A stretch of DNA of 64,000 nucleotides, from contig JANWWI010000003.1 in NCBI GenBank assembly GCA_025056355.1, positions 87,457-151,456 of the forward strand, given 5' to 3'. The stretch is from Casimicrobiaceae bacterium. GTDB lineage: Bacteria > Pseudomonadota > Gammaproteobacteria > Burkholderiales > Casimicrobiaceae. The translations under genes and the position numbers were made by a program. The first letter of the stretch is position 1. Each line of letters starts with the position of its first letter. This document shows positions 1-64,000 of the stretch, piece after piece. The notes below the pieces were generated by a model, which was not told the origin of the DNA, searched no databases, and saw only the letters and a list, made by a program, of their open reading frames with translations.

Positions 1-234
1 AAGGGCCAAAAGTGCCACGCCGATATGCAGCAGTGCGTGCCGGCGCGCTCCGAGTGCCCTCGGTGCAGCGTCCGAATAGGCATAGCCCGCCAGCAGCGCC
101 GCTTGGAAAAAGAGCAAACAGGTCGTCCAGACCGCCGAGGATCCCCCAAACCACGGCAGGATTTGCTTGGCAATGAGCGGCTGGACGAGAAACAGCAAAA
201 AGGCTGAAAGCGCAACAGTGGCGTGAAAGTGCAC
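1..234 (-). CDS. Fused MFS/spermidine synthase-like membrane protein, N-terminal part (runs off left edge)
   Basis: Not in the ORF track. Minus strand reads VHFHATVALSAFLLFLVQPLIAKQILPWFGGSSAVWTTCLLFFQAALLAGYAYSDAAPRALGARRHALLHIGVALLAL with no stop; the motif FLVQPLIAKQILPWFGGS.AVWTTCLLFFQ is typical of this family. Start (GTG at 234) is tentative. Confidence 0.75.
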   Translation of the reverse strand, partial: MHFHATVALSAFLLFLVQPLIAKQILPWFGGSSAVWTTCLLFFQAALLAGYAYSDAAPRALGARRHALLHIGVALLAL

Positions 235-369
235 GAGGGAGACGGCCGCCGCGAACGGTGCTGCGCGGCAAGAAACGATGCGATGGCCCAAATGCTAGCG
301 GCAGAAAAACGAAAGCCCCGGCGGGAACGACCCGATCCGGGGCCTGCGACGTGCCTGCCTCAGGCGAAC

Positions 370-1254
370 TTAGGCCGCCTCACGCAACGCTTGAATGCGC
401 GCTTCGATCGGCGGGTGGCTCGAAAACAGCGCCATCACGCCTCCCTTCGCGCTGATCCCCATCGTCTTCACACTCTGCGGGAGTTCGCCGGGCTCAAGTC
501 CGCCCAAACGCGCCAGCGCATTGATCATCGGCTCTTTACGGCCCATCAATTCGACACTGCCTGCATCGGCGCGGAACTCACGCTGACGGCTAAACCAGGC
601 CACGATGATTGCGGCGAGCACCCCGAGCACGAGATCCAAGATCACCACCGACACGTAGTAGCCGACGCCCGGCTCGTCGCTTTGGTTACGCAGGATCACT
701 CGGTCGACCACGTAGCCCACGATCCGCGAAATAAAGATCACGAACGTGTTCATGACGCCCTGGATCAGGGTCATCGTGACCATGTCGCCGTTGGCGATAT
801 GAGCAACCTCGTGGCCAATCACCGCCTCGACTTCCTCCCGCGTCATGTTCTGGAGAAGGCCCGTCGAGACCGCCACAAGCGCGGAGTTCTTGAACGCCCC
901 GGTGGCGAACGCATTGGGTTCGCCCTCATAAATGGCCACCTCGGGCATTCCAATCCCCGCCTTTTGCGCGAAGCGCTCCACCGTCTGCACGATCCAGCGA
1001 TGCGTCGGATCGGGGGAATCGTTGATGACTTGAGCGCCGGTCGACATCTTGGCGATCGGTTTGCTCATCAGCAGCGAGATGATCGAACCGGTAAAGCCCA
1101 TCACGAGCGCAAAGCCCATCAACCCCGACAGGCTAAGCCCGTTGGCGGTCAAAAAGGCGTTGAGCCCGAGTAGATTGACCACGATCCCGAGGACGAGGAT
1201 CACGGCCAGGTTGGTCAGCAGAAACAAGACGATTCGTTTCATGGGCACTTCCAC
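370..1254 (-). CDS. htpX: Membrane zinc metalloprotease HtpX
   Basis: 294 aa; [20 protein letters not shown]-terminus, [14 protein letters not shown] zinc motif. Confidence 0.97.
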
Positions 1255-1373
1255 ATCACCGAAAACCGCCGGCTTGCTCCGGCACCACCGCCGGACTTTA
1301 GGGCATTCAAGTGAAATTCAATAGTACGTCGCGGCTCACTTTTAGACCACGCGAATGTGCGATAATTCAGGTT

Positions 1374-1402
1374 TTGACTCAACCGGGCGTTTCGCCTAGC
1401 GT
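1374..1402 (+). promoter_or_regulatory. Candidate sigma-70 promoter for rpmE2
   Basis: TTGACT, 17-bp spacer, TAGCGT, about 80 bp upstream of the rpmE2 start; -10 match is imperfect. Confidence 0.3.
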
Positions 1403-1480
1403 TGTCTACCGTGCCCTTGGCGCGCCGTCGCCCGAGTAGCTCGAGGCTGCGACGGCGGCAAGTTCTCAGACCGCGTTCTC

Positions 1481-1729
1481 ATGAAACCGAATATTCATCC
1501 GAACTACCGCGAGGTGGTCTTTTTCGACACGGCCGCCAACGTCAAATGGATCACGCGCTCGACTGCCCCGACGAGCCGCACGATCACGATGGAGGACGGC
1601 AAAGAATATCCGCTCGTCGTCCTGGAAATCTCGAGCGCATCGCATCCGTTCTACACGGGCAAGCAGCAGCGTATCGTTGATACAGGTGGCCGCGTCGAGC
1701 GCTTCCGCCAGAAATACAACCGCAAGTAA
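1481..1729 (+). CDS. rpmE2: 50S ribosomal protein L31 type B
   Basis: 82 aa [28 protein letters not shown]...[21 protein letters not shown]; lacks the CxxC zinc motif, as type B does. Confidence 0.95.
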
Positions 1730-1831
1730 AGAACGGCGCCCACGCTCCACATTTCTCAGCTCACTTCGGGAGCTGCAAAAACCAGGCGCGGCGTGCCCAT
1801 CCGTGCTGAGCGACTGCGGCGCACTTGCCCG

Positions 1832-1860
1832 GGGGCAGCCATGCAGCCACAGGGGCAGCC

Positions 1861-1871
<11 letters not shown>
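1832..1871 (+). repeat. 20-bp tandem direct duplication spanning the start region of the downstream gene
   Basis: ggggcagccatgcagccaca / ggggcagccatgcagccata, adjacent, one mismatch. Confidence 0.85.
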
Positions 1872-5695
<3,824 letters not shown>

Positions 5696-5752
5696 CCGTC
5701 ACGGCAAGCAACCCCAAACTCTTCATGCGTTGCCCTGTGTAAGGAGGCCACC

Positions 5753-7168
5753 GTGCCTTGTTTTCTGCGCTGGCCCTCGACGGCCTTCGGTCTGCTGCTC
5801 TCGGTTCTGACTGGACTTGCGGGCGCTTCGCTCGCCCACGCACAAGCGGCCGTCTCACCCGGTGCACGGGCGCTTGCCGCGACCGCGTCGGGGGGGCTGC
5901 CAACGCTTGCGCCCGTGGTGGCCCAAACCGCCGCCGGCGTGGTCAACATCTCCACCGTCACGCGCTCGATCGAAGCGGACAACCCAATGTTCGCCGACCC
6001 GTTTTTTCGGCGCTTCTTCGGCATCCCCGAGCGTCCGCGCACACCCCAGGCGGCGGGCTCCGGCGTCATCGTCGATGCCGCGCGCGGCTACGTGCTCACT
6101 AATCACCATGTGATCAAGGGGGCAAGCCAGATCGTGGTGACGCTGCGTGACCGGCGCGAGTTCACCGCGCGACTGGTCGGCACCGACCCGGCCACCGATA
6201 TCGCCCTGCTGCAAATCCCCGCCGAGCGATTGACTGCCGTGCGCGTCGGGGACTCCGACGCCCTGCAAGTGGGTGACTATGTGCTTGCGATCGGCAATCC
6301 TTTCGGCGTGGGACAAACGGTCACCGCTGGCATCGTCTCGGCGCTTGGCCGCGCGGGGCTCAACACCGAGGCCTACGAAGACTTCATCCAAACCGACGCC
6401 TCGATCAACCCGGGCAACTCGGGCGGTGCGCTCATCAACCTGCGCGGCGAACTCGTCGGCATCAACACCGCGATCATCGGGCCGGCCGGCGGCAATGTCG
6501 GCATCGGCTTTGCGGTGCCCTCGAACATGGCCATGCGCGTGATGGAGCAGCTCGTGCGCTATGGCGAGGTGCGCCGCGGCGGCACCGGTATCGCTGCGGT
6601 GGCCGAAGTCACCCAGGAGATTGCGCGCGAGCAGCGCCTGCCGGCCATCGAGGGCGCTGTCATCGCCTCGGTGGTGAGCGGCTCCCCGGCGGAGCGCGCC
6701 GGACTTCGCCGCGGCGATGTGGTGATTGCCGCCAACGGCCGGCCGATCCGCACTGCGTACGATCTGCGAAACCAGCAAGCCCTCACGCCGATCGGCGAAA
6801 CACTCGATCTGACCGTCGTGCGCGATGGCCGCGAGCGGCGGGTGCGCGTCACGGTTGAGACGCCCGCGCGCGCTCAGGGTCTCAAGCCCGAACGCATTCC
6901 CGAACTGCCCGGCGCGGAGCTCGCCGCGTTCCCGCGCGAGATCAACCGCCGCGGTGTCTACGTGGCCGACGTGGAGCGTGACAGCGAAGCCTGGCAAATC
7001 GGTCTGCGCGACAACGACGTGCTGCTTGGCATCAACGGCTACTACGTCTCAAGCCTCAGCGACGTGCGCCGCGCCATTCGCGACTCCGGACGCGTGGTCG
7101 TTTTCAACATCTTGCGCGGCGACACGCGCATCGACCTGCGCGCGCGCAAGAGCTCGGGACTGTCCTGA
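5753..7168 (+). CDS. Periplasmic serine endoprotease, DegP/DegQ (HtrA) family
   Basis: Signal peptide, TNHHVI, DIALL, GNSGGALIN catalytic motifs, two PDZ regions. Confidence 0.95.
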   Translation: MPCFLRWPSTAFGLLLSVLTGLAGASLAHAQAAVSPGARALAATASGGLPTLAPVVAQTAAGVVNISTVTRSIEADNPMFADPFFRRFFGIPERPRTPQAAGSGVIVDAARGYVLTNHHVIKGASQIVVTLRDRREFTARLVGTDPATDIALLQIPAERLTAVRVGDSDALQVGDYVLAIGNPFGVGQTVTAGIVSALGRAGLNTEAYEDFIQTDASINPGNSGGALINLRGELVGINTAIIGPAGGNVGIGFAVPSNMAMRVMEQLVRYGEVRRGGTGIAAVAEVTQEIAREQRLPAIEGAVIASVVSGSPAERAGLRRGDVVIAANGRPIRTAYDLRNQQALTPIGETLDLTVVRDGRERRVRVTVETPARAQGLKPERIPELPGAELAAFPREINRRGVYVADVERDSEAWQIGLRDNDVLLGINGYYVSSLSDVRRAIRDSGRVVVFNILRGDTRIDLRARKSSGLS

Positions 7169-7304
7169 AGCGCAGTCTGCGGCGTGAACGTCCGGTGGCG
7201 ATCTAGCCTCGCTCGGCTTCGCCCCCGAACGCTCGACCGCTTATTTGCCGCTTCGTCCGAAGGATTCGCAAGCAGCCGCCAAGCGCGGGCGCGCCCAAAC
7301 AGTT

Positions 7305-7520
7305 CCTCCCCTTCTCACGCGAAGGGGATCTGCCGCGAAGCAGCGGAAGGGTTACGGTGTCCTCTTTTCATCGCCCCCCGTTACACAAACGATCAACCCC
7401 TCTGCCGACGGGGTCTGCATCTCCCCTACGCCTTGCGGCATCGGGAGGGAACAACTTGCGTTTTTCCTCCCCACCGCTTGTGCGAAGGGGAGGCAGCGCG
7501 CAAGCGCCGGAGGGACTTGG
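7305..7520. repeat. Cluster of imperfect palindromic intergenic repeat units
   Basis: Units CCTCCCCTTCTCACGCGAAGGGGATCTGCCGCGAAGCAGCGGAAGGG (7305) and CCTCCCCACCGCTTGTGCGAAGGGGAGGCAGCGCGCAAGCGCCGGAGGG (7466) share layout; a third related palindrome lies between. Confidence 0.55.
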
Positions 7521-7622
7521 CCGCAACCGAGGACCTCTCCGTCGTCTTCGGCAACCTTTCCCCTTGAATCGCAGGCAGTCGTATGAGAGGATTCCGAGCC
7601 GCCACTCAAGGAGGAGGGAGTC

Positions 7623-9299
7623 GTGAAGATTCGCAGAGAGGCGCTGCGACGCGCGCTTCTGATCGCAAGCGCGGTTTTAGCGCTCGGTGCGCTGACCCAT
7701 GCGGCACCGACCGCGTTTCCGCTTCGCACGACGCCGGTCCGTCTCGACGGCGTTCCCCTGGGCAGCGCCATCCATCCCGTGACGGCGCGCAGCGCGATCC
7801 TCAACACGATCCTCTTCCACGATGGGCTATACCACCTCTGGGTCATGCAGGGCGGCGACACCGCCTCCGTGAGTGATCGTCAAGTGGAAGACATCACCTA
7901 CGCGACCAGCACGGACGGCATTCACTTTACCTCTATCGGCAAACTGAGTCCGCCGCCGAATTGGTGGACGAACCCGGGACCCGGACGTAACCCGGCAACT
8001 GCTGAACCGCGGGTCTCCACGATGCGAGCGGTGCGACAAGACGGCCAGTGGTTGCTGCTCATCTGGACTGGCAGCACGCCCGGCGGCACGGCCGGCGATT
8101 TCAACTACAACACGCACATCTGGAGCCTCGGGACCGGAAGCATGCCGTCGCTGAGCGCCACGCTCTACGGTCCGATTCCGTCGCTCGGCAACACGCCGCC
8201 AGGCCCCGGGGGTAACCACGCGGGGCTGTGGGGACTGGTCAATGGCCAACTGTACCTGGGCCACGACTCGCCCACCGGCGGCATGGGCCGCTACGGGTTG
8301 ACGCTTTCCAACCCACCGGCCACCTCGCCTTCCGGGATGAGCCCGATTGAAGCAGCGCTCTACACAGGCACCGGCAAATGCTGGTTCCTCGCCGCAGGCT
8401 GCACCGGACCTTCGCCGCAGCCCGTATCCTATGCCGCGGTCGGGCGCGTGATCGCGGAGGCTTCCACGCTTGGCGCCTACTACGGCTTCGTCGACAACCC
8501 CGTGCTCACGGCGGCGCCCTTCGAACGGCAGTTCTGGTACGTCGAAAGCAGCGACAACGGTTTGACGTGGAGCGCACCACAACCGGTCTACCCCGGCACA
8601 AGCGCGCAAAGCGTCACGGTTGATGGCCTGCCGGCCCAAGGCCCAGCCTTCTCAAGCGTTGAAGTCGTCGCGCGGCCCGCACAAGCGCCGCGGCCGTATT
8701 TCGCCACCCGAGATGTCTGTGGCAACGTCGTCTTCGTGACCGAAGACACGCGCCCGATCGCAGTCGGCCTTCAGATTACGAAGGCCTTTGAGGAGACCAC
8801 GCTACCGGTCGGGGGAACCACCATACTCGGCGTGACCTTGATTGCGCCGCCGGCCGTGTGCACGCCAGCCCCCTCCTCGCCCGTCTTCACCCAGCTAAGT
8901 TTCACTGACGCGCTGCCCCCCGGTCTGGTGCTTGCTTCCACTGGCGTCGTCGTCAGCAACAGCTGCGGCGGCACTCTGGTCGCCAACCCCGGCGCGGCGA
9001 GCCTCACGCTTTCAGGCGTGAACCTGGCCGCTGGCGCCTCGTGCACGCTTCGCGTGCGCGTGACCGCCACCCAGCCGGGACGATTCCTCAACCAAATCGT
9101 GCGCTCCTCGAGCCTAGACCCCAACGGCCTGAGCAATGAGCAGAGCGTGCCTGCACTTGCCGACGCGGTGGCGGAGCTTTCGGCGGTTGTCCCACCGATT
9201 CCGATCAATGCCGCCTGGATGAAGCTCATGCTTGCCCTCCTGCTCGGAGTCGTCGCATGGCGCCGGCTTGCGCCTCGGCGCTTCTTCGGCGGGACTTGA
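7623..9299 (+). CDS. Exported protein: N-terminal beta-propeller/glycosidase-like region, DUF7933-like repeat, C-terminal IPTL-CTERM-like sorting signal
   Basis: Signal peptide; FHDGLYHLWVMQGGD...ITYATSTDGIHFTSIGKL; FTDALPPGLVLASTGVVVSNSCGG..LAAGASCTLRVRVTATQPGRFLNQI; tail IPINAAWMKLMLALLLGVVAWRRLAPRR. Confidence 0.65.
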   Translation: MKIRREALRRALLIASAVLALGALTHAAPTAFPLRTTPVRLDGVPLGSAIHPVTARSAILNTILFHDGLYHLWVMQGGDTASVSDRQVEDITYATSTDGIHFTSIGKLSPPPNWWTNPGPGRNPATAEPRVSTMRAVRQDGQWLLLIWTGSTPGGTAGDFNYNTHIWSLGTGSMPSLSATLYGPIPSLGNTPPGPGGNHAGLWGLVNGQLYLGHDSPTGGMGRYGLTLSNPPATSPSGMSPIEAALYTGTGKCWFLAAGCTGPSPQPVSYAAVGRVIAEASTLGAYYGFVDNPVLTAAPFERQFWYVESSDNGLTWSAPQPVYPGTSAQSVTVDGLPAQGPAFSSVEVVARPAQAPRPYFATRDVCGNVVFVTEDTRPIAVGLQITKAFEETTLPVGGTTILGVTLIAPPAVCTPAPSSPVFTQLSFTDALPPGLVLASTGVVVSNSCGGTLVANPGAASLTLSGVNLAAGASCTLRVRVTATQPGRFLNQIVRSSSLDPNGLSNEQSVPALADAVAELSAVVPPIPINAAWMKLMLALLLGVVAWRRLAPRRFFGGT

Positions 9300-9370
9300 T
9301 CAGTCGCCGGGCTTGAATACACGGCACTTGGAGCTTCATCCCTCCGAGATGTGCAATCGGAAAAGGCCGC

Positions 9371-9784
9371 TTAGCTCTGGATCCCCCAGACATGTCCGCA
9401 GCGCCGGCAGCGGACGTGCACGACATCGGCCCGCTGGCCGATCAGCTCAAGCATGCCGTAGGCCGAGCACCGTGGACAGCGCGCTTGATTGGCGATCGAT
9501 TCGGCATCGCTCAGCGCAAGCAGATAGCCCTGGATCGAGAAAAAGATCACCGCAGCGCAGATGCCCACGAACAGCGTATAGATGAGCTTGCCCGCGAGCG
9601 TGGCTTCCGACAGCAGCTCCACCGCCCCCAGTAGCCCGGCCAGCGCGACGAGCGCTAGCGCGAGGTAGAGATGCGAAAAAATCAGCTCGCGCTCGTACCA
9701 GCGTCGAAAGCCCAAGCGGCGAATGCCCTCAGCCAGCGGCGGGTTGAGTCGGAATGATGAAAGGACGTCCACAACCCCTCTCAC
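9371..9784 (-). CDS. Small membrane protein with C-terminal zinc ribbon
   Basis: 137 aa; two hydrophobic segments then ARCPRCSAYG...VRCRRCGHVW. Start uncertain (GTG). Confidence 0.6.
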   Translation of the reverse strand: MRGVVDVLSSFRLNPPLAEGIRRLGFRRWYERELIFSHLYLALALVALAGLLGAVELLSEATLAGKLIYTLFVGICAAVIFFSIQGYLLALSDAESIANQARCPRCSAYGMLELIGQRADVVHVRCRRCGHVWGIQS

Positions 9785-9841
9785 GCGCGTCGGGCACAGC
9801 CCGTGCTACACCCGTCGAGCCGACAAGCTCAGGACAACCGC
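9784..9841. repeat. Intergenic palindromic repeat remnant
   Basis: CGGGCACAGCCCG palindrome followed by CCGTCGAGCCGACAAGCTCAGGACAACCG, similar to the widespread TTCGACAAGCTCAGG(A/G)CGAACGG intergenic repeat. Confidence 0.4.
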
Positions 9842-9859
9842 ACCCCGGGTCAGAACCCC

Positions 9860-10270
9860 TCAGTACTCGAGCATGCGCGGCAGCGTTTTGGCCTGTTCGA
9901 TCCAGCCGGCCACCTCCGACTCGGTCGGAAGCCGCCGCACGAGTTGTTTGCTCTGGTTGACCTCGGCCATGGCCTTGGTCAGGTTGGCAGCGTTGCGACG
10001 CGCAAGCTCGGGGACGGTGTCGACCCCGGCCGCTTCGAGCAATTCCGCGTATTCCGAGCCAACGCCTTTGATCCGATACAGATCGACCATGTTGGCGAAC
10101 TTGAGAATTTGCGCCGCCGAGAGCCCGGTTTTGGCGGCCAACTCCTCACGCTGCTTCGGCGTACGAGCCATCTCAAGCAGCGTATCGGTGTCCTTGACGC
10201 CACAGGCCCGAAGTTTTTCGCCGATGACGGGCCCGATGCCTTCAACGTTTTCGATTTTGTAGTTCGCCAT
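9860..10270 (-). CDS. DUF4332-like helix-hairpin-helix protein
   Basis: 136 aa; IENVEGIGPVIGEKLRACGVKDTDTLLEMA...LYRIKGVGSEYAELLEAAGVDTVPELA. Confidence 0.8.
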   Translation of the reverse strand: MANYKIENVEGIGPVIGEKLRACGVKDTDTLLEMARTPKQREELAAKTGLSAAQILKFANMVDLYRIKGVGSEYAELLEAAGVDTVPELARRNAANLTKAMAEVNQSKQLVRRLPTESEVAGWIEQAKTLPRMLEY

Positions 10271-10374
10271 GCATGAACTCCTGAGAGTCGATTGAGTGGG
10301 GATGACTGAGCTGACGCGTGCGATCCCGAAACGAAGCGCCGCCGGGCAATGCTACGAACTTTTATGCCGGGTTG

Positions 10375-12417
<2,043 letters not shown>

Positions 12418-13593
12418 TCAAGCAAAAAGCGCATGGGCGGTTTCGGATCCGGGTTCGATCCCGGCTTGCGCAAGTGCATCCATGGCCTGCTTGATCTCCT
12501 CACGCAGCTGCGCGAACGCGGCATCATCGATGCGGCTTCCATCGGTCGAGCGCAGCTCGCCGTCAAGCAGTTTGGCCAGCGCACGCAGCGTCTGCCGAAA
12601 CACATCGAATCGCGGCAACGGCTGAGTGAGATTGACCGGCTGGAAGACGAAGCGAAGCGCCCGGATCGTCTCCGTGCGCAAACGCTCCGGCGTGAAGGCG
12701 CGCTCGAACCCATCCACCGCGTGAAAGATCACGTGATCGGTCTCGACCTCGTGATAGGCGAACCGACCATCCGATTGCAGTCGAAAGCCGTTTGCTTCAA
12801 GCGTCGAGCGCAGACGCGTCCCGGCCCAGCCGCTCTCGTCGCGGCGCACGAGGTAGATATGCGGCGTGATATCCACCGCGGCGAGAAAGCGATCGAGCTC
12901 GGCAGCCCGCTCGGCCGCATCGGCAAACCCATGGAATTGAACCTCGCCGTTGACCGCTCGAGCGGCCTCCTGAACGACGTATTGCCAGCCGTCGAGGTCG
13001 GCTTGTGTAAGCGGCCCCGCGCGTGAGGCAAGCGGCAAAGCGAGGATGAGCTGCTGCACGGAGGCCATTTGCTCGGGGTCAAACGGTTCGATTGGACTCT
13101 GGCGAAACAGCCGCACCCAGGCTCGGGCCCGTCCCGCCGCGTGTACGACCGGACGCGCATCAAGCGGCCCACCTTCGGCACAGACGATCGAGGCGTACAC
13201 ATGCAACCGAACATCGAACGGCAACTCCAAACGCCGCGAGCCAGATGAGGCGTTGCGCGATGCGTCGCGAAGCGCCTGCGGCGCTTCGCCTGCGCTTGCG
13301 TGTCCGTAGACGCTTGCCGCCCCGCGAGCGTGCGCAGGAGCCGGAGCCGCGGCCGCATCGCGCCGTGGCGGGTCGAACGGCCCTTCTTCGCCGACCGTCA
13401 CGGTTGGCTCGATGCGCTCACCCCCCGCTGTTTCCGGACGGTGACTCAAGGACTCCGTCACCTGGCCGCGCGGACTGCGGGGCTGCTGCCGGCTTGCGCG
13501 CCAGGTCTGCCACCACAACCCGAGTGCCAACAAAGCGATCAGCAACGCCCCGATGCCGATCAGACCGAGTTGCACGGAGTCCAACACGATCAC
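12418..13593 (-). CDS. zipA: Cell division protein ZipA-like
   Basis: N-terminal TM (LGLIGIGALLIALLALGLWW) and ZipA C-terminal domain region; between smc and ligA. GTG start overlaps smc stop (GTGA); ORF track start at 13764 is too long. Confidence 0.82.
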   Translation of the reverse strand: MIVLDSVQLGLIGIGALLIALLALGLWWQTWRASRQQPRSPRGQVTESLSHRPETAGGERIEPTVTVGEEGPFDPPRRDAAAAPAPAHARGAASVYGHASAGEAPQALRDASRNASSGSRRLELPFDVRLHVYASIVCAEGGPLDARPVVHAAGRARAWVRLFRQSPIEPFDPEQMASVQQLILALPLASRAGPLTQADLDGWQYVVQEAARAVNGEVQFHGFADAAERAAELDRFLAAVDITPHIYLVRRDESGWAGTRLRSTLEANGFRLQSDGRFAYHEVETDHVIFHAVDGFERAFTPERLRTETIRALRFVFQPVNLTQPLPRFDVFRQTLRALAKLLDGELRSTDGSRIDDAAFAQLREEIKQAMDALAQAGIEPGSETAHALFA

Positions 13594-16500
13594 GCCGCCT
13601 CTGCCATGCGCACCGCCTGGGCCACATCGACGCCCACGACGCGCGAAACCCCCGGCTCGTTCATCGTAACACCGATGAGCTGCTCGGCCATCTCCATTGA
13701 AATTTTGTTGTGCGAGATGAACACGAACTGCGTCTGCGCGGCCATCTCGCGCACGAGTTTGCAAAACCGTTCGGTGTTCGGATCATCAAGCGGCGCATCG
13801 ACCTCATCGAGCAGACAAAACGGCGCCGGGTTGAGGTGAAACAAGGCAAAGACCAGCGCGATCGCGGTCAGCGCCTTCTCTCCGCCCGAAAGCAAATGAA
13901 TGGAGCTGTTTCGCTTGCCCGGCGGCTGCGCGATCACTTGAATGCCGGCATCCAGGATTTCCTCACCGGTCAGTACGAGCTTGGCCGTGCCGCCGCCGAA
14001 CAACACCGGGAAGAGCCGGCCGAAGTGCGCGTTGACCTGCTCATAGGTCGAGGCAAGCTGCGTGCGCGTTTCGCGATCGATGCGCCGAATGGCATCCTCA
14101 AGTGTGGCGATGGCTTCGGCCAAGTCCGTTGCCTGGGCGTCCAGATACTGTTTGCGCTCGCGCGCCTGTTCGAGCTCCTCAATCGCTGCCAGATTGACCG
14201 CGCCGAGCGCGGCAATGTCACGGTCGAGCTGCGTGAGCTGTGCCTGCAATGCGGCAGGCTTCGGCGCTTGCGCGAGCTGCGCCGCAAGCACCTCTTGGTC
14301 CACCTTGAGCTGCGCAAGTTGTTCGTCGAGCTGGGCAAGGGCTGCCTCAGCGGTTGACTGACGCACCCGGGCATCTTCGATACGCCTGCGAATCGGCTCA
14401 AACTCGCGTTCAAGCGCAAGCCGCTTTTCCTCACTCGCCAGCAGCCGGGCATTGGCCAGCTCAACCGCCTCGCGCGCGCTGCGTAGGGCCTGCTCGCGCC
14501 CCTGCCGGTCCGAGAGCAGTTGCTGCAAGGCACCCTCGATCGGTTCGAGCAGGATACTTTCGAGTTCTTGGCGAAGTCGGTCGCGCTGGCTGGCCGTTTC
14601 ACGCTGCTCGCGCTGGTTGCTCTCCAGTGCGCGCTCAAGCTCGGCCACCTCGCTGCGGGCGCGCTCCAGCGCGTAAATACCGTCCCGCAGCGCATGTTCC
14701 GCCTGCCGCCAGGCTTCGCGCGCCTTCACGAGCGCGATCTCGGCCTCGTTGCGAGCGCCGCGTTCGACCTGGCGCTGCGCAAGCAGTTGGTCATAAACCG
14801 TCTGCCGCTCGAGAAGCTCTGAGGCCTGCGCGGCCACCATCGCCTCCTCGGTTGCGCACAGGGTCGCGATTTCTTCAAGCTCCGCTGCGATCTGTGCCCC
14901 ACGCTCTTCGGCGCGCGCGCGCGCCTGCTCAAGCTGCATGCGTTCGACCTCGAGCGCATGCACGCGCTGCTGAATCGAGACGATGGCACTGCGCAGTTCG
15001 TTGGCCAACCGTCGCTCGCGCTCATAACGCTCCTCGGCTCGGGCAAGCGCCTCAGAGGCGGTTCGAAGCTGCGCTTCCGCCTCGGCAAGCTCAAGCGCAA
15101 GCGCCGCGATTTCCCGCTCGCGCGTTGTGGCACCGTGTACCCTCGCCTCAGGCGCAAAGTAGGACAGGCTCTGGGCATCGACGAGGTGTCCTTGCGGCGT
15201 CACCCAGCTCTCCCCGGGGCCAAGCGTATGGCGCTGCGCAAGCGCCGTGGCCAGATCCGGGGCAGCCCGATAGCCGTGCAACCACTCGGCAAGCAACATC
15301 TGCACCGCGCGCTCTTCAGCGCTTACGCGTCGCGCAAGCCCATCGGCCCGGATCGGTATTTCACGACCCGCGCTGGTGCTGTAGAGCGTCAAACGCGCCG
15401 GAGGCGCTGGCAGGGTCTCAAGTATCTGCCCGGCCTCAACCGGAAGCGCCTGCAACCGCTCGCGCAAGACCGCTTCGATCGCATCGTCCCACCCCGGTTC
15501 GACACGCAGCGCACGCCACAACGGCGAGCCGCGAATGCCACAGCTGCGCGCCCACGACCGAAGCGCCTGATCGTCGCCCTGCTCGAGCGCTTCTTGGAGC
15601 TTCACGAGCGCTTGATGCCGGGCACGCAAAGCGGCAAGCCGTTCTGCGGCCGCTTCGCGCTCAAGTCGCGCCGTGGCACGCGCGCGATCGGCCGCAAGCG
15701 CTCGCTCTTCGGCTTGCTGCGCCTCGCGCTCCGACTCAGCCAGCACCGTGCGCTCGGCCTCGAGCTGCTCTTCAAGCACGCCAAGGTCGCTTGACTCGGG
15801 GACTTTGAGCCGGGCTCGCTCCGCTTCGAGCCGCTCGCGCCGTTGCGCAAGCTGCGCGAGGCTGCGTTCGGCGTTGGCGCGCTTGAGCTGCGCAAGCTGT
15901 CGTGCCGATTCAACTTGCGCGAGACGATCCTGCGTTGCGGCAAGCCGTTCGCTTGCCCGCTGTAATGCCTCCTCGGCGCGCGTGACCGCGGCCTGTGCGG
16001 CTTCGTTGGCGCGTTGCCGATCGACCTGCTGCGCTTCCTCCACAGCCTGCGCATCGCGCGCTTCGGCTAGCGCCTGCTCATGCCGGGCGTGCGCTTCGGC
16101 AAGTGCCGACAGCCGCGCGCTGAGCTGCTCAACCTGAGCCGCTAACCGCGCCCGACGCTCGCGCTCATAGGCGAGTTGCTGCTCGGTGCGGGCGACCTCG
16201 GCGTTGATTTCGTAGAAGGCCCCCTGGGCGGCGTGCTGTGCGTCGTTGGCCGTGAAAACCGCCTGGCGCAGCGCTTCGACTTCGCGCGCATGGCTTGCGA
16301 GCTCGGCCTCTTTCGCGAATAGCTCGGTTTCGGCTTGTGCAAGCACCGCCACGGCCGCCTCACGCGCACGAAGCGCCTCCTCGCGCCGCAGCACGAGAAG
16401 TAGCGCCTGCGTCGCCGTGCGCGCCTGTTCGAGCTCGCGATAACGCGCCGCCACTTTTGCCTGCGCTTCAAGGCGCTCGAGCTGCGTGCCGAGTTCGGCT

Positions 16501-17093
16501 CGGATGTCTTCGACCCGGGCGAGGTTTTCGCGCGTGTCGGCGAGGCGGGCCTCGGTTTCGCGGCGCCGTTCCCGATAGCGCGAGACCCCCGCGGCCTCCT
16601 CGAGAAACACGCGCAGCTCCTCGGGCTTGGCTTCGATCAAGCGCGAGATCATGCCCTGCTCGATGACGGCATAGGCGCGCGGTCCAAGACCCGTGCCGAG
16701 GAACAAATCGAGAATGTCGCGGCGCCGCACCGCTTGGTGATTGATGTAGTAGTGCGAACCGCCATTGCGTTCGAGCACGCGCTTGACCGAGAGCTCGCTG
16801 TACTTGCTCCACGGACCTTGAGCCCGACCGGCGCTGTTGTCGAAAACGAGCTCAACGCTCGCACGCGAGACGGGCTTACGCTCGCCGGCGCCATTGAAGA
16901 TCACATCTTCCATCGACTCGCCGCGAAGCGCCGAAGCCTTGAGTTCGCCGAGCACCCAGCGAACCGCATCGATCACGTTCGATTTGCCGCATCCATTGGG
17001 GCCGACGATGCCGATCAGACGACCCGGCAAAGCGATCGTCGTCGGATCCACGAAGGATTTGAAACCGGCCAGTTTGATCGCAACAAGACGCAT
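13590..17093 (-). CDS. smc: Chromosome segregation protein SMC
   Basis: [50 protein letters not shown]; coiled coils; [30 protein letters not shown]. Confidence 0.96.
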
Positions 17094-17191
17094 TCGGAAT
17101 CCGCGAGGCGCGCGAAGCGATCCCCAGACAACCCCCCCTCGCCATCGCACGCGCTCAAGCTTTACAATCCGGCGATTATAGGTGCCCCGAT

Positions 17192-17665
17192 TTGAGCTCT
17201 AAGTCTTTGAAAAAGCTTACAAAAGCCACTAAGCCTGCGGCGCGTCCCGCAGCGCCGCCCGAGCGCCGTCTCGACACGTTCGAAAATCCCCATCCCGAGC
17301 GCGACTACCTGATTCACATCCAGGTACCGGAGTTCACCTGCCATTGCCCGCTGACCGGGCAGCCAGACTTTGCCCACTTTACGATCGAGTACGTGCCCGA
17401 CCGGCGCTGCGTCGAACTCAAGTCGCTCAAGCTCTACATGTGGAGCTTTCGCAACGAAGGGGCGTTCCACGAAAAGGTCACCAACGACGTGCTCGATGAT
17501 CTTGTGGCGGCGATTGCGCCGCGCTTCATGCGCGTGACCGCCCGATGGAACGTGCGCGGCGGCATCTTCACGAACGTTGTGGCCGAGCACCGCGCGCGCG
17601 GGTGGAAGCCCAAGCCGGTCGTCGATTTATCTGCTTTTGGCCTGGCAATGCCCCTGGCACGATAA
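17192..17665 (+). CDS. queF: NADPH-dependent 7-cyano-7-deazaguanine reductase
   Basis: [50 protein letters not shown] start. Confidence 0.95.
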
Positions 17666-17675
17666 GCGCCGAGCC

Positions 17676-18722
17676 TCACGGCCTGCGCGCGCGCTCAAAG
17701 GCATATGCGAGCGACCAAACGGCCGAGGCGTACAGGCGCGAGCGGTTGTAACGCGTAATGACGTAGAAGTTCTCGAAGGCGAGCCAGTAGTCGAGGCGCC
17801 CGTCGGCGCGTTCAAGCGCAATCAAGCCGAGCACGTCGTGCTCGTGCGGCGGTCGAACGCCTGCGTCGCGCGCCCGCACGCTCACCCCTAGCCGTTGCCA
17901 TTCGGACCATGGGCGACGCGCGGTCAGTCCACCATCGAAGAGCGCCCGCACCTCCGGCGGGGGCTCGTGAATCGGCAACATGACCGGTTCGCCCCGCTGC
18001 CAGCCATGCGCCACCAAAAACGAAGCCACCGACCCGATGATATCGGCCGGGGAATCCCAAAGATCAATCCGCCCATCGCGATCAAAATCGACCGCAAAGC
18101 GACGGTAGCTGCCGGGCATGAATTGCGGCCAGCCGAGTGCGCCCGCAAACGACCCGTAGAAGTCGAGCGGCGAGCGACCCAACTCGCGCGCAAGCAGTAG
18201 GAACTCTTTGAGTTCCCCGCGGAAGAATTCCGCGCGACGCGGGTAATCGAAGGCCAGGGTCGCAAGCGCATCGATCACTCGCGTCGATCCGGTGATCCGG
18301 CCAAACACCGTCTCGACGCCGATGATGGCCGCAATGACCGAGCGCGGCACGCCATAGGTCGCCTCGGCGCGCGCGAAGTGTTCCGCGTGCCGCGACAGAA
18401 ACGCTTGCCCGCGCTCAAAGCGATCCCCCCCAATATGCCGCGGCCAGTACAGGTGCCATGGTGTGGGCGCCCGAAGCGGCGCATCCATCAGGGCAATCAC
18501 GCGGTCAAGCCGCCGAACCTGGGCGAACAAAGCGTCGAACTCACCCTCGGGATAATCGTGCTCGCGCTGCAGCTCTTCTCGCAGCGCAAGCAGCTCGGCG
18601 CGGCCCACAAAGCTCTGCGCCCCGGCAAGGCTGACTTCTCCGATCCATGCGCAGAGCCACGCGAGCAACGCTTGCGCAACGCGGCGACTTGCGCCTTGGA
18701 GAGCAAAACCACGGGAACTCAT
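17676..18722 (-). CDS. mltB: Lytic murein transglycosylase B family
   Basis: YGVPRSVIAAIIGVETVFGRITGSTRVIDALATLAFDYPRRAEFF; FAGALGWPQFMPGSYRRFAVDFDRDGRIDLWDSPADIIGSVASFL. Confidence 0.92.
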   Translation of the reverse strand: MSSRGFALQGASRRVAQALLAWLCAWIGEVSLAGAQSFVGRAELLALREELQREHDYPEGEFDALFAQVRRLDRVIALMDAPLRAPTPWHLYWPRHIGGDRFERGQAFLSRHAEHFARAEATYGVPRSVIAAIIGVETVFGRITGSTRVIDALATLAFDYPRRAEFFRGELKEFLLLARELGRSPLDFYGSFAGALGWPQFMPGSYRRFAVDFDRDGRIDLWDSPADIIGSVASFLVAHGWQRGEPVMLPIHEPPPEVRALFDGGLTARRPWSEWQRLGVSVRARDAGVRPPHEHDVLGLIALERADGRLDYWLAFENFYVITRYNRSRLYASAVWSLAYAFERARRP

Positions 18723-18746
18723 CGTCGGCCTCTCATAATAAAGCGT

Positions 18747-19769
18747 ATGCCCTATGCGCTGTGGCGACACTTGCTTTTCGCGCTGGAACCGGAGCGTGCG
18801 CACCGGCTCGCCTTGGCGGCCTTGGACGTCCAGGCGAGGCTGGGCCTTGCGCGACTCTGGGCCGGTGCGCTGCCCGAGCGGCCCGTCGAGCTACTGGGCT
18901 TGCGCTTCAAAAATCGCGTCGGGCTCGCGGCGGGACTCGACAAAAACGCGAAGCATCTCGCCGCTCTGGCGCAGCTCGGGTTTGGCTTTCTCGAGATCGG
19001 CACGCTCACCCCGAAAGCTCAACCCGGAAACCCTCCGCCGCGACTGTTTCGCCTTGTCGAGCACGAGGCCTTGATCAACCGGTTGGGCTTCAACAACGAC
19101 GGTGTGAATGCCGCCGTAGCGCGGCTCGCCGCACGCTCGCTCGACGTACCGGTCGGCGTCAACATCGGTAAAAACGCGAGCACGCCAAACGAGCGCGCCA
19201 AGCAGGACTACCTGGCCGCCCTGCGCGCCGTGTTTTTGCATGCCGACTACGTCGCGGTCAACGTCTCCTCACCGAACACGCCTACGCTGCGTGAGCTGCA
19301 ATCGCCAAGGTGGATCGGCGAGCTCATTGGCGCCCTCGTCGGCGAGCGCGACCGCTTGGCGCGTCTGCACGGGCGCCGCTGTCCCATCGCAGTCAAGCTC
19401 GCGCCTGATCTGGCGCACGAAACCGTACCGTCGATCGTGGAAGCGCTTCTCGACGCCGGGGCCGAAGCCATCATCTGCTCGAATACCACCGTCTCGCGCG
19501 ATGGCGTGACCGAGCATCCACTTGCGCGGGAGGCGGGTGGTTTGAGCGGTCGGCCGCTTGCACCGCTGGCCGATCGCCTGCTTGCGCAGGTCGCCGAGTG
19601 CGTGCGCGGCCGCGTCCCTTTGATCGGCGTGGGCGGAATCCTTTCAGTTGAGGACGCAAAGCGCAAACTCGACTTGGGTGCCGATCTGGTTCAGCTCTAC
19701 ACCGGGCTCATCTACCGCGGGCCGGGTCTGGTCGGGGAACTCGTGCGCGCTCTGGCCGAAGCAGGCTGA
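18747..19769 (+). CDS. pyrD: Dihydroorotate dehydrogenase (quinone)
   Basis: MPYALWRHLLFALEPERAHRLAL; VGLAAGLDKNAKHLAALAQLGFGFLEIGTLTPKAQPGNPPPRLFRL; VNVSSPNTPTLRELQ. Confidence 0.96.
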   Translation: MPYALWRHLLFALEPERAHRLALAALDVQARLGLARLWAGALPERPVELLGLRFKNRVGLAAGLDKNAKHLAALAQLGFGFLEIGTLTPKAQPGNPPPRLFRLVEHEALINRLGFNNDGVNAAVARLAARSLDVPVGVNIGKNASTPNERAKQDYLAALRAVFLHADYVAVNVSSPNTPTLRELQSPRWIGELIGALVGERDRLARLHGRRCPIAVKLAPDLAHETVPSIVEALLDAGAEAIICSNTTVSRDGVTEHPLAREAGGLSGRPLAPLADRLLAQVAECVRGRVPLIGVGGILSVEDAKRKLDLGADLVQLYTGLIYRGPGLVGELVRALAEAG

Positions 19770-20427
19770 GCAGCTCGCGTCGCGCCGCTTCGAGCTTCCG
19801 GCGCGACGGTGCGTCGAGCTCGAGCGCTATGGCAGCCCGATCCGTCTCGTCCCGCGAGGGCAGCCGCGCGAGACGCTGCAAGACCTCAGGATGACGCTCG
19901 AGCAACTGCGTGCGTGCGCGACGCGCGGCCTCATCCTCGGGCCACGTCCAAGGCACAAGCAGCCGCACGCGCTGTTCCGGCGGCCCTTGCTGATTCAACG
20001 CTGCGCTTTCGAGCCAGCTGCGGAGGCGGCCGAAGGGGTCGCGCGCCGCCTCGCGCAACCAAAACACGTTGTCCACCGTCACCGTTTCGGCGTCCCACCG
20101 CGTCACGCGCGGTGGCCGTCCCACCTCGCAGCGCCCGCGCTCGAGCGCCTTGAAACAAGCGGCCAGCAGCGCCTCGGCTTCGCCTTCGCCGAAGCTTCGG
20201 ATGCACACAGGGCACGGACGCCGAAACGCACGATCAAGCGCTTCTACCACGGCGACCGGGTCGGCCCCTACGAACTCGATGAACTCAAGCCGTGCGCCTT
20301 CGCCGAGCATCGCGAGCACGTCGCGCGCGAACCCGTCCGTGCCGATCACAAGCGGCGCATCCCCGACGCGCAGCAACCCGAGCCGCGCAGGCGGCGCGTA
20401 AGGGCCTGGAGCCTTCCCCGTCTTCAA
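19708..20427 (-). CDS. Conserved hypothetical protein with CPVC motif
   Basis: 239 aa; FRRPCPVCIRSFGEGEAEALLAACFKALERGRCE. ATGA overlap with the upstream DUF1631 gene; 3' end overlaps pyrD convergently by 62 bp. Confidence 0.6.
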   Translation of the reverse strand: MKTGKAPGPYAPPARLGLLRVGDAPLVIGTDGFARDVLAMLGEGARLEFIEFVGADPVAVVEALDRAFRRPCPVCIRSFGEGEAEALLAACFKALERGRCEVGRPPRVTRWDAETVTVDNVFWLREAARDPFGRLRSWLESAALNQQGPPEQRVRLLVPWTWPEDEAARRARTQLLERHPEVLQRLARLPSRDETDRAAIALELDAPSRRKLEAARRELLSLLRPERARVPRPDPARGR

Positions 20428-22748
20428 GCCGCTTTGGCTTCCTCTGCAAACATCCGGGCGAGCGCTTGATCGACGAGCGGTTCGCTCTCAATGATGCGCG
20501 CTCGATCCGACCGAAACCACTCGGCGAGCTCCTCAGGGGTAACCGAGGCGGCTTTCCGGCCGTGCCGCGTCACAAAAAGATAGGTCGTTCTTTGCGGCGA
20601 AATCCAAGCGAGTTTCGCATAGGTCAGCGCACCGTTTTCGTCGCTCAGCTCGATCCACTGATTGCGCTCCATCTGCGCCACGATCTGCGCAAAAACATCA
20701 GGCGCCGGAGGCTCAACCGGAGCGGGCGGATCGGTGTACTGAGGTGAGGCCCCCCGCAAAAGCCCCGAATGCACCTCGAAGAGGCGGTCAAACAACGGGC
20801 CGAGCGTCGCGTCCGAGAACTTGCTCAAGCCGTCACGCAGTCGACGCACGAGCGGCGGCAGACGATTGCCCAGTTCAGCGCGTTCGGTGGGTTGTGGCTT
20901 TGGCGCCACACTCCAGATCAGCTCATCGAGCGTTGCAAGCGCTTCGTTGAAAGCCGGGCTGTCGCAGCCCACTTCGAGTGCAAGCTCCTCCAGGTGGGGC
21001 CGCCAGGCTAATTCAATGAACTCGCCAACCACTTGTGGCAACGCATTTTGTTGCAGGCGCGTTGCAACCGCATCGCGCGCGGCCTTGAGCGCAAGTAACT
21101 GGCGATCGGCTTCGCGCGCCATCGCGAGCTCGGCTTCCACGGCCGGCCGAACGTTTTGTTCGTGCTCGGCCATGAATTGCTCGATTTCGACGATGGCAGC
21201 CGTAAAGACGCCGAGGTCATCGACGAAGTCGCGATTGATCTGGTCAACGATTGCCGCGATCTTGCGATAGAGCGGGTCGTCGATGCCATCGTTTGGTGAC
21301 CAGCCGATCCCCGCGTCGGCGAGCTTGTTGATCAGAATCCGCGCCGGATGATTCTTGCGCGAAAAGAAACCACGATCGAGCATCGCGGCCTTGAGCGTGG
21401 GGATTTGCAGTCGGCCGATGAGGACCTTGATTTCGTCTCGTAACTCGCGCCGCGCGAAGGCGAACTCAAAAAGCATCGCCACGAGTTCGGTGGTCGTGGC
21501 GTCAAGAACCGACATTTGACCACTGCCGTAGCCGGGCACAACAGCACGCAGAATGCTGCGTGCGGGCGCCGAGGCCGCTTGATCCTCAGCGGCCCGCCCC
21601 ACCCCGGCGAGCCCGAGCTCCTCGGCCCCGCTACGGGCATACGCGGTCTGAAGGGTGGACAACGAATCGAGCAACTGTGGATCGACCGCTGTTGGCACCG
21701 CGCCGCGCACAGACCCATCGGGGGCAAAGCCGAGCGCCGCGCTCACCTGCATGGCCTCGCGAGCTCGCAGCATGCTTGCAACCGCAGGATCGCCAACTCC
21801 GGGCCCGCCGGCAATTCCCGGGACCACGCCCTGGATGCGCTCGATCAATGCGGTCAGGTTGGTGAGCAGTGTCCGCATCGAAGCATCCCCCGGATCGGCC
21901 CCCGCCCCCGCATCTTCGCCGACGCGCGGCGAGGCCGCCGAGGTCGAGGCCGCATCGGCGCCTCGCCCCAGCGATGCACTGGCCACGGAACCGGTCGGGC
22001 TTGAAACCCGGCCGGCGGTCACGCTTGCCGCGGGCGCCGAAACCCCTGCGTCCGTCAAAAATCGGTTGAGGTCACGATAGACGTCGGTAAAGCCGAGTGG
22101 GCCCAGCGAACCCAGCACTCGTAACCACGTGGTTCTCACGGGGCGCGAATCGCAAACCCCGATCATCGCCTCGTGCAGACAGGCCACCAGCGACTGAGGC
22201 GAAAAGGGGTTCTCCGAGAGCTTCAAATCGGGTCGGCCGATGAGCGCGACACTGCGCGCATGCAACAAGGGCAGGTCGCCGACGATCGCGCCCTCGATGT
22301 TGCGCGCGAGCGTTCGCGCCGCGACCTGCTCGTCAAGCACGTCAATCGACTGAAGTTCAAGCTGAGTCGGGGTCGCCTCCTGGGTGAGCTCGGTGTTGAC
22401 GCCCTGATCGATGCGCCGGGTTAGCCGCTTGAGAAATTCTTCACTCAAGGCTGCGCGGTGCTGCTGCAGAAGCGCCCGCGCGTCAAGCAGTGTGGCCACC
22501 AGTCGCGGCTCGAAGTTCTGTGTCGCCTGTTCGAGCAGTGCATCGGCGAGTCGATCGAGCGCGGCTGCAAGCTGAAGCGACGAGCGATGCACCATCAGAT
22601 CGCGCAGCGAGGCGCGAACTTGGGAGAGGTTCAACGAGGCTTTCACAGCTGTGGCAAGTCCGGACACCCGAGGTGTGTTCGTGTGGCCTACAAAATCACT
22701 GTCAGGCAATTCCGCACCCCAAAAAGCACGGCCCAGGTCGCTTGGCAC
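20424..22748 (-). CDS. DUF1631 family protein
   Basis: 774 aa; LEELALEVGCDSPAFNEALATLDELIWSVAPKP and WIELSDENGALTYAKLAWISPQRTTYLFVTRHGRKAASVTPEELAEWF typical of the family. Confidence 0.8.
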   Translation of the reverse strand: MPSDLGRAFWGAELPDSDFVGHTNTPRVSGLATAVKASLNLSQVRASLRDLMVHRSSLQLAAALDRLADALLEQATQNFEPRLVATLLDARALLQQHRAALSEEFLKRLTRRIDQGVNTELTQEATPTQLELQSIDVLDEQVAARTLARNIEGAIVGDLPLLHARSVALIGRPDLKLSENPFSPQSLVACLHEAMIGVCDSRPVRTTWLRVLGSLGPLGFTDVYRDLNRFLTDAGVSAPAASVTAGRVSSPTGSVASASLGRGADAASTSAASPRVGEDAGAGADPGDASMRTLLTNLTALIERIQGVVPGIAGGPGVGDPAVASMLRAREAMQVSAALGFAPDGSVRGAVPTAVDPQLLDSLSTLQTAYARSGAEELGLAGVGRAAEDQAASAPARSILRAVVPGYGSGQMSVLDATTTELVAMLFEFAFARRELRDEIKVLIGRLQIPTLKAAMLDRGFFSRKNHPARILINKLADAGIGWSPNDGIDDPLYRKIAAIVDQINRDFVDDLGVFTAAIVEIEQFMAEHEQNVRPAVEAELAMAREADRQLLALKAARDAVATRLQQNALPQVVGEFIELAWRPHLEELALEVGCDSPAFNEALATLDELIWSVAPKPQPTERAELGNRLPPLVRRLRDGLSKFSDATLGPLFDRLFEVHSGLLRGASPQYTDPPAPVEPPAPDVFAQIVAQMERNQWIELSDENGALTYAKLAWISPQRTTYLFVTRHGRKAASVTPEELAEWFRSDRARIIESEPLVDQALARMFAEEAKAA

Positions 22749-22834
22749 GCCGGTGGCCGCGACGTGCTAAGCATATCGGGGTCTTCGCCAGGGCAGGCGC
22801 TTCCCGGCCGCCTTTCTTGCGACCACGAGCGCCG

Positions 22835-25800
22835 CTAGCGCAGTCGTTCGTTCCAGAACTTTTCGAGCCGTTTGACCGACACGGGAAACGGCGTCTTGAG
22901 CTCCTGAGCGAATAGCGATACGTGCAGTTCCTCGAGCCACCAGCGGAATTCAAGCAATGCCGGAGGCGCATCGGCGCCGCGCCGGGCGCATTCGGCTTCC
23001 CAGCGCTGCCAGTAGGCGGCCAGCACGGGCCCATGCCTTGCCTCGCGCTCGGGTGATTCGGAAAACTTCGTCAGCCGCCGCTTCAGTGCGCGCAGGTAGC
23101 GCGGCAGGTGCGGAAGCTGGGGCCATGGCGTCTCGCTGAGAAAACGCGGATGCAGAAGCCGCGCACGCCACGCAAGCAGCGTTGGCACGAGCGCTCGCTC
23201 GCGCTGACCTGCCGACGTGAGTGCCGCCTGCAGTTCGCTGTTGGCCTCCGCCACCGCCGCAAGCATTCGCCCAAGTTGCTCGGCCACCAGGCCGATGCGC
23301 GGCTTGGCCCGCGCGAGCTGTTCTCGAAATGCCGCCTCGGAGCGTGGTGGTTCCTCATCGCCGAGCAAGGCACGCGAGGCAAGCGCGCGTTGAAAGTCCG
23401 CAAGCAGCTGCTCCGTGGCAACAACCGGCTTGAGCGCGAGGGCGGCCTGCGCAAACCCGGGAGGGCCTTTCTCGAAGGCGCGAAGCGGCACCTTGAGCGC
23501 GATGGACAGGAGCCGCAACACGCCCTCGCGGTGCGCACGGGCCGCTTCGGTTGCCGTCTCGAAGACCCGCACGGCAACCGTCTCGCCCTCGTCGACCAGT
23601 GCCGGAAACGCGACGATCTCGCCGCCTGGGCGATCAACGGTGATGCGCTCCGGCAAAGTTCCAATCCTCCAGCTGGTCAAGCCCGACTGCTCGATCCTCG
23701 CTTGGTGCGACGCAGCGCTCGAGGCCTGAAAGGCAAGCCGTGCCGCCTCGCCGAAGTCGCGCTGAAGCGCCGCGAGGTCGCGTCCCATCGCAATCTCCTC
23801 CCCCTGCACTCCGACGACCTGAACGTTGAGCTCCAGATGGGGGGGCAGTGGCGTACGCGCCCAGACCTCATCGGGCAAATCGAGGCCGGCGTAGTCGCGC
23901 AGAAAGACGAGGAGCGCCCGCTCAAGGGGCTGCTCATGCGGCGCCGTCAACTCCAAAAACGCGGTTACCGTTTCGGCCTGCGGTTGCAGGCGGGCTCGGG
24001 CCGCCTTCGGCAACGCCTTGAGCCGCACCGCAACGCGCTCCCGCACAAGGCCCGGCACAAGCCACGTGGTAAAGCGCGGCTCCACGGCATTGAGTAGCGC
24101 AAGCGGCACGCGCGCTGTGACCCCATCGAGAGGATGTCCCGGCTCGAAGCGATAGCTCACCGGCACTTCGAAGTCGCCCAGGCGCAGGGTGTCGGGAAAG
24201 AGGGCTTCGCTGAACTCATCGGTGTTACGCCGCAGAAGCTCCTCGCGCGTGAAGCGCAAGCACGCATCCTGCTGCGGGTCTTCGCACCAGCGTTCAAGTT
24301 CGGCGCGTGTCACCACATGGCCAGGCAGGCGCGCCGCATAGAGCGCCGCGAGGGTTTCCTCCGACACCAGGAGGTCACAGCGACGCGTGCGCGCCTCAAG
24401 CGCCTCGATCGATTCGATGAGCCGCTGATTGGCCGCGGCAAACGGCGCGCGTGTGGTTACCGCACGCGCCGCAAGCGCCGCGCAGAGGATCTGGTGCGCT
24501 TCGGCAGGGGCGATGCGGCCATAGTGCACGCGCCGTCGCGGCACGATGGTGAGCCCGTAGAGACTCACGCGCTCCTGCGCAATCACCTGGCCCGATGCGT
24601 CGTCCCAGCGCGGTTCGAGGTAATTGCGCGTCACGAGATGGGCTGCGGCTTGTTCGAGCCACTCCGGCTCGATGCGTGCGACCGTTCGCGCATAGAGCCG
24701 CGAGGTCTCCGAAAGCTCCGCCGCCACGACCCAGCGGAGGTTTTTCTTCGTCACCGAACTGGCCGGATGCAGCCAGAAGCGGATCCCGCGCGCCCCGAGG
24801 TAGTCATCGCCCTGATCGGATTTGACGCCGACGTGGCTGAGCAATCCCGGCAGCAGCGCCCGATGGATCGCCTCATACGGAGGATCGGGCGGAATGGATT
24901 CGGCAACCGGCCAGCCGAGCTCCTCGACCGTCTGTTTGAGCTGGGCATGCAGGTCACGCCACTCACGCAATCGCAGCCAGGACAAAAAACGCTCGCGGCA
25001 CGCGGCAACCTGCCGACGGTGGCTGCCCTCCGCCTCGCTCAGTTCGGCGAAAAACCTCCAGATCTTGAGCAAAGCAAGAAAGTCGCTGCGCGGATCGGCA
25101 AACGCCTGATGCGCGCGTTCGGCAGCCTCGCGCGCCTCGAACGGTCGCTCCCGCGGATCGGGCACGGACAGCGCCGCGGCGATCACAAGGACCTCGGCCA
25201 GCACGCCGAGCTTGCGTGCCTCCACGAGCATGCGCCCGATCCGAGGATCGACGGGGATGCGTGCAAGCTGCCGACCGAGCTCGGTGAGTGTGACCGAGCC
25301 GGCTCGCGGATCGATGGCTCCAAGCTCGACCAGCTGGGTGATGCCGTCGGCCACGGCCCGCGGCGAGGGCGGCTCGATGAAGGGAAACGTCTCTACGCGA
25401 CCGAAGCCAAGCGCCGCAAGCCGCAAGATCACCCCGGCAAGCGATGTGCGTAGGATTTCCGGTGGCGTAAACGCACTCCGCGCGGCCAAATCCTCTTCGC
25501 TGTAGAGACGAACCGCCACGCCGGGGCCGGTGCGGCCACAGCGGCCGGCTCGCTGCTTCGCGCTTGCTTGGGAAATCTTTTCGATGCCGAGCTGCTGCAC
25601 CTTGTTGCGCACGCTGTAGCGCGCGAGGCGCACGAGCCCCGTATCGACGACGTAGCGAATGCCGGGCACCGTCAGCGAGGTCTCCGCGACGTTGGTCGAC
25701 AAGACGACCCGCCGCCCGTTCGAGGGGGTAAAAACGCGCTGCTGCTCGGCCACAGACAGCCGCGCATACAGCGGCAGGATTTCCGTGCCTGGTTTGAGTC

Positions 25801-26737
25801 GCGCGCGCAGAACGTCCTGTGTTTCGCGGATTTCCCGCTCACCGGGCAAAAACACGAGCACATCGCCGGCACCTTCGAGCCAGAGCTCCTCGATCGCATC
25901 GGCAATGGCCTCTTCGAGCGGCTCTTCATCATCGGCCTGCTCTTCCAGCGCGACCGGGCGATAGCGAACCTCGATCGGAAAGCTTCGGCCGCTCACTTCG
26001 ACCAGGGGTGCCGGCGTGCCAGATGGGCCAGAAAAGTGCTCGGCGAAGCGTTGTGCGTCGATCGTCGCGGAGGTGATGATCACGCGCAGCTCGGGCCGAC
26101 GCGGCAACAGCTGTTTGAGGTAGCCGAGCAAAAAATCGATGTTGAGCGAGCGCTCGTGGGCCTCGTCGATGATGATCGTGTCGTAGGCATCAAGATCGCG
26201 ATCCCCCTGCGTCTCGGCAAGAAGGATGCCGTCGGTCATCAGCTTGATGAAGCCGCCCTCCCCGGTGCGGTCAGTAAAGCGCACCTTGAAACCCACCGAC
26301 ACGCCGAGCGGCTCGCCCAACTCCGCGGCGATTCGCTCAGCCACGCTGCGCGCGGCGATGCGGCGCGGCTGGGTGTGTCCGATCAGCCCGTGCCGGCCAC
26401 GGCCCGCGGCAAGTGCGATCTTGGGTAATTGCGTGGTTTTGCCCGAGCCCGTCTCCCCCGTGACCACAACCACGGGGTGGCGACGAATGAGCGAGGCGAT
26501 CTCATCGGCCCGTTCGCTCACGGGCAGCTCAGGGGCGTAGCTGATCGCCGGTGCGCGGGCCAGGCGCTCGGCGAATCGCGCCTCGGCACGGGCAAGCGCC
26601 GCTGCAAGCGCTTCGGCCCCCCCGCGCTCGCGCAGCCGAGCCCACTGCCGCCGCAGGCGAACGTAGTCGCGGCGCAGCAGTCGCGTGGGGTCGAGCACCG
26701 GCTCGCCACTGCGTGTGAGGGCCAAATCGGGCTTCAC
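22835..26737 (-). CDS. hrpA: ATP-dependent RNA helicase HrpA
   Basis: 1300 aa; VVVTGETGSGKTTQLPKIAL, DEAHERSLNIDFLLGYLK, SATIDAQRFAEHF, QRAGRCGRTGPG. Confidence 0.95.
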   Translation of the reverse strand: MKPDLALTRSGEPVLDPTRLLRRDYVRLRRQWARLRERGGAEALAAALARAEARFAERLARAPAISYAPELPVSERADEIASLIRRHPVVVVTGETGSGKTTQLPKIALAAGRGRHGLIGHTQPRRIAARSVAERIAAELGEPLGVSVGFKVRFTDRTGEGGFIKLMTDGILLAETQGDRDLDAYDTIIIDEAHERSLNIDFLLGYLKQLLPRRPELRVIITSATIDAQRFAEHFSGPSGTPAPLVEVSGRSFPIEVRYRPVALEEQADDEEPLEEAIADAIEELWLEGAGDVLVFLPGEREIRETQDVLRARLKPGTEILPLYARLSVAEQQRVFTPSNGRRVVLSTNVAETSLTVPGIRYVVDTGLVRLARYSVRNKVQQLGIEKISQASAKQRAGRCGRTGPGVAVRLYSEEDLAARSAFTPPEILRTSLAGVILRLAALGFGRVETFPFIEPPSPRAVADGITQLVELGAIDPRAGSVTLTELGRQLARIPVDPRIGRMLVEARKLGVLAEVLVIAAALSVPDPRERPFEAREAAERAHQAFADPRSDFLALLKIWRFFAELSEAEGSHRRQVAACRERFLSWLRLREWRDLHAQLKQTVEELGWPVAESIPPDPPYEAIHRALLPGLLSHVGVKSDQGDDYLGARGIRFWLHPASSVTKKNLRWVVAAELSETSRLYARTVARIEPEWLEQAAAHLVTRNYLEPRWDDASGQVIAQERVSLYGLTIVPRRRVHYGRIAPAEAHQILCAALAARAVTTRAPFAAANQRLIESIEALEARTRRCDLLVSEETLAALYAARLPGHVVTRAELERWCEDPQQDACLRFTREELLRRNTDEFSEALFPDTLRLGDFEVPVSYRFEPGHPLDGVTARVPLALLNAVEPRFTTWLVPGLVRERVAVRLKALPKAARARLQPQAETVTAFLELTAPHEQPLERALLVFLRDYAGLDLPDEVWARTPLPPHLELNVQVVGVQGEEIAMGRDLAALQRDFGEAARLAFQASSAASHQARIEQSGLTSWRIGTLPERITVDRPGGEIVAFPALVDEGETVAVRVFETATEAARAHREGVLRLLSIALKVPLRAFEKGPPGFAQAALALKPVVATEQLLADFQRALASRALLGDEEPPRSEAAFREQLARAKPRIGLVAEQLGRMLAAVAEANSELQAALTSAGQRERALVPTLLAWRARLLHPRFLSETPWPQLPHLPRYLRALKRRLTKFSESPEREARHGPVLAAYWQRWEAECARRGADAPPALLEFRWWLEELHVSLFAQELKTPFPVSVKRLEKFWNERLR

Positions 26738-26895
26738 CGGCGGCGCGGTAGCGTTTTGCTCGAGGCGAGCTTCAACACCGGGCGGATTCTACGGCCGATG
26801 CCCCGGCACCACGCCAGCTTGCCCGAAAGCGCGGGCTGCGTTTGCGCTCGGATCCAGGCCGCTTGGGGTGGCAAGCTCGAGGAGCGTACAATTTC

Positions 26896-27531
26896 ATGAG
26901 CAAAATCAATGGCCTGCCTCATGCCCTTGAAGGCGAAAGCGGGCGCAACTCAAGCGAGGATCGGCTGGCTACCGTCAAAGAACTCGACGCCTTTCTTGCC
27001 TCGGTCGAGCGGCGCGCATTCAAACATGCAGCCTACGCCGTCCGTGACGACGAGGCGGCGCTGGACATCGTTCAAGATGCGATGTTCCGGCTATGCGAGA
27101 GCTACAGCGACCGGCCGGCTGCCGAGTTGCCGCTCATTTTCACGCGCATCCTGCAAAACGCGATCCTCGACTGGTTCCGACGGCAGAAAACCAAGAATCA
27201 GCACCTGAGCAACTTCTCCGACCTGGCGGCAGAGGCCGAGGACGAGGATTTCGATCCGCTCGAAGTGCTCGAGGCCGAGGAAAGCGCCGAAAGCCGCGAT
27301 CAGCCGCTTGCGGCGCTCGAGCAGCAGGAGGTCATGGCCGCCATCGAAGAAGCGCTTGCCAAGCTGCCCCACCGTCAACGGCAAGCGTTTCTGCTTCGTT
27401 ACTGGGAAGACCTTGACACTGCCGAGACAGCCGCCATTATGGGTTGTTCGGAGGGAAGCGTGAAAACCCACTGCTCCCGTGCGGTGCAAGCCCTACAAGG
27501 CCTGCTCCGCCAGAAAGGGATTACGCTATGA
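26896..27531 (+). CDS. RNA polymerase sigma-70 family (ECF-type) factor
   Basis: Region 2 (DEAALDIVQDAMFRLCESY) and region 4 (LPHRQRQAFLLRYWEDLDTAETAAIMGCSEGSVKTHCSRAVQAL). Confidence 0.92.
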   Translation: MSKINGLPHALEGESGRNSSEDRLATVKELDAFLASVERRAFKHAAYAVRDDEAALDIVQDAMFRLCESYSDRPAAELPLIFTRILQNAILDWFRRQKTKNQHLSNFSDLAAEAEDEDFDPLEVLEAEESAESRDQPLAALEQQEVMAAIEEALAKLPHRQRQAFLLRYWEDLDTAETAAIMGCSEGSVKTHCSRAVQALQGLLRQKGITL

Positions 27532-27968
27532 GAACAAAACCTCGACTCGACGATCACGAGATTGACCGCTTTGCCGCTGCCCTGCGCAAGCGACTCGACG
27601 CTCGGCTCGAAGCGCTCGACGAAGTGGTTTGCGCGCGCCTCTCGGCGGCGCGACACCAGGCTCTCGCCCGCCTGTCCGCAGCCGCGGAACCCGCGCCCGC
27701 CCCTGCGGTGTTGGCCAACGGTCAGGGTAGTGCCACGATCGCGGGCGGGCCCCGAGGCGGGTTCGGATCGCGCCTGGCCGACTGGCGTTTCTGGGTGATT
27801 GGCGCGATCGTGAGCGCGCTTTTCGCGATGTACGGGGTGGAGCGCTGGCGTGAGCACGTGGCCCTGCAGCGCGCGCTCGATGTCGATGTGCGCATCCTCG
27901 GAGACGAGGTGCCGGTCGATGCCTTGCTCGATCGCGGCTTCGGCCACTTCGTTCAGGAAGGCGAATGA
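27528..27968 (+). CDS. DUF3619 family membrane protein
   Basis: ATGA overlap with sigma factor; single TM; DVRILGDEVPVDALLDRGFGHFV C-terminus. Confidence 0.75.
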   Translation: MRTKPRLDDHEIDRFAAALRKRLDARLEALDEVVCARLSAARHQALARLSAAAEPAPAPAVLANGQGSATIAGGPRGGFGSRLADWRFWVIGAIVSALFAMYGVERWREHVALQRALDVDVRILGDEVPVDALLDRGFGHFVQEGE

Positions 27969-28516
27969 GGGGCCGCTTCGCCAGCCAGGATCGGCTCCGG
28001 CGCCGCTCTTCGGCGCCACGCAAGGCACTGCTTGCTGCGCTTGCGATCCTTGCCCTCAACGGGGCGTACGCCCAACGCTGGAACGAGCTCTCGCCGGCAG
28101 AGCGTCAGGCGCTTGCGCCGCTTTCCACAGACTGGGAGCGTTTGAGCTCCTCGGACCGCCGGCACATGCGCGAGTTAGCCGAACGCTATGCGAAGCTGCC
28201 GCCCGATCAGCAGGCGCGTTTTCAGGAGCGCCTGGCGGAGTGGTCTCGACTCACCCCCGAACAACGCGCGAAAGTTCGCGAGCAGTACTTGGCGCTTCAA
28301 CAGCTACCGCCTGAAAAGCGCGCCAACGTTACGCAAAAGTGGGAGGCCTATCGCAACTTGCCCCCGGAAAAGCGCGCGGAAATCCAGCAACGCGCGCAGA
28401 GCGCCCCAACAACCCCGCAAGCCTCCCGCGGCGATAAGGGCGAAAAGCTTCCCCCGAGCGCTTCGGGCTCCTCGGGCACCGCTAACCCCGAGGCCAGGGG
28501 CGAGCCCAAGCGCTGA
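27965..28516 (+). CDS. DUF3106 domain exported protein
   Basis: WNELSPAERQALAPLSTDWERLSSSDRRHMRELAERYAKLPPDQQARFQERLAEWSRLTPEQRAKVREQY; ATGA overlap. Confidence 0.85.
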   Translation: MRGRFASQDRLRRRSSAPRKALLAALAILALNGAYAQRWNELSPAERQALAPLSTDWERLSSSDRRHMRELAERYAKLPPDQQARFQERLAEWSRLTPEQRAKVREQYLALQQLPPEKRANVTQKWEAYRNLPPEKRAEIQQRAQSAPTTPQASRGDKGEKLPPSASGSSGTANPEARGEPKR

Positions 28517-28530
28517 GGCCGGCTGCCTTT

Positions 28531-28836
28531 TCACGGCTTTGCGGCCGGCGACGGGGCGCGCGAATCGCGAAGCTGTAGCAACGTTTCGCTCTTTTTGACC
28601 ATCCCGAGTTCGGTGCGGGCGCGCTCCTCGACGGCTTCCCCCGCCTTTTCCAGATCCCGGACGTCGGCTTCGAGCTCACGGTTACGCCGGCGAGCTTCCT
28701 CGTTTTTCGCCTGGAGCACTTTGAGCTCGCGCTCGAGTTGTGCCGCACGCGGAACCGAGCCACGATCGAACCACAGCTTCCATTGCAGATAGCCAAAGGC
28801 CAGCACCAGCAAGATAAAGAGCAGACGACCGGCCAC
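28531..28836 (-). CDS. ftsB: Cell division protein FtsB
   Basis: 101 aa; N-terminal TM plus coiled coil, downstream of eno. Confidence 0.92.
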   Translation of the reverse strand: MAGRLLFILLVLAFGYLQWKLWFDRGSVPRAAQLERELKVLQAKNEEARRRNRELEADVRDLEKAGEAVEERARTELGMVKKSETLLQLRDSRAPSPAAKP

Positions 28837-28851
28837 GGACGCGTAGCGCTG

Positions 28852-30159
<1,308 letters not shown>

Positions 30160-30167
30160 TCAAAGCC

Positions 30168-30451
30168 TCACAGAGCGTCGACCACGACCATCGAAAACTC
30201 GGCCGCGCCGAGCCGCTTCTCGCGTGCCGCCTGATAGGCGGCGCTTGCGTAGAAGGCGCGCGCATGGGCGCGATCGGGAAACTCGATCACCACGATGCGA
30301 GGTCGGTCGAGCTGGCCTTCGAGCCACTCGGGATCGCCACCGCGCACGATGAAACGCCCACCAGCAGCGGCCACCGCCGCCGGCGTGAGCGCGGCATAGT
30401 GTTGATAGCGTTCGGGGTCGGTCACCCTAACCAAGGCGATGACATAGGCGG

Positions 30452-30455
<4 letters not shown>
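30168..30455 (-). CDS. DUF1330 family protein
   Basis: [47 protein letters not shown]...[28 protein letters not shown] start overlaps kdsA stop (GTGA). Confidence 0.9.
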
Positions 30456-33048
<2,593 letters not shown>

Positions 33049-34356
33049 CTATGCGCGCCGTGTCGTCAGGGCATATCGACGCACGGCATTTCGGATGGCG
33101 CGGGCCAGGCGCTCCTGGTGCGCCGGGTCGGTGAGCTTGCGCTCTTCCTCGGGGTTCGAAATGAAGGCAGTCTCGACCAAAATCGAGGGCACATCGGGCG
33201 CCCGCAGGACGGCGAAGCCGGCTTGCTCGACCTGCTTTTTGTGCAGTCGGTTGACGTTGGCAAGCTCGGCGAGCATGCCGCGGCCGAGCTTGAGCGATTC
33301 GTGAATCGTAAATCCCTGGCTAACCTCGAAGACAAGCCGCGACAGCTCGGCATCCCGACCGGCCAGTCTCACCCCGCCGATCAGATCGGAGCGATTCTCC
33401 CGCTCGGCCATCCACCGCGCCGCCGCTGAGGAGGCGCCACGTTCCGAAAGGGCATACACGGACGAGCCACGCGCTTCGGGACGAATAAACGCATCGGCGT
33501 GAATCGAGATCAGTAGATCAGCCTTGACCGAGCGTGCCTTGCGCACGCGTTCGGCGAGCGGCACGAAGACATCCTCATCGCGGGTCATGAACACCGCGAA
33601 ACGCGGATCTTGCTCGAGCAAGGCCCGTGTTTTGAGCGCGATCGCAAGCACCACATCCTTTTCATAGTGGCCGGCCGGCCCGATCGCGCCGGGGTCCTCG
33701 CCACCGTGCCCGGGATCGAGCACGACCACGATCGGCTTGTGTGCGCGCTCTGGCTCACGGCGCGACGCCCGGGCACTTGCTTCGGAGCCTGCCAAAGGCG
33801 TTGCCTCGGGGGAAGCCTCGCGCGCACGCGGTGCCGGGGCCGTCGTGGCAGCCGATGCACGTTCGAGCGCGGCCTCCCGCTCAGCCAGGCGGGCCAGAAA
33901 CGCGGCAATGGGGTCAGAGGCCGTCAACGGCGTCAAATCGATTACGAGCCGATGCTGAAACGGACCGACCGGAGGCAAGGCAAACGCCGCCGCCTCGACC
34001 GGCTCGCGCAGTTCGAGGACGAGCCGGGCCGTGTCGGGCCGGTACTGGCCGATGCGGGCTCTGGCCACCACACCGATGTCGGTGCGCAGATTTTCTAGCG
34101 CTCGCTGGAACGCCAAGTCGGCCATCACCTCCTCGAGATCGATGGCCAAGCGTTCCGGGTCGCGCAGCACGGTGACCCCAAAGCGCAGTGCCTCATCGGA
34201 TTCGATGGTCACGCGCGTCGAGCTGCGCCCGGGCCAGGCGCGCACCGCCAGCACCCGCGGTCGCGCAAGAAGGCGCTCGATGCGCCCCCCGAAGACAAGC
34301 GCCACGAGCGCCGCCAGAACGCGCCGCCGCGCGCGGTTGGGTTCAGCGACGTTCAT
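33049..34356 (-). CDS. amiC: N-acetylmuramoyl-L-alanine amidase (AmiB/C type)
   Basis: AMIN-like N-terminus and VVVLDPGHGGEDPGAIGPAGHYEKDVVLAIA amidase_3 motif. Start at 34356; ORF track start (34752) lies inside tsaE. Confidence 0.92.
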   Translation of the reverse strand: MNVAEPNRARRRVLAALVALVFGGRIERLLARPRVLAVRAWPGRSSTRVTIESDEALRFGVTVLRDPERLAIDLEEVMADLAFQRALENLRTDIGVVARARIGQYRPDTARLVLELREPVEAAAFALPPVGPFQHRLVIDLTPLTASDPIAAFLARLAEREAALERASAATTAPAPRAREASPEATPLAGSEASARASRREPERAHKPIVVVLDPGHGGEDPGAIGPAGHYEKDVVLAIALKTRALLEQDPRFAVFMTRDEDVFVPLAERVRKARSVKADLLISIHADAFIRPEARGSSVYALSERGASSAAARWMAERENRSDLIGGVRLAGRDAELSRLVFEVSQGFTIHESLKLGRGMLAELANVNRLHKKQVEQAGFAVLRAPDVPSILVETAFISNPEEERKLTDPAHQERLARAIRNAVRRYALTTRRA

Positions 34357-34819
34357 ACCCCGGCCAGCTCGAAACAAGACGCCCTTCACCGTCCCAGATG
34401 AGCTCGATGGTGCCATCAAAGCACACCGCGTGCGCGAGCCGCTCCGGCCACTCGACGAAGACGATCGCTTCCGCATTGAGGTAGTCAAACCCGCCTCGGG
34501 CCTCGAAATCCTCGAGGCTTTCAATCCGATAGCAGTCGAGATGATGCACGGGACCGAGCGGTGTAGCGTAAGTCTCCACGAGCGAGTAGGTCGGGCTCTT
34601 GATCGCCTCAGTGACGCCGAGGGCACGCAGAAAGCCGCGCACGAGGGTTGTCTTTCCGGCGCCGAGCTCACCGATGAGCGCGACACGACAGGGGGCAACG
34701 AGTGCTTGCGCGAGCTGCGCACCGAGCGCCCGCGTGGCCGCCTCATCGGCAAGCCAACGGCGACCGATCGCCGACCATGGGTCTCGACGCGCCGAAGCGC
34801 TTCCTACAATGCCCGTCAT
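34343..34819 (-). CDS. tsaE: tRNA t6A biosynthesis ATPase TsaE
   Basis: VALIGELGAGKTTLVRGFLRALGVTEAIKSPTYSLVETY, HLDCYRI. Confidence 0.95.
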   Translation of the reverse strand: MTGIVGSASARRDPWSAIGRRWLADEAATRALGAQLAQALVAPCRVALIGELGAGKTTLVRGFLRALGVTEAIKSPTYSLVETYATPLGPVHHLDCYRIESLEDFEARGGFDYLNAEAIVFVEWPERLAHAVCFDGTIELIWDGEGRLVSSWPGYERR

Positions 34820-35930
34820 GCAGACCGCGGCAACATCGGGCGAAAACGATCAAGCTCAAAGCGATCGCGATTGCGCCGCTCGGATTCGACAGTTAGGGCT
34901 TGCGTTGGGTTTTTCCGCCGTCGGCTTTGCTGACATCGATCTGGAGGGCGAGGCGGCGGGATACAACGCATGGCTTGAAGCGGGGCATCACGGCGACATG
35001 GAGTATATGGCCGCACACGGCAGCAAACGCTGGCGGCCCGCCGAACTCGTCCCCGGCACGCGCTCGGTCATTTGCGTGCTGCTCGACTACTGGCCGACCC
35101 AGGCCCGCGATGCACGCGAGGTACTCGAACAGCCCCAACGCGCCTATCTCTCGCGCTACGCGCTCGGCCGTGACTACCACAAGGTCCTGCGTCAGCGCCT
35201 TGAGCGCTTCGCGCGCGCCATCCACGAGACGATCGTTCCACATCGGTGGCGCGTCTTTACCGACAGCGCGCCGGTCATGGAGATTCCGCTGGCGCTCAAG
35301 GCAGGCCTAGGCTGGCGCGGCAAACACACGCTGCTGTTGAACCGCGATCGCGGTTCGCTCTTTTTCACGGGCGAGATCTACACCTCGCTTGAACTGCCGC
35401 CTGGCAAGCTGGCCTCGTCGCACTGCGGCACGTGCCGCGCCTGTCTCGAGCTCTGTCCGACGCAAGCGATCGTGGCGCCGTATCGGCTCGATGCCCGGCG
35501 CTGCGTGAGCTACTTGACCATCGAACACAAAGGGTCGATCCCGATCGAGCTGCGACCGCTCATCGGCAACCGGATTTACGGCTGCGACGATTGTCAGCTC
35601 GTCTGCCCCTGGAACAAATACGCACGACGCACGCCCCTGCCCGACTTCGAGCCGCGCCACGGACTCGACAATGCGCTGCTTGTTGAGCTGTTCCTATGGA
35701 ACGAAAAAGACTTTCTCGCGCGCACCGAGGGCAGCTCCATTCGCCGCATTGGCCACGAACGCTGGTTGCGCAACCTCGCCGTGGCGCTCGGCAATGCCCT
35801 GCGGTTGCTGCCTCAAGCGTGCGAACGCGAGCGCATCGTCAATGCCTTGTGCAAGCGCGCTGATGATCCATCGGCGCTGGTCCGCGAACACGTGGCCTGG
35901 GCGCTGGAACAGGCGCGCACCACGCAATAG
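34809..35930 (+). CDS. queG: Epoxyqueuosine reductase
   Basis: LGFSAVGFADIDL; YALGRDYHKVLR; GWRGKHTLLLNR; 4Fe-4S motifs CGTCRACLELCPTQAI and GCDDCQLVCPWN. Confidence 0.96.
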   Translation: MPVMQTAATSGENDQAQSDRDCAARIRQLGLALGFSAVGFADIDLEGEAAGYNAWLEAGHHGDMEYMAAHGSKRWRPAELVPGTRSVICVLLDYWPTQARDAREVLEQPQRAYLSRYALGRDYHKVLRQRLERFARAIHETIVPHRWRVFTDSAPVMEIPLALKAGLGWRGKHTLLLNRDRGSLFFTGEIYTSLELPPGKLASSHCGTCRACLELCPTQAIVAPYRLDARRCVSYLTIEHKGSIPIELRPLIGNRIYGCDDCQLVCPWNKYARRTPLPDFEPRHGLDNALLVELFLWNEKDFLARTEGSSIRRIGHERWLRNLAVALGNALRLLPQACERERIVNALCKRADDPSALVREHVAWALEQARTTQ

Positions 35931-36136
35931 CTCCGGCGCCACGTGCTTTTTCGCCGACCAGGCGGCCCGAGGTTCTACTCGGACGACGCCAAGCTCCCTG
36001 CCGCACCGCAAGCCTTGCCTCGCGGTGAGTTTTGCCTCGGGCGGCCCACCGGCTGTGCCTGACCCAAGCGACCGAGGCCGCGCGGCGGCAAGCAAGGCGT
36101 CGCTGCGATAATTAGCGGTTTAGACCAAGGATTCCT

Positions 36137-37315
36137 ATGGCCCGTGCACCTTTCCGCCGCAAAAGCGGCCCGCGTGAAACCTCGCAGCTCATTCGACTGG
36201 CCGAGGGACTTGCCGGCGCGAAGTCGCGCACTGAAGATGCTTTCTGGGAGCGCGAACTCGAACGCGCGATCCTCACGCTGCTCGAAAACGGAGACGATGA
36301 GGCAATCAATCGAGCGCTTGACCGCGCGCGTGAATTGCCGGGAGCCACCTACGACACGCTCGCCGACATGGTCGAGTCACTCGCCGAATCGATCCGCATC
36401 ACCACCGAGGCGGGCGCACAGCGGATCGCCCTATTTTGCGCCCCGCTGCTTGCTTGGGGTCGCACCAAGATCCCCGCTCGCGCGATGCCGGCCCAGGTCC
36501 TGCGAGATCTGAGCGTTCAGATCCGCGCACACGTTTTCGCCGACAAAGCGCGGATCGTGCTCTGCGACACGCTGTTCGCCCCCGATCAACTCCCCACGAG
36601 TTATTCGCAAACCCGCGAGCTGCTCCAGAGCCTGGCCGCTTGTCTCGAAACGGGTCAACCGCTTGCGATCGATCCGGCCGGCTTGCCCGAAGCACCTGAC
36701 GTGGTCTGCGACATGCGCATGATCGTTGGCGCCGTTCAGGTCGACGAAGGGGCGCCCCTCTACGTTTGGCAGGAGACCACAGCGCCCATCGAGGATGCCA
36801 TGCGGGCCTCGCTCGAAGCGTGGCGCACCCAGGGGGGGGCCGCGCTCAAGCCACTGCTGGTCGGTTTCCCGTTTCAAATGCTGTTGCCGCGGACGTTCTT
36901 TGGCGCGTGCCGCGAGGCCGATTTGGCCTCGCGCCCGTACTCGATCAGCGCCGGGGTCGCCTATCTCGAAGCGATGACCCAAGTCCGCCCCGACCAGATC
37001 ACGGCGATCGTCGGCGGCTGTTGGGGAGATGGTCTCGAGGAATACCGCATCGGCTTTTCGATCGGAGACTCGACTGAGGTCGCCCACGGCTGCGTCTGGC
37101 CACTCGTGGCGGGAGAAGACGACGACTCGCAGATAGAGGCCATCGATCAGGCGCTCAAATCGGCCCGAGTCGGCAACATCATCGTGTTATCCGACCGCCT
37201 GCCGCTCGAATTTTGTGACGACTGCGGCTCACCCTACTACCCGAACCGCGATGGGGAGCTTGTCCATGCGGCCTTGCCCGAGGCGGCCGACGGGGTATCG
37301 GTGCACCTGCACTGA
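36137..37315 (+). CDS. DUF2863 family protein
   Basis: 392 aa MARAPFRRKSGPRETSQLIRLAEGLAGAKSRTEDAFWERELE; family typical of betaproteobacteria. Confidence 0.8.
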   Translation: MARAPFRRKSGPRETSQLIRLAEGLAGAKSRTEDAFWERELERAILTLLENGDDEAINRALDRARELPGATYDTLADMVESLAESIRITTEAGAQRIALFCAPLLAWGRTKIPARAMPAQVLRDLSVQIRAHVFADKARIVLCDTLFAPDQLPTSYSQTRELLQSLAACLETGQPLAIDPAGLPEAPDVVCDMRMIVGAVQVDEGAPLYVWQETTAPIEDAMRASLEAWRTQGGAALKPLLVGFPFQMLLPRTFFGACREADLASRPYSISAGVAYLEAMTQVRPDQITAIVGGCWGDGLEEYRIGFSIGDSTEVAHGCVWPLVAGEDDDSQIEAIDQALKSARVGNIIVLSDRLPLEFCDDCGSPYYPNRDGELVHAALPEAADGVSVHLH

Positions 37316-37556
37316 GTGCTGCTGCGCAGATCGCCCGGCAATTGCACGAGCCGATGACACCCTGGCGCGATGATCGTTTCGCGCTGGAGGCGACCGCGAA
37401 CGGAATCTTCGTTCGCGCAAGCGCCCGGGAGGTCAAGCCCCGACCCGAAGCCTCCAAGGCAAACGGCCCGTCTCGCATTCGATGACGAACGCTTGGCTCA
37501 TCAGAGTTCCCACACGCTCGCGGTCTTAGCCTCAGTGAGGCTCTGGCAACGGCCCC

Positions 37557-38420
37557 ATGAATCTTTTCCTTCAGCGTTTGCTGCCCCGACGCATGCTCAC
37601 GGAGTTTGCCGGGCGTCTTGCCTCGGCGCGGGCGGGAGCGCTCACAACCTGGGCCATTCGGCGCTTTATCGCCCATTACGGCGTCAACATGCAAGAGGCG
37701 GCCGAACCGGACCCAGCAGCCTATGCAAGCTTCAACGACTTTTTCACGCGTGCCCTGAAACCCGAAGCGCGCCCGCTGTGCCCCGCGGTCGAGGCTCCGT
37801 GGCTTTGCCCCGTCGATGGAACGGTCAGCGCCCTCGGCTCACTGCTTGGCGAGCAAGGCGAGGCGCTCGTCCAAGCGAAGGGGCACACATACACGCTCGC
37901 GCAGTTGCTTGCTGGTGACGATTCGATGGTCGAATCGTTTCGAGGCGGACATTTTGTGACGCTGTATCTTTCGCCGCGTGACTATCACCGCGTGCACATG
38001 CCAATTGCAGGAACCCTGACCCGCATGGTGTACGTCCCGGGTGAACTCTACGCGGTCAAGCCTGCCACGGTGGCCGCGCGGCCGCGCCTGTTTGCACGAA
38101 ACGAGCGAATCGTCTGCGCGTTTGACACCCTCTACGGGCCGCTCGCGCTGATCCTCGTCGGCGCGATGATCGTCGGCAGCATGGCCACGGTCTGGCACGG
38201 TCTGATCAGCCCGCCGCACGCGCAAGCGCCACACGAATGGCGCTACCCACCCGGTCAAGTCGAACTGGCCCGCGGCGCCGAACTGGGGCGCTTCCTACTG
38301 GGCTCTACCGTCATCGTGCTCTGGCCGCGGTGCCTCGCCGAGCAACGCTTCCGGCTAAATCCCGCCTGGCAGCCCGGATCCCGGGTTCGCATGGGAGAGG
38401 CCATGGCACATCTCCACTGA
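37557..38420 (+). CDS. psd: Phosphatidylserine decarboxylase proenzyme
   Basis: ASFNDFFTRALKPEARP; DGTVSALG; LSPRDYHRVHMPIAGTL; LGSTVIVLW (LGST cleavage motif). Confidence 0.96.
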   Translation: MNLFLQRLLPRRMLTEFAGRLASARAGALTTWAIRRFIAHYGVNMQEAAEPDPAAYASFNDFFTRALKPEARPLCPAVEAPWLCPVDGTVSALGSLLGEQGEALVQAKGHTYTLAQLLAGDDSMVESFRGGHFVTLYLSPRDYHRVHMPIAGTLTRMVYVPGELYAVKPATVAARPRLFARNERIVCAFDTLYGPLALILVGAMIVGSMATVWHGLISPPHAQAPHEWRYPPGQVELARGAELGRFLLGSTVIVLWPRCLAEQRFRLNPAWQPGSRVRMGEAMAHLH

Positions 38421-38819
38421 GATTCAGGAAACAAGGCCGAACGAACGTCCGTGACCATATCCAGGAACCCCCATCGCAGTCTGGAACCTCGATTGCCCCG
38501 GAGTCCATGCAGAACGCCGGAGTCGAGGACACTCAGCTTTTTGACAGCGCACAGCGACCGCTTAGCGATCGCGCGTCCGCGAGAAGCCGAACCTGCGGCC
38601 AGCAGTGCTCGATACGGTCAGTAAAGGGCAAGTGGCAGCTCGTCCGAGTCGGCTTCTCGTGTACACCAGCAGGATTGGGGCCTCTGGCGCTGCTCGATAG
38701 TCCTATCTCGCGGAAAAACGGCTGCGCGGTTTTCTCGGTGTGCTCCCCGAACCAACCATTAACCCGGGTATTCCCCGAGCCAAGCGGCGTAGGGGCCTCT
38801 CGAAGAGCCCCGAAAAATA

Positions 38820-38894
38820 TGGTGCCGGTTGTCGGGATCGAACTGACGACCTACCGCTTACAAGGCGGTTGCTCTACCACTGAGCTAAACCGGC
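38820..38894 (-). tRNA. tRNA-Thr(UGU), CCA encoded
   Basis: GCCGGTTTAGCTCAGTGGTAGAGCAACCGCCTTGTAAGCGGTAGGTCGTCAGTTCGATCCCGACAACCGGCACCA; full cloverleaf with anticodon TGT. Confidence 0.97.
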
Positions 38895-38901
38895 ACGGTT
38901 C

Positions 38902-39384
38902 TTATTTTACGACCGTGAGCGTTGGGCGTCTGCGCTCGCTTGTCTCGGGCTTGGCCACGTCGGGTTCTGAGGCAGGCGCTCCCGAGCCTTGGAGTAGACG
39001 CAGATCGCGCGTGTCCGATTTGAACGACGCCTCTTCGTCCGGGGGGCCAACCTCAGCCCCTGGTGCATCGACCGGGCCCGGCGCAAAACCCATTCCGTAG
39101 CCGGTCTCTTTTGCGTAAATCCCGATCACCGCGCTCATCGGAATCGCGATCTCCTGCGACTCCCCTTTGAATCGGGCGTTGAACAGAATCCAGTCGTTGT
39201 CCATCGTGAGCCGATGGGTGGCAAGCGGCCCAATGTTGAGCACGATTTCACCGTCGCGAACGTAAGCCATCGGCACGCGCGTCTTGGCATTGACGCGTAC
39301 GACCAAGTGCGGCGTGTAGCCCGATTCCACACACCACTCATAGAGCGCCCGGATCAAGTAGGGCTTTACGGTTTGATCACTCAT
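38902..39384 (-). CDS. sspB: ClpXP protease specificity-enhancing factor SspB
   Basis: KPYLIRALYEWCVESGYTPHLVV...IVLNIGP.ATHRLTMDNDWILFNARFKG; C-terminal RRPTLTVVK (ClpX-binding-like tail). Confidence 0.96.
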   Translation of the reverse strand: MSDQTVKPYLIRALYEWCVESGYTPHLVVRVNAKTRVPMAYVRDGEIVLNIGPLATHRLTMDNDWILFNARFKGESQEIAIPMSAVIGIYAKETGYGMGFAPGPVDAPGAEVGPPDEEASFKSDTRDLRLLQGSGAPASEPDVAKPETSERRRPTLTVVK

Positions 39385-39468
39385 CCTCTCTTACACCGTT
39401 CGAACGCTCCTGAATCGCCCCGTTAGACCATAGAGCTCAGATTTTCTTCGGCCTTCGTTGCGCCACGA

Positions 39469-40068
39469 TCACCGCCGCATGCCTCGTTCCGCCGGTGTGA
39501 GCGAATCAATAAACCCTTGCCGCGAAAACAAGCGCTCGGCGTACTTCAGAATCGGCGCCGCCGACTTCGGCAGCGTGATTTGGTAATGCGACAACCGCCA
39601 CAACACGGGCGCAAGCGCCACGTCGAGCATCGAGTAGTCTTCGCCCAGCATGTGTTTCTGCTTGTTGAAAACCACCGAAATCTCGGTCAGCCGGTCGCGG
39701 ATTGCCGCGCGCGCCTTGTCTGCGTGACGCGGATTTTTCTTTTCCAACTCCTCGACGTGAACAAAGATTTCGCGATGAAAGCGATACAAGAACAGTCGCG
39801 CGCGGGCTCGCGTCGCCGGCTCCGGCGGCATCAGTTGCGGATGCGGGAAACGCTCATCGATGTATTCGTTGATGATGTTCGACTCGTGCAAGATCAAGTC
39901 TCGCTCGACGAGGATCGGCACCGTGTTGTAGGGATTCATGACGGCCAACTCCTCGGGTTTGTTATCCAGATCCACGTCGATGATTTGGAAGTCCATCCCC
40001 TTCTCGTGAAGGACGATGCGGCACTGATGGCTGAAGGGGTCAGTGGTTCCCGAGTACAGGGTCATCAT
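39469..40068 (-). CDS. sspA: Stringent starvation protein A / GST-fold protein
   Basis: MMTLYSGTTDPFSHQCRIVLHEKGMDFQIIDVDLDNKPEELAVMNPYNTVPILVERDLILHESNIINEYIDERFPHPQLMP. Confidence 0.96.
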   Translation of the reverse strand: MMTLYSGTTDPFSHQCRIVLHEKGMDFQIIDVDLDNKPEELAVMNPYNTVPILVERDLILHESNIINEYIDERFPHPQLMPPEPATRARARLFLYRFHREIFVHVEELEKKNPRHADKARAAIRDRLTEISVVFNKQKHMLGEDYSMLDVALAPVLWRLSHYQITLPKSAAPILKYAERLFSRQGFIDSLTPAERGMRR

Positions 40069-40226
40069 AGTCCGTGAAGCAAAATCGTTGTGTCAAAGTA
40101 AAGAGTATGCGGACCGAAAGGGATGGCCAAACGCCGCTACGCGACCCGGCCGACGGGTCGCTCACTCAACTGAGTTGTCAAAACATCAATCCGGCGCCAG
40201 CTCCGTCGTCGCCGTCGGTGTGGCAC

Positions 40227-41099
40227 TCAGGTCACGTCTTTCCAGTACTCCTTTTTGAGCCAAATCACGGCCGGCAAGAGCAACCCAAGCAAGAGCATGA
40301 CGACGATGCCGATTTGAATGCGCGCCGTGCGATACGGTTCGGCCATGTAAACCATAAAGTTCACGAGATCGGCCATCGCTGCGTCGAACTGTTGCGGGCT
40401 CAGGAGGCCATCGGTCGCTGGAACAAGCTGCCGAACCACATAGAACGTCTCGGTCTTGCCCTCTCGGTTCTCAACGCGCTCTTCAAAGCTTGCCAGGGTC
40501 GGACTTGCGATGAAGGCGGCGCGGGCTTGATTGCGCGCTTCGGCCAGCGTTTTGATGTTTTGACCATCGACCTTGAACACGCTTTCCTTCAAGGTCTGAT
40601 TTCCCTGCAACTCGGCCATCGCATGCGGCATGCCGATGTTAGGCGCGACGAGGTTGTTCCAACCTGTCTCACGGGTCGCATCGACATAAAAAGCGCGCAA
40701 GTAGGCGCCCAACCGCTCCGGCGTGTAACTGCGCGCAATGACCGATAAATCCGGCGGCACGGCGCCAAACCATTCTTTGGCGTCCTTGGGATCAATGGCC
40801 ACCTTCATGGTCTCGCCGATCTTTTCGGTGGTGAACATGAGGTTTTTCTTGATCTGCTCTGGCGTCAGACCAATCTCGGTGAGCCGGTTGTAACGCATGA
40901 ACTGCGCGCCATGGCAGTTCAGGCAATGATTGACGAAGAGCCGCGCACCGCGCTGAAGCGACTCAAGGTCGTTACTTGCCGCGGTTGCGCCGACAAACTT
41001 GATCTCGGGCCCTCCCGCCGCAAGCGCCACCGTCAGCGGCAGTGCGGCGTAAATCGCGGCAGCCGAGCGCCAAAAATTTCGAAACAGCGCGTGTTTCAT
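40227..41099 (-). CDS. petC: Cytochrome c1
   Basis: LFVNHCLNCHGAQFMRYNRL heme motif; C-terminal TM; downstream of cytochrome b. Confidence 0.97.
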   Translation of the reverse strand: MKHALFRNFWRSAAAIYAALPLTVALAAGGPEIKFVGATAASNDLESLQRGARLFVNHCLNCHGAQFMRYNRLTEIGLTPEQIKKNLMFTTEKIGETMKVAIDPKDAKEWFGAVPPDLSVIARSYTPERLGAYLRAFYVDATRETGWNNLVAPNIGMPHAMAELQGNQTLKESVFKVDGQNIKTLAEARNQARAAFIASPTLASFEERVENREGKTETFYVVRQLVPATDGLLSPQQFDAAMADLVNFMVYMAEPYRTARIQIGIVVMLLLGLLLPAVIWLKKEYWKDVT

Positions 41100-41114
41100 C
41101 TGAACCCCTTTGAC

Positions 41115-42458
41115 TCACTCGGCCGCGGCCGGGGCATGACCGCCGTGGTAGCGGAGGCGTTGAGGTTCGGGTTTTTCGCGGTCACGTTTCGTGTACCACG
41201 GCATCAACAGGAAAAAGGCGAAGTACACGACCGTGAATACCCGCGCCGCCCAGGTTGCACGGTCGCGCGTATCGAGAAAGCTCGCCCACTCCCCAAACTG
41301 CCCCCAAACGGTGGTGGGCTTTACGCCTAGATAACCCAGGACGACAAAGGAGACGATAAACGCGGTGAAAAAACCTTTCCAGAGAGGACCGCGGTAGCGG
41401 ATTGACTTGACCCGCCCACGATCGAGCCATGGCAAGGCGAAGAAGATGAGCACGGCTAACCCCATGAGCAGCACACCGGGAAACTGTGACCCAAACAACG
41501 GCGGCACGGCGCGCAGGATCGAATAAAACGGCGTGAAATACCACACGGGCGCGATGTGGTCGGGCGTTTTGAGCGGATCGGCGGGGATGAAGTTGTTGTG
41601 CTCAAGGAAATACCCACCCATCTCCGGCGCGAAGAAGACGATCGCCGAAAACACGATCAAAAACACGACCACGCCGACGAGATCTTTGACGGTGTAGTAC
41701 GGATGAAAGGGCACACCGTCGGCGGGAGCATCTTTCGCCCAGCGGTTGCCTTTGGGCCCCTGTTTGATCTCGATGCCGTCGGGATTGTTCGAGCCAACCT
41801 CGTGCAGCGCCATGATGTGTGCAACCACCAGACCGAGCAGCACAAGCGGCAGTGCGATCACATGAAAAGCGAAAAAGCGGTTCAAGGTCGCATCGCCGAT
41901 CGAGTAGTCGCCGCGAATCCAGACCGCCAGATCCGGCCCGATGAAAGGCACCGCCGAGAACAGATTGACAATGACCTGCGCGCCCCAAAAGCTCATCTGA
42001 CCCCAGGGCAGCAGGTAGCCGAAGAATGCCTCGGCCATCAGACACAAGTAGATCAGGCAACCGATGATCCAAACGAGTTCGCGCGGCTTGCGGTAGCTGC
42101 CGTACATAAGTCCGCGGCACATATGGAGGTAAACGACGACAAAGAACATCGATGCCCCGGTGGAGTGCATGTAGCGGATCAGCCAGCCGTAGGGGACGTC
42201 GCGCATGATGTATTCGACCGAGCCAAAGGCTTGATTGGCATCGGGCTTGTAATTCATCGTCAGGAAAATGCCCGTGACAATCTGGATCACCAGAACGAGC
42301 AGCGCGAGCGAACCGAAGTAGTACCAGAAGTTGAAGTTCTTCGGCGCGTAATACTCGGTCATGTGCTCGCGCATGAGCCTCGAGAGCGGAAAGCGCTCAT
42401 CGATCCAGCGCAAAAACGCGTTTTTGTAAGGACTCGGAGCCTTTTGCACAGAGGCCAT
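41115..42458 (-). CDS. petB: Ubiquinol-cytochrome c reductase cytochrome b
   Basis: 447 aa multi-TM; WYYFGSLALLVLVIQIVTGIFLTMNY, GASMFFVVVYLHMCRGL, PEWYF-region variant. Confidence 0.97.
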   Translation of the reverse strand: MASVQKAPSPYKNAFLRWIDERFPLSRLMREHMTEYYAPKNFNFWYYFGSLALLVLVIQIVTGIFLTMNYKPDANQAFGSVEYIMRDVPYGWLIRYMHSTGASMFFVVVYLHMCRGLMYGSYRKPRELVWIIGCLIYLCLMAEAFFGYLLPWGQMSFWGAQVIVNLFSAVPFIGPDLAVWIRGDYSIGDATLNRFFAFHVIALPLVLLGLVVAHIMALHEVGSNNPDGIEIKQGPKGNRWAKDAPADGVPFHPYYTVKDLVGVVVFLIVFSAIVFFAPEMGGYFLEHNNFIPADPLKTPDHIAPVWYFTPFYSILRAVPPLFGSQFPGVLLMGLAVLIFFALPWLDRGRVKSIRYRGPLWKGFFTAFIVSFVVLGYLGVKPTTVWGQFGEWASFLDTRDRATWAARVFTVVYFAFFLLMPWYTKRDREKPEPQRLRYHGGHAPAAAE

Positions 42459-42463
42459 GGCGG

Positions 42464-43054
42464 TTATGCCTCCCTGCCGTCCGGATGGACCCCAATGACG
42501 AGCTTGTTGCCCTCGATCCGATGCGGCGGAACGGGCAGGTTCTTGGGTGCCGGCGAACCGGTATAGACGCGCCCCGCCAAATCAAACTTCGAGCCATGGC
42601 ACGGGCAGTAAAAGCCTCCGTACCAATCGTTGCCAAGCTCGCCGGGGGTCAGCTTGCTGACCGGAGAACAACCCAGGTGCGTACAAATCCCTTCAACCAC
42701 GAGCAGATCGGGCTTGGCCGAGCGCGTCGTTTTGTCTACGTAGGCTGGCTGCTCAGAAATCTTCGAGTCGGGGTCGTTGAGTTGCGAACGGGGCACCTTG
42801 GCGATGGAGGCTACCTGTTCAGCGCTGCGCCGCATCACCCAGACGACTTTGCCGCGCCACTCGACATTGACCTTTTCGCCGGGCTTGAGGTTGGAAAGAT
42901 CGACTTCGACCGGCGCGCCGGCAGCCTTCGCGCGCTCGGACGGGCGAAGCGATGCTGCGAAAGGCACAACCGAGGCCGCCGCGAGCAGCGTTCCAGGTAC
43001 CGCAGCCGTGGCGATGGCGGCCCGGCGCCGCGAGGAATTGACAGGTTCACTCAT
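42464..43054 (-). CDS. petA: Rieske iron-sulfur subunit of the bc1 complex
   Basis: Tat-type SSRRRAAIATAA; CTHLGCSP and CPCHGSKFD. Confidence 0.97.
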   Translation of the reverse strand: MSEPVNSSRRRAAIATAAVPGTLLAAASVVPFAASLRPSERAKAAGAPVEVDLSNLKPGEKVNVEWRGKVVWVMRRSAEQVASIAKVPRSQLNDPDSKISEQPAYVDKTTRSAKPDLLVVEGICTHLGCSPVSKLTPGELGNDWYGGFYCPCHGSKFDLAGRVYTGSPAPKNLPVPPHRIEGNKLVIGVHPDGREA

Positions 43055-43226
43055 GGGCTTTACCGAGGTGGGTATAAAGCAGAGCCAGTCCGCGCTACCG
43101 ACGGTGTAGCTCGCTCGCTGGCTCGACAGCAAAGACCGAGAATCAAGCCGCGGTCAACAGCATTTTAGTGGCTAGACCGATCGTGCTTCGGTCTCGGAAT
43201 CCGTTGCTTGCGAGCTTTGTCCTCCC

Positions 43227-44084
43227 TCAAAGCGGGCGCGGCAAACTGCGCTCCAAGTGACGCAACACATCGGCCACCGGAGGGCGCACGCCGTGCCACC
43301 AGGCGAAACTCTCGGCCGCCTGCTCGACGAGCATGCCCAACCCGTCGGCCACCCGAGCCCCGGCCGCGTGGGCTTCGCGCAGAAACGGCGTCCAGCCCTT
43401 GCCGTAGACCATCGAATATGCGAGCGAGCCGGGGCCAAACACCGTTCGTGACAGTCGAAGCGGCTCTTCCGAGAGGCTGGTTGAAGTTGCATCGATCACC
43501 ACGTCAAATGGAGCCTCAAACCGCGGGCGATCCTCCTGGACATCTTGCAAAGAGATCGCGCGCACGCGACGCGCTTCGGGATCAAAGCTTGCGGCGAGCG
43601 CTTGCGCCCGCTCGAACGTTCGGTTTGCAATCCGAAGCGATCGAACCCCGGACTCGAGCAACGGCCCGATCACCCCGCGCGCCGCACCCCCGGCGCCCAC
43701 TAAAAGCACGCGCGCGCCGTCCAGTCGCTGGCCAAGATTGACCTCGAGATCGCGGACCAGTCCGACGCCATCGAAATTCTCCGCCTCGATGCGCCCGTCG
43801 TGCAGCCGAAGACAATTGGCAGCGCCCGCCGCACGAACGCGCTCGGACACGGTATCGGCCAACTGCGCCGCCTCCGGCTTGAACGGCACCGTCACGTTGA
43901 GACCGGCCCCGCCCGCGGCAAAGAAATCCCTGACGGCCGCGGAAAAGCCATCGAGCGGCGCTAGCAGTCTCGTGTACTCGAGGGCAATGCCCGTCGCCTC
44001 GGCAAAGGCGGCATGAATTTCGGGCGAGCGAGACTGCGCGACCGGATGACCGATCACGGCGTAACGACGCGATGCCGCGTTCAT
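43227..44084 (-). CDS. aroE: Shikimate dehydrogenase
   Basis: YAVIGHPVAQSRSPEIHAAFAEATGI; GLNVTVPFKPEA; LLVGAGGAARGV. Confidence 0.95.
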   Translation of the reverse strand: MNAASRRYAVIGHPVAQSRSPEIHAAFAEATGIALEYTRLLAPLDGFSAAVRDFFAAGGAGLNVTVPFKPEAAQLADTVSERVRAAGAANCLRLHDGRIEAENFDGVGLVRDLEVNLGQRLDGARVLLVGAGGAARGVIGPLLESGVRSLRIANRTFERAQALAASFDPEARRVRAISLQDVQEDRPRFEAPFDVVIDATSTSLSEEPLRLSRTVFGPGSLAYSMVYGKGWTPFLREAHAAGARVADGLGMLVEQAAESFAWWHGVRPPVADVLRHLERSLPRPL

Positions 44085-44291
44085 GGCGCTCTCCCCGGGC
44101 CCATGCAAAAACACTCGGCATGAATGGAGCCGCTCAAAACCGGTTCCATCAAGACCGCCGGGGTGACCTCGCGGACTTGCGACCGCGCGGCCACAAACAA
44201 CCGCATGGACATGGACTGTAGTATTCTCCAAGAATTTGTGCGGCGCAGCAGTCGCACGAAGCATCCCTCCTCAGTCAACTCCTTAGTCAAG

Positions 44292-45470
44292 ATGGCAGTC
44301 TCCGTTTCTGCCCACCTACCGCAACGCCCCCGCGTCGGATTTGTCGGCTGGCGCGGCATGGTCGGCTCTGTGCTCATGCAGCGCATGAGCGAAGAACGTG
44401 ATTTCGATGCGATCGAGGTCACCTTCTTTAGCACTTCGGCCCCTGGAAAACCGGCGCCGCAAATCCCCGGCTGTGTCGCCTTTGACCCTGTCCTGCGGGA
44501 TGGCCATGACCTTGCGGCACTCAAGAGCATGGATGTCATCATCAGCTGCCAAGGCGGCGACTACACGAAGAGCGTTCACAAGCCGCTGCGAGAAGCCGGC
44601 TGGCGCGGCCACTGGATCGATGCCGCAAGCGCCCTGCGCATGGCGGAGAGCTCCACCATTGTGCTCGATCCGGTGAATTTGCCCGTCATCAAGGCCGCCC
44701 TAGCGGGCGGCTGCCGCGATTGGATCGGCGGTAACTGCACGGTCTCTTGCATGCTCATGGGCGTTGGCGCGCTGTTCAAAGCCGGGCTGGTCGAATGGAT
44801 GCAGACCTCGACCTATCAGGCGGCTTCGGGCGCAGGGGCAGCCAACATGCGCGAACTGCTCACGCAGTTCGGCGCACTCTATGGCGAAGTCTCCGAGCTC
44901 TTGGCAGATCCGGCCAGTGCGATTCTCGAGATCGATCGCCGCGTCAGTGCACGGCAGCGCCGCTTCACCCCCGAAGAAACCGCTCACTTCCGTGGCGTTC
45001 CCCTCGGCGGAAATCTCATTCCGTGGATCGATACCGATCTCGGCAATGGCACGAGCCGCGAGGAATGGAAGGGCATGGCCGAGACGAACAAGATTCTCGG
45101 CTTGGGCCCAACCTACGGCAAGCCGGCCGTTCCGATTGATTCGACTTGCGTGCGCGTTGGAACGATGCGTTGTCACTCGCAATCGCTCACCTTCAAGCTC
45201 ACGCGCGATGTGCCGCTCGCCGATATCGAAAGCATGATCCGTGCGGACAACCCCTGGGTGAGGTGGGTCCCCAACGAACGCGAAGCGACCGAGCGCGAGC
45301 TGACCCCAGCCGCGGTAGCAGGCACCTTGATGATTCCGGTCGGACGCGTTCGCAAACTCGCGATGGGACCGCAATACCTCGGTGCCTTTACGATCGGCGA
45401 CCAGCTTCTCTGGGGCGCTGCAGAACCCCTGCGGCGAATGCTGCGGATTTTGCTCGGCGATCTCGGCTGA
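44292..45470 (+). CDS. asd: Aspartate-semialdehyde dehydrogenase
   Basis: [55 protein letters not shown]. Start set at MAVSVSAH. Confidence 0.97.
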
Positions 45471-45550
45471 CACGACGAGTTCAGGGCCAACGGGCCCCGA
45501 CGGCTGGAACGCTCGGGCTGCGTGCCGTGTGGCCCTGCGGGTTTGCTCGC

Positions 45551-45973
45551 CTACTTCTTGAGTGCGTCGCGGATTTCTCGCAGCAACAAGACATCCTCCG
45601 GCGTTGGCGGCGCAGGCGGCTCGGCAGCCGCGCGCAGGCGATTCATCGCTTTGACGATCAAGAAGACGATCCAGGCCAAGATCACGAAATTGAGCAGAAC
45701 CGTCAAGAAGTTGCCGTAGGCGAAGGTCGCAATGCCTGCCTTTTTGAGTTCAGCAAGGGTCGTGAGCTTGTTCGGATTGTCACCCAGCACGATGAAGAGG
45801 TTCGAAAAATCGAGCCCGCCGAACATGCGTCCGACCACCGGCATGATCAAGTCACCCACCGCCGAATCGACGATCTTGCCGAAAGCCCCCCCGATGATGA
45901 CGCCTACGGCCAAATCCATCACGTTGCCCTTGAGGGCAAAGGTCCGAAACTCCTGCATCAAGGACATGGTCAC
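45551..45973 (-). CDS. mscL: Large-conductance mechanosensitive channel
   Basis: [42 protein letters not shown]. Confidence 0.97.
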
Positions 45974-45987
45974 TGCCTCCTCGTCGT

Positions 45988-46341
<354 letters not shown>

Positions 46342-46756
46342 CTACCGGGCCAGTATGCCAGAGCCGCACCGTGTCGGAAACGGCCCGCGTCGCCTTGATG
46401 TCGTTTTTTGCCATCGCCGTGAGCAGGAGCGAATACCAGACCCTGGTCATCGCCGCATCGATCCTGCCGAGAGGATGTGGCCGTCTGCGGCGCCGATTTG
46501 CTTGAAACGACCGGGGTGAGACGGCCCCAGTTCACGCACCCCGCTTGACAGACTTCGAGCGGCTGGCCGCAACGGTTGAGGGTCGAGCCGTCGGAGACGC
46601 TGCTCGTTCGTGAAGGGGCAGACCCTAGCGGCAACCACGCGCCCACGCAAACGCTCTACCCGGCCGTTTGCCCCGCTAGCCGAAACGCAAACGAGCCGAC
46701 ATCCGGGGCTTTCCGTCGTAGATGCCGCGTCTCGATGCGGCTTCGAGGCGACGGCC

Positions 46757-48376
46757 CTATTCGCGCCAGCCGTTCGTGATCGGATAGCGCCAGTCGCGCC
46801 CGAAGGCGCGCGGCGTCACGCGCGGGCCGACCGGTGCCTGCCGCCGTTTGTACTCGTTGATGCGCAGCAAGCGCACCACTTGATCGACCGCCTCGGCTGG
46901 CAAGCCGCGTGCCTTGATCTCGGCCACGGAGAGGTTTTGCTCCATGTAGAGCGCCATGATCTCGTCGAGCACCGGGTAGGGCGGCAGGCTGTCTTGGTCA
47001 GTCTGCCCGTGCCTCAGTTCAGCCGAGGGCGCACGCGTGAGGACCCGCTCGGGAATCACCCGGCCAAGCGAGTTTCGCCAACGCGCCAATTCGTAGACGA
47101 GCTCTTTACGAACGTCCTTGAGGACGCCAAAGCCACCGGCCATGTCCCCGTAGAGGGTCGCATAGCCAGTGGTCATCTCGCTCTTGTTACCGGTGGTGAG
47201 CACAAGCCAGCCCGTCTTGTTGGACAAGGCCATGAGCAGCGTGCCACGAATGCGCGACTGGAGGTTTTCTTCGGTCGCATCCGGTGCAAGACCTGCAAAC
47301 TGAGCCGCAAGCGCCGAGGCGAATGCCTCGTAGATCGGCTCGATCGGAATCTCGTCGTAACGCACGCCGTGCTCGGCGGCCATCCAGCGCGCGTCCTCCA
47401 GGCTCATCGACGCATTGAACTTCGAGGGCATCATGACGGCACGCACGCGGTCGCGGCCAAGCGCATCGACCGCGATCGCAAGCACGAGAGCACTGTCGAT
47501 CCCGCCGGAAAGCCCGAGCAAAACCCCCGGGAAGCCGTTTTTGCCGACGTAGTCGCGCACGGCGAGCACGAGCGCGGAATAGACATCAGCCACCGTTGCT
47601 TGCGGCGCGTTGAAGCGCACCGGCTGCGGCTCCACGCGCCCCTGGACACGGTGAAATTCGACGAGGGCCAAGACCTCGGCAAACCCCGGCAGGCGTTGCG
47701 TCAGCTCGCCGCGATCGTCCATGACGAAGGACTGCCCGTCGAACACGAGCTCGTCTTGCCCGCCGACGAGATTGCAGTAGAGCAGCGGCAAGGCAGTCTC
47801 GCGCACCCGGGCGCGACAGGCCGCCTCGCGCGCGGCGAAGTGGTCTGTGTCATAAGGCGAGCCGTTGATCACGACGAGCAATTCAGCGCCAGCCGCGCGC
47901 GCCTGCTGGGCCGCACGCGGCAACCAGGCATCCTCGCAAATGAGAATGCCGATCCGCGTCTGCCCAACGGTAACGACACAGGCTTCGCAGCCCGGCGAAA
48001 AGTAGCGTTTCTCGTCGAAGACGGCATAGTTGGGCAATTCTTGTTTGCGATAGACGGCTTCAATCCGCCCGCCGCGCAGGACTGCCGCGGCGTTATAGAG
48101 CGGCCCCTCGGGGGTGTCCTGCCAAGGCAGGCCGACCACGAGCGCCACCTCGTGCGGCGCCTCGTTCGCAAGCGCAACGGTCTGCGCGCGGCACGCCTCG
48201 ACGAACGCCCTGCGCAAGAGCAAATCCTCCGGCACGTAGCCGCAAATTGAAAGCTCCGGGCTGACGAGCAACTGCGCCTTGACAGCCGCTGCCGCCCTCG
48301 CGGCCTCAAGCAACTTGACTCGATTGCCCGACAGGTCGCCGACCTTGAGGTTTACCTGCGCAATCAGCGCTTTCAT
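46757..48376 (-). CDS. nadE: NAD+ synthase, glutamine-hydrolysing
   Basis: Nitrilase-type N domain (MKALIAQVNLKVGDLSGN) and LGLSGGIDSALVLAIAVDALG synthetase domain. Confidence 0.95.
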   Translation of the reverse strand: MKALIAQVNLKVGDLSGNRVKLLEAARAAAAVKAQLLVSPELSICGYVPEDLLLRRAFVEACRAQTVALANEAPHEVALVVGLPWQDTPEGPLYNAAAVLRGGRIEAVYRKQELPNYAVFDEKRYFSPGCEACVVTVGQTRIGILICEDAWLPRAAQQARAAGAELLVVINGSPYDTDHFAAREAACRARVRETALPLLYCNLVGGQDELVFDGQSFVMDDRGELTQRLPGFAEVLALVEFHRVQGRVEPQPVRFNAPQATVADVYSALVLAVRDYVGKNGFPGVLLGLSGGIDSALVLAIAVDALGRDRVRAVMMPSKFNASMSLEDARWMAAEHGVRYDEIPIEPIYEAFASALAAQFAGLAPDATEENLQSRIRGTLLMALSNKTGWLVLTTGNKSEMTTGYATLYGDMAGGFGVLKDVRKELVYELARWRNSLGRVIPERVLTRAPSAELRHGQTDQDSLPPYPVLDEIMALYMEQNLSVAEIKARGLPAEAVDQVVRLLRINEYKRRQAPVGPRVTPRAFGRDWRYPITNGWRE

Positions 48377-49101
48377 GCACAGCGATTGTAGGAAGGCGCA
48401 CGAAGCGTTTGCTTGGACAACGGCATCGCCCGCCAGCAGATCCCCTGAGCGCCGCGTTTGAAACGGCCACAAAGACCGACGACCGACCTAAGCAGGCGCC
48501 GGAAACAGTAGCTTGCCGTGTCGCGCGCCCCTGACACGCCGCGACGCGACACGGCCTGGAAAGATTCCAAACGAGGGCTGCCGCAAATACCGGCCCGCAG
48601 TCCTCGACACGCCAAACATCCGCTCGTTGAGAAGGTCGAGCACCCGCCCTTCGGCTTGATCCTGAGACCGACCGTGGACGGTTGGGGCCGCAATCCGCGT
48701 TGTCGACACTCCGGCCGCTGTTGCGGTCGAGGCAGCGCCCCGAAAGAGAGGACCCGAGCAAGAGGAGCCGGCAGCTTCGCGTTTGCGCTCTGTTTCTCGG
48801 GCGCGCTCGCCACCGCGAACGGCCGTGAAGCAAGAAAAATCGGTGGGCGCGTGGGGTCGGATCAAAGAAAGGGCTCTCCGTCGCAGTCGCGGCCCGCACG
48901 GCCGCGGCCAGGCGTTGTCACGGCATCGGCGTCATTGGGTTCGTGACTGAGCGACGCGGACCGCCTGCGGGAGGAACGCGGCTCGAGGATCGAACAGGAA
49001 GCGTCGTCGCCGGCCAGCCGTGCCCGTTTGCGCGCCAAAGGCTGTCCCGCATCGAAACGGAAGCCGCCGGCATCGGCGCGGCGCGCAGCGCAGCGCGCGG
49101 C

Positions 49102-50175
49102 TCAAGCAATTGAGGCAAAGCTCGTCCTGATCGAACGATGTTCCCCGTGGCTACCCATACAGCGCCGCCACAGCGCCTCAAATGCCTCAAGTACCGCCTG
49201 AGCGCTGATCTCGCCAACGTGCCCCTCTTCACGGTAGGTCGGATGGCCGAGTGCAATGACCGGCGCCGAGGGCGCGCGCGGCGCCCAGCGCGCATAACCG
49301 TGCTTTCCGAAGAGCACAACCAGCGGACAATCAAGCGCGGCTGCCAGGTGCGCAGGCCCGGTATCCACCGAGATCATCGCACTTGCCAGCCCAGCCAACC
49401 CGGCTAGCCGCGGCAGCGGCAGCTCCCGCGCCGCATCGATCACCCGGGCACGCGCGCGCACGCCCAGGCGCGCCCAAATTCCACCGGTCACGTCCGCCTC
49501 GGTCGGCAAACCGCAGAGGACAACGTGGGCGTGCGGTTCACGATCGAGGAGACCCTCGACCACCGTCGCCCAGCGCTCGAGGGGCCAGAACTTGTCGTTG
49601 TCCACGCGATTCAGACTGAATCGTCTGCTTGTTTTTTTGCTGCCCGGCTGGATCAAGATGAGCGGCGCCGCGGCTGGGATACCCTGCCTCGCGAGCCAGC
49701 GTCGCGCATCCGCGCGCCAGAGCTCGGGCAAATGCAACACCGGTACGCCGACACCCGGCACGATCGGCCGATCATGCGCCACGGCATACCACCAGTCGGC
49801 CCAGTGCACATCCTCGCCTGGCCAGTCGTCCCAGAGGGCACGGATGCGCGAGGCCGGGACCGCACGCTCCACGAGCCGCCGTGCCGCCGGTTCCGGATCG
49901 CACAGCCACACCGGGCCCGAATGCCCCTTGAGCCAGGAAACGGCGTGCCACTGCGACGGCGTGAGAAGCCAAGGCCGCTTGCGACTGGTGACGGTGCACA
50001 CCTCGTGCACGAACGGCTGCACCGAGAGCAACGTCCGCGCCCAGAGGCCGGAGGTCAGCACGTCGATCGGCCGCCCATACCGTCGCGCCAACGCGTCGAG
50101 CAATACAGTCAGCAGCACCGTGTCGCCAAGCGCCGCAAAGCGGACGACAACGGGTGCGGCCTCGGTTCCAGTCAA
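49102..50175 (-). CDS. Glycosyltransferase family 9 / heptosyltransferase-like
   Basis: [56 protein letters not shown]. Confidence 0.88.
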
Positions 50176-51899
50176 CTGGCTTGTTTCACCGCCTGCGCCT
50201 CGCGCCGCATCGCGAAATCGCGATTGAGCCCGGAGAGAATCGCCTTGAAGGAAGCGGTGACAATGTTTGAGTCCATGCCGACCCCGTGCAGCGTCTGGCC
50301 ATCACCGACTCGCATCTCGATATAGGTGATCGCTGTAGCATTGGCCCCCTGTCCGATCGAATGCTCATGGTAGTCGAGCACCTTGACCGGCGCGTGAATC
50401 TCCTCGGCGAGGCCGGCCACAAACGCATCGATCGGTCCATTACCAACGCCACGCAGGCGGTGCAGTTCCCCATCGATGCGCACCTCGGCGGCCACTTCGA
50501 CTGCGTCGGGACGCGTCGAATCCTCGAGCAGCCGATGCGAAACGTAGCGATACGGGGAATGCCGAGACAAGTATTCGGCATCGAAGATGTTCCAGATATC
50601 GTCGGCGGTCATCTCTTTGCCGGTATCGTCCATGACCTTCTGAACGACCTGCGAGAACTCGATCTGAAGCCGCCGCGGCAGATCGATGCCGTACTCCGTG
50701 AGCAGCAGATAGCTGATCCCGCCCTTGCCTGACTGCGAGTTGACGCGGATCACGGCCTCGTAGCTGCGTCCCACATCCCTCGGGTCGATCGGCAGGTACG
50801 GCATGTTCCACTTCGCCTCGGGATCGCGCGCAAGCTCCTGTTCGCGCCGGGCGAAGGCCTTTTTGATCGCATCCTGATGCGAGCCGGAAAAGCTCGTGTA
50901 GACGAGATCTCCCACATACGGGTGACGCGGATGCACGGGCAACTGGTTACAGTACTCGACCGTGCGCCGCACCTCGTCGATATCGCTAAAGTCAAGACCC
51001 GGCGAGACCCCCTGCGAGTAGAGGTTGAGTGCAAGGGTGACCAAATCGACATTGCCGGTGCGCTCGCCATTGCCGAACAGGCAGCCTTCGACGCGCTCGG
51101 CCCCGGCCATCATGGCCAGTTCCGCGGCCGCCGTGCCGGTACCGCGATCGTTGTGGGGATGAACCGACAAGATGATCGCCTCACGCTTTTTGACGTTGCG
51201 CGACAACCATTCGATCTGGTCGGCAAAGCAATTCGGCGTGAGGTTTTCGACCGTCGTGGGACAGTTGATGATGATCTTATTGTCCGCCGTTGCGCCATAC
51301 TCCTCGACCACGATGTCGATCACGCGCTTGGCGAAGTCCATCTCCGTGCTTGAGAACATCTCGGGTGAGAACTCGAAGCGCCATTCGGTCTCCGGATGCT
51401 CGGCCATCAGGCGCTTGACCAGACGCACATGCGGGATCGTGAGTTGCTCGATCACTTGATCTTCGTTCATGCCGAAGACCACTTCGCGCATGATTGGCGC
51501 TGTGGCATGGTAGAGGTGGAAGATTGCGCGCTTGACCCCGCGCAATGCCTCGAAGGTGCGCTCGATGAACGCGGCGCGCGCCGGCGCGAGCACCTGGATC
51601 CACACATCATCCGGGATGAGGTTTTCTTCGATGAGCGTGCGGACAAAGTCGAAGTCGGTCTGCGAAGCCGACGGGAAGCCAACCTCGATCTCGCGGATGC
51701 CAACCTTGACGTTGAGCGCAAACATTCGGCGCTTGCGCTCGACGTTCATCGGTTCGATGAGCGCCTGGTTGCCGTCGCGCAGGTCGGTGGCCAGCCAGAT
51801 CGGCGCACGCGTGAGGGTCTTGTCCGGCCACGTACGCTCGGGAAACGCGAAGGGTCGGTACGGCGTGTATTTGCGCGAAGGGTCTTTGAGCATCGGCAT
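50172..51899 (-). CDS. leuA: 2-isopropylmalate synthase
   Basis: [38 protein letters not shown]; start set at MPMLKD behind a GGAG; ATGA overlap with downstream GT9 gene. Confidence 0.95.
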
Positions 51900-51964
51900 C
51901 TGTGACAACTCCAACAAGCGACTTTCGGAGCACCGAACGCTCGGCTGAGCGGCTTCGGGATTCG

Positions 51965-52020
51965 GTCAGAGTCTCTCAAAAGCCTCGCGCTGCCCCCCGA
52001 TGTAGCTCGGGGACTCTGAC
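51965..52020 (-). promoter_or_regulatory. Nested stem-loop in the leuA leader
   Basis: Outer perfect 9-bp arms GTCAGAGTC/GACTCTGAC enclosing CCCCGA-GCTACA-TCGGGG; located between the leader ORF and leuA. Confidence 0.55.
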
Positions 52021-52057
52021 ACAGAAGCAGCGGATTGGAGGGAAAGGTCGGTTGCGG

Positions 52058-52162
52058 CTACTGCTTGCGCAGCAGCGCAAGCACGAGCGCGAGAAGCCCA
52101 GCCTCGCGCACAAAGACGAGGGAAGCGCGACCCAGGGGCGTTGCGCCCACGGGGGACAGCAT
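52058..52162 (-). CDS. Candidate leuA leader peptide, Leu-rich
   Basis: MLSPVGATPLGRASLVFVREAGLLALVLALLRKQ*; 9 of 34 codons Leu, six within nine consecutive codons; perfect 9-bp hairpin (52062-52083) over the Leu codons. No strong Shine-Dalgarno. Confidence 0.45.
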   Translation of the reverse strand: MLSPVGATPLGRASLVFVREAGLLALVLALLRKQ

Positions 52163-52228
52163 TGGTGCAAAGACCGCTCGACTGTCGCGTTGCTTCACGA
52201 TTTCGAAAACTCGGGTGTTTGGCGCGAA

Positions 52229-52258
52229 AGTATAGAGCGAATTGCCTCGCATCTGCAA
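52229..52258 (-). promoter_or_regulatory. Candidate sigma-70 promoter for leuA leader transcript
   Basis: TTGCAG, 18-bp spacer, TATACT on the minus strand. Confidence 0.5.
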
Positions 52259-52286
52259 GCCAACCGCGGGTTGGGCCCGCCGCCGG

Positions 52287-53159
52287 TCACGGTTTGAGCT
52301 CGCGCTCCGAGCCTGGAAGCGTCGAGCCCGAGCCGCCTTCCACGATCGACGCGATCGGATCGGGGGCCCGCCGGCCTGTCACGGCCTGATAGATCCAGAC
52401 CGCATAGCCTGAAAGGAGGTAAAGAACGAGGGTCGCGAAGATCACCTTCGGTGGTTCGGCCACGACCAACCCGATAAACACCGCCAGGGCCGCGAGCGCG
52501 GTAAACGACACCGCGCGACGATCCATCGCCTTGAAGCTGTAGTAGCGCAGCGTCGTCACCATCGACAATCCCGCCACCAGCGTGACCGCGAGCGCCCACC
52601 ACGCCACCACTCGGCCTTCGATTTCGTGATCGTGCATCAGCCACACGAAGCTGGCCACGAGCGCGGCAGCCGCAGGGCTCGGCAATCCGATGAAGAAACG
52701 CTTGTCCACGCTGCCGATCTGAATGTTGAATCGCGCCAAACGCAGCGCGGCGCAAGCGGCGTAGACAAAGGCAACAGCGATGGCAAGCCGCGGCAGCGGC
52801 AGCGTGCGCAGCGCCCATTCATAAACAATGAGCGCCGGCGCGGCTCCGAAGGAGACCATATCCGCGAGACTGTCGAGTTCCGCACCAAAGGCTGTCTGCG
52901 TTTTGGTCATGCGCGCCACGCGTCCGTCCAGGCTGTCCATGATCATTGCGGCAAAGATCGCAAGCGCCGCCTGATCGAAGCGCAAATTCATCGCTTGAAT
53001 GACGCCGAAAAAGCCACAAAACAGGCATCCGAGCGTAAACAGGCTCGGCAAGGCAAACATCCCGCGGCGCCGGATACGCAACTTGAGCTCAGCCCGCCGT
53101 TCGCGCAGCGTGGCGCGACGGTCTTTATCCGAAAACGGCGGCGGTGAATCGAAGGACAT
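52287..53159 (-). CDS. pssA: CDP-diacylglycerol--serine O-phosphatidyltransferase
   Basis: ALPSLFTLGCLFCGFFGVIQAM; MDSLDGRVARMTKTQTAFGAELDSLADMVSFGAAPA. Confidence 0.95.
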   Translation of the reverse strand: MSFDSPPPFSDKDRRATLRERRAELKLRIRRRGMFALPSLFTLGCLFCGFFGVIQAMNLRFDQAALAIFAAMIMDSLDGRVARMTKTQTAFGAELDSLADMVSFGAAPALIVYEWALRTLPLPRLAIAVAFVYAACAALRLARFNIQIGSVDKRFFIGLPSPAAAALVASFVWLMHDHEIEGRVVAWWALAVTLVAGLSMVTTLRYYSFKAMDRRAVSFTALAALAVFIGLVVAEPPKVIFATLVLYLLSGYAVWIYQAVTGRRAPDPIASIVEGGSGSTLPGSERELKP

Positions 53160-53172
53160 GCCGTTCAGACTA

Positions 53173-54147
53173 CTACACCCACCGCCCGCGCGCGGCAAGT
53201 GTCACTGGGGTGAGCATCTCCCCCCCGCGCTCACGCACGCGTTTGTCGGCCAGAGTCGCTTTGGCGCGACGCAACATCTGCTCGAGCGCCGGCCCGCGCT
53301 TGAGCGCAACAGCCACGGCAAGGGCATCCACGAGCGCAAGCTGTGCGAGCCGGCCTGCCATGGGCGCATACACGTCCGGATCCTCCTCAACCTCGACGGG
53401 CAACGCGATGTCGGCCAGCCGCGCGAGCCGCGAAGCGTGCGCGGTGATGGCAATCACGGTTGCTCCGGCCTTTTGCGCAAGCTCCACGGTTTGAATCATG
53501 TCGCGCGTCCGTCCGGTACGCGAAATCGCCACGACCACGTCCTCGGCCGTCAGCAGCACCGCCGACTGAACCTGCCAGTGCGGATCGGTATAGGCCACCG
53601 TGTGCATGCCGAGCAGAAAGAACTTGTGCTGCGCATCCAGGGCAACGATCCCCGAGTTACCAACCCCGTAGAACTCCACCCGGCGCGCCCTGGCGAGTCG
53701 CTCCGAAGCGCGCTCAACGAGTTTCGGATCGACCTGGTTTCGCATCGCGATGAGCCCGGCGATCGAACGATCGAAGACCTTGGCCACCACATCGGCGGCA
53801 GTGTCGGTGGGCGAGACATCGGTGTGCACGTAGGGCACACCGGTCGCCAGGCTCTTGAGCAGCGCAACTTTGAAAGCCTTGAAGCCCGAGTAACCGAGCG
53901 CCTGACAAAAGCGCGCCACCGTCGGGTCGGTCACCCCCACCGCTTCGGCGAGCTCTCCGATCGACATGCCCGTGACCCGGTTCGGCGCGCCCAGCACGTA
54001 GCTGGCCACGCGCTGCTCGCTCGGACGCAACGCGTGTCGAACCTGCAGGATGCGGGCAAGCAGCCCCGGGCGGGATGCATCACCTGCCTCGTGGATTTGC
54101 GTCTTTCCGAACGCGCGTGCGCGGCGGGGTGAGGCTGTCTCAGGCAT
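53173..54147 (-). CDS. hexR: RpiR-family transcriptional regulator, HexR-like
   Basis: N-terminal HTH (ALRPSEQRVASYVLG...GVTDPTVARFCQALGYSGFKAFKVAL) and SIS domain; divergent from pgi. Confidence 0.88.
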   Translation of the reverse strand: MPETASPRRARAFGKTQIHEAGDASRPGLLARILQVRHALRPSEQRVASYVLGAPNRVTGMSIGELAEAVGVTDPTVARFCQALGYSGFKAFKVALLKSLATGVPYVHTDVSPTDTAADVVAKVFDRSIAGLIAMRNQVDPKLVERASERLARARRVEFYGVGNSGIVALDAQHKFFLLGMHTVAYTDPHWQVQSAVLLTAEDVVVAISRTGRTRDMIQTVELAQKAGATVIAITAHASRLARLADIALPVEVEEDPDVYAPMAGRLAQLALVDALAVAVALKRGPALEQMLRRAKATLADKRVRERGGEMLTPVTLAARGRWV

Positions 54148-54257
54148 CGTTGGACACGAGCGGCTCGAGTCTTTGTCATTATGTCGCGCCCGGTGCAAGG
54201 ACCGCCGCGGGGCAAAATGTGAGTTTTGATCGCGTTTGTCTTCTCCGAAGGCCATCG

Positions 54258-55724
54258 ATGCCCGACGCCGTTTTCGACAGGGTCACCCAAGACGGCCCTA
54301 GCCCCGCTCAAGGGTTTCGCGAGGTCGTTGAGGTTGCCGGCATCCGCTTCGACTTTTCGCGCGAGGCCCTGTCGCGCCAGTCCGTTGCGCGTGCGCTTGC
54401 GCAGCTGGAAAACAACGGCTTCGCCGAGCAGCGCGCGGCACTGGTCTCCGGTGCGCTCGTCAACCCAACCGAACGGCGACCCGCCACACATCTGCGTGCG
54501 CGCGATCCGGCTCATCGCGCAGGCGCCGCCGTCGAGCAGAGGCTTCGCTGGCTTACGCGCCGAGGCGAGGCCCTTGCACCGCGCAGTATTCTCCACCTTG
54601 GTATTGGCGGCTCGGATCTTGGCGTGCGCCTTGTCCATGAGGCCTTCGCAGCGATGGATCTCGCGCCGCGTTGCGATCTACGTTTTGCCAGCGGCCTCGA
54701 TCCCAAGGAATGGCAAGCCGCCTGTGCGGGGCTTGACCCCGCGACGACGCTCGTGCTGGTGGTCTCGAAATCGTTCATGACGGTTGAGACGCGAACGCTG
54801 GCCGAGCGCGCCCGCGCATGGCTCGGTCTCCATGCCAAGCAGCGGCTCTGGGCAGTGACCGCTCGCCCGGAGCGGGCAATCGAGTTTTGCATCCCGCCCG
54901 AGCACATCGCCGCGTTCGAGGACTCGATCGGAGGACGTTATTCGATCTGGAGCGCCCCGAATCTGACGCTGCGTCTGGTCTGGGGTGAGGCGCTCGTGGA
55001 GGCGCTGCTAGCCGGTGCTCACGAAATGGATCAACACTTCCTGACCGCCCCGGCACCGGACAACGCCCCTGTGTTGGCTGCCCTCGCGCGAAGTTGCGCC
55101 CGCAACGAACGCAACCTCCACGCCCGCGTGGTTGTCGCCTATCCGTACGGGCTTCGCAGCCTGCCTGCTTACCTTCAGCAGCTCGTCATGGAGAGTCTCG
55201 GCAAGCGAGTCGACCGGCACGGTGCGCCCCTCGCCACCGACCCGTGCTCAAGTCTCTGGGGCGGACCGGGCAGTCAAGTGCAGCATTCGTTTTTTCAATG
55301 GCTGCACCAACATCCGCGCGGGGCCGGCATCGATCTGATCGTCGAGCGGCCCAAGCCCGGCCAAGCGGGTTCAGTGCTTCAATTCACAAGCGCCGTTGCA
55401 CAGGCGCAAGCGCTCATGCGCGGCTTCGAACCCGATCGGCAAGACCCCCTGGCCGCCCATCGACGCTCTTTGGGCGGCCGGCCAAGCACCTTCATCGCGC
55501 TCTCCGAGCTCTCGCCGCGCACGCTCGGTGCGCTGCTCGCTTACTATGAGGCCAGCGTCTTTGTCGAGGCTTGCTTGAGTGGGGTCAACCCTTTCGATCA
55601 GTTCGGCGTCGAATTCGGCAAAAGCCTCGCCGAGCGAGCGATGCAAGCCTTCAAGGGTTCATCAACCTCTGAGCTCGACCAGATTAGCCAAGCGCTCCTT
55701 GCCTGGGCGCGAGAAGCACCGTGA
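54258..55724 (+). CDS. pgi: Glucose-6-phosphate isomerase
   Basis: [61 protein letters not shown]. Confidence 0.96.
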
Positions 55725-56665
55725 CGGGCGTCTCCTCCGCACTCGAACAATTGCGCACCTTGAGCACCATCGTCGCCGATACGGGCGATTTTGAGGCCAT
55801 GCGCGCCTTCCGGCCGCAGGAGGCCACGACCAACCCGACTCTCATTCTCAAAGCCGCTGAGCAGGCGACCTACCGGCGGCTGGTCGAGGAGACGCTTGCT
55901 CGACACGCAAACGCCCCGATCGACGAGCGTGTCGATCGTCTGCTCGTGCGATTCGGGCAGGAAATCCTCGCGGTGGTGCCCGGACGAGTCTCCACCGAGA
56001 TCGACGCGCGGCTTTCTTTCGACGCCGAAGCCACCATCGAGCGGGCGCACCGACTCATCCACTACTACTGCGAAGCAGGGGTCGACCCCGGGCGAGTCCT
56101 GATCAAGATCGCTTCGACCTGGGAAGGAATTCGTGCGGCCGAGCGTCTCGAGCGTGCGGGCATCCACTGCAACCTGACGCTCCTTTTTTCGCCCGTACAA
56201 GCGGCGGCCTGCGCCGAGGCCGGCGTCACGCTGATCTCGCCCTTTGTCGGACGCATCCTCGACTGGTACAAGGCGCGCCATGGGCGCGACTATGGCCCCG
56301 AGGACGATCCAGGCGTTGCTTCGGCACGCACGATTTATGTCTACGTCAAGGGCCACGGCTATTCAACCCAGATCATGGCGGCGAGCTTCCGCAACGTTGG
56401 GCAAATCCTGGCTCTTGCTGGCTGCGACCTGCTCACGATTTCGCCGGCCTTGCTTGCGCAGCTGGCCGCCCTTGAGCTGCCCGTGCAGCGTCGGCTCGAC
56501 CCAAGCCGCCTCGCGGCGGTGCCTGCGCGCTACGATCTGCGTGAAACGGCCTTCCGCGACGCCCTCCAAGCCGATGCGATGGCCGCCGAGAAGCTCGCGG
56601 AAGGCATCCGCCTCTTCGTCCAAGACACCGAGCGGCTCGAAGCGCTACTTGCCGCGCAGTCCTGA
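55721..56665 (+). CDS. tal: Transaldolase
   Basis: [71 protein letters not shown] start overlaps pgi stop. Confidence 0.96.
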
Positions 56666-56760
56666 GGGCGCCGCCGCGCCTTCCCAAGCTCCGGTATAGT
56701 GCGGTCTCCCGTCGCCGGCGCGCGACTCCCCGCGCGGCCCAGGGCCGTGCCGATTCCCGC

Positions 56761-58065
56761 TTGGACGTTGCCCTCATCGCTGGGTTGATTCTGCTCAATG
56801 GCCTGTTCGCCATGAGCGAAATCGCTCTGGTGTCGGCCAAAAAGTTCCGTCTCGAACAAGCCGCCTCGGCCGGTCACCGCGGTGCACAAGCCGCGCTCGC
56901 CCTCGCTGGGGCGCCGAGTCGGCTGCTGTCGACGTTGCAGATCGGCATCACGCTCGTGACGCTCGCGCAGGGCGCTTTTGCCGAAAGCGTCTTCAAAGAG
57001 CGCTTGAGCGCCTGGCTCGCGGGCTGGCCGGCGCTTGCCCCAGTCGCCGACGAGGTTGCCATGGCCACCGTTCTGGTGGTCATCGGTGCGGCATCGCTCG
57101 TCTTCGGCGAGCTTGTGCCGAAACGCATCGCACTCATCTACCCAGAGGCCATTGCCAAGGTCGTCGCCCCGGTGATGCTGGCGCTTGCGCGCGCGACCGA
57201 TCCGTTCGTGCGCGCGCTGTCGACCGTCACCGAGTTCTTGGTTCGTCCCTTCGGTCGACATCGCACGGAGCCGCCCGTCACCGAGGAAGATATCCGCGGT
57301 CTACTCGAACAGGGTGCCTCGGCCGGCGTTTTCGAAGCCGACGAGACGCGGATCGCCAACCGCGTGTTCAAGCTCGACGATCAGACCGTCGGGCGAATCA
57401 TGACCCCGCGCGCCGATATGGTGGTGATCGATCTCGAGGCCGAACCGGCCGAGATCGAAGCGCTGCTCAAGCAGAGCGACTTCACGCTCTACCCCGTGGT
57501 GCGCGGGGACGTGGCCAACGTGGTCGGCGTGATCGACTCGGGTGACCTGCTCGCGCACTACCTCAAAAGCGGGCGTTTGATGCCCGAGCGCGTACGTCGG
57601 GACCCGGTGTTCGTTCCCGAGACCATCAGTGTGCTCGCGCTGCTGGAGACCTTCAAACGCACGCGGGTCAACATGGCCTTCGTCGTCGATGAACACGGCG
57701 AAGTGCTTGGCCTGGTTACGCTCAAGGACGTGCTTGAGGCCATCGTCGGCGATCTCGGCGAAGAGGACGAACCCGCCGACTCCGACGCCGTGGCGCGCGC
57801 CGACGGCAGTTGGCTTGTCGATGGCGCGATGTCGCTCGAGCGCTTCCACGAAGTCTTTGCCGCCGCCCCTCCTTTTCCGGGTGAAGCGGAGGCTGCCTAC
57901 CACACCCTCGGTGGCTTCATGATGACCGAACTCGGACGCTTGGCGCGCGTCGGCGATCTCGTGTGGCATCGCGGTTGGCGTTTCGAGGTGCTCGACCTGG
58001 ATGGCAAGCGCATCGACAAACTGCTTGTCACGCCGCCACCGAAACCACCGGACGCACCATCATGA
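56761..58065 (+). CDS. Hemolysin/CNNM-type membrane transporter with CBS and CorC domains
   Basis: ILLNGLFAMSEIALVSAKKFRLEQAA; RIMTPRADMVVIDLEA; VVDEHGEVLGLVTLKDVLEAIVGDLGEE. TTG start. Confidence 0.93.
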   Translation: MDVALIAGLILLNGLFAMSEIALVSAKKFRLEQAASAGHRGAQAALALAGAPSRLLSTLQIGITLVTLAQGAFAESVFKERLSAWLAGWPALAPVADEVAMATVLVVIGAASLVFGELVPKRIALIYPEAIAKVVAPVMLALARATDPFVRALSTVTEFLVRPFGRHRTEPPVTEEDIRGLLEQGASAGVFEADETRIANRVFKLDDQTVGRIMTPRADMVVIDLEAEPAEIEALLKQSDFTLYPVVRGDVANVVGVIDSGDLLAHYLKSGRLMPERVRRDPVFVPETISVLALLETFKRTRVNMAFVVDEHGEVLGLVTLKDVLEAIVGDLGEEDEPADSDAVARADGSWLVDGAMSLERFHEVFAAAPPFPGEAEAAYHTLGGFMMTELGRLARVGDLVWHRGWRFEVLDLDGKRIDKLLVTPPPKPPDAPS

Positions 58066-59012
58066 CCGTTGTTTCGGTCATGCTGCCAGTGGCGCTGGTG
58101 GTCGGCGCCGGCTACCTCGCGGGTCGACAAATCCTCGATGAACGCGGGGTCAAGGCGCTTGCCGATCTCGCCTTCTATCTGTTCTTGCCGTGCCTTCTGT
58201 TTCGTTCCATGGCCACGGCGAGCTTCCAAGCCACCGATGCGAAGTTGCTTGCCGTCTACTTCGGCACCTCGCTTGCCTGGTTTCTCGTCGTTGCACTGCT
58301 GTCGCGGCGTGCCGTGCCCGAAATCCCGGGCGGTTCCGCCGTTCTCGGCCTCGCGGCCGTCTACTCAAACACCGTGCAACTCGGCATTCCGATCCAGAAG
58401 CTCGCCTTCGGCGAGGCCGGACTGCGCATGCATTTGGCCATCATCTCGCTGCAATCGCTCGTGCTCCTCGTCGCGGCCACCTTATGGATCGAGGCGGCCC
58501 GAGCGCGTGCCGCCCGCGCACGCGGCCAGAGCTCTCACGGTCTCGGGCGCACGCTGCTCGAAGTCGTACGCGCCGCGCTCGTTCACCCCGTCATCTTCTC
58601 GATCGTGCTGGGACTGCTCTGGAACGGCACGGGCTGGCCCCTGCCTGCATGGTCCGAACAGCCGCTTGCCTTCCTGGCCTCGGCGGCAGGCCCCCTTCTG
58701 CTTGTGCTCATGGGAGCGCAACTGGCGCGTCTGAGCTTCCTGAGACATCTACGCACGGCTTTGGTGTTCACCGCAGCCAAAAACCTCGTCCATCCGGCTC
58801 TGGTTTATCTTGTGGCCTCAATGGCGGGGCTGCCGCCTCTGGCCACCGCCGTTGCCGTCGTTTGTGCGGCTTTGCCGATGGGCGCGAACGTCTTTTTGTT
58901 CTCGCAGCGCTACCGAATCAACGAAGACGGCGTCATGGCCTCGATCGCGCTGTCAAGCCTTGCGGCGCTCGTTTCCCTGAGCCTTGCCCTCGCAATCGTG
59001 TCAACCCCCTGA
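58062..59012 (+). CDS. AEC family transporter
   Basis: 316 aa, about 10 TM segments; AVYSNTVQLGIPI; ALPMGANVFLFSQRY; ATGA overlap with previous gene. Confidence 0.88.
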   Translation: MTVVSVMLPVALVVGAGYLAGRQILDERGVKALADLAFYLFLPCLLFRSMATASFQATDAKLLAVYFGTSLAWFLVVALLSRRAVPEIPGGSAVLGLAAVYSNTVQLGIPIQKLAFGEAGLRMHLAIISLQSLVLLVAATLWIEAARARAARARGQSSHGLGRTLLEVVRAALVHPVIFSIVLGLLWNGTGWPLPAWSEQPLAFLASAAGPLLLVLMGAQLARLSFLRHLRTALVFTAAKNLVHPALVYLVASMAGLPPLATAVAVVCAALPMGANVFLFSQRYRINEDGVMASIALSSLAALVSLSLALAIVSTP

Positions 59013-59074
59013 GCACGAGTGCCTTCGTAGAATAGCGCTCGAGTGTCCCCTCATCGAGCGCAAGACCATCAGGC

Positions 59075-59491
59075 GTGTCAGGCCACGATCGCAATCCACA
59101 CCGAGACCGTGTGTATCGGGGCTTGAGTGTCCTCGGTACCCCGCTTGTGCCGTGCAGCTGCGATCCGCTCACTGGCTTTACGCGCAGCGGCTATTGCGAA
59201 ACAGGCCCCGAAGATGTGGGCTCGCACACCGTCTGCGCGATCATGACGGCCGAGTTTTTGGCCTTTACCCGCTCGCGCGGCAATGATCTCAGTACCCCTC
59301 AGCCGCTCTACATGTTCCCCGGACTTCGTCCCGGCGATCGCTGGTGCCTTTGCGCTCTGCGCTGGCTCGAGGCGTATCGGGCGGGCGTTGCCCCGCCGGT
59401 CGTGCTCGAGGCCACCCATGAAAAAGCGCTCGACGTGATCCCGCTTGCCGCCCTACGGTCGCACGCGGCACAGCTCTCGTCGGCGCGCTAA
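59075..59491 (+). CDS. DUF2237 family protein
   Basis: GTPLVPCSCDPLTGFTRSGYCETGPEDVGSHTVCAIMTAEFLAFTRSRGNDLSTPQPLYMFPGLRPGDRWCLCALRWLEA. Confidence 0.93.
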   Translation: MSGHDRNPHRDRVYRGLSVLGTPLVPCSCDPLTGFTRSGYCETGPEDVGSHTVCAIMTAEFLAFTRSRGNDLSTPQPLYMFPGLRPGDRWCLCALRWLEAYRAGVAPPVVLEATHEKALDVIPLAALRSHAAQLSSAR

Positions 59492-59510
59492 ACACGGCGC
59501 GGGGGTGCAT

Positions 59511-59732
59511 CCCCTCACCCGGCGCTTCGCGCCACCCTCTCCCGGGGGGAGAGGGAACGAGACAACCCATGGAGCGCACCGTTCTTCGCGCGGAACAACA
59601 CATCCTCTCGCCCGGCGCTTTGCGCCACCCTCTCCCGGCAGGAGAGGGAAAGCGGTGTCAAGCAGTCGCTCTCTGGGGTACGAGGGCAGTCAGAGCTCGC
59701 CCTCTCCCTCTGGAAGAGGGTCGGGGTGAGGG
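59511..59732. repeat. Cluster of three palindromic (REP-like) intergenic repeats
   Basis: CCCTCACCCGGCGCTTCGCGCCACCCTCTCCCGGGGGGAGAGGG (59511), TCGCCCGGCGCTTTGCGCCACCCTCTCCCGGCAGGAGAGGG (about 59607), inverted CCCTCTCCCTCTGGAAGAGGGTCGGGGTGAGGG (about 59700). Confidence 0.8.
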
Positions 59733-59911
59733 CCCCTGGGCGTGTCGACGCGCGCCATGTTACGCGTTGCCAGATCTTTCGCCCGGCTTGTCGAGGTTAG
59801 CGCGTCTGTACGCGCCAACGCGCACCCTCGACCGGACGGCCGCGGCGACAACCGAACGCTTGCGGCATCGCCGCAACAGGCGGCGCCTGCCGCCGCCGAC
59901 AGGAACTCCGC

Positions 59912-60871
59912 TCAATCGAAGCGCAACTTCGCCTCGGCGATCAACTTCCGCCAGCCGTTGTAATCGTTGGCAATGAAGCTGGCCAAACGCTCCGGGCCAC
60001 CCGGCGTCAACTCAACGCCGTCGGCGGTGAGCCGCTCTTGCACGTCGCGCTGGGCAAGGATCTTTTGCACCTCGGCGTTGAGCCGAGCGACGATCGGTTG
60101 CGGCGTCCCCGCTGGGGCGACGATACCCCAGTAGTTGAACACTTCGGTGCCAGGCGCACCGGCCTCGGCAACGGTCGGCACATCCGGCAGTTGCGGCACA
60201 CGCCGCGTGCCGGTGACCGCCAGCGGCTTGGCCTTTCCCGCCTTGAAATGCGGCAGCATCGCCGGAATGCTGCCGGTCAAGAGTTGGATTTGACCCCCGA
60301 GCAGATCGGTCGTTGCGGGGGCGATACCCTTGTAGGGCACGTGCAGGATGTCGGTCCCGGTGCGCGCCTTGAAGAGCTCAAGCGCAAGGTGATTCACACC
60401 GCCCGTACCGGCGCTGCCGTAGGAAAGCTTGCCGGGGTTGGCCTTGGCATAAGCAATCATCTCGCGCAGCGTGTTGAAAGGCGCCTTTTCGCTTGCGGCC
60501 CAGACAAGCGGCCCGGCAGCAATCAAGGCAACCGGCGTGAAGCCACGCACCGGGTCGTACTTCGCCACCTCGGGCGTGGCCGCGGCCACGGTCGTGAAGG
60601 GCGATGCCACAAAAAGCAGCGTATAGCCATCCGGCGCGGCGGAGGCTACGTATTGCGTGCCGATGGCTCCACTCGCGCCCGCGCGGTTTTCAACAACGAT
60701 CGGCAGTTTGAGTTCGGCCTCGAGCTTTTGCGCAAGGAAGCGCGCCACCGCGTCGGTGCCGGCCCCTGCCGCAAACGGCACGATGAGCTTGATGGGCCGC
60801 TCCGGGTACTGAGCCTGAGCCACCCCAACCGTCAGCGCGAACACCAACGCAACCAGCACGCGCAACATCAC
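59912..60871 (-). CDS. Bug/TctC-family tripartite tricarboxylate transporter substrate-binding protein
   Basis: Signal peptide; YPERPIKLIVPFAAGAGTDAVARFLAQKLE; ENRAGASGAIGTQYVASAAPDGYTLL. Confidence 0.95.
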   Translation of the reverse strand: MMLRVLVALVFALTVGVAQAQYPERPIKLIVPFAAGAGTDAVARFLAQKLEAELKLPIVVENRAGASGAIGTQYVASAAPDGYTLLFVASPFTTVAAATPEVAKYDPVRGFTPVALIAAGPLVWAASEKAPFNTLREMIAYAKANPGKLSYGSAGTGGVNHLALELFKARTGTDILHVPYKGIAPATTDLLGGQIQLLTGSIPAMLPHFKAGKAKPLAVTGTRRVPQLPDVPTVAEAGAPGTEVFNYWGIVAPAGTPQPIVARLNAEVQKILAQRDVQERLTADGVELTPGGPERLASFIANDYNGWRKLIAEAKLRFD

Positions 60872-60924
60872 ACCCTCTCCCGTCGATCTGAAACGGCGAA
60901 AGTCTAAAAAGCGATGTCGGCGAT

Positions 60925-60940
60925 TGGCATGACCTCTGCG
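60925..60940 (+). promoter_or_regulatory. Candidate sigma-54 (-24/-12) promoter upstream of AAA ATPase
   Basis: TGGCATG-ACCT-CTGCG: GG and GC exactly 12 bp apart, close to TGGCACG-N4-TTGC. Confidence 0.4.
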
Positions 60941-60996
60941 TTACAGTGCGGCGCCGGGTCGACCCGATCCATGCGTGCGCATGAGGAGCCCTCTCG

Positions 60997-63306
60997 ATGA
61001 AACAGCCTGAAGCCCTCCCCGAAGAACCGCTTGCCATCCCCGCGCCGCAATCCGCGGGCACAACGGCCGTCGACCAAGCGGCGGCGTTGCTCGCGCTCAG
61101 GCTCGTGCTCACGCTTGGGCCGCGCTTCAACCTGCGCCGAGACATCAACGATGTGATGACCCTCTGCGCGCGCCATCTTCGCTGGCCGCACGGCGTGGTG
61201 ACGCGCCTTCAGCGCTTCCTCTCGCAGCGCTGTGCCGATCTGCCGGCGTGGGCGGGCGTGGGCAGCCTCTCGCCGGAAGCCTTCGTGGCCAAGTACTGCA
61301 TCTGGAACGGCACCTACGACGACACCACGGTCTTCTACTTCCTCGACGAATACTGCAAGCAAAACCCAAAGGAGGTGCTCGCCCTTCTCCAGACCACCGC
61401 GGATGCGCTCGAGCGCGCGGTGCGCAAGGAGCCGCCACGGATTGCCGAAAACGTGGCCCTGCTTGGCCGGGTACTTGGCCTGAACGCGGCCGAGCAGGCC
61501 CTGCTGCGGTGTGCAGCCCTTGCGAAATGCTCACGCGATCTGCGCCCGATTCTGGTCGACTGTAAGGCCGCGAGCGCCGCCGAGGCGCACGCGATGCTGG
61601 CGGAGGTCACCGGCGTCAATGCGCAGGAGATCGGCCTTGCGCTCAAACCCGGCGGACGGCTCGAATCGCTCGCCTTGATCGATGCGCCGATCGCCGAACA
61701 CAACATCACCGACCTGGGCGATCTCATGCGGCTCTCGGATCGGCTTTTGCCGCTCTTGCAGGAGCACTATGCGAATGAGGCCGCACTGATGGCCGCCTTC
61801 ACCAAGCCGGCCAAACCGACCACGCTCACGCTCGCCGACTACCCGCATGTCGAGGATGATGCGCGCTACCTCGCGGCGCTCCTCGCTGCGGCCGCCGAGC
61901 GTCGCGAGGCGGGCGTCAATGTGCTCATCTACGGTGCGCCGGGCACCGGAAAGACCGAATTCGCCAAGGTCATCGCGGCCATGGCGGGCGCCGAGCTCTA
62001 CGAGGTCGAATGCTTCGATCGCGAGGGCGCAAGCCTCACCGGCAAGGAACGCTATCGCTCGTTGCAAATCTCGCAATCGTTCTTGAAGGGCCGACCCAAC
62101 ACGGTGCTTCTGTTCGACGAGGTGGAGGATGTCTTCCCCTCGAGCCCTTCCGAGATGCTCAACATGTTTCTTTCGGATGAGCACCATCGCGGCAGCGTCA
62201 ATGGCAAGGCCTGGGTCAACCAGACCCTTGAGACAAACCCCGTGCCCACGATCTGGATCTCCAACTCGATCAACCAGATCGATCCGGCCTACCGGCGGCG
62301 CTTTCAGTTCCACCTCGAGCTCAAAAACCCGCCGCAGAAGGTGCGCGCCAACATCATCCGCAAGTACCTCGCCGGGCTGCCGGTCAGCGAAGCCTTCATC
62401 GAAAAGCTCGCCGCGCGGCGTACGCTCACGCCCGCGCAAATTCACGCCGCAGCGCGCTTTGCGCAACTGACCGCGGGCCGGCTCGGGGACGATGTCGAAG
62501 CGCTCATTGAGCGGCAGCTTGAGCGCTCCGAGGCGGCGCTCGGCTTGAAGGAAGACAAACCCGCCGGCGACTTCCGTCCGAGCGTCACCCACTACGACCT
62601 CACGCTTCTCAACATCGAAACCCGCCATCCGGTCGAAAAAATCATCGCCTCGCTCAAGGCGAAGGGCGCGGGCAGCCTCCTCTTCCACGGCCTGCCCGGC
62701 ACCGGAAAGACGGCGCTTGCCGAACACATCGCCCGTTCGGTCGAACGCCCGCTCATGATCAGGAAGGCGAGCGACCTCATCTCCAAGTGGGTCGGCGAGA
62801 CCGAGCAGAACATGGCCGCGATGTTCAAGGAAGCCACGACCGAAAAGGCGGTGCTCCTGCTCGATGAAGCCGACAGCTTCTTCCAGCCGCGCGGCATGGC
62901 GCAGCGGAGTTACGAGGTCACCGAAGTGAACGAAATGCTCCAACAGATGGAGCGCTTCGGCGGCATCTTCATCTGCACGACGAACCTGATCGACCGGATC
63001 GACGAAGCGGCGCTTCGGCGCTTCACCTTCAAGATTCGCTTCCACCCGCTCAAGCCCGAGCAGCGCGAGCGGATGTTTGTGACCGAGGCGCTCGCGGGCG
63101 ACGCCTCACGCCTGACCGAGAAGCACCGCCACGCGCTTGCCAAGCTCGACCTCCTCACCCCCGGCGACTTCGCTGCGGTCAAACGGCAGATCGCCCTCTT
63201 TGACGAGCCGCTTTCGCCTGAGGACTTCCTCGCGCAACTGATCGAAGAGCACAAGGTCAAGCCGGACGTCAAGTGGGCGCGGTCGATTGGGTTTTCGGCA
63301 ACGTAG
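60997..63306 (+). CDS. AAA family ATPase with two AAA modules
   Basis: 769 aa; Walker A GAPGTGKT and GLPGTGKT; Walker B LLFDEVED and LLLDEADS; SRH SINQIDPAYRRRFQ and TTNLIDRIDEAALRRF; about 290-residue N-terminal region of unknown type. Confidence 0.92.
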   Translation: MKQPEALPEEPLAIPAPQSAGTTAVDQAAALLALRLVLTLGPRFNLRRDINDVMTLCARHLRWPHGVVTRLQRFLSQRCADLPAWAGVGSLSPEAFVAKYCIWNGTYDDTTVFYFLDEYCKQNPKEVLALLQTTADALERAVRKEPPRIAENVALLGRVLGLNAAEQALLRCAALAKCSRDLRPILVDCKAASAAEAHAMLAEVTGVNAQEIGLALKPGGRLESLALIDAPIAEHNITDLGDLMRLSDRLLPLLQEHYANEAALMAAFTKPAKPTTLTLADYPHVEDDARYLAALLAAAAERREAGVNVLIYGAPGTGKTEFAKVIAAMAGAELYEVECFDREGASLTGKERYRSLQISQSFLKGRPNTVLLFDEVEDVFPSSPSEMLNMFLSDEHHRGSVNGKAWVNQTLETNPVPTIWISNSINQIDPAYRRRFQFHLELKNPPQKVRANIIRKYLAGLPVSEAFIEKLAARRTLTPAQIHAAARFAQLTAGRLGDDVEALIERQLERSEAALGLKEDKPAGDFRPSVTHYDLTLLNIETRHPVEKIIASLKAKGAGSLLFHGLPGTGKTALAEHIARSVERPLMIRKASDLISKWVGETEQNMAAMFKEATTEKAVLLLDEADSFFQPRGMAQRSYEVTEVNEMLQQMERFGGIFICTTNLIDRIDEAALRRFTFKIRFHPLKPEQRERMFVTEALAGDASRLTEKHRHALAKLDLLTPGDFAAVKRQIALFDEPLSPEDFLAQLIEEHKVKPDVKWARSIGFSAT

Positions 63307-63339
63307 CAACGGTCCGGCTCACGCTGCGACCTCGGCCGC

Positions 63340-64000
63340 TCACTTCCCTGCGACTGTACTGGGGTCGGTTTCGTTGCCCGCTTTCGGCCACTTGACCCAG
63401 AGCTCATAGCCCGGCGGGCACCACGGCCGCCAGACCGGGAAGCCCGTCTGCGGATTCACGCATGGCACCCGCAGATAGCGCCACGCTGGGCCGCCGTAGG
63501 ACACGACGGGGTGCGCCACCTCCGCCCTAAGCGGCTGCGGGCGTTGCGGGTCAAGCACGGCCCAGGCGCCGTCGGCGAAGGCGTAGCAGCGGCGAACCTC
63601 GCTCACGCCGGCAGCAGGATTGCCGGGGTCGGCCAGCTTCCAAATCCGAACGGTGCCGTCGTCCGATCCACTGACGATCCAGCCCCCGTCCGGACTCACG
63701 GCGAGGCTCCTGACCCCAAGCCGATGCCCCGCAAGCCGCGCCACCTCCCGCACCCCAGCCGACGGATCGCTCGCATCGGACAAGGCCCAAAGGCGCACCG
63801 GGCCTTCAATCGAACCACTCGCCAGCCAGCCCCCGCCCGGACTCACGGCTAGGCTCATGACCCCACCCTTCTGCCCCTCAAGCCGCGCCACCTCCCGCAC
63901 CCCAGCCGACGGATCGCTCGCATCGGACAAGGCCCAAAGGCGCACCGTGCCGTCAAACGAACCGCTCGCCAGCCAGCCCCCGCCCGGACTCACGACAAGG
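63340..64000 (-). CDS. WD40-repeat protein, C-terminal part (runs off right edge)
   Basis: Repeats SPGGGWLASGSFDGTVRLWALSDASDPSAGVREVARLEG..., then GPAWRYLRVPCVNPQTGFPVWRPWCPPGYELWVKW C-terminal extension. Confidence 0.9.
   Translation of the reverse strand, partial: LVVSPGGGWLASGSFDGTVRLWALSDASDPSAGVREVARLEGQKGGVMSLAVSPGGGWLASGSIEGPVRLWALSDASDPSAGVREVARLAGHRLGVRSLAVSPDGGWIVSGSDDGTVRIWKLADPGNPAAGVSEVRRCYAFADGAWAVLDPQRPQPLRAEVAHPVVSYGGPAWRYLRVPCVNPQTGFPVWRPWCPPGYELWVKWPKAGNETDPSTVAGK
63733..64000 (-). repeat. Near-identical 147-bp tandem repeats inside the WD40 gene
   Basis: 68 bp at 63733-63800 identical to 63880-63947; flanking bases also highly similar; period 147 bp (49 codons). Confidence 0.93.

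What the first reader, a model, noticed from the sequence alone, without database searches (positions are those of the whole stretch)
60997..64000. Tandem-AAA ATPase convergent with a WD40 protein carrying homogenised repeats
A 769-aa two-module AAA ATPase with a large unassigned N-terminal region lies 33 bp from the end of a WD40 gene on the opposite strand. WD40 proteins with nearly identical repeats are a hallmark of some NTPase-linked, fast-diversifying bacterial conflict (NLR-like) and signalling systems. Here the NTPase is a separate gene on the other strand and the WD40 N-terminus lies outside the window, so any functional link is hypothesis only. This is the most accessory-looking part of the window.
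Basis: partly seen in the sequence, partly recalled or inferred. Interest (0 to 1): 0.6.

Follow-up and report, generated by a model that had tools for sequence, protein, structure and literature searches.

The report
Bacterial NLR-like gene beside unrelated AAA-ATPase
The WD40 gene at the window's edge is the tail of a large immune-receptor-like (NLR-type) protein inserted in this bacterium beside a long-established, unrelated ATPase gene; both belong to known kinds of protein, and nothing found links them functionally.

Summary
In detail: a 769-aa tandem-AAA ATPase (60997-63306, +) converges, 33 bp apart, with a WD40 gene (63340-63999, -) cut off by the window's end, which is also the contig's end.

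The two genes are unrelated neighbours. The ATPase is in all 16 congeners (71-88% identity) and many other Burkholderiales; 83 compared neighbourhoods show no shared partner, and no ortholog locus has the WD40 gene. It is a Cdc48/Rix7-like double-AAA protein with a well-predicted helical N-domain that matches no solved fold.

The missing WD40 N-terminus was found. Another contig of this genome (C145) starts inside a gene encoding NNH6 (NACHT N-terminal helical domain) and the start of a TIR domain. It is followed by the DNA-glycosylase and tricarboxylate-receptor genes that directly follow the ATPase in the closest relative. So the ATPase-glycosylase junction was interrupted by an insertion carrying one large gene, seen at both ends. 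Related proteins read NNH6-effector-NACHT-pentapeptide-WD40; a congener shares this WD40 tail. The NACHT module itself lies in the assembly gap and is inferred. New member of a known kind (bacterial NLR-like proteins).

The parts
60997..63306 (+). Tandem-AAA ATPase, 769 aa (Cdc48/Rix7-like double ring plus own N-domain); conserved neighbour, not part of the NLR-like gene
   Evidence: Pfam AAA x2; orthologs in 16/16 congeners and many Burkholderiales; 50-sequence alignment with invariant Walker A/B and arginine positions; Foldseek to Cdc48/Rix7/NVL
61060..61830 (+). N-terminal all-helical domain (residues 22-278), no Pfam family, no solved fold match
   Evidence: AF2 pLDDT 93.3, pTM 0.89; Pfam none; Foldseek PDB best E 0.99, viral best E 1.1
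61918..62304 (+). First AAA module (residues 308-436)
   Evidence: Walker A GAPGTGKT, Walker B LLFDE in the sequence
62677..63042 (+). Second AAA module (residues 561-682)
   Evidence: Walker A GLPGTGKT, Walker B LLLDE in the sequence
63340..63999 (-). C-terminal fragment of the NLR-like gene: three WD40 blades and tail; N-terminal part is on contig C145 (L171:1-711, -), the middle is in the assembly gap
63679..63994 (-). Array of near-identical WD40 blade units, period 147 bp
   Evidence: TRF 2.1 copies, 92% matches; 91% DNA identity between units
63340..63630 (-). C-terminal tail after the propeller, homologous to the tail of the NACHT-pentapeptide-WD40 protein of a congener (L130)
   Evidence: local score 98 against 28.2 +/- 5.3 in 5000 shuffles; L130 itself matches L167 (E 1e-24) and L183 (E 3e-21) over NACHT-end and pentapeptide region
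63307..63339 (.). Left boundary of the insertion: homology with the empty site of the closest relative ends at about 63296-63306, at the AAA stop codon
   Evidence: blastn and joined-flank alignment with L131

Best explanation
Two unrelated things meet here. (1) A resident, single-gene tandem-AAA ATPase, most likely a hexameric double-ring protein remodeller of the Cdc48/Rix7 kind that binds its substrate or adaptor through its own helical N-domain (inferred from motifs and fold; substrate unknown). (2) Behind its stop codon, in this genome but not in its closest relative, an inserted gene on the minus strand for an NLR-like protein: NNH6 helical domain, TIR effector, NACHT module (inferred), pentapeptide repeats (inferred), WD40 propeller and a conserved tail. 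By the scheme established for bacterial NACHT proteins, the WD40/tail part senses an invader-derived or disturbed host protein, the NACHT module then oligomerises, and the clustered TIR domains consume NAD+ or make a NAD-derived signal, stopping phage growth by stopping the cell. Shown here: both ends of the gene, its insertion site, its relatives' architecture. Inferred: NACHT/pentapeptide in the gap, activation, NADase activity, anti-phage role.
For: Contig C145 of the same genome begins inside a minus-strand gene with NNH6 (30.8 bits, cut-off 27) and a TIR-like start (32% to the TIR of L167, E 2e-7) and continues with DUF4143-ATPase, UDG-type DNA glycosylase and a tripartite-tricarboxylate receptor. 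In the closest relative (G009/L131) AAA is followed directly by that glycosylase, that receptor and gyrA; the flanks of the two contigs align to that empty site, the glycosylase losing its native stop at the insert. Orientation fits: gene starts on C145, ends on C104. Own genome has only one NNH6 place and only one WD40 place. All four other NNH6 proteins examined run NNH6-effector(TIR or PNP_UDP)-NACHT-pentapeptide-WD40 (for L182 and L183 the NACHT row is not among the 25 rows printed, but the P-loop GEYGMGKT and the Walker-B motif VFDGLDE or IFDGLDE are in the sequences). The WD40 tail is homologous to that of L130, a NACHT-end-pentapeptide-WD40 protein of a congener. AAA unlinked: no WD40 near any of 80 ortholog loci with up to 6 kb flanks nor near the congener loci with about 1.5 kb flanks, no neighbour shared across lineages. 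Tripartite bNACHT scheme: PMC12169576. Highly repetitive WD40 propellers on STAND/TIR proteins with fast turnover: PMC9218822.
Against: No single sequence spans the gene: more than 1,000 residues, with the NACHT module, are missing from the assembly, and no NACHT match over the cut-off exists in the binned genome. TIR_2 scores 18.6, below its cut-off of 28, because the contig ends inside the domain. The WD40 fragment has higher GC (0.70) than the TIR fragment (0.64). Tail similarity to the full-length NNH6 proteins L181 and L183 is not significant. No phage data.
Confidence: 0.85

Rival explanations
1. AAA ATPase and WD40/NLR-like protein form one conflict system, the ATPase acting on or being guarded by the NLR-like protein.
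For: Immediate adjacency (33 bp, convergent). The AAA family has distant paralogs (35-43%) that sit near Sir2, WYL, DUF2779 and BREX-2 genes.
Against: The ATPase is fixed in the genus and present in many Burkholderiales without any WD40 neighbour; the two NLR-like genes of congeners (L130, L167) lie on other contigs than the AAA gene; convergent orientation excludes an operon.
Confidence: 0.04
2. The WD40 fragment and the NNH6-TIR fragment are two different genes on both sides of the gap, the WD40 gene having another N-terminus (nSTAND1, kinase or none).
For: The gap is unsequenced; other Burkholderiales WD40 proteins have STAND-type architecture without NNH6 (L141) or TIR-like ORFs next to WD40 ORFs (L140).
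Against: Same strand, facing contig ends, a single NNH6 and a single WD40 place in the genome, all examined NNH6 proteins end in WD40, tail shared with a NACHT-pentapeptide-WD40 protein.
Confidence: 0.1
3. The insertion is an assembly or binning artefact: C145 or the end of C104 belongs to another organism.
For: Fragmented assembly of 170 contigs, and both contigs end in the inserted gene.
Against: Each contig continues from conserved syntenic flank into the insert without a break; contamination is 0.22%; GC of the TIR fragment and DUF4143 gene is ordinary for the genome.
Confidence: 0.04

Closest known systems
Bacterial NLR-related NACHT proteins (bNACHT; PMC12169576)
   Same: N-terminal effector, central NACHT (in relatives), C-terminal sensor on one polypeptide; accessory, sporadic distribution (NNH6 in 4 of 399 genomes of the order)
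   Different: Effector is TIR behind NNH6, sensor is WD40; NACHT not seen in this genome because of the assembly gap; no defence test
NNH6-PNP_UDP-NACHT-pentapeptide-WD40 proteins of other Burkholderiales (L181, L182, L183) and the NNH6-TIR version in a congener (L167)
   Same: Domain order, NNH6 start, WD40 end
   Different: PNP_UDP phosphorylase-type effector instead of TIR in three of them; different blade inserts; tail similarity not significant
WRAP-type highly repetitive WD40 propellers on STAND/TIR proteins of cyanobacteria (2ymu; PMC9218822)
   Same: WD40 blades newly amplified, linked to STAND ATPase and TIR; 2ymu is the best sequence match in the PDB
   Different: In Nostoc the TIR-STAND protein and the WRAP protein are two genes; here one gene is inferred
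Cdc48/p97, Rix7/NVL tandem AAA ATPases
   Same: Two AAA modules in series, same fold, intact motifs
   Different: Different N-domain; score far below the CDC48 model cut-off (86.9 against 802.65)
IetA anti-phage AAA ATPase (IetAS)
   Same: Best NCBIfam and PADLOC match, mainly of the second AAA module (128.5 and 143.6 bits)
   Different: Two modules plus N-domain, far below the IetA cut-off of 510 bits; no conserved partner gene

Membership tests
Bacterial NLR-related NACHT protein (bNACHT) | Central NACHT NTPase module | tested here: inconclusive
   Module expected in the assembly gap; no NACHT over cut-off in the binned genome; present over cut-off in the relatives L167 and L181
Bacterial NLR-related NACHT protein (bNACHT) | NACHT-associated N-terminal helical domain (NNH6) | tested here: met
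   PF22737 30.8 bits, cut-off 27, on C145; again
Bacterial NLR-related NACHT protein (bNACHT) | N-terminal effector domain (TIR) | tested here: inconclusive
   TIR_2 18.6 bits, cut-off 28, domain cut by contig end; 32% identity to TIR of L167, E 2e-7
Bacterial NLR-related NACHT protein (bNACHT) | C-terminal repeat sensor | tested here: met
   WD40 93.5 bits; tail homologous to that of a NACHT-type protein
Bacterial NLR-related NACHT protein (bNACHT) | Protects against phage by triggered effector activity | not testable with these tools
   needs phage challenge
IetA (IetAS anti-phage system) | Score over the curated IetA cut-off (510 bits) | tested here: not met
   128.5 bits
IetA (IetAS anti-phage system) | Conserved partner gene next to the ATPase gene | tested here: not met
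   No neighbour shared across lineages in 83 neighbourhoods; that IetA has a partner, IetS, is from memory
Cdc48/Rix7-type tandem AAA ATPase (as mechanism) | Two AAA modules with intact Walker A, Walker B and arginine fingers | tested here: met
   Invariant G313, G316-T320, D374-E375, R434-R435, G565, G568, G570-T572, D623-E624, R674-R675 in 50 sequences
Cdc48 family (as membership) | Over the cut-off of the CDC48 model; Cdc48 N-domain | tested here: not met
   86.9 against 802.65 bits; N-domain has no fold match

The most novel reading that the evidence does not exclude
The tandem-AAA family is a so far undescribed protein-remodelling machine of some Burkholderiales with a new helical substrate-binding domain, whose distant mobile paralogs were recruited into defence islands (beside Sir2, WYL, DUF2779, BREX-2); the resident copy would be the domesticated or ancestral form.
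Probability: 0.25. Interest if true: 0.5.

Novelty: new member of a known kind. Interest (0 to 1): 0.33.

Why it matters
It shows how an assembly break at near-identical WD40 repeats hides NLR-like genes: the two ends land on different contigs and look like an orphan WD40 gene and an orphan TIR gene. Synteny with an empty site in a relative joins them again. It adds a TIR-bearing NNH6-NACHT-WD40 protein to the bacterial NLR-like set, and leaves a conserved, uncharacterised tandem-AAA protein with a confidently predicted helical N-domain of no known fold.

Tried and rejected
Extending the contig: impossible, it ends at the window end. NACHT and nSTAND1 searches of the own genome for the missing middle: nothing convincing. 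Repeat DNA elsewhere in the genome: none. WD40 relatives in viral contigs: none. Tail domain in a wide sample: no convincing further member. Tail HMM from L130, L181, L183 against ours: not above shuffles; only the pair with L130 is significant. Second-AAA match to IetA: considered and rejected as membership. Fold of the AAA N-domain: no match in PDB or viral library. Excess of amino-acid-changing over silent codons between blades (9 against 2): too few to claim diversifying selection.

Full report
1. The observation. The ORF at 60997-63306 encodes 769 residues with two AAA modules, at residues 308-436 and 561-682. On the other strand, 63340-63999 encodes the last 219 residues of a WD40 protein. 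The stops are 33 bp apart. The window's right edge is the end of contig C104 (151456 bp). Two outer blade units are 91% identical in DNA (period 147 bp), the last blade 59%. There is no other WD40 place and no other copy of the repeat in the genome.

2. The ATPase. It has orthologs in all 16 congeners examined at 71-88% identity (some broken by contig ends) and in Cupriavidus, Ralstonia, Variovorax, Ramlibacter and others at 55-62%. Other genera of its own family lack it or hold only distant paralogs, and its N-domain occurs at full length in 8 of 399 genomes of a phylum sample, all of them in the same order. It is fixed in the genus but patchy in the order. In a 50-sequence alignment the motifs of both modules are invariant, so both rings are under constraint. 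The second module has the motif S-K-[WY]-V-G-E at the place of the Cdc48 pore loop (reading of the alignment, prior knowledge of Cdc48). Foldseek puts the whole protein with Cdc48, Rix7 and NVL. Residues 22-278 form a helical domain predicted with pLDDT 93 and pTM 0.89, without Pfam family or fold match (best E 0.99 in PDB, 1.1 in viral structures). In 83 neighbourhoods no flanking gene recurs across lineages and none of the related loci has the WD40 gene. IetA, the best defence-library match, is mainly a match of the second AAA module and is far below its cut-off.

3. The other half of the WD40 gene. A search of the own genome with the N-terminal part of a congener's TIR-NACHT-WD40 protein (L167, from G010) gave one place: the very start of contig C145, 3531 bp. 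C145 reads: a minus-strand gene running off the left end, with NNH6 (30.8 bits, cut-off 27) and the first 69 of 122 positions of TIR_2 (18.6 bits); a plus-strand AAA_14-DUF4143 gene; a minus-strand UDG-type glycosylase; a plus-strand tricarboxylate receptor. In the closest relative (G009; L131) the order is AAA, glycosylase, receptor, gyrA without anything between AAA and glycosylase. Blastn and an alignment of the joined flanks show that C104 up to the AAA stop and C145 from about 2110 onward match that empty site; the glycosylase frame of this genome runs on past its native end into the insert. Thus the insert has the WD40 end on one side and the NNH6-TIR start, plus the DUF4143 gene, on the other. 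Strand and direction agree with one gene.

4. Relatives tell the middle. NNH6 was found in 4 of 399 genomes of the order, this one included. The other three proteins are NNH6-PNP_UDP-NACHT-pentapeptide-WD40, two of them complete at about 1,740 residues (for L182 and L183 the NACHT row is outside the 25 rows printed, but the P-loop GEYGMGKT and the Walker-B motif VFDGLDE or IFDGLDE stand in the sequences). The congener protein L167 is NNH6-TIR-NACHT-pentapeptide-WD40 and, like ours, is cut by a contig end inside the WD40 repeats. A second congener protein (L130) has the end of the NACHT region, pentapeptide-like repeats, WD40 repeats and a tail homologous to the tail of our gene (score 98 against 28.2 +/- 5.3 in shuffles), and its NACHT-pentapeptide part matches L167 and L183 (E 1e-24 and 3e-21). 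So the WD40 fragment reaches the NNH6-NACHT family by its tail, independently of synteny. WD40 proteins are rare in this family: 7 of 64 genomes.

5. How it most likely works. Bacterial NACHT proteins have a C-terminal sensor, a NACHT module that oligomerises and an N-terminal effector (PMC12169576). TIR domains cleave NAD+ (PMC7159879). [quoted passage not shown] Put together: the propeller and tail sense, NACHT clusters, TIR acts on NAD+, the cell stops and the phage with it. Steps shown: both ends of the gene, insertion, relatives' architecture. Steps inferred: the middle of this gene, activation, activity, role.

6. Verdict. The insertion point next to it explains the adjacency. New member of a known kind.

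Noticed in passing
L171 (G000:C145) 920-2110 +: AAA_14-DUF4143 ATPase inserted together with the NLR-like gene, divergent from its start; 587 bits to PADLOC candidate PDC-S01. Not seen beside the NLR-like genes of the relatives read here.
   Followed up: partly
L135 6676-10309, L150 7713-10726, L152, L153, L134: Distant paralogs (35-43%) of the tandem-AAA protein lie beside Sir2-type, WYL, DUF2779, SNF2/PLD or BREX-2 genes: a mobile, possibly defensive branch of the family.
   Followed up: partly
G034 contigs C347, C144 and C491: One genome of the same family holds at least six tandem-AAA paralogs, two per contig, 6-17 kb apart.
   Followed up: no
L181, L183 (and L182, cut at the contig end): NNH6-NACHT-pentapeptide-WD40 proteins with a nucleoside-phosphorylase-type (PNP_UDP_1) domain in the effector position in other Burkholderiales.
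   Followed up: partly
L140 6024-11848: TIR-like ORF overlapped by a long ORF with many WD40 repeats and a further ATPase-like C-terminus, possibly a frameshifted single gene.
   Followed up: no
window 59445-59729: Intergenic stretch with a repeated motif (reads 'RRFAPPSPG.RG' twice in one frame), like a dispersed repeat.
   Followed up: no
L171 1987-2616 -: UDG-type DNA glycosylase frame extended by about 28 residues into inserted DNA after losing its native stop.
   Followed up: yes
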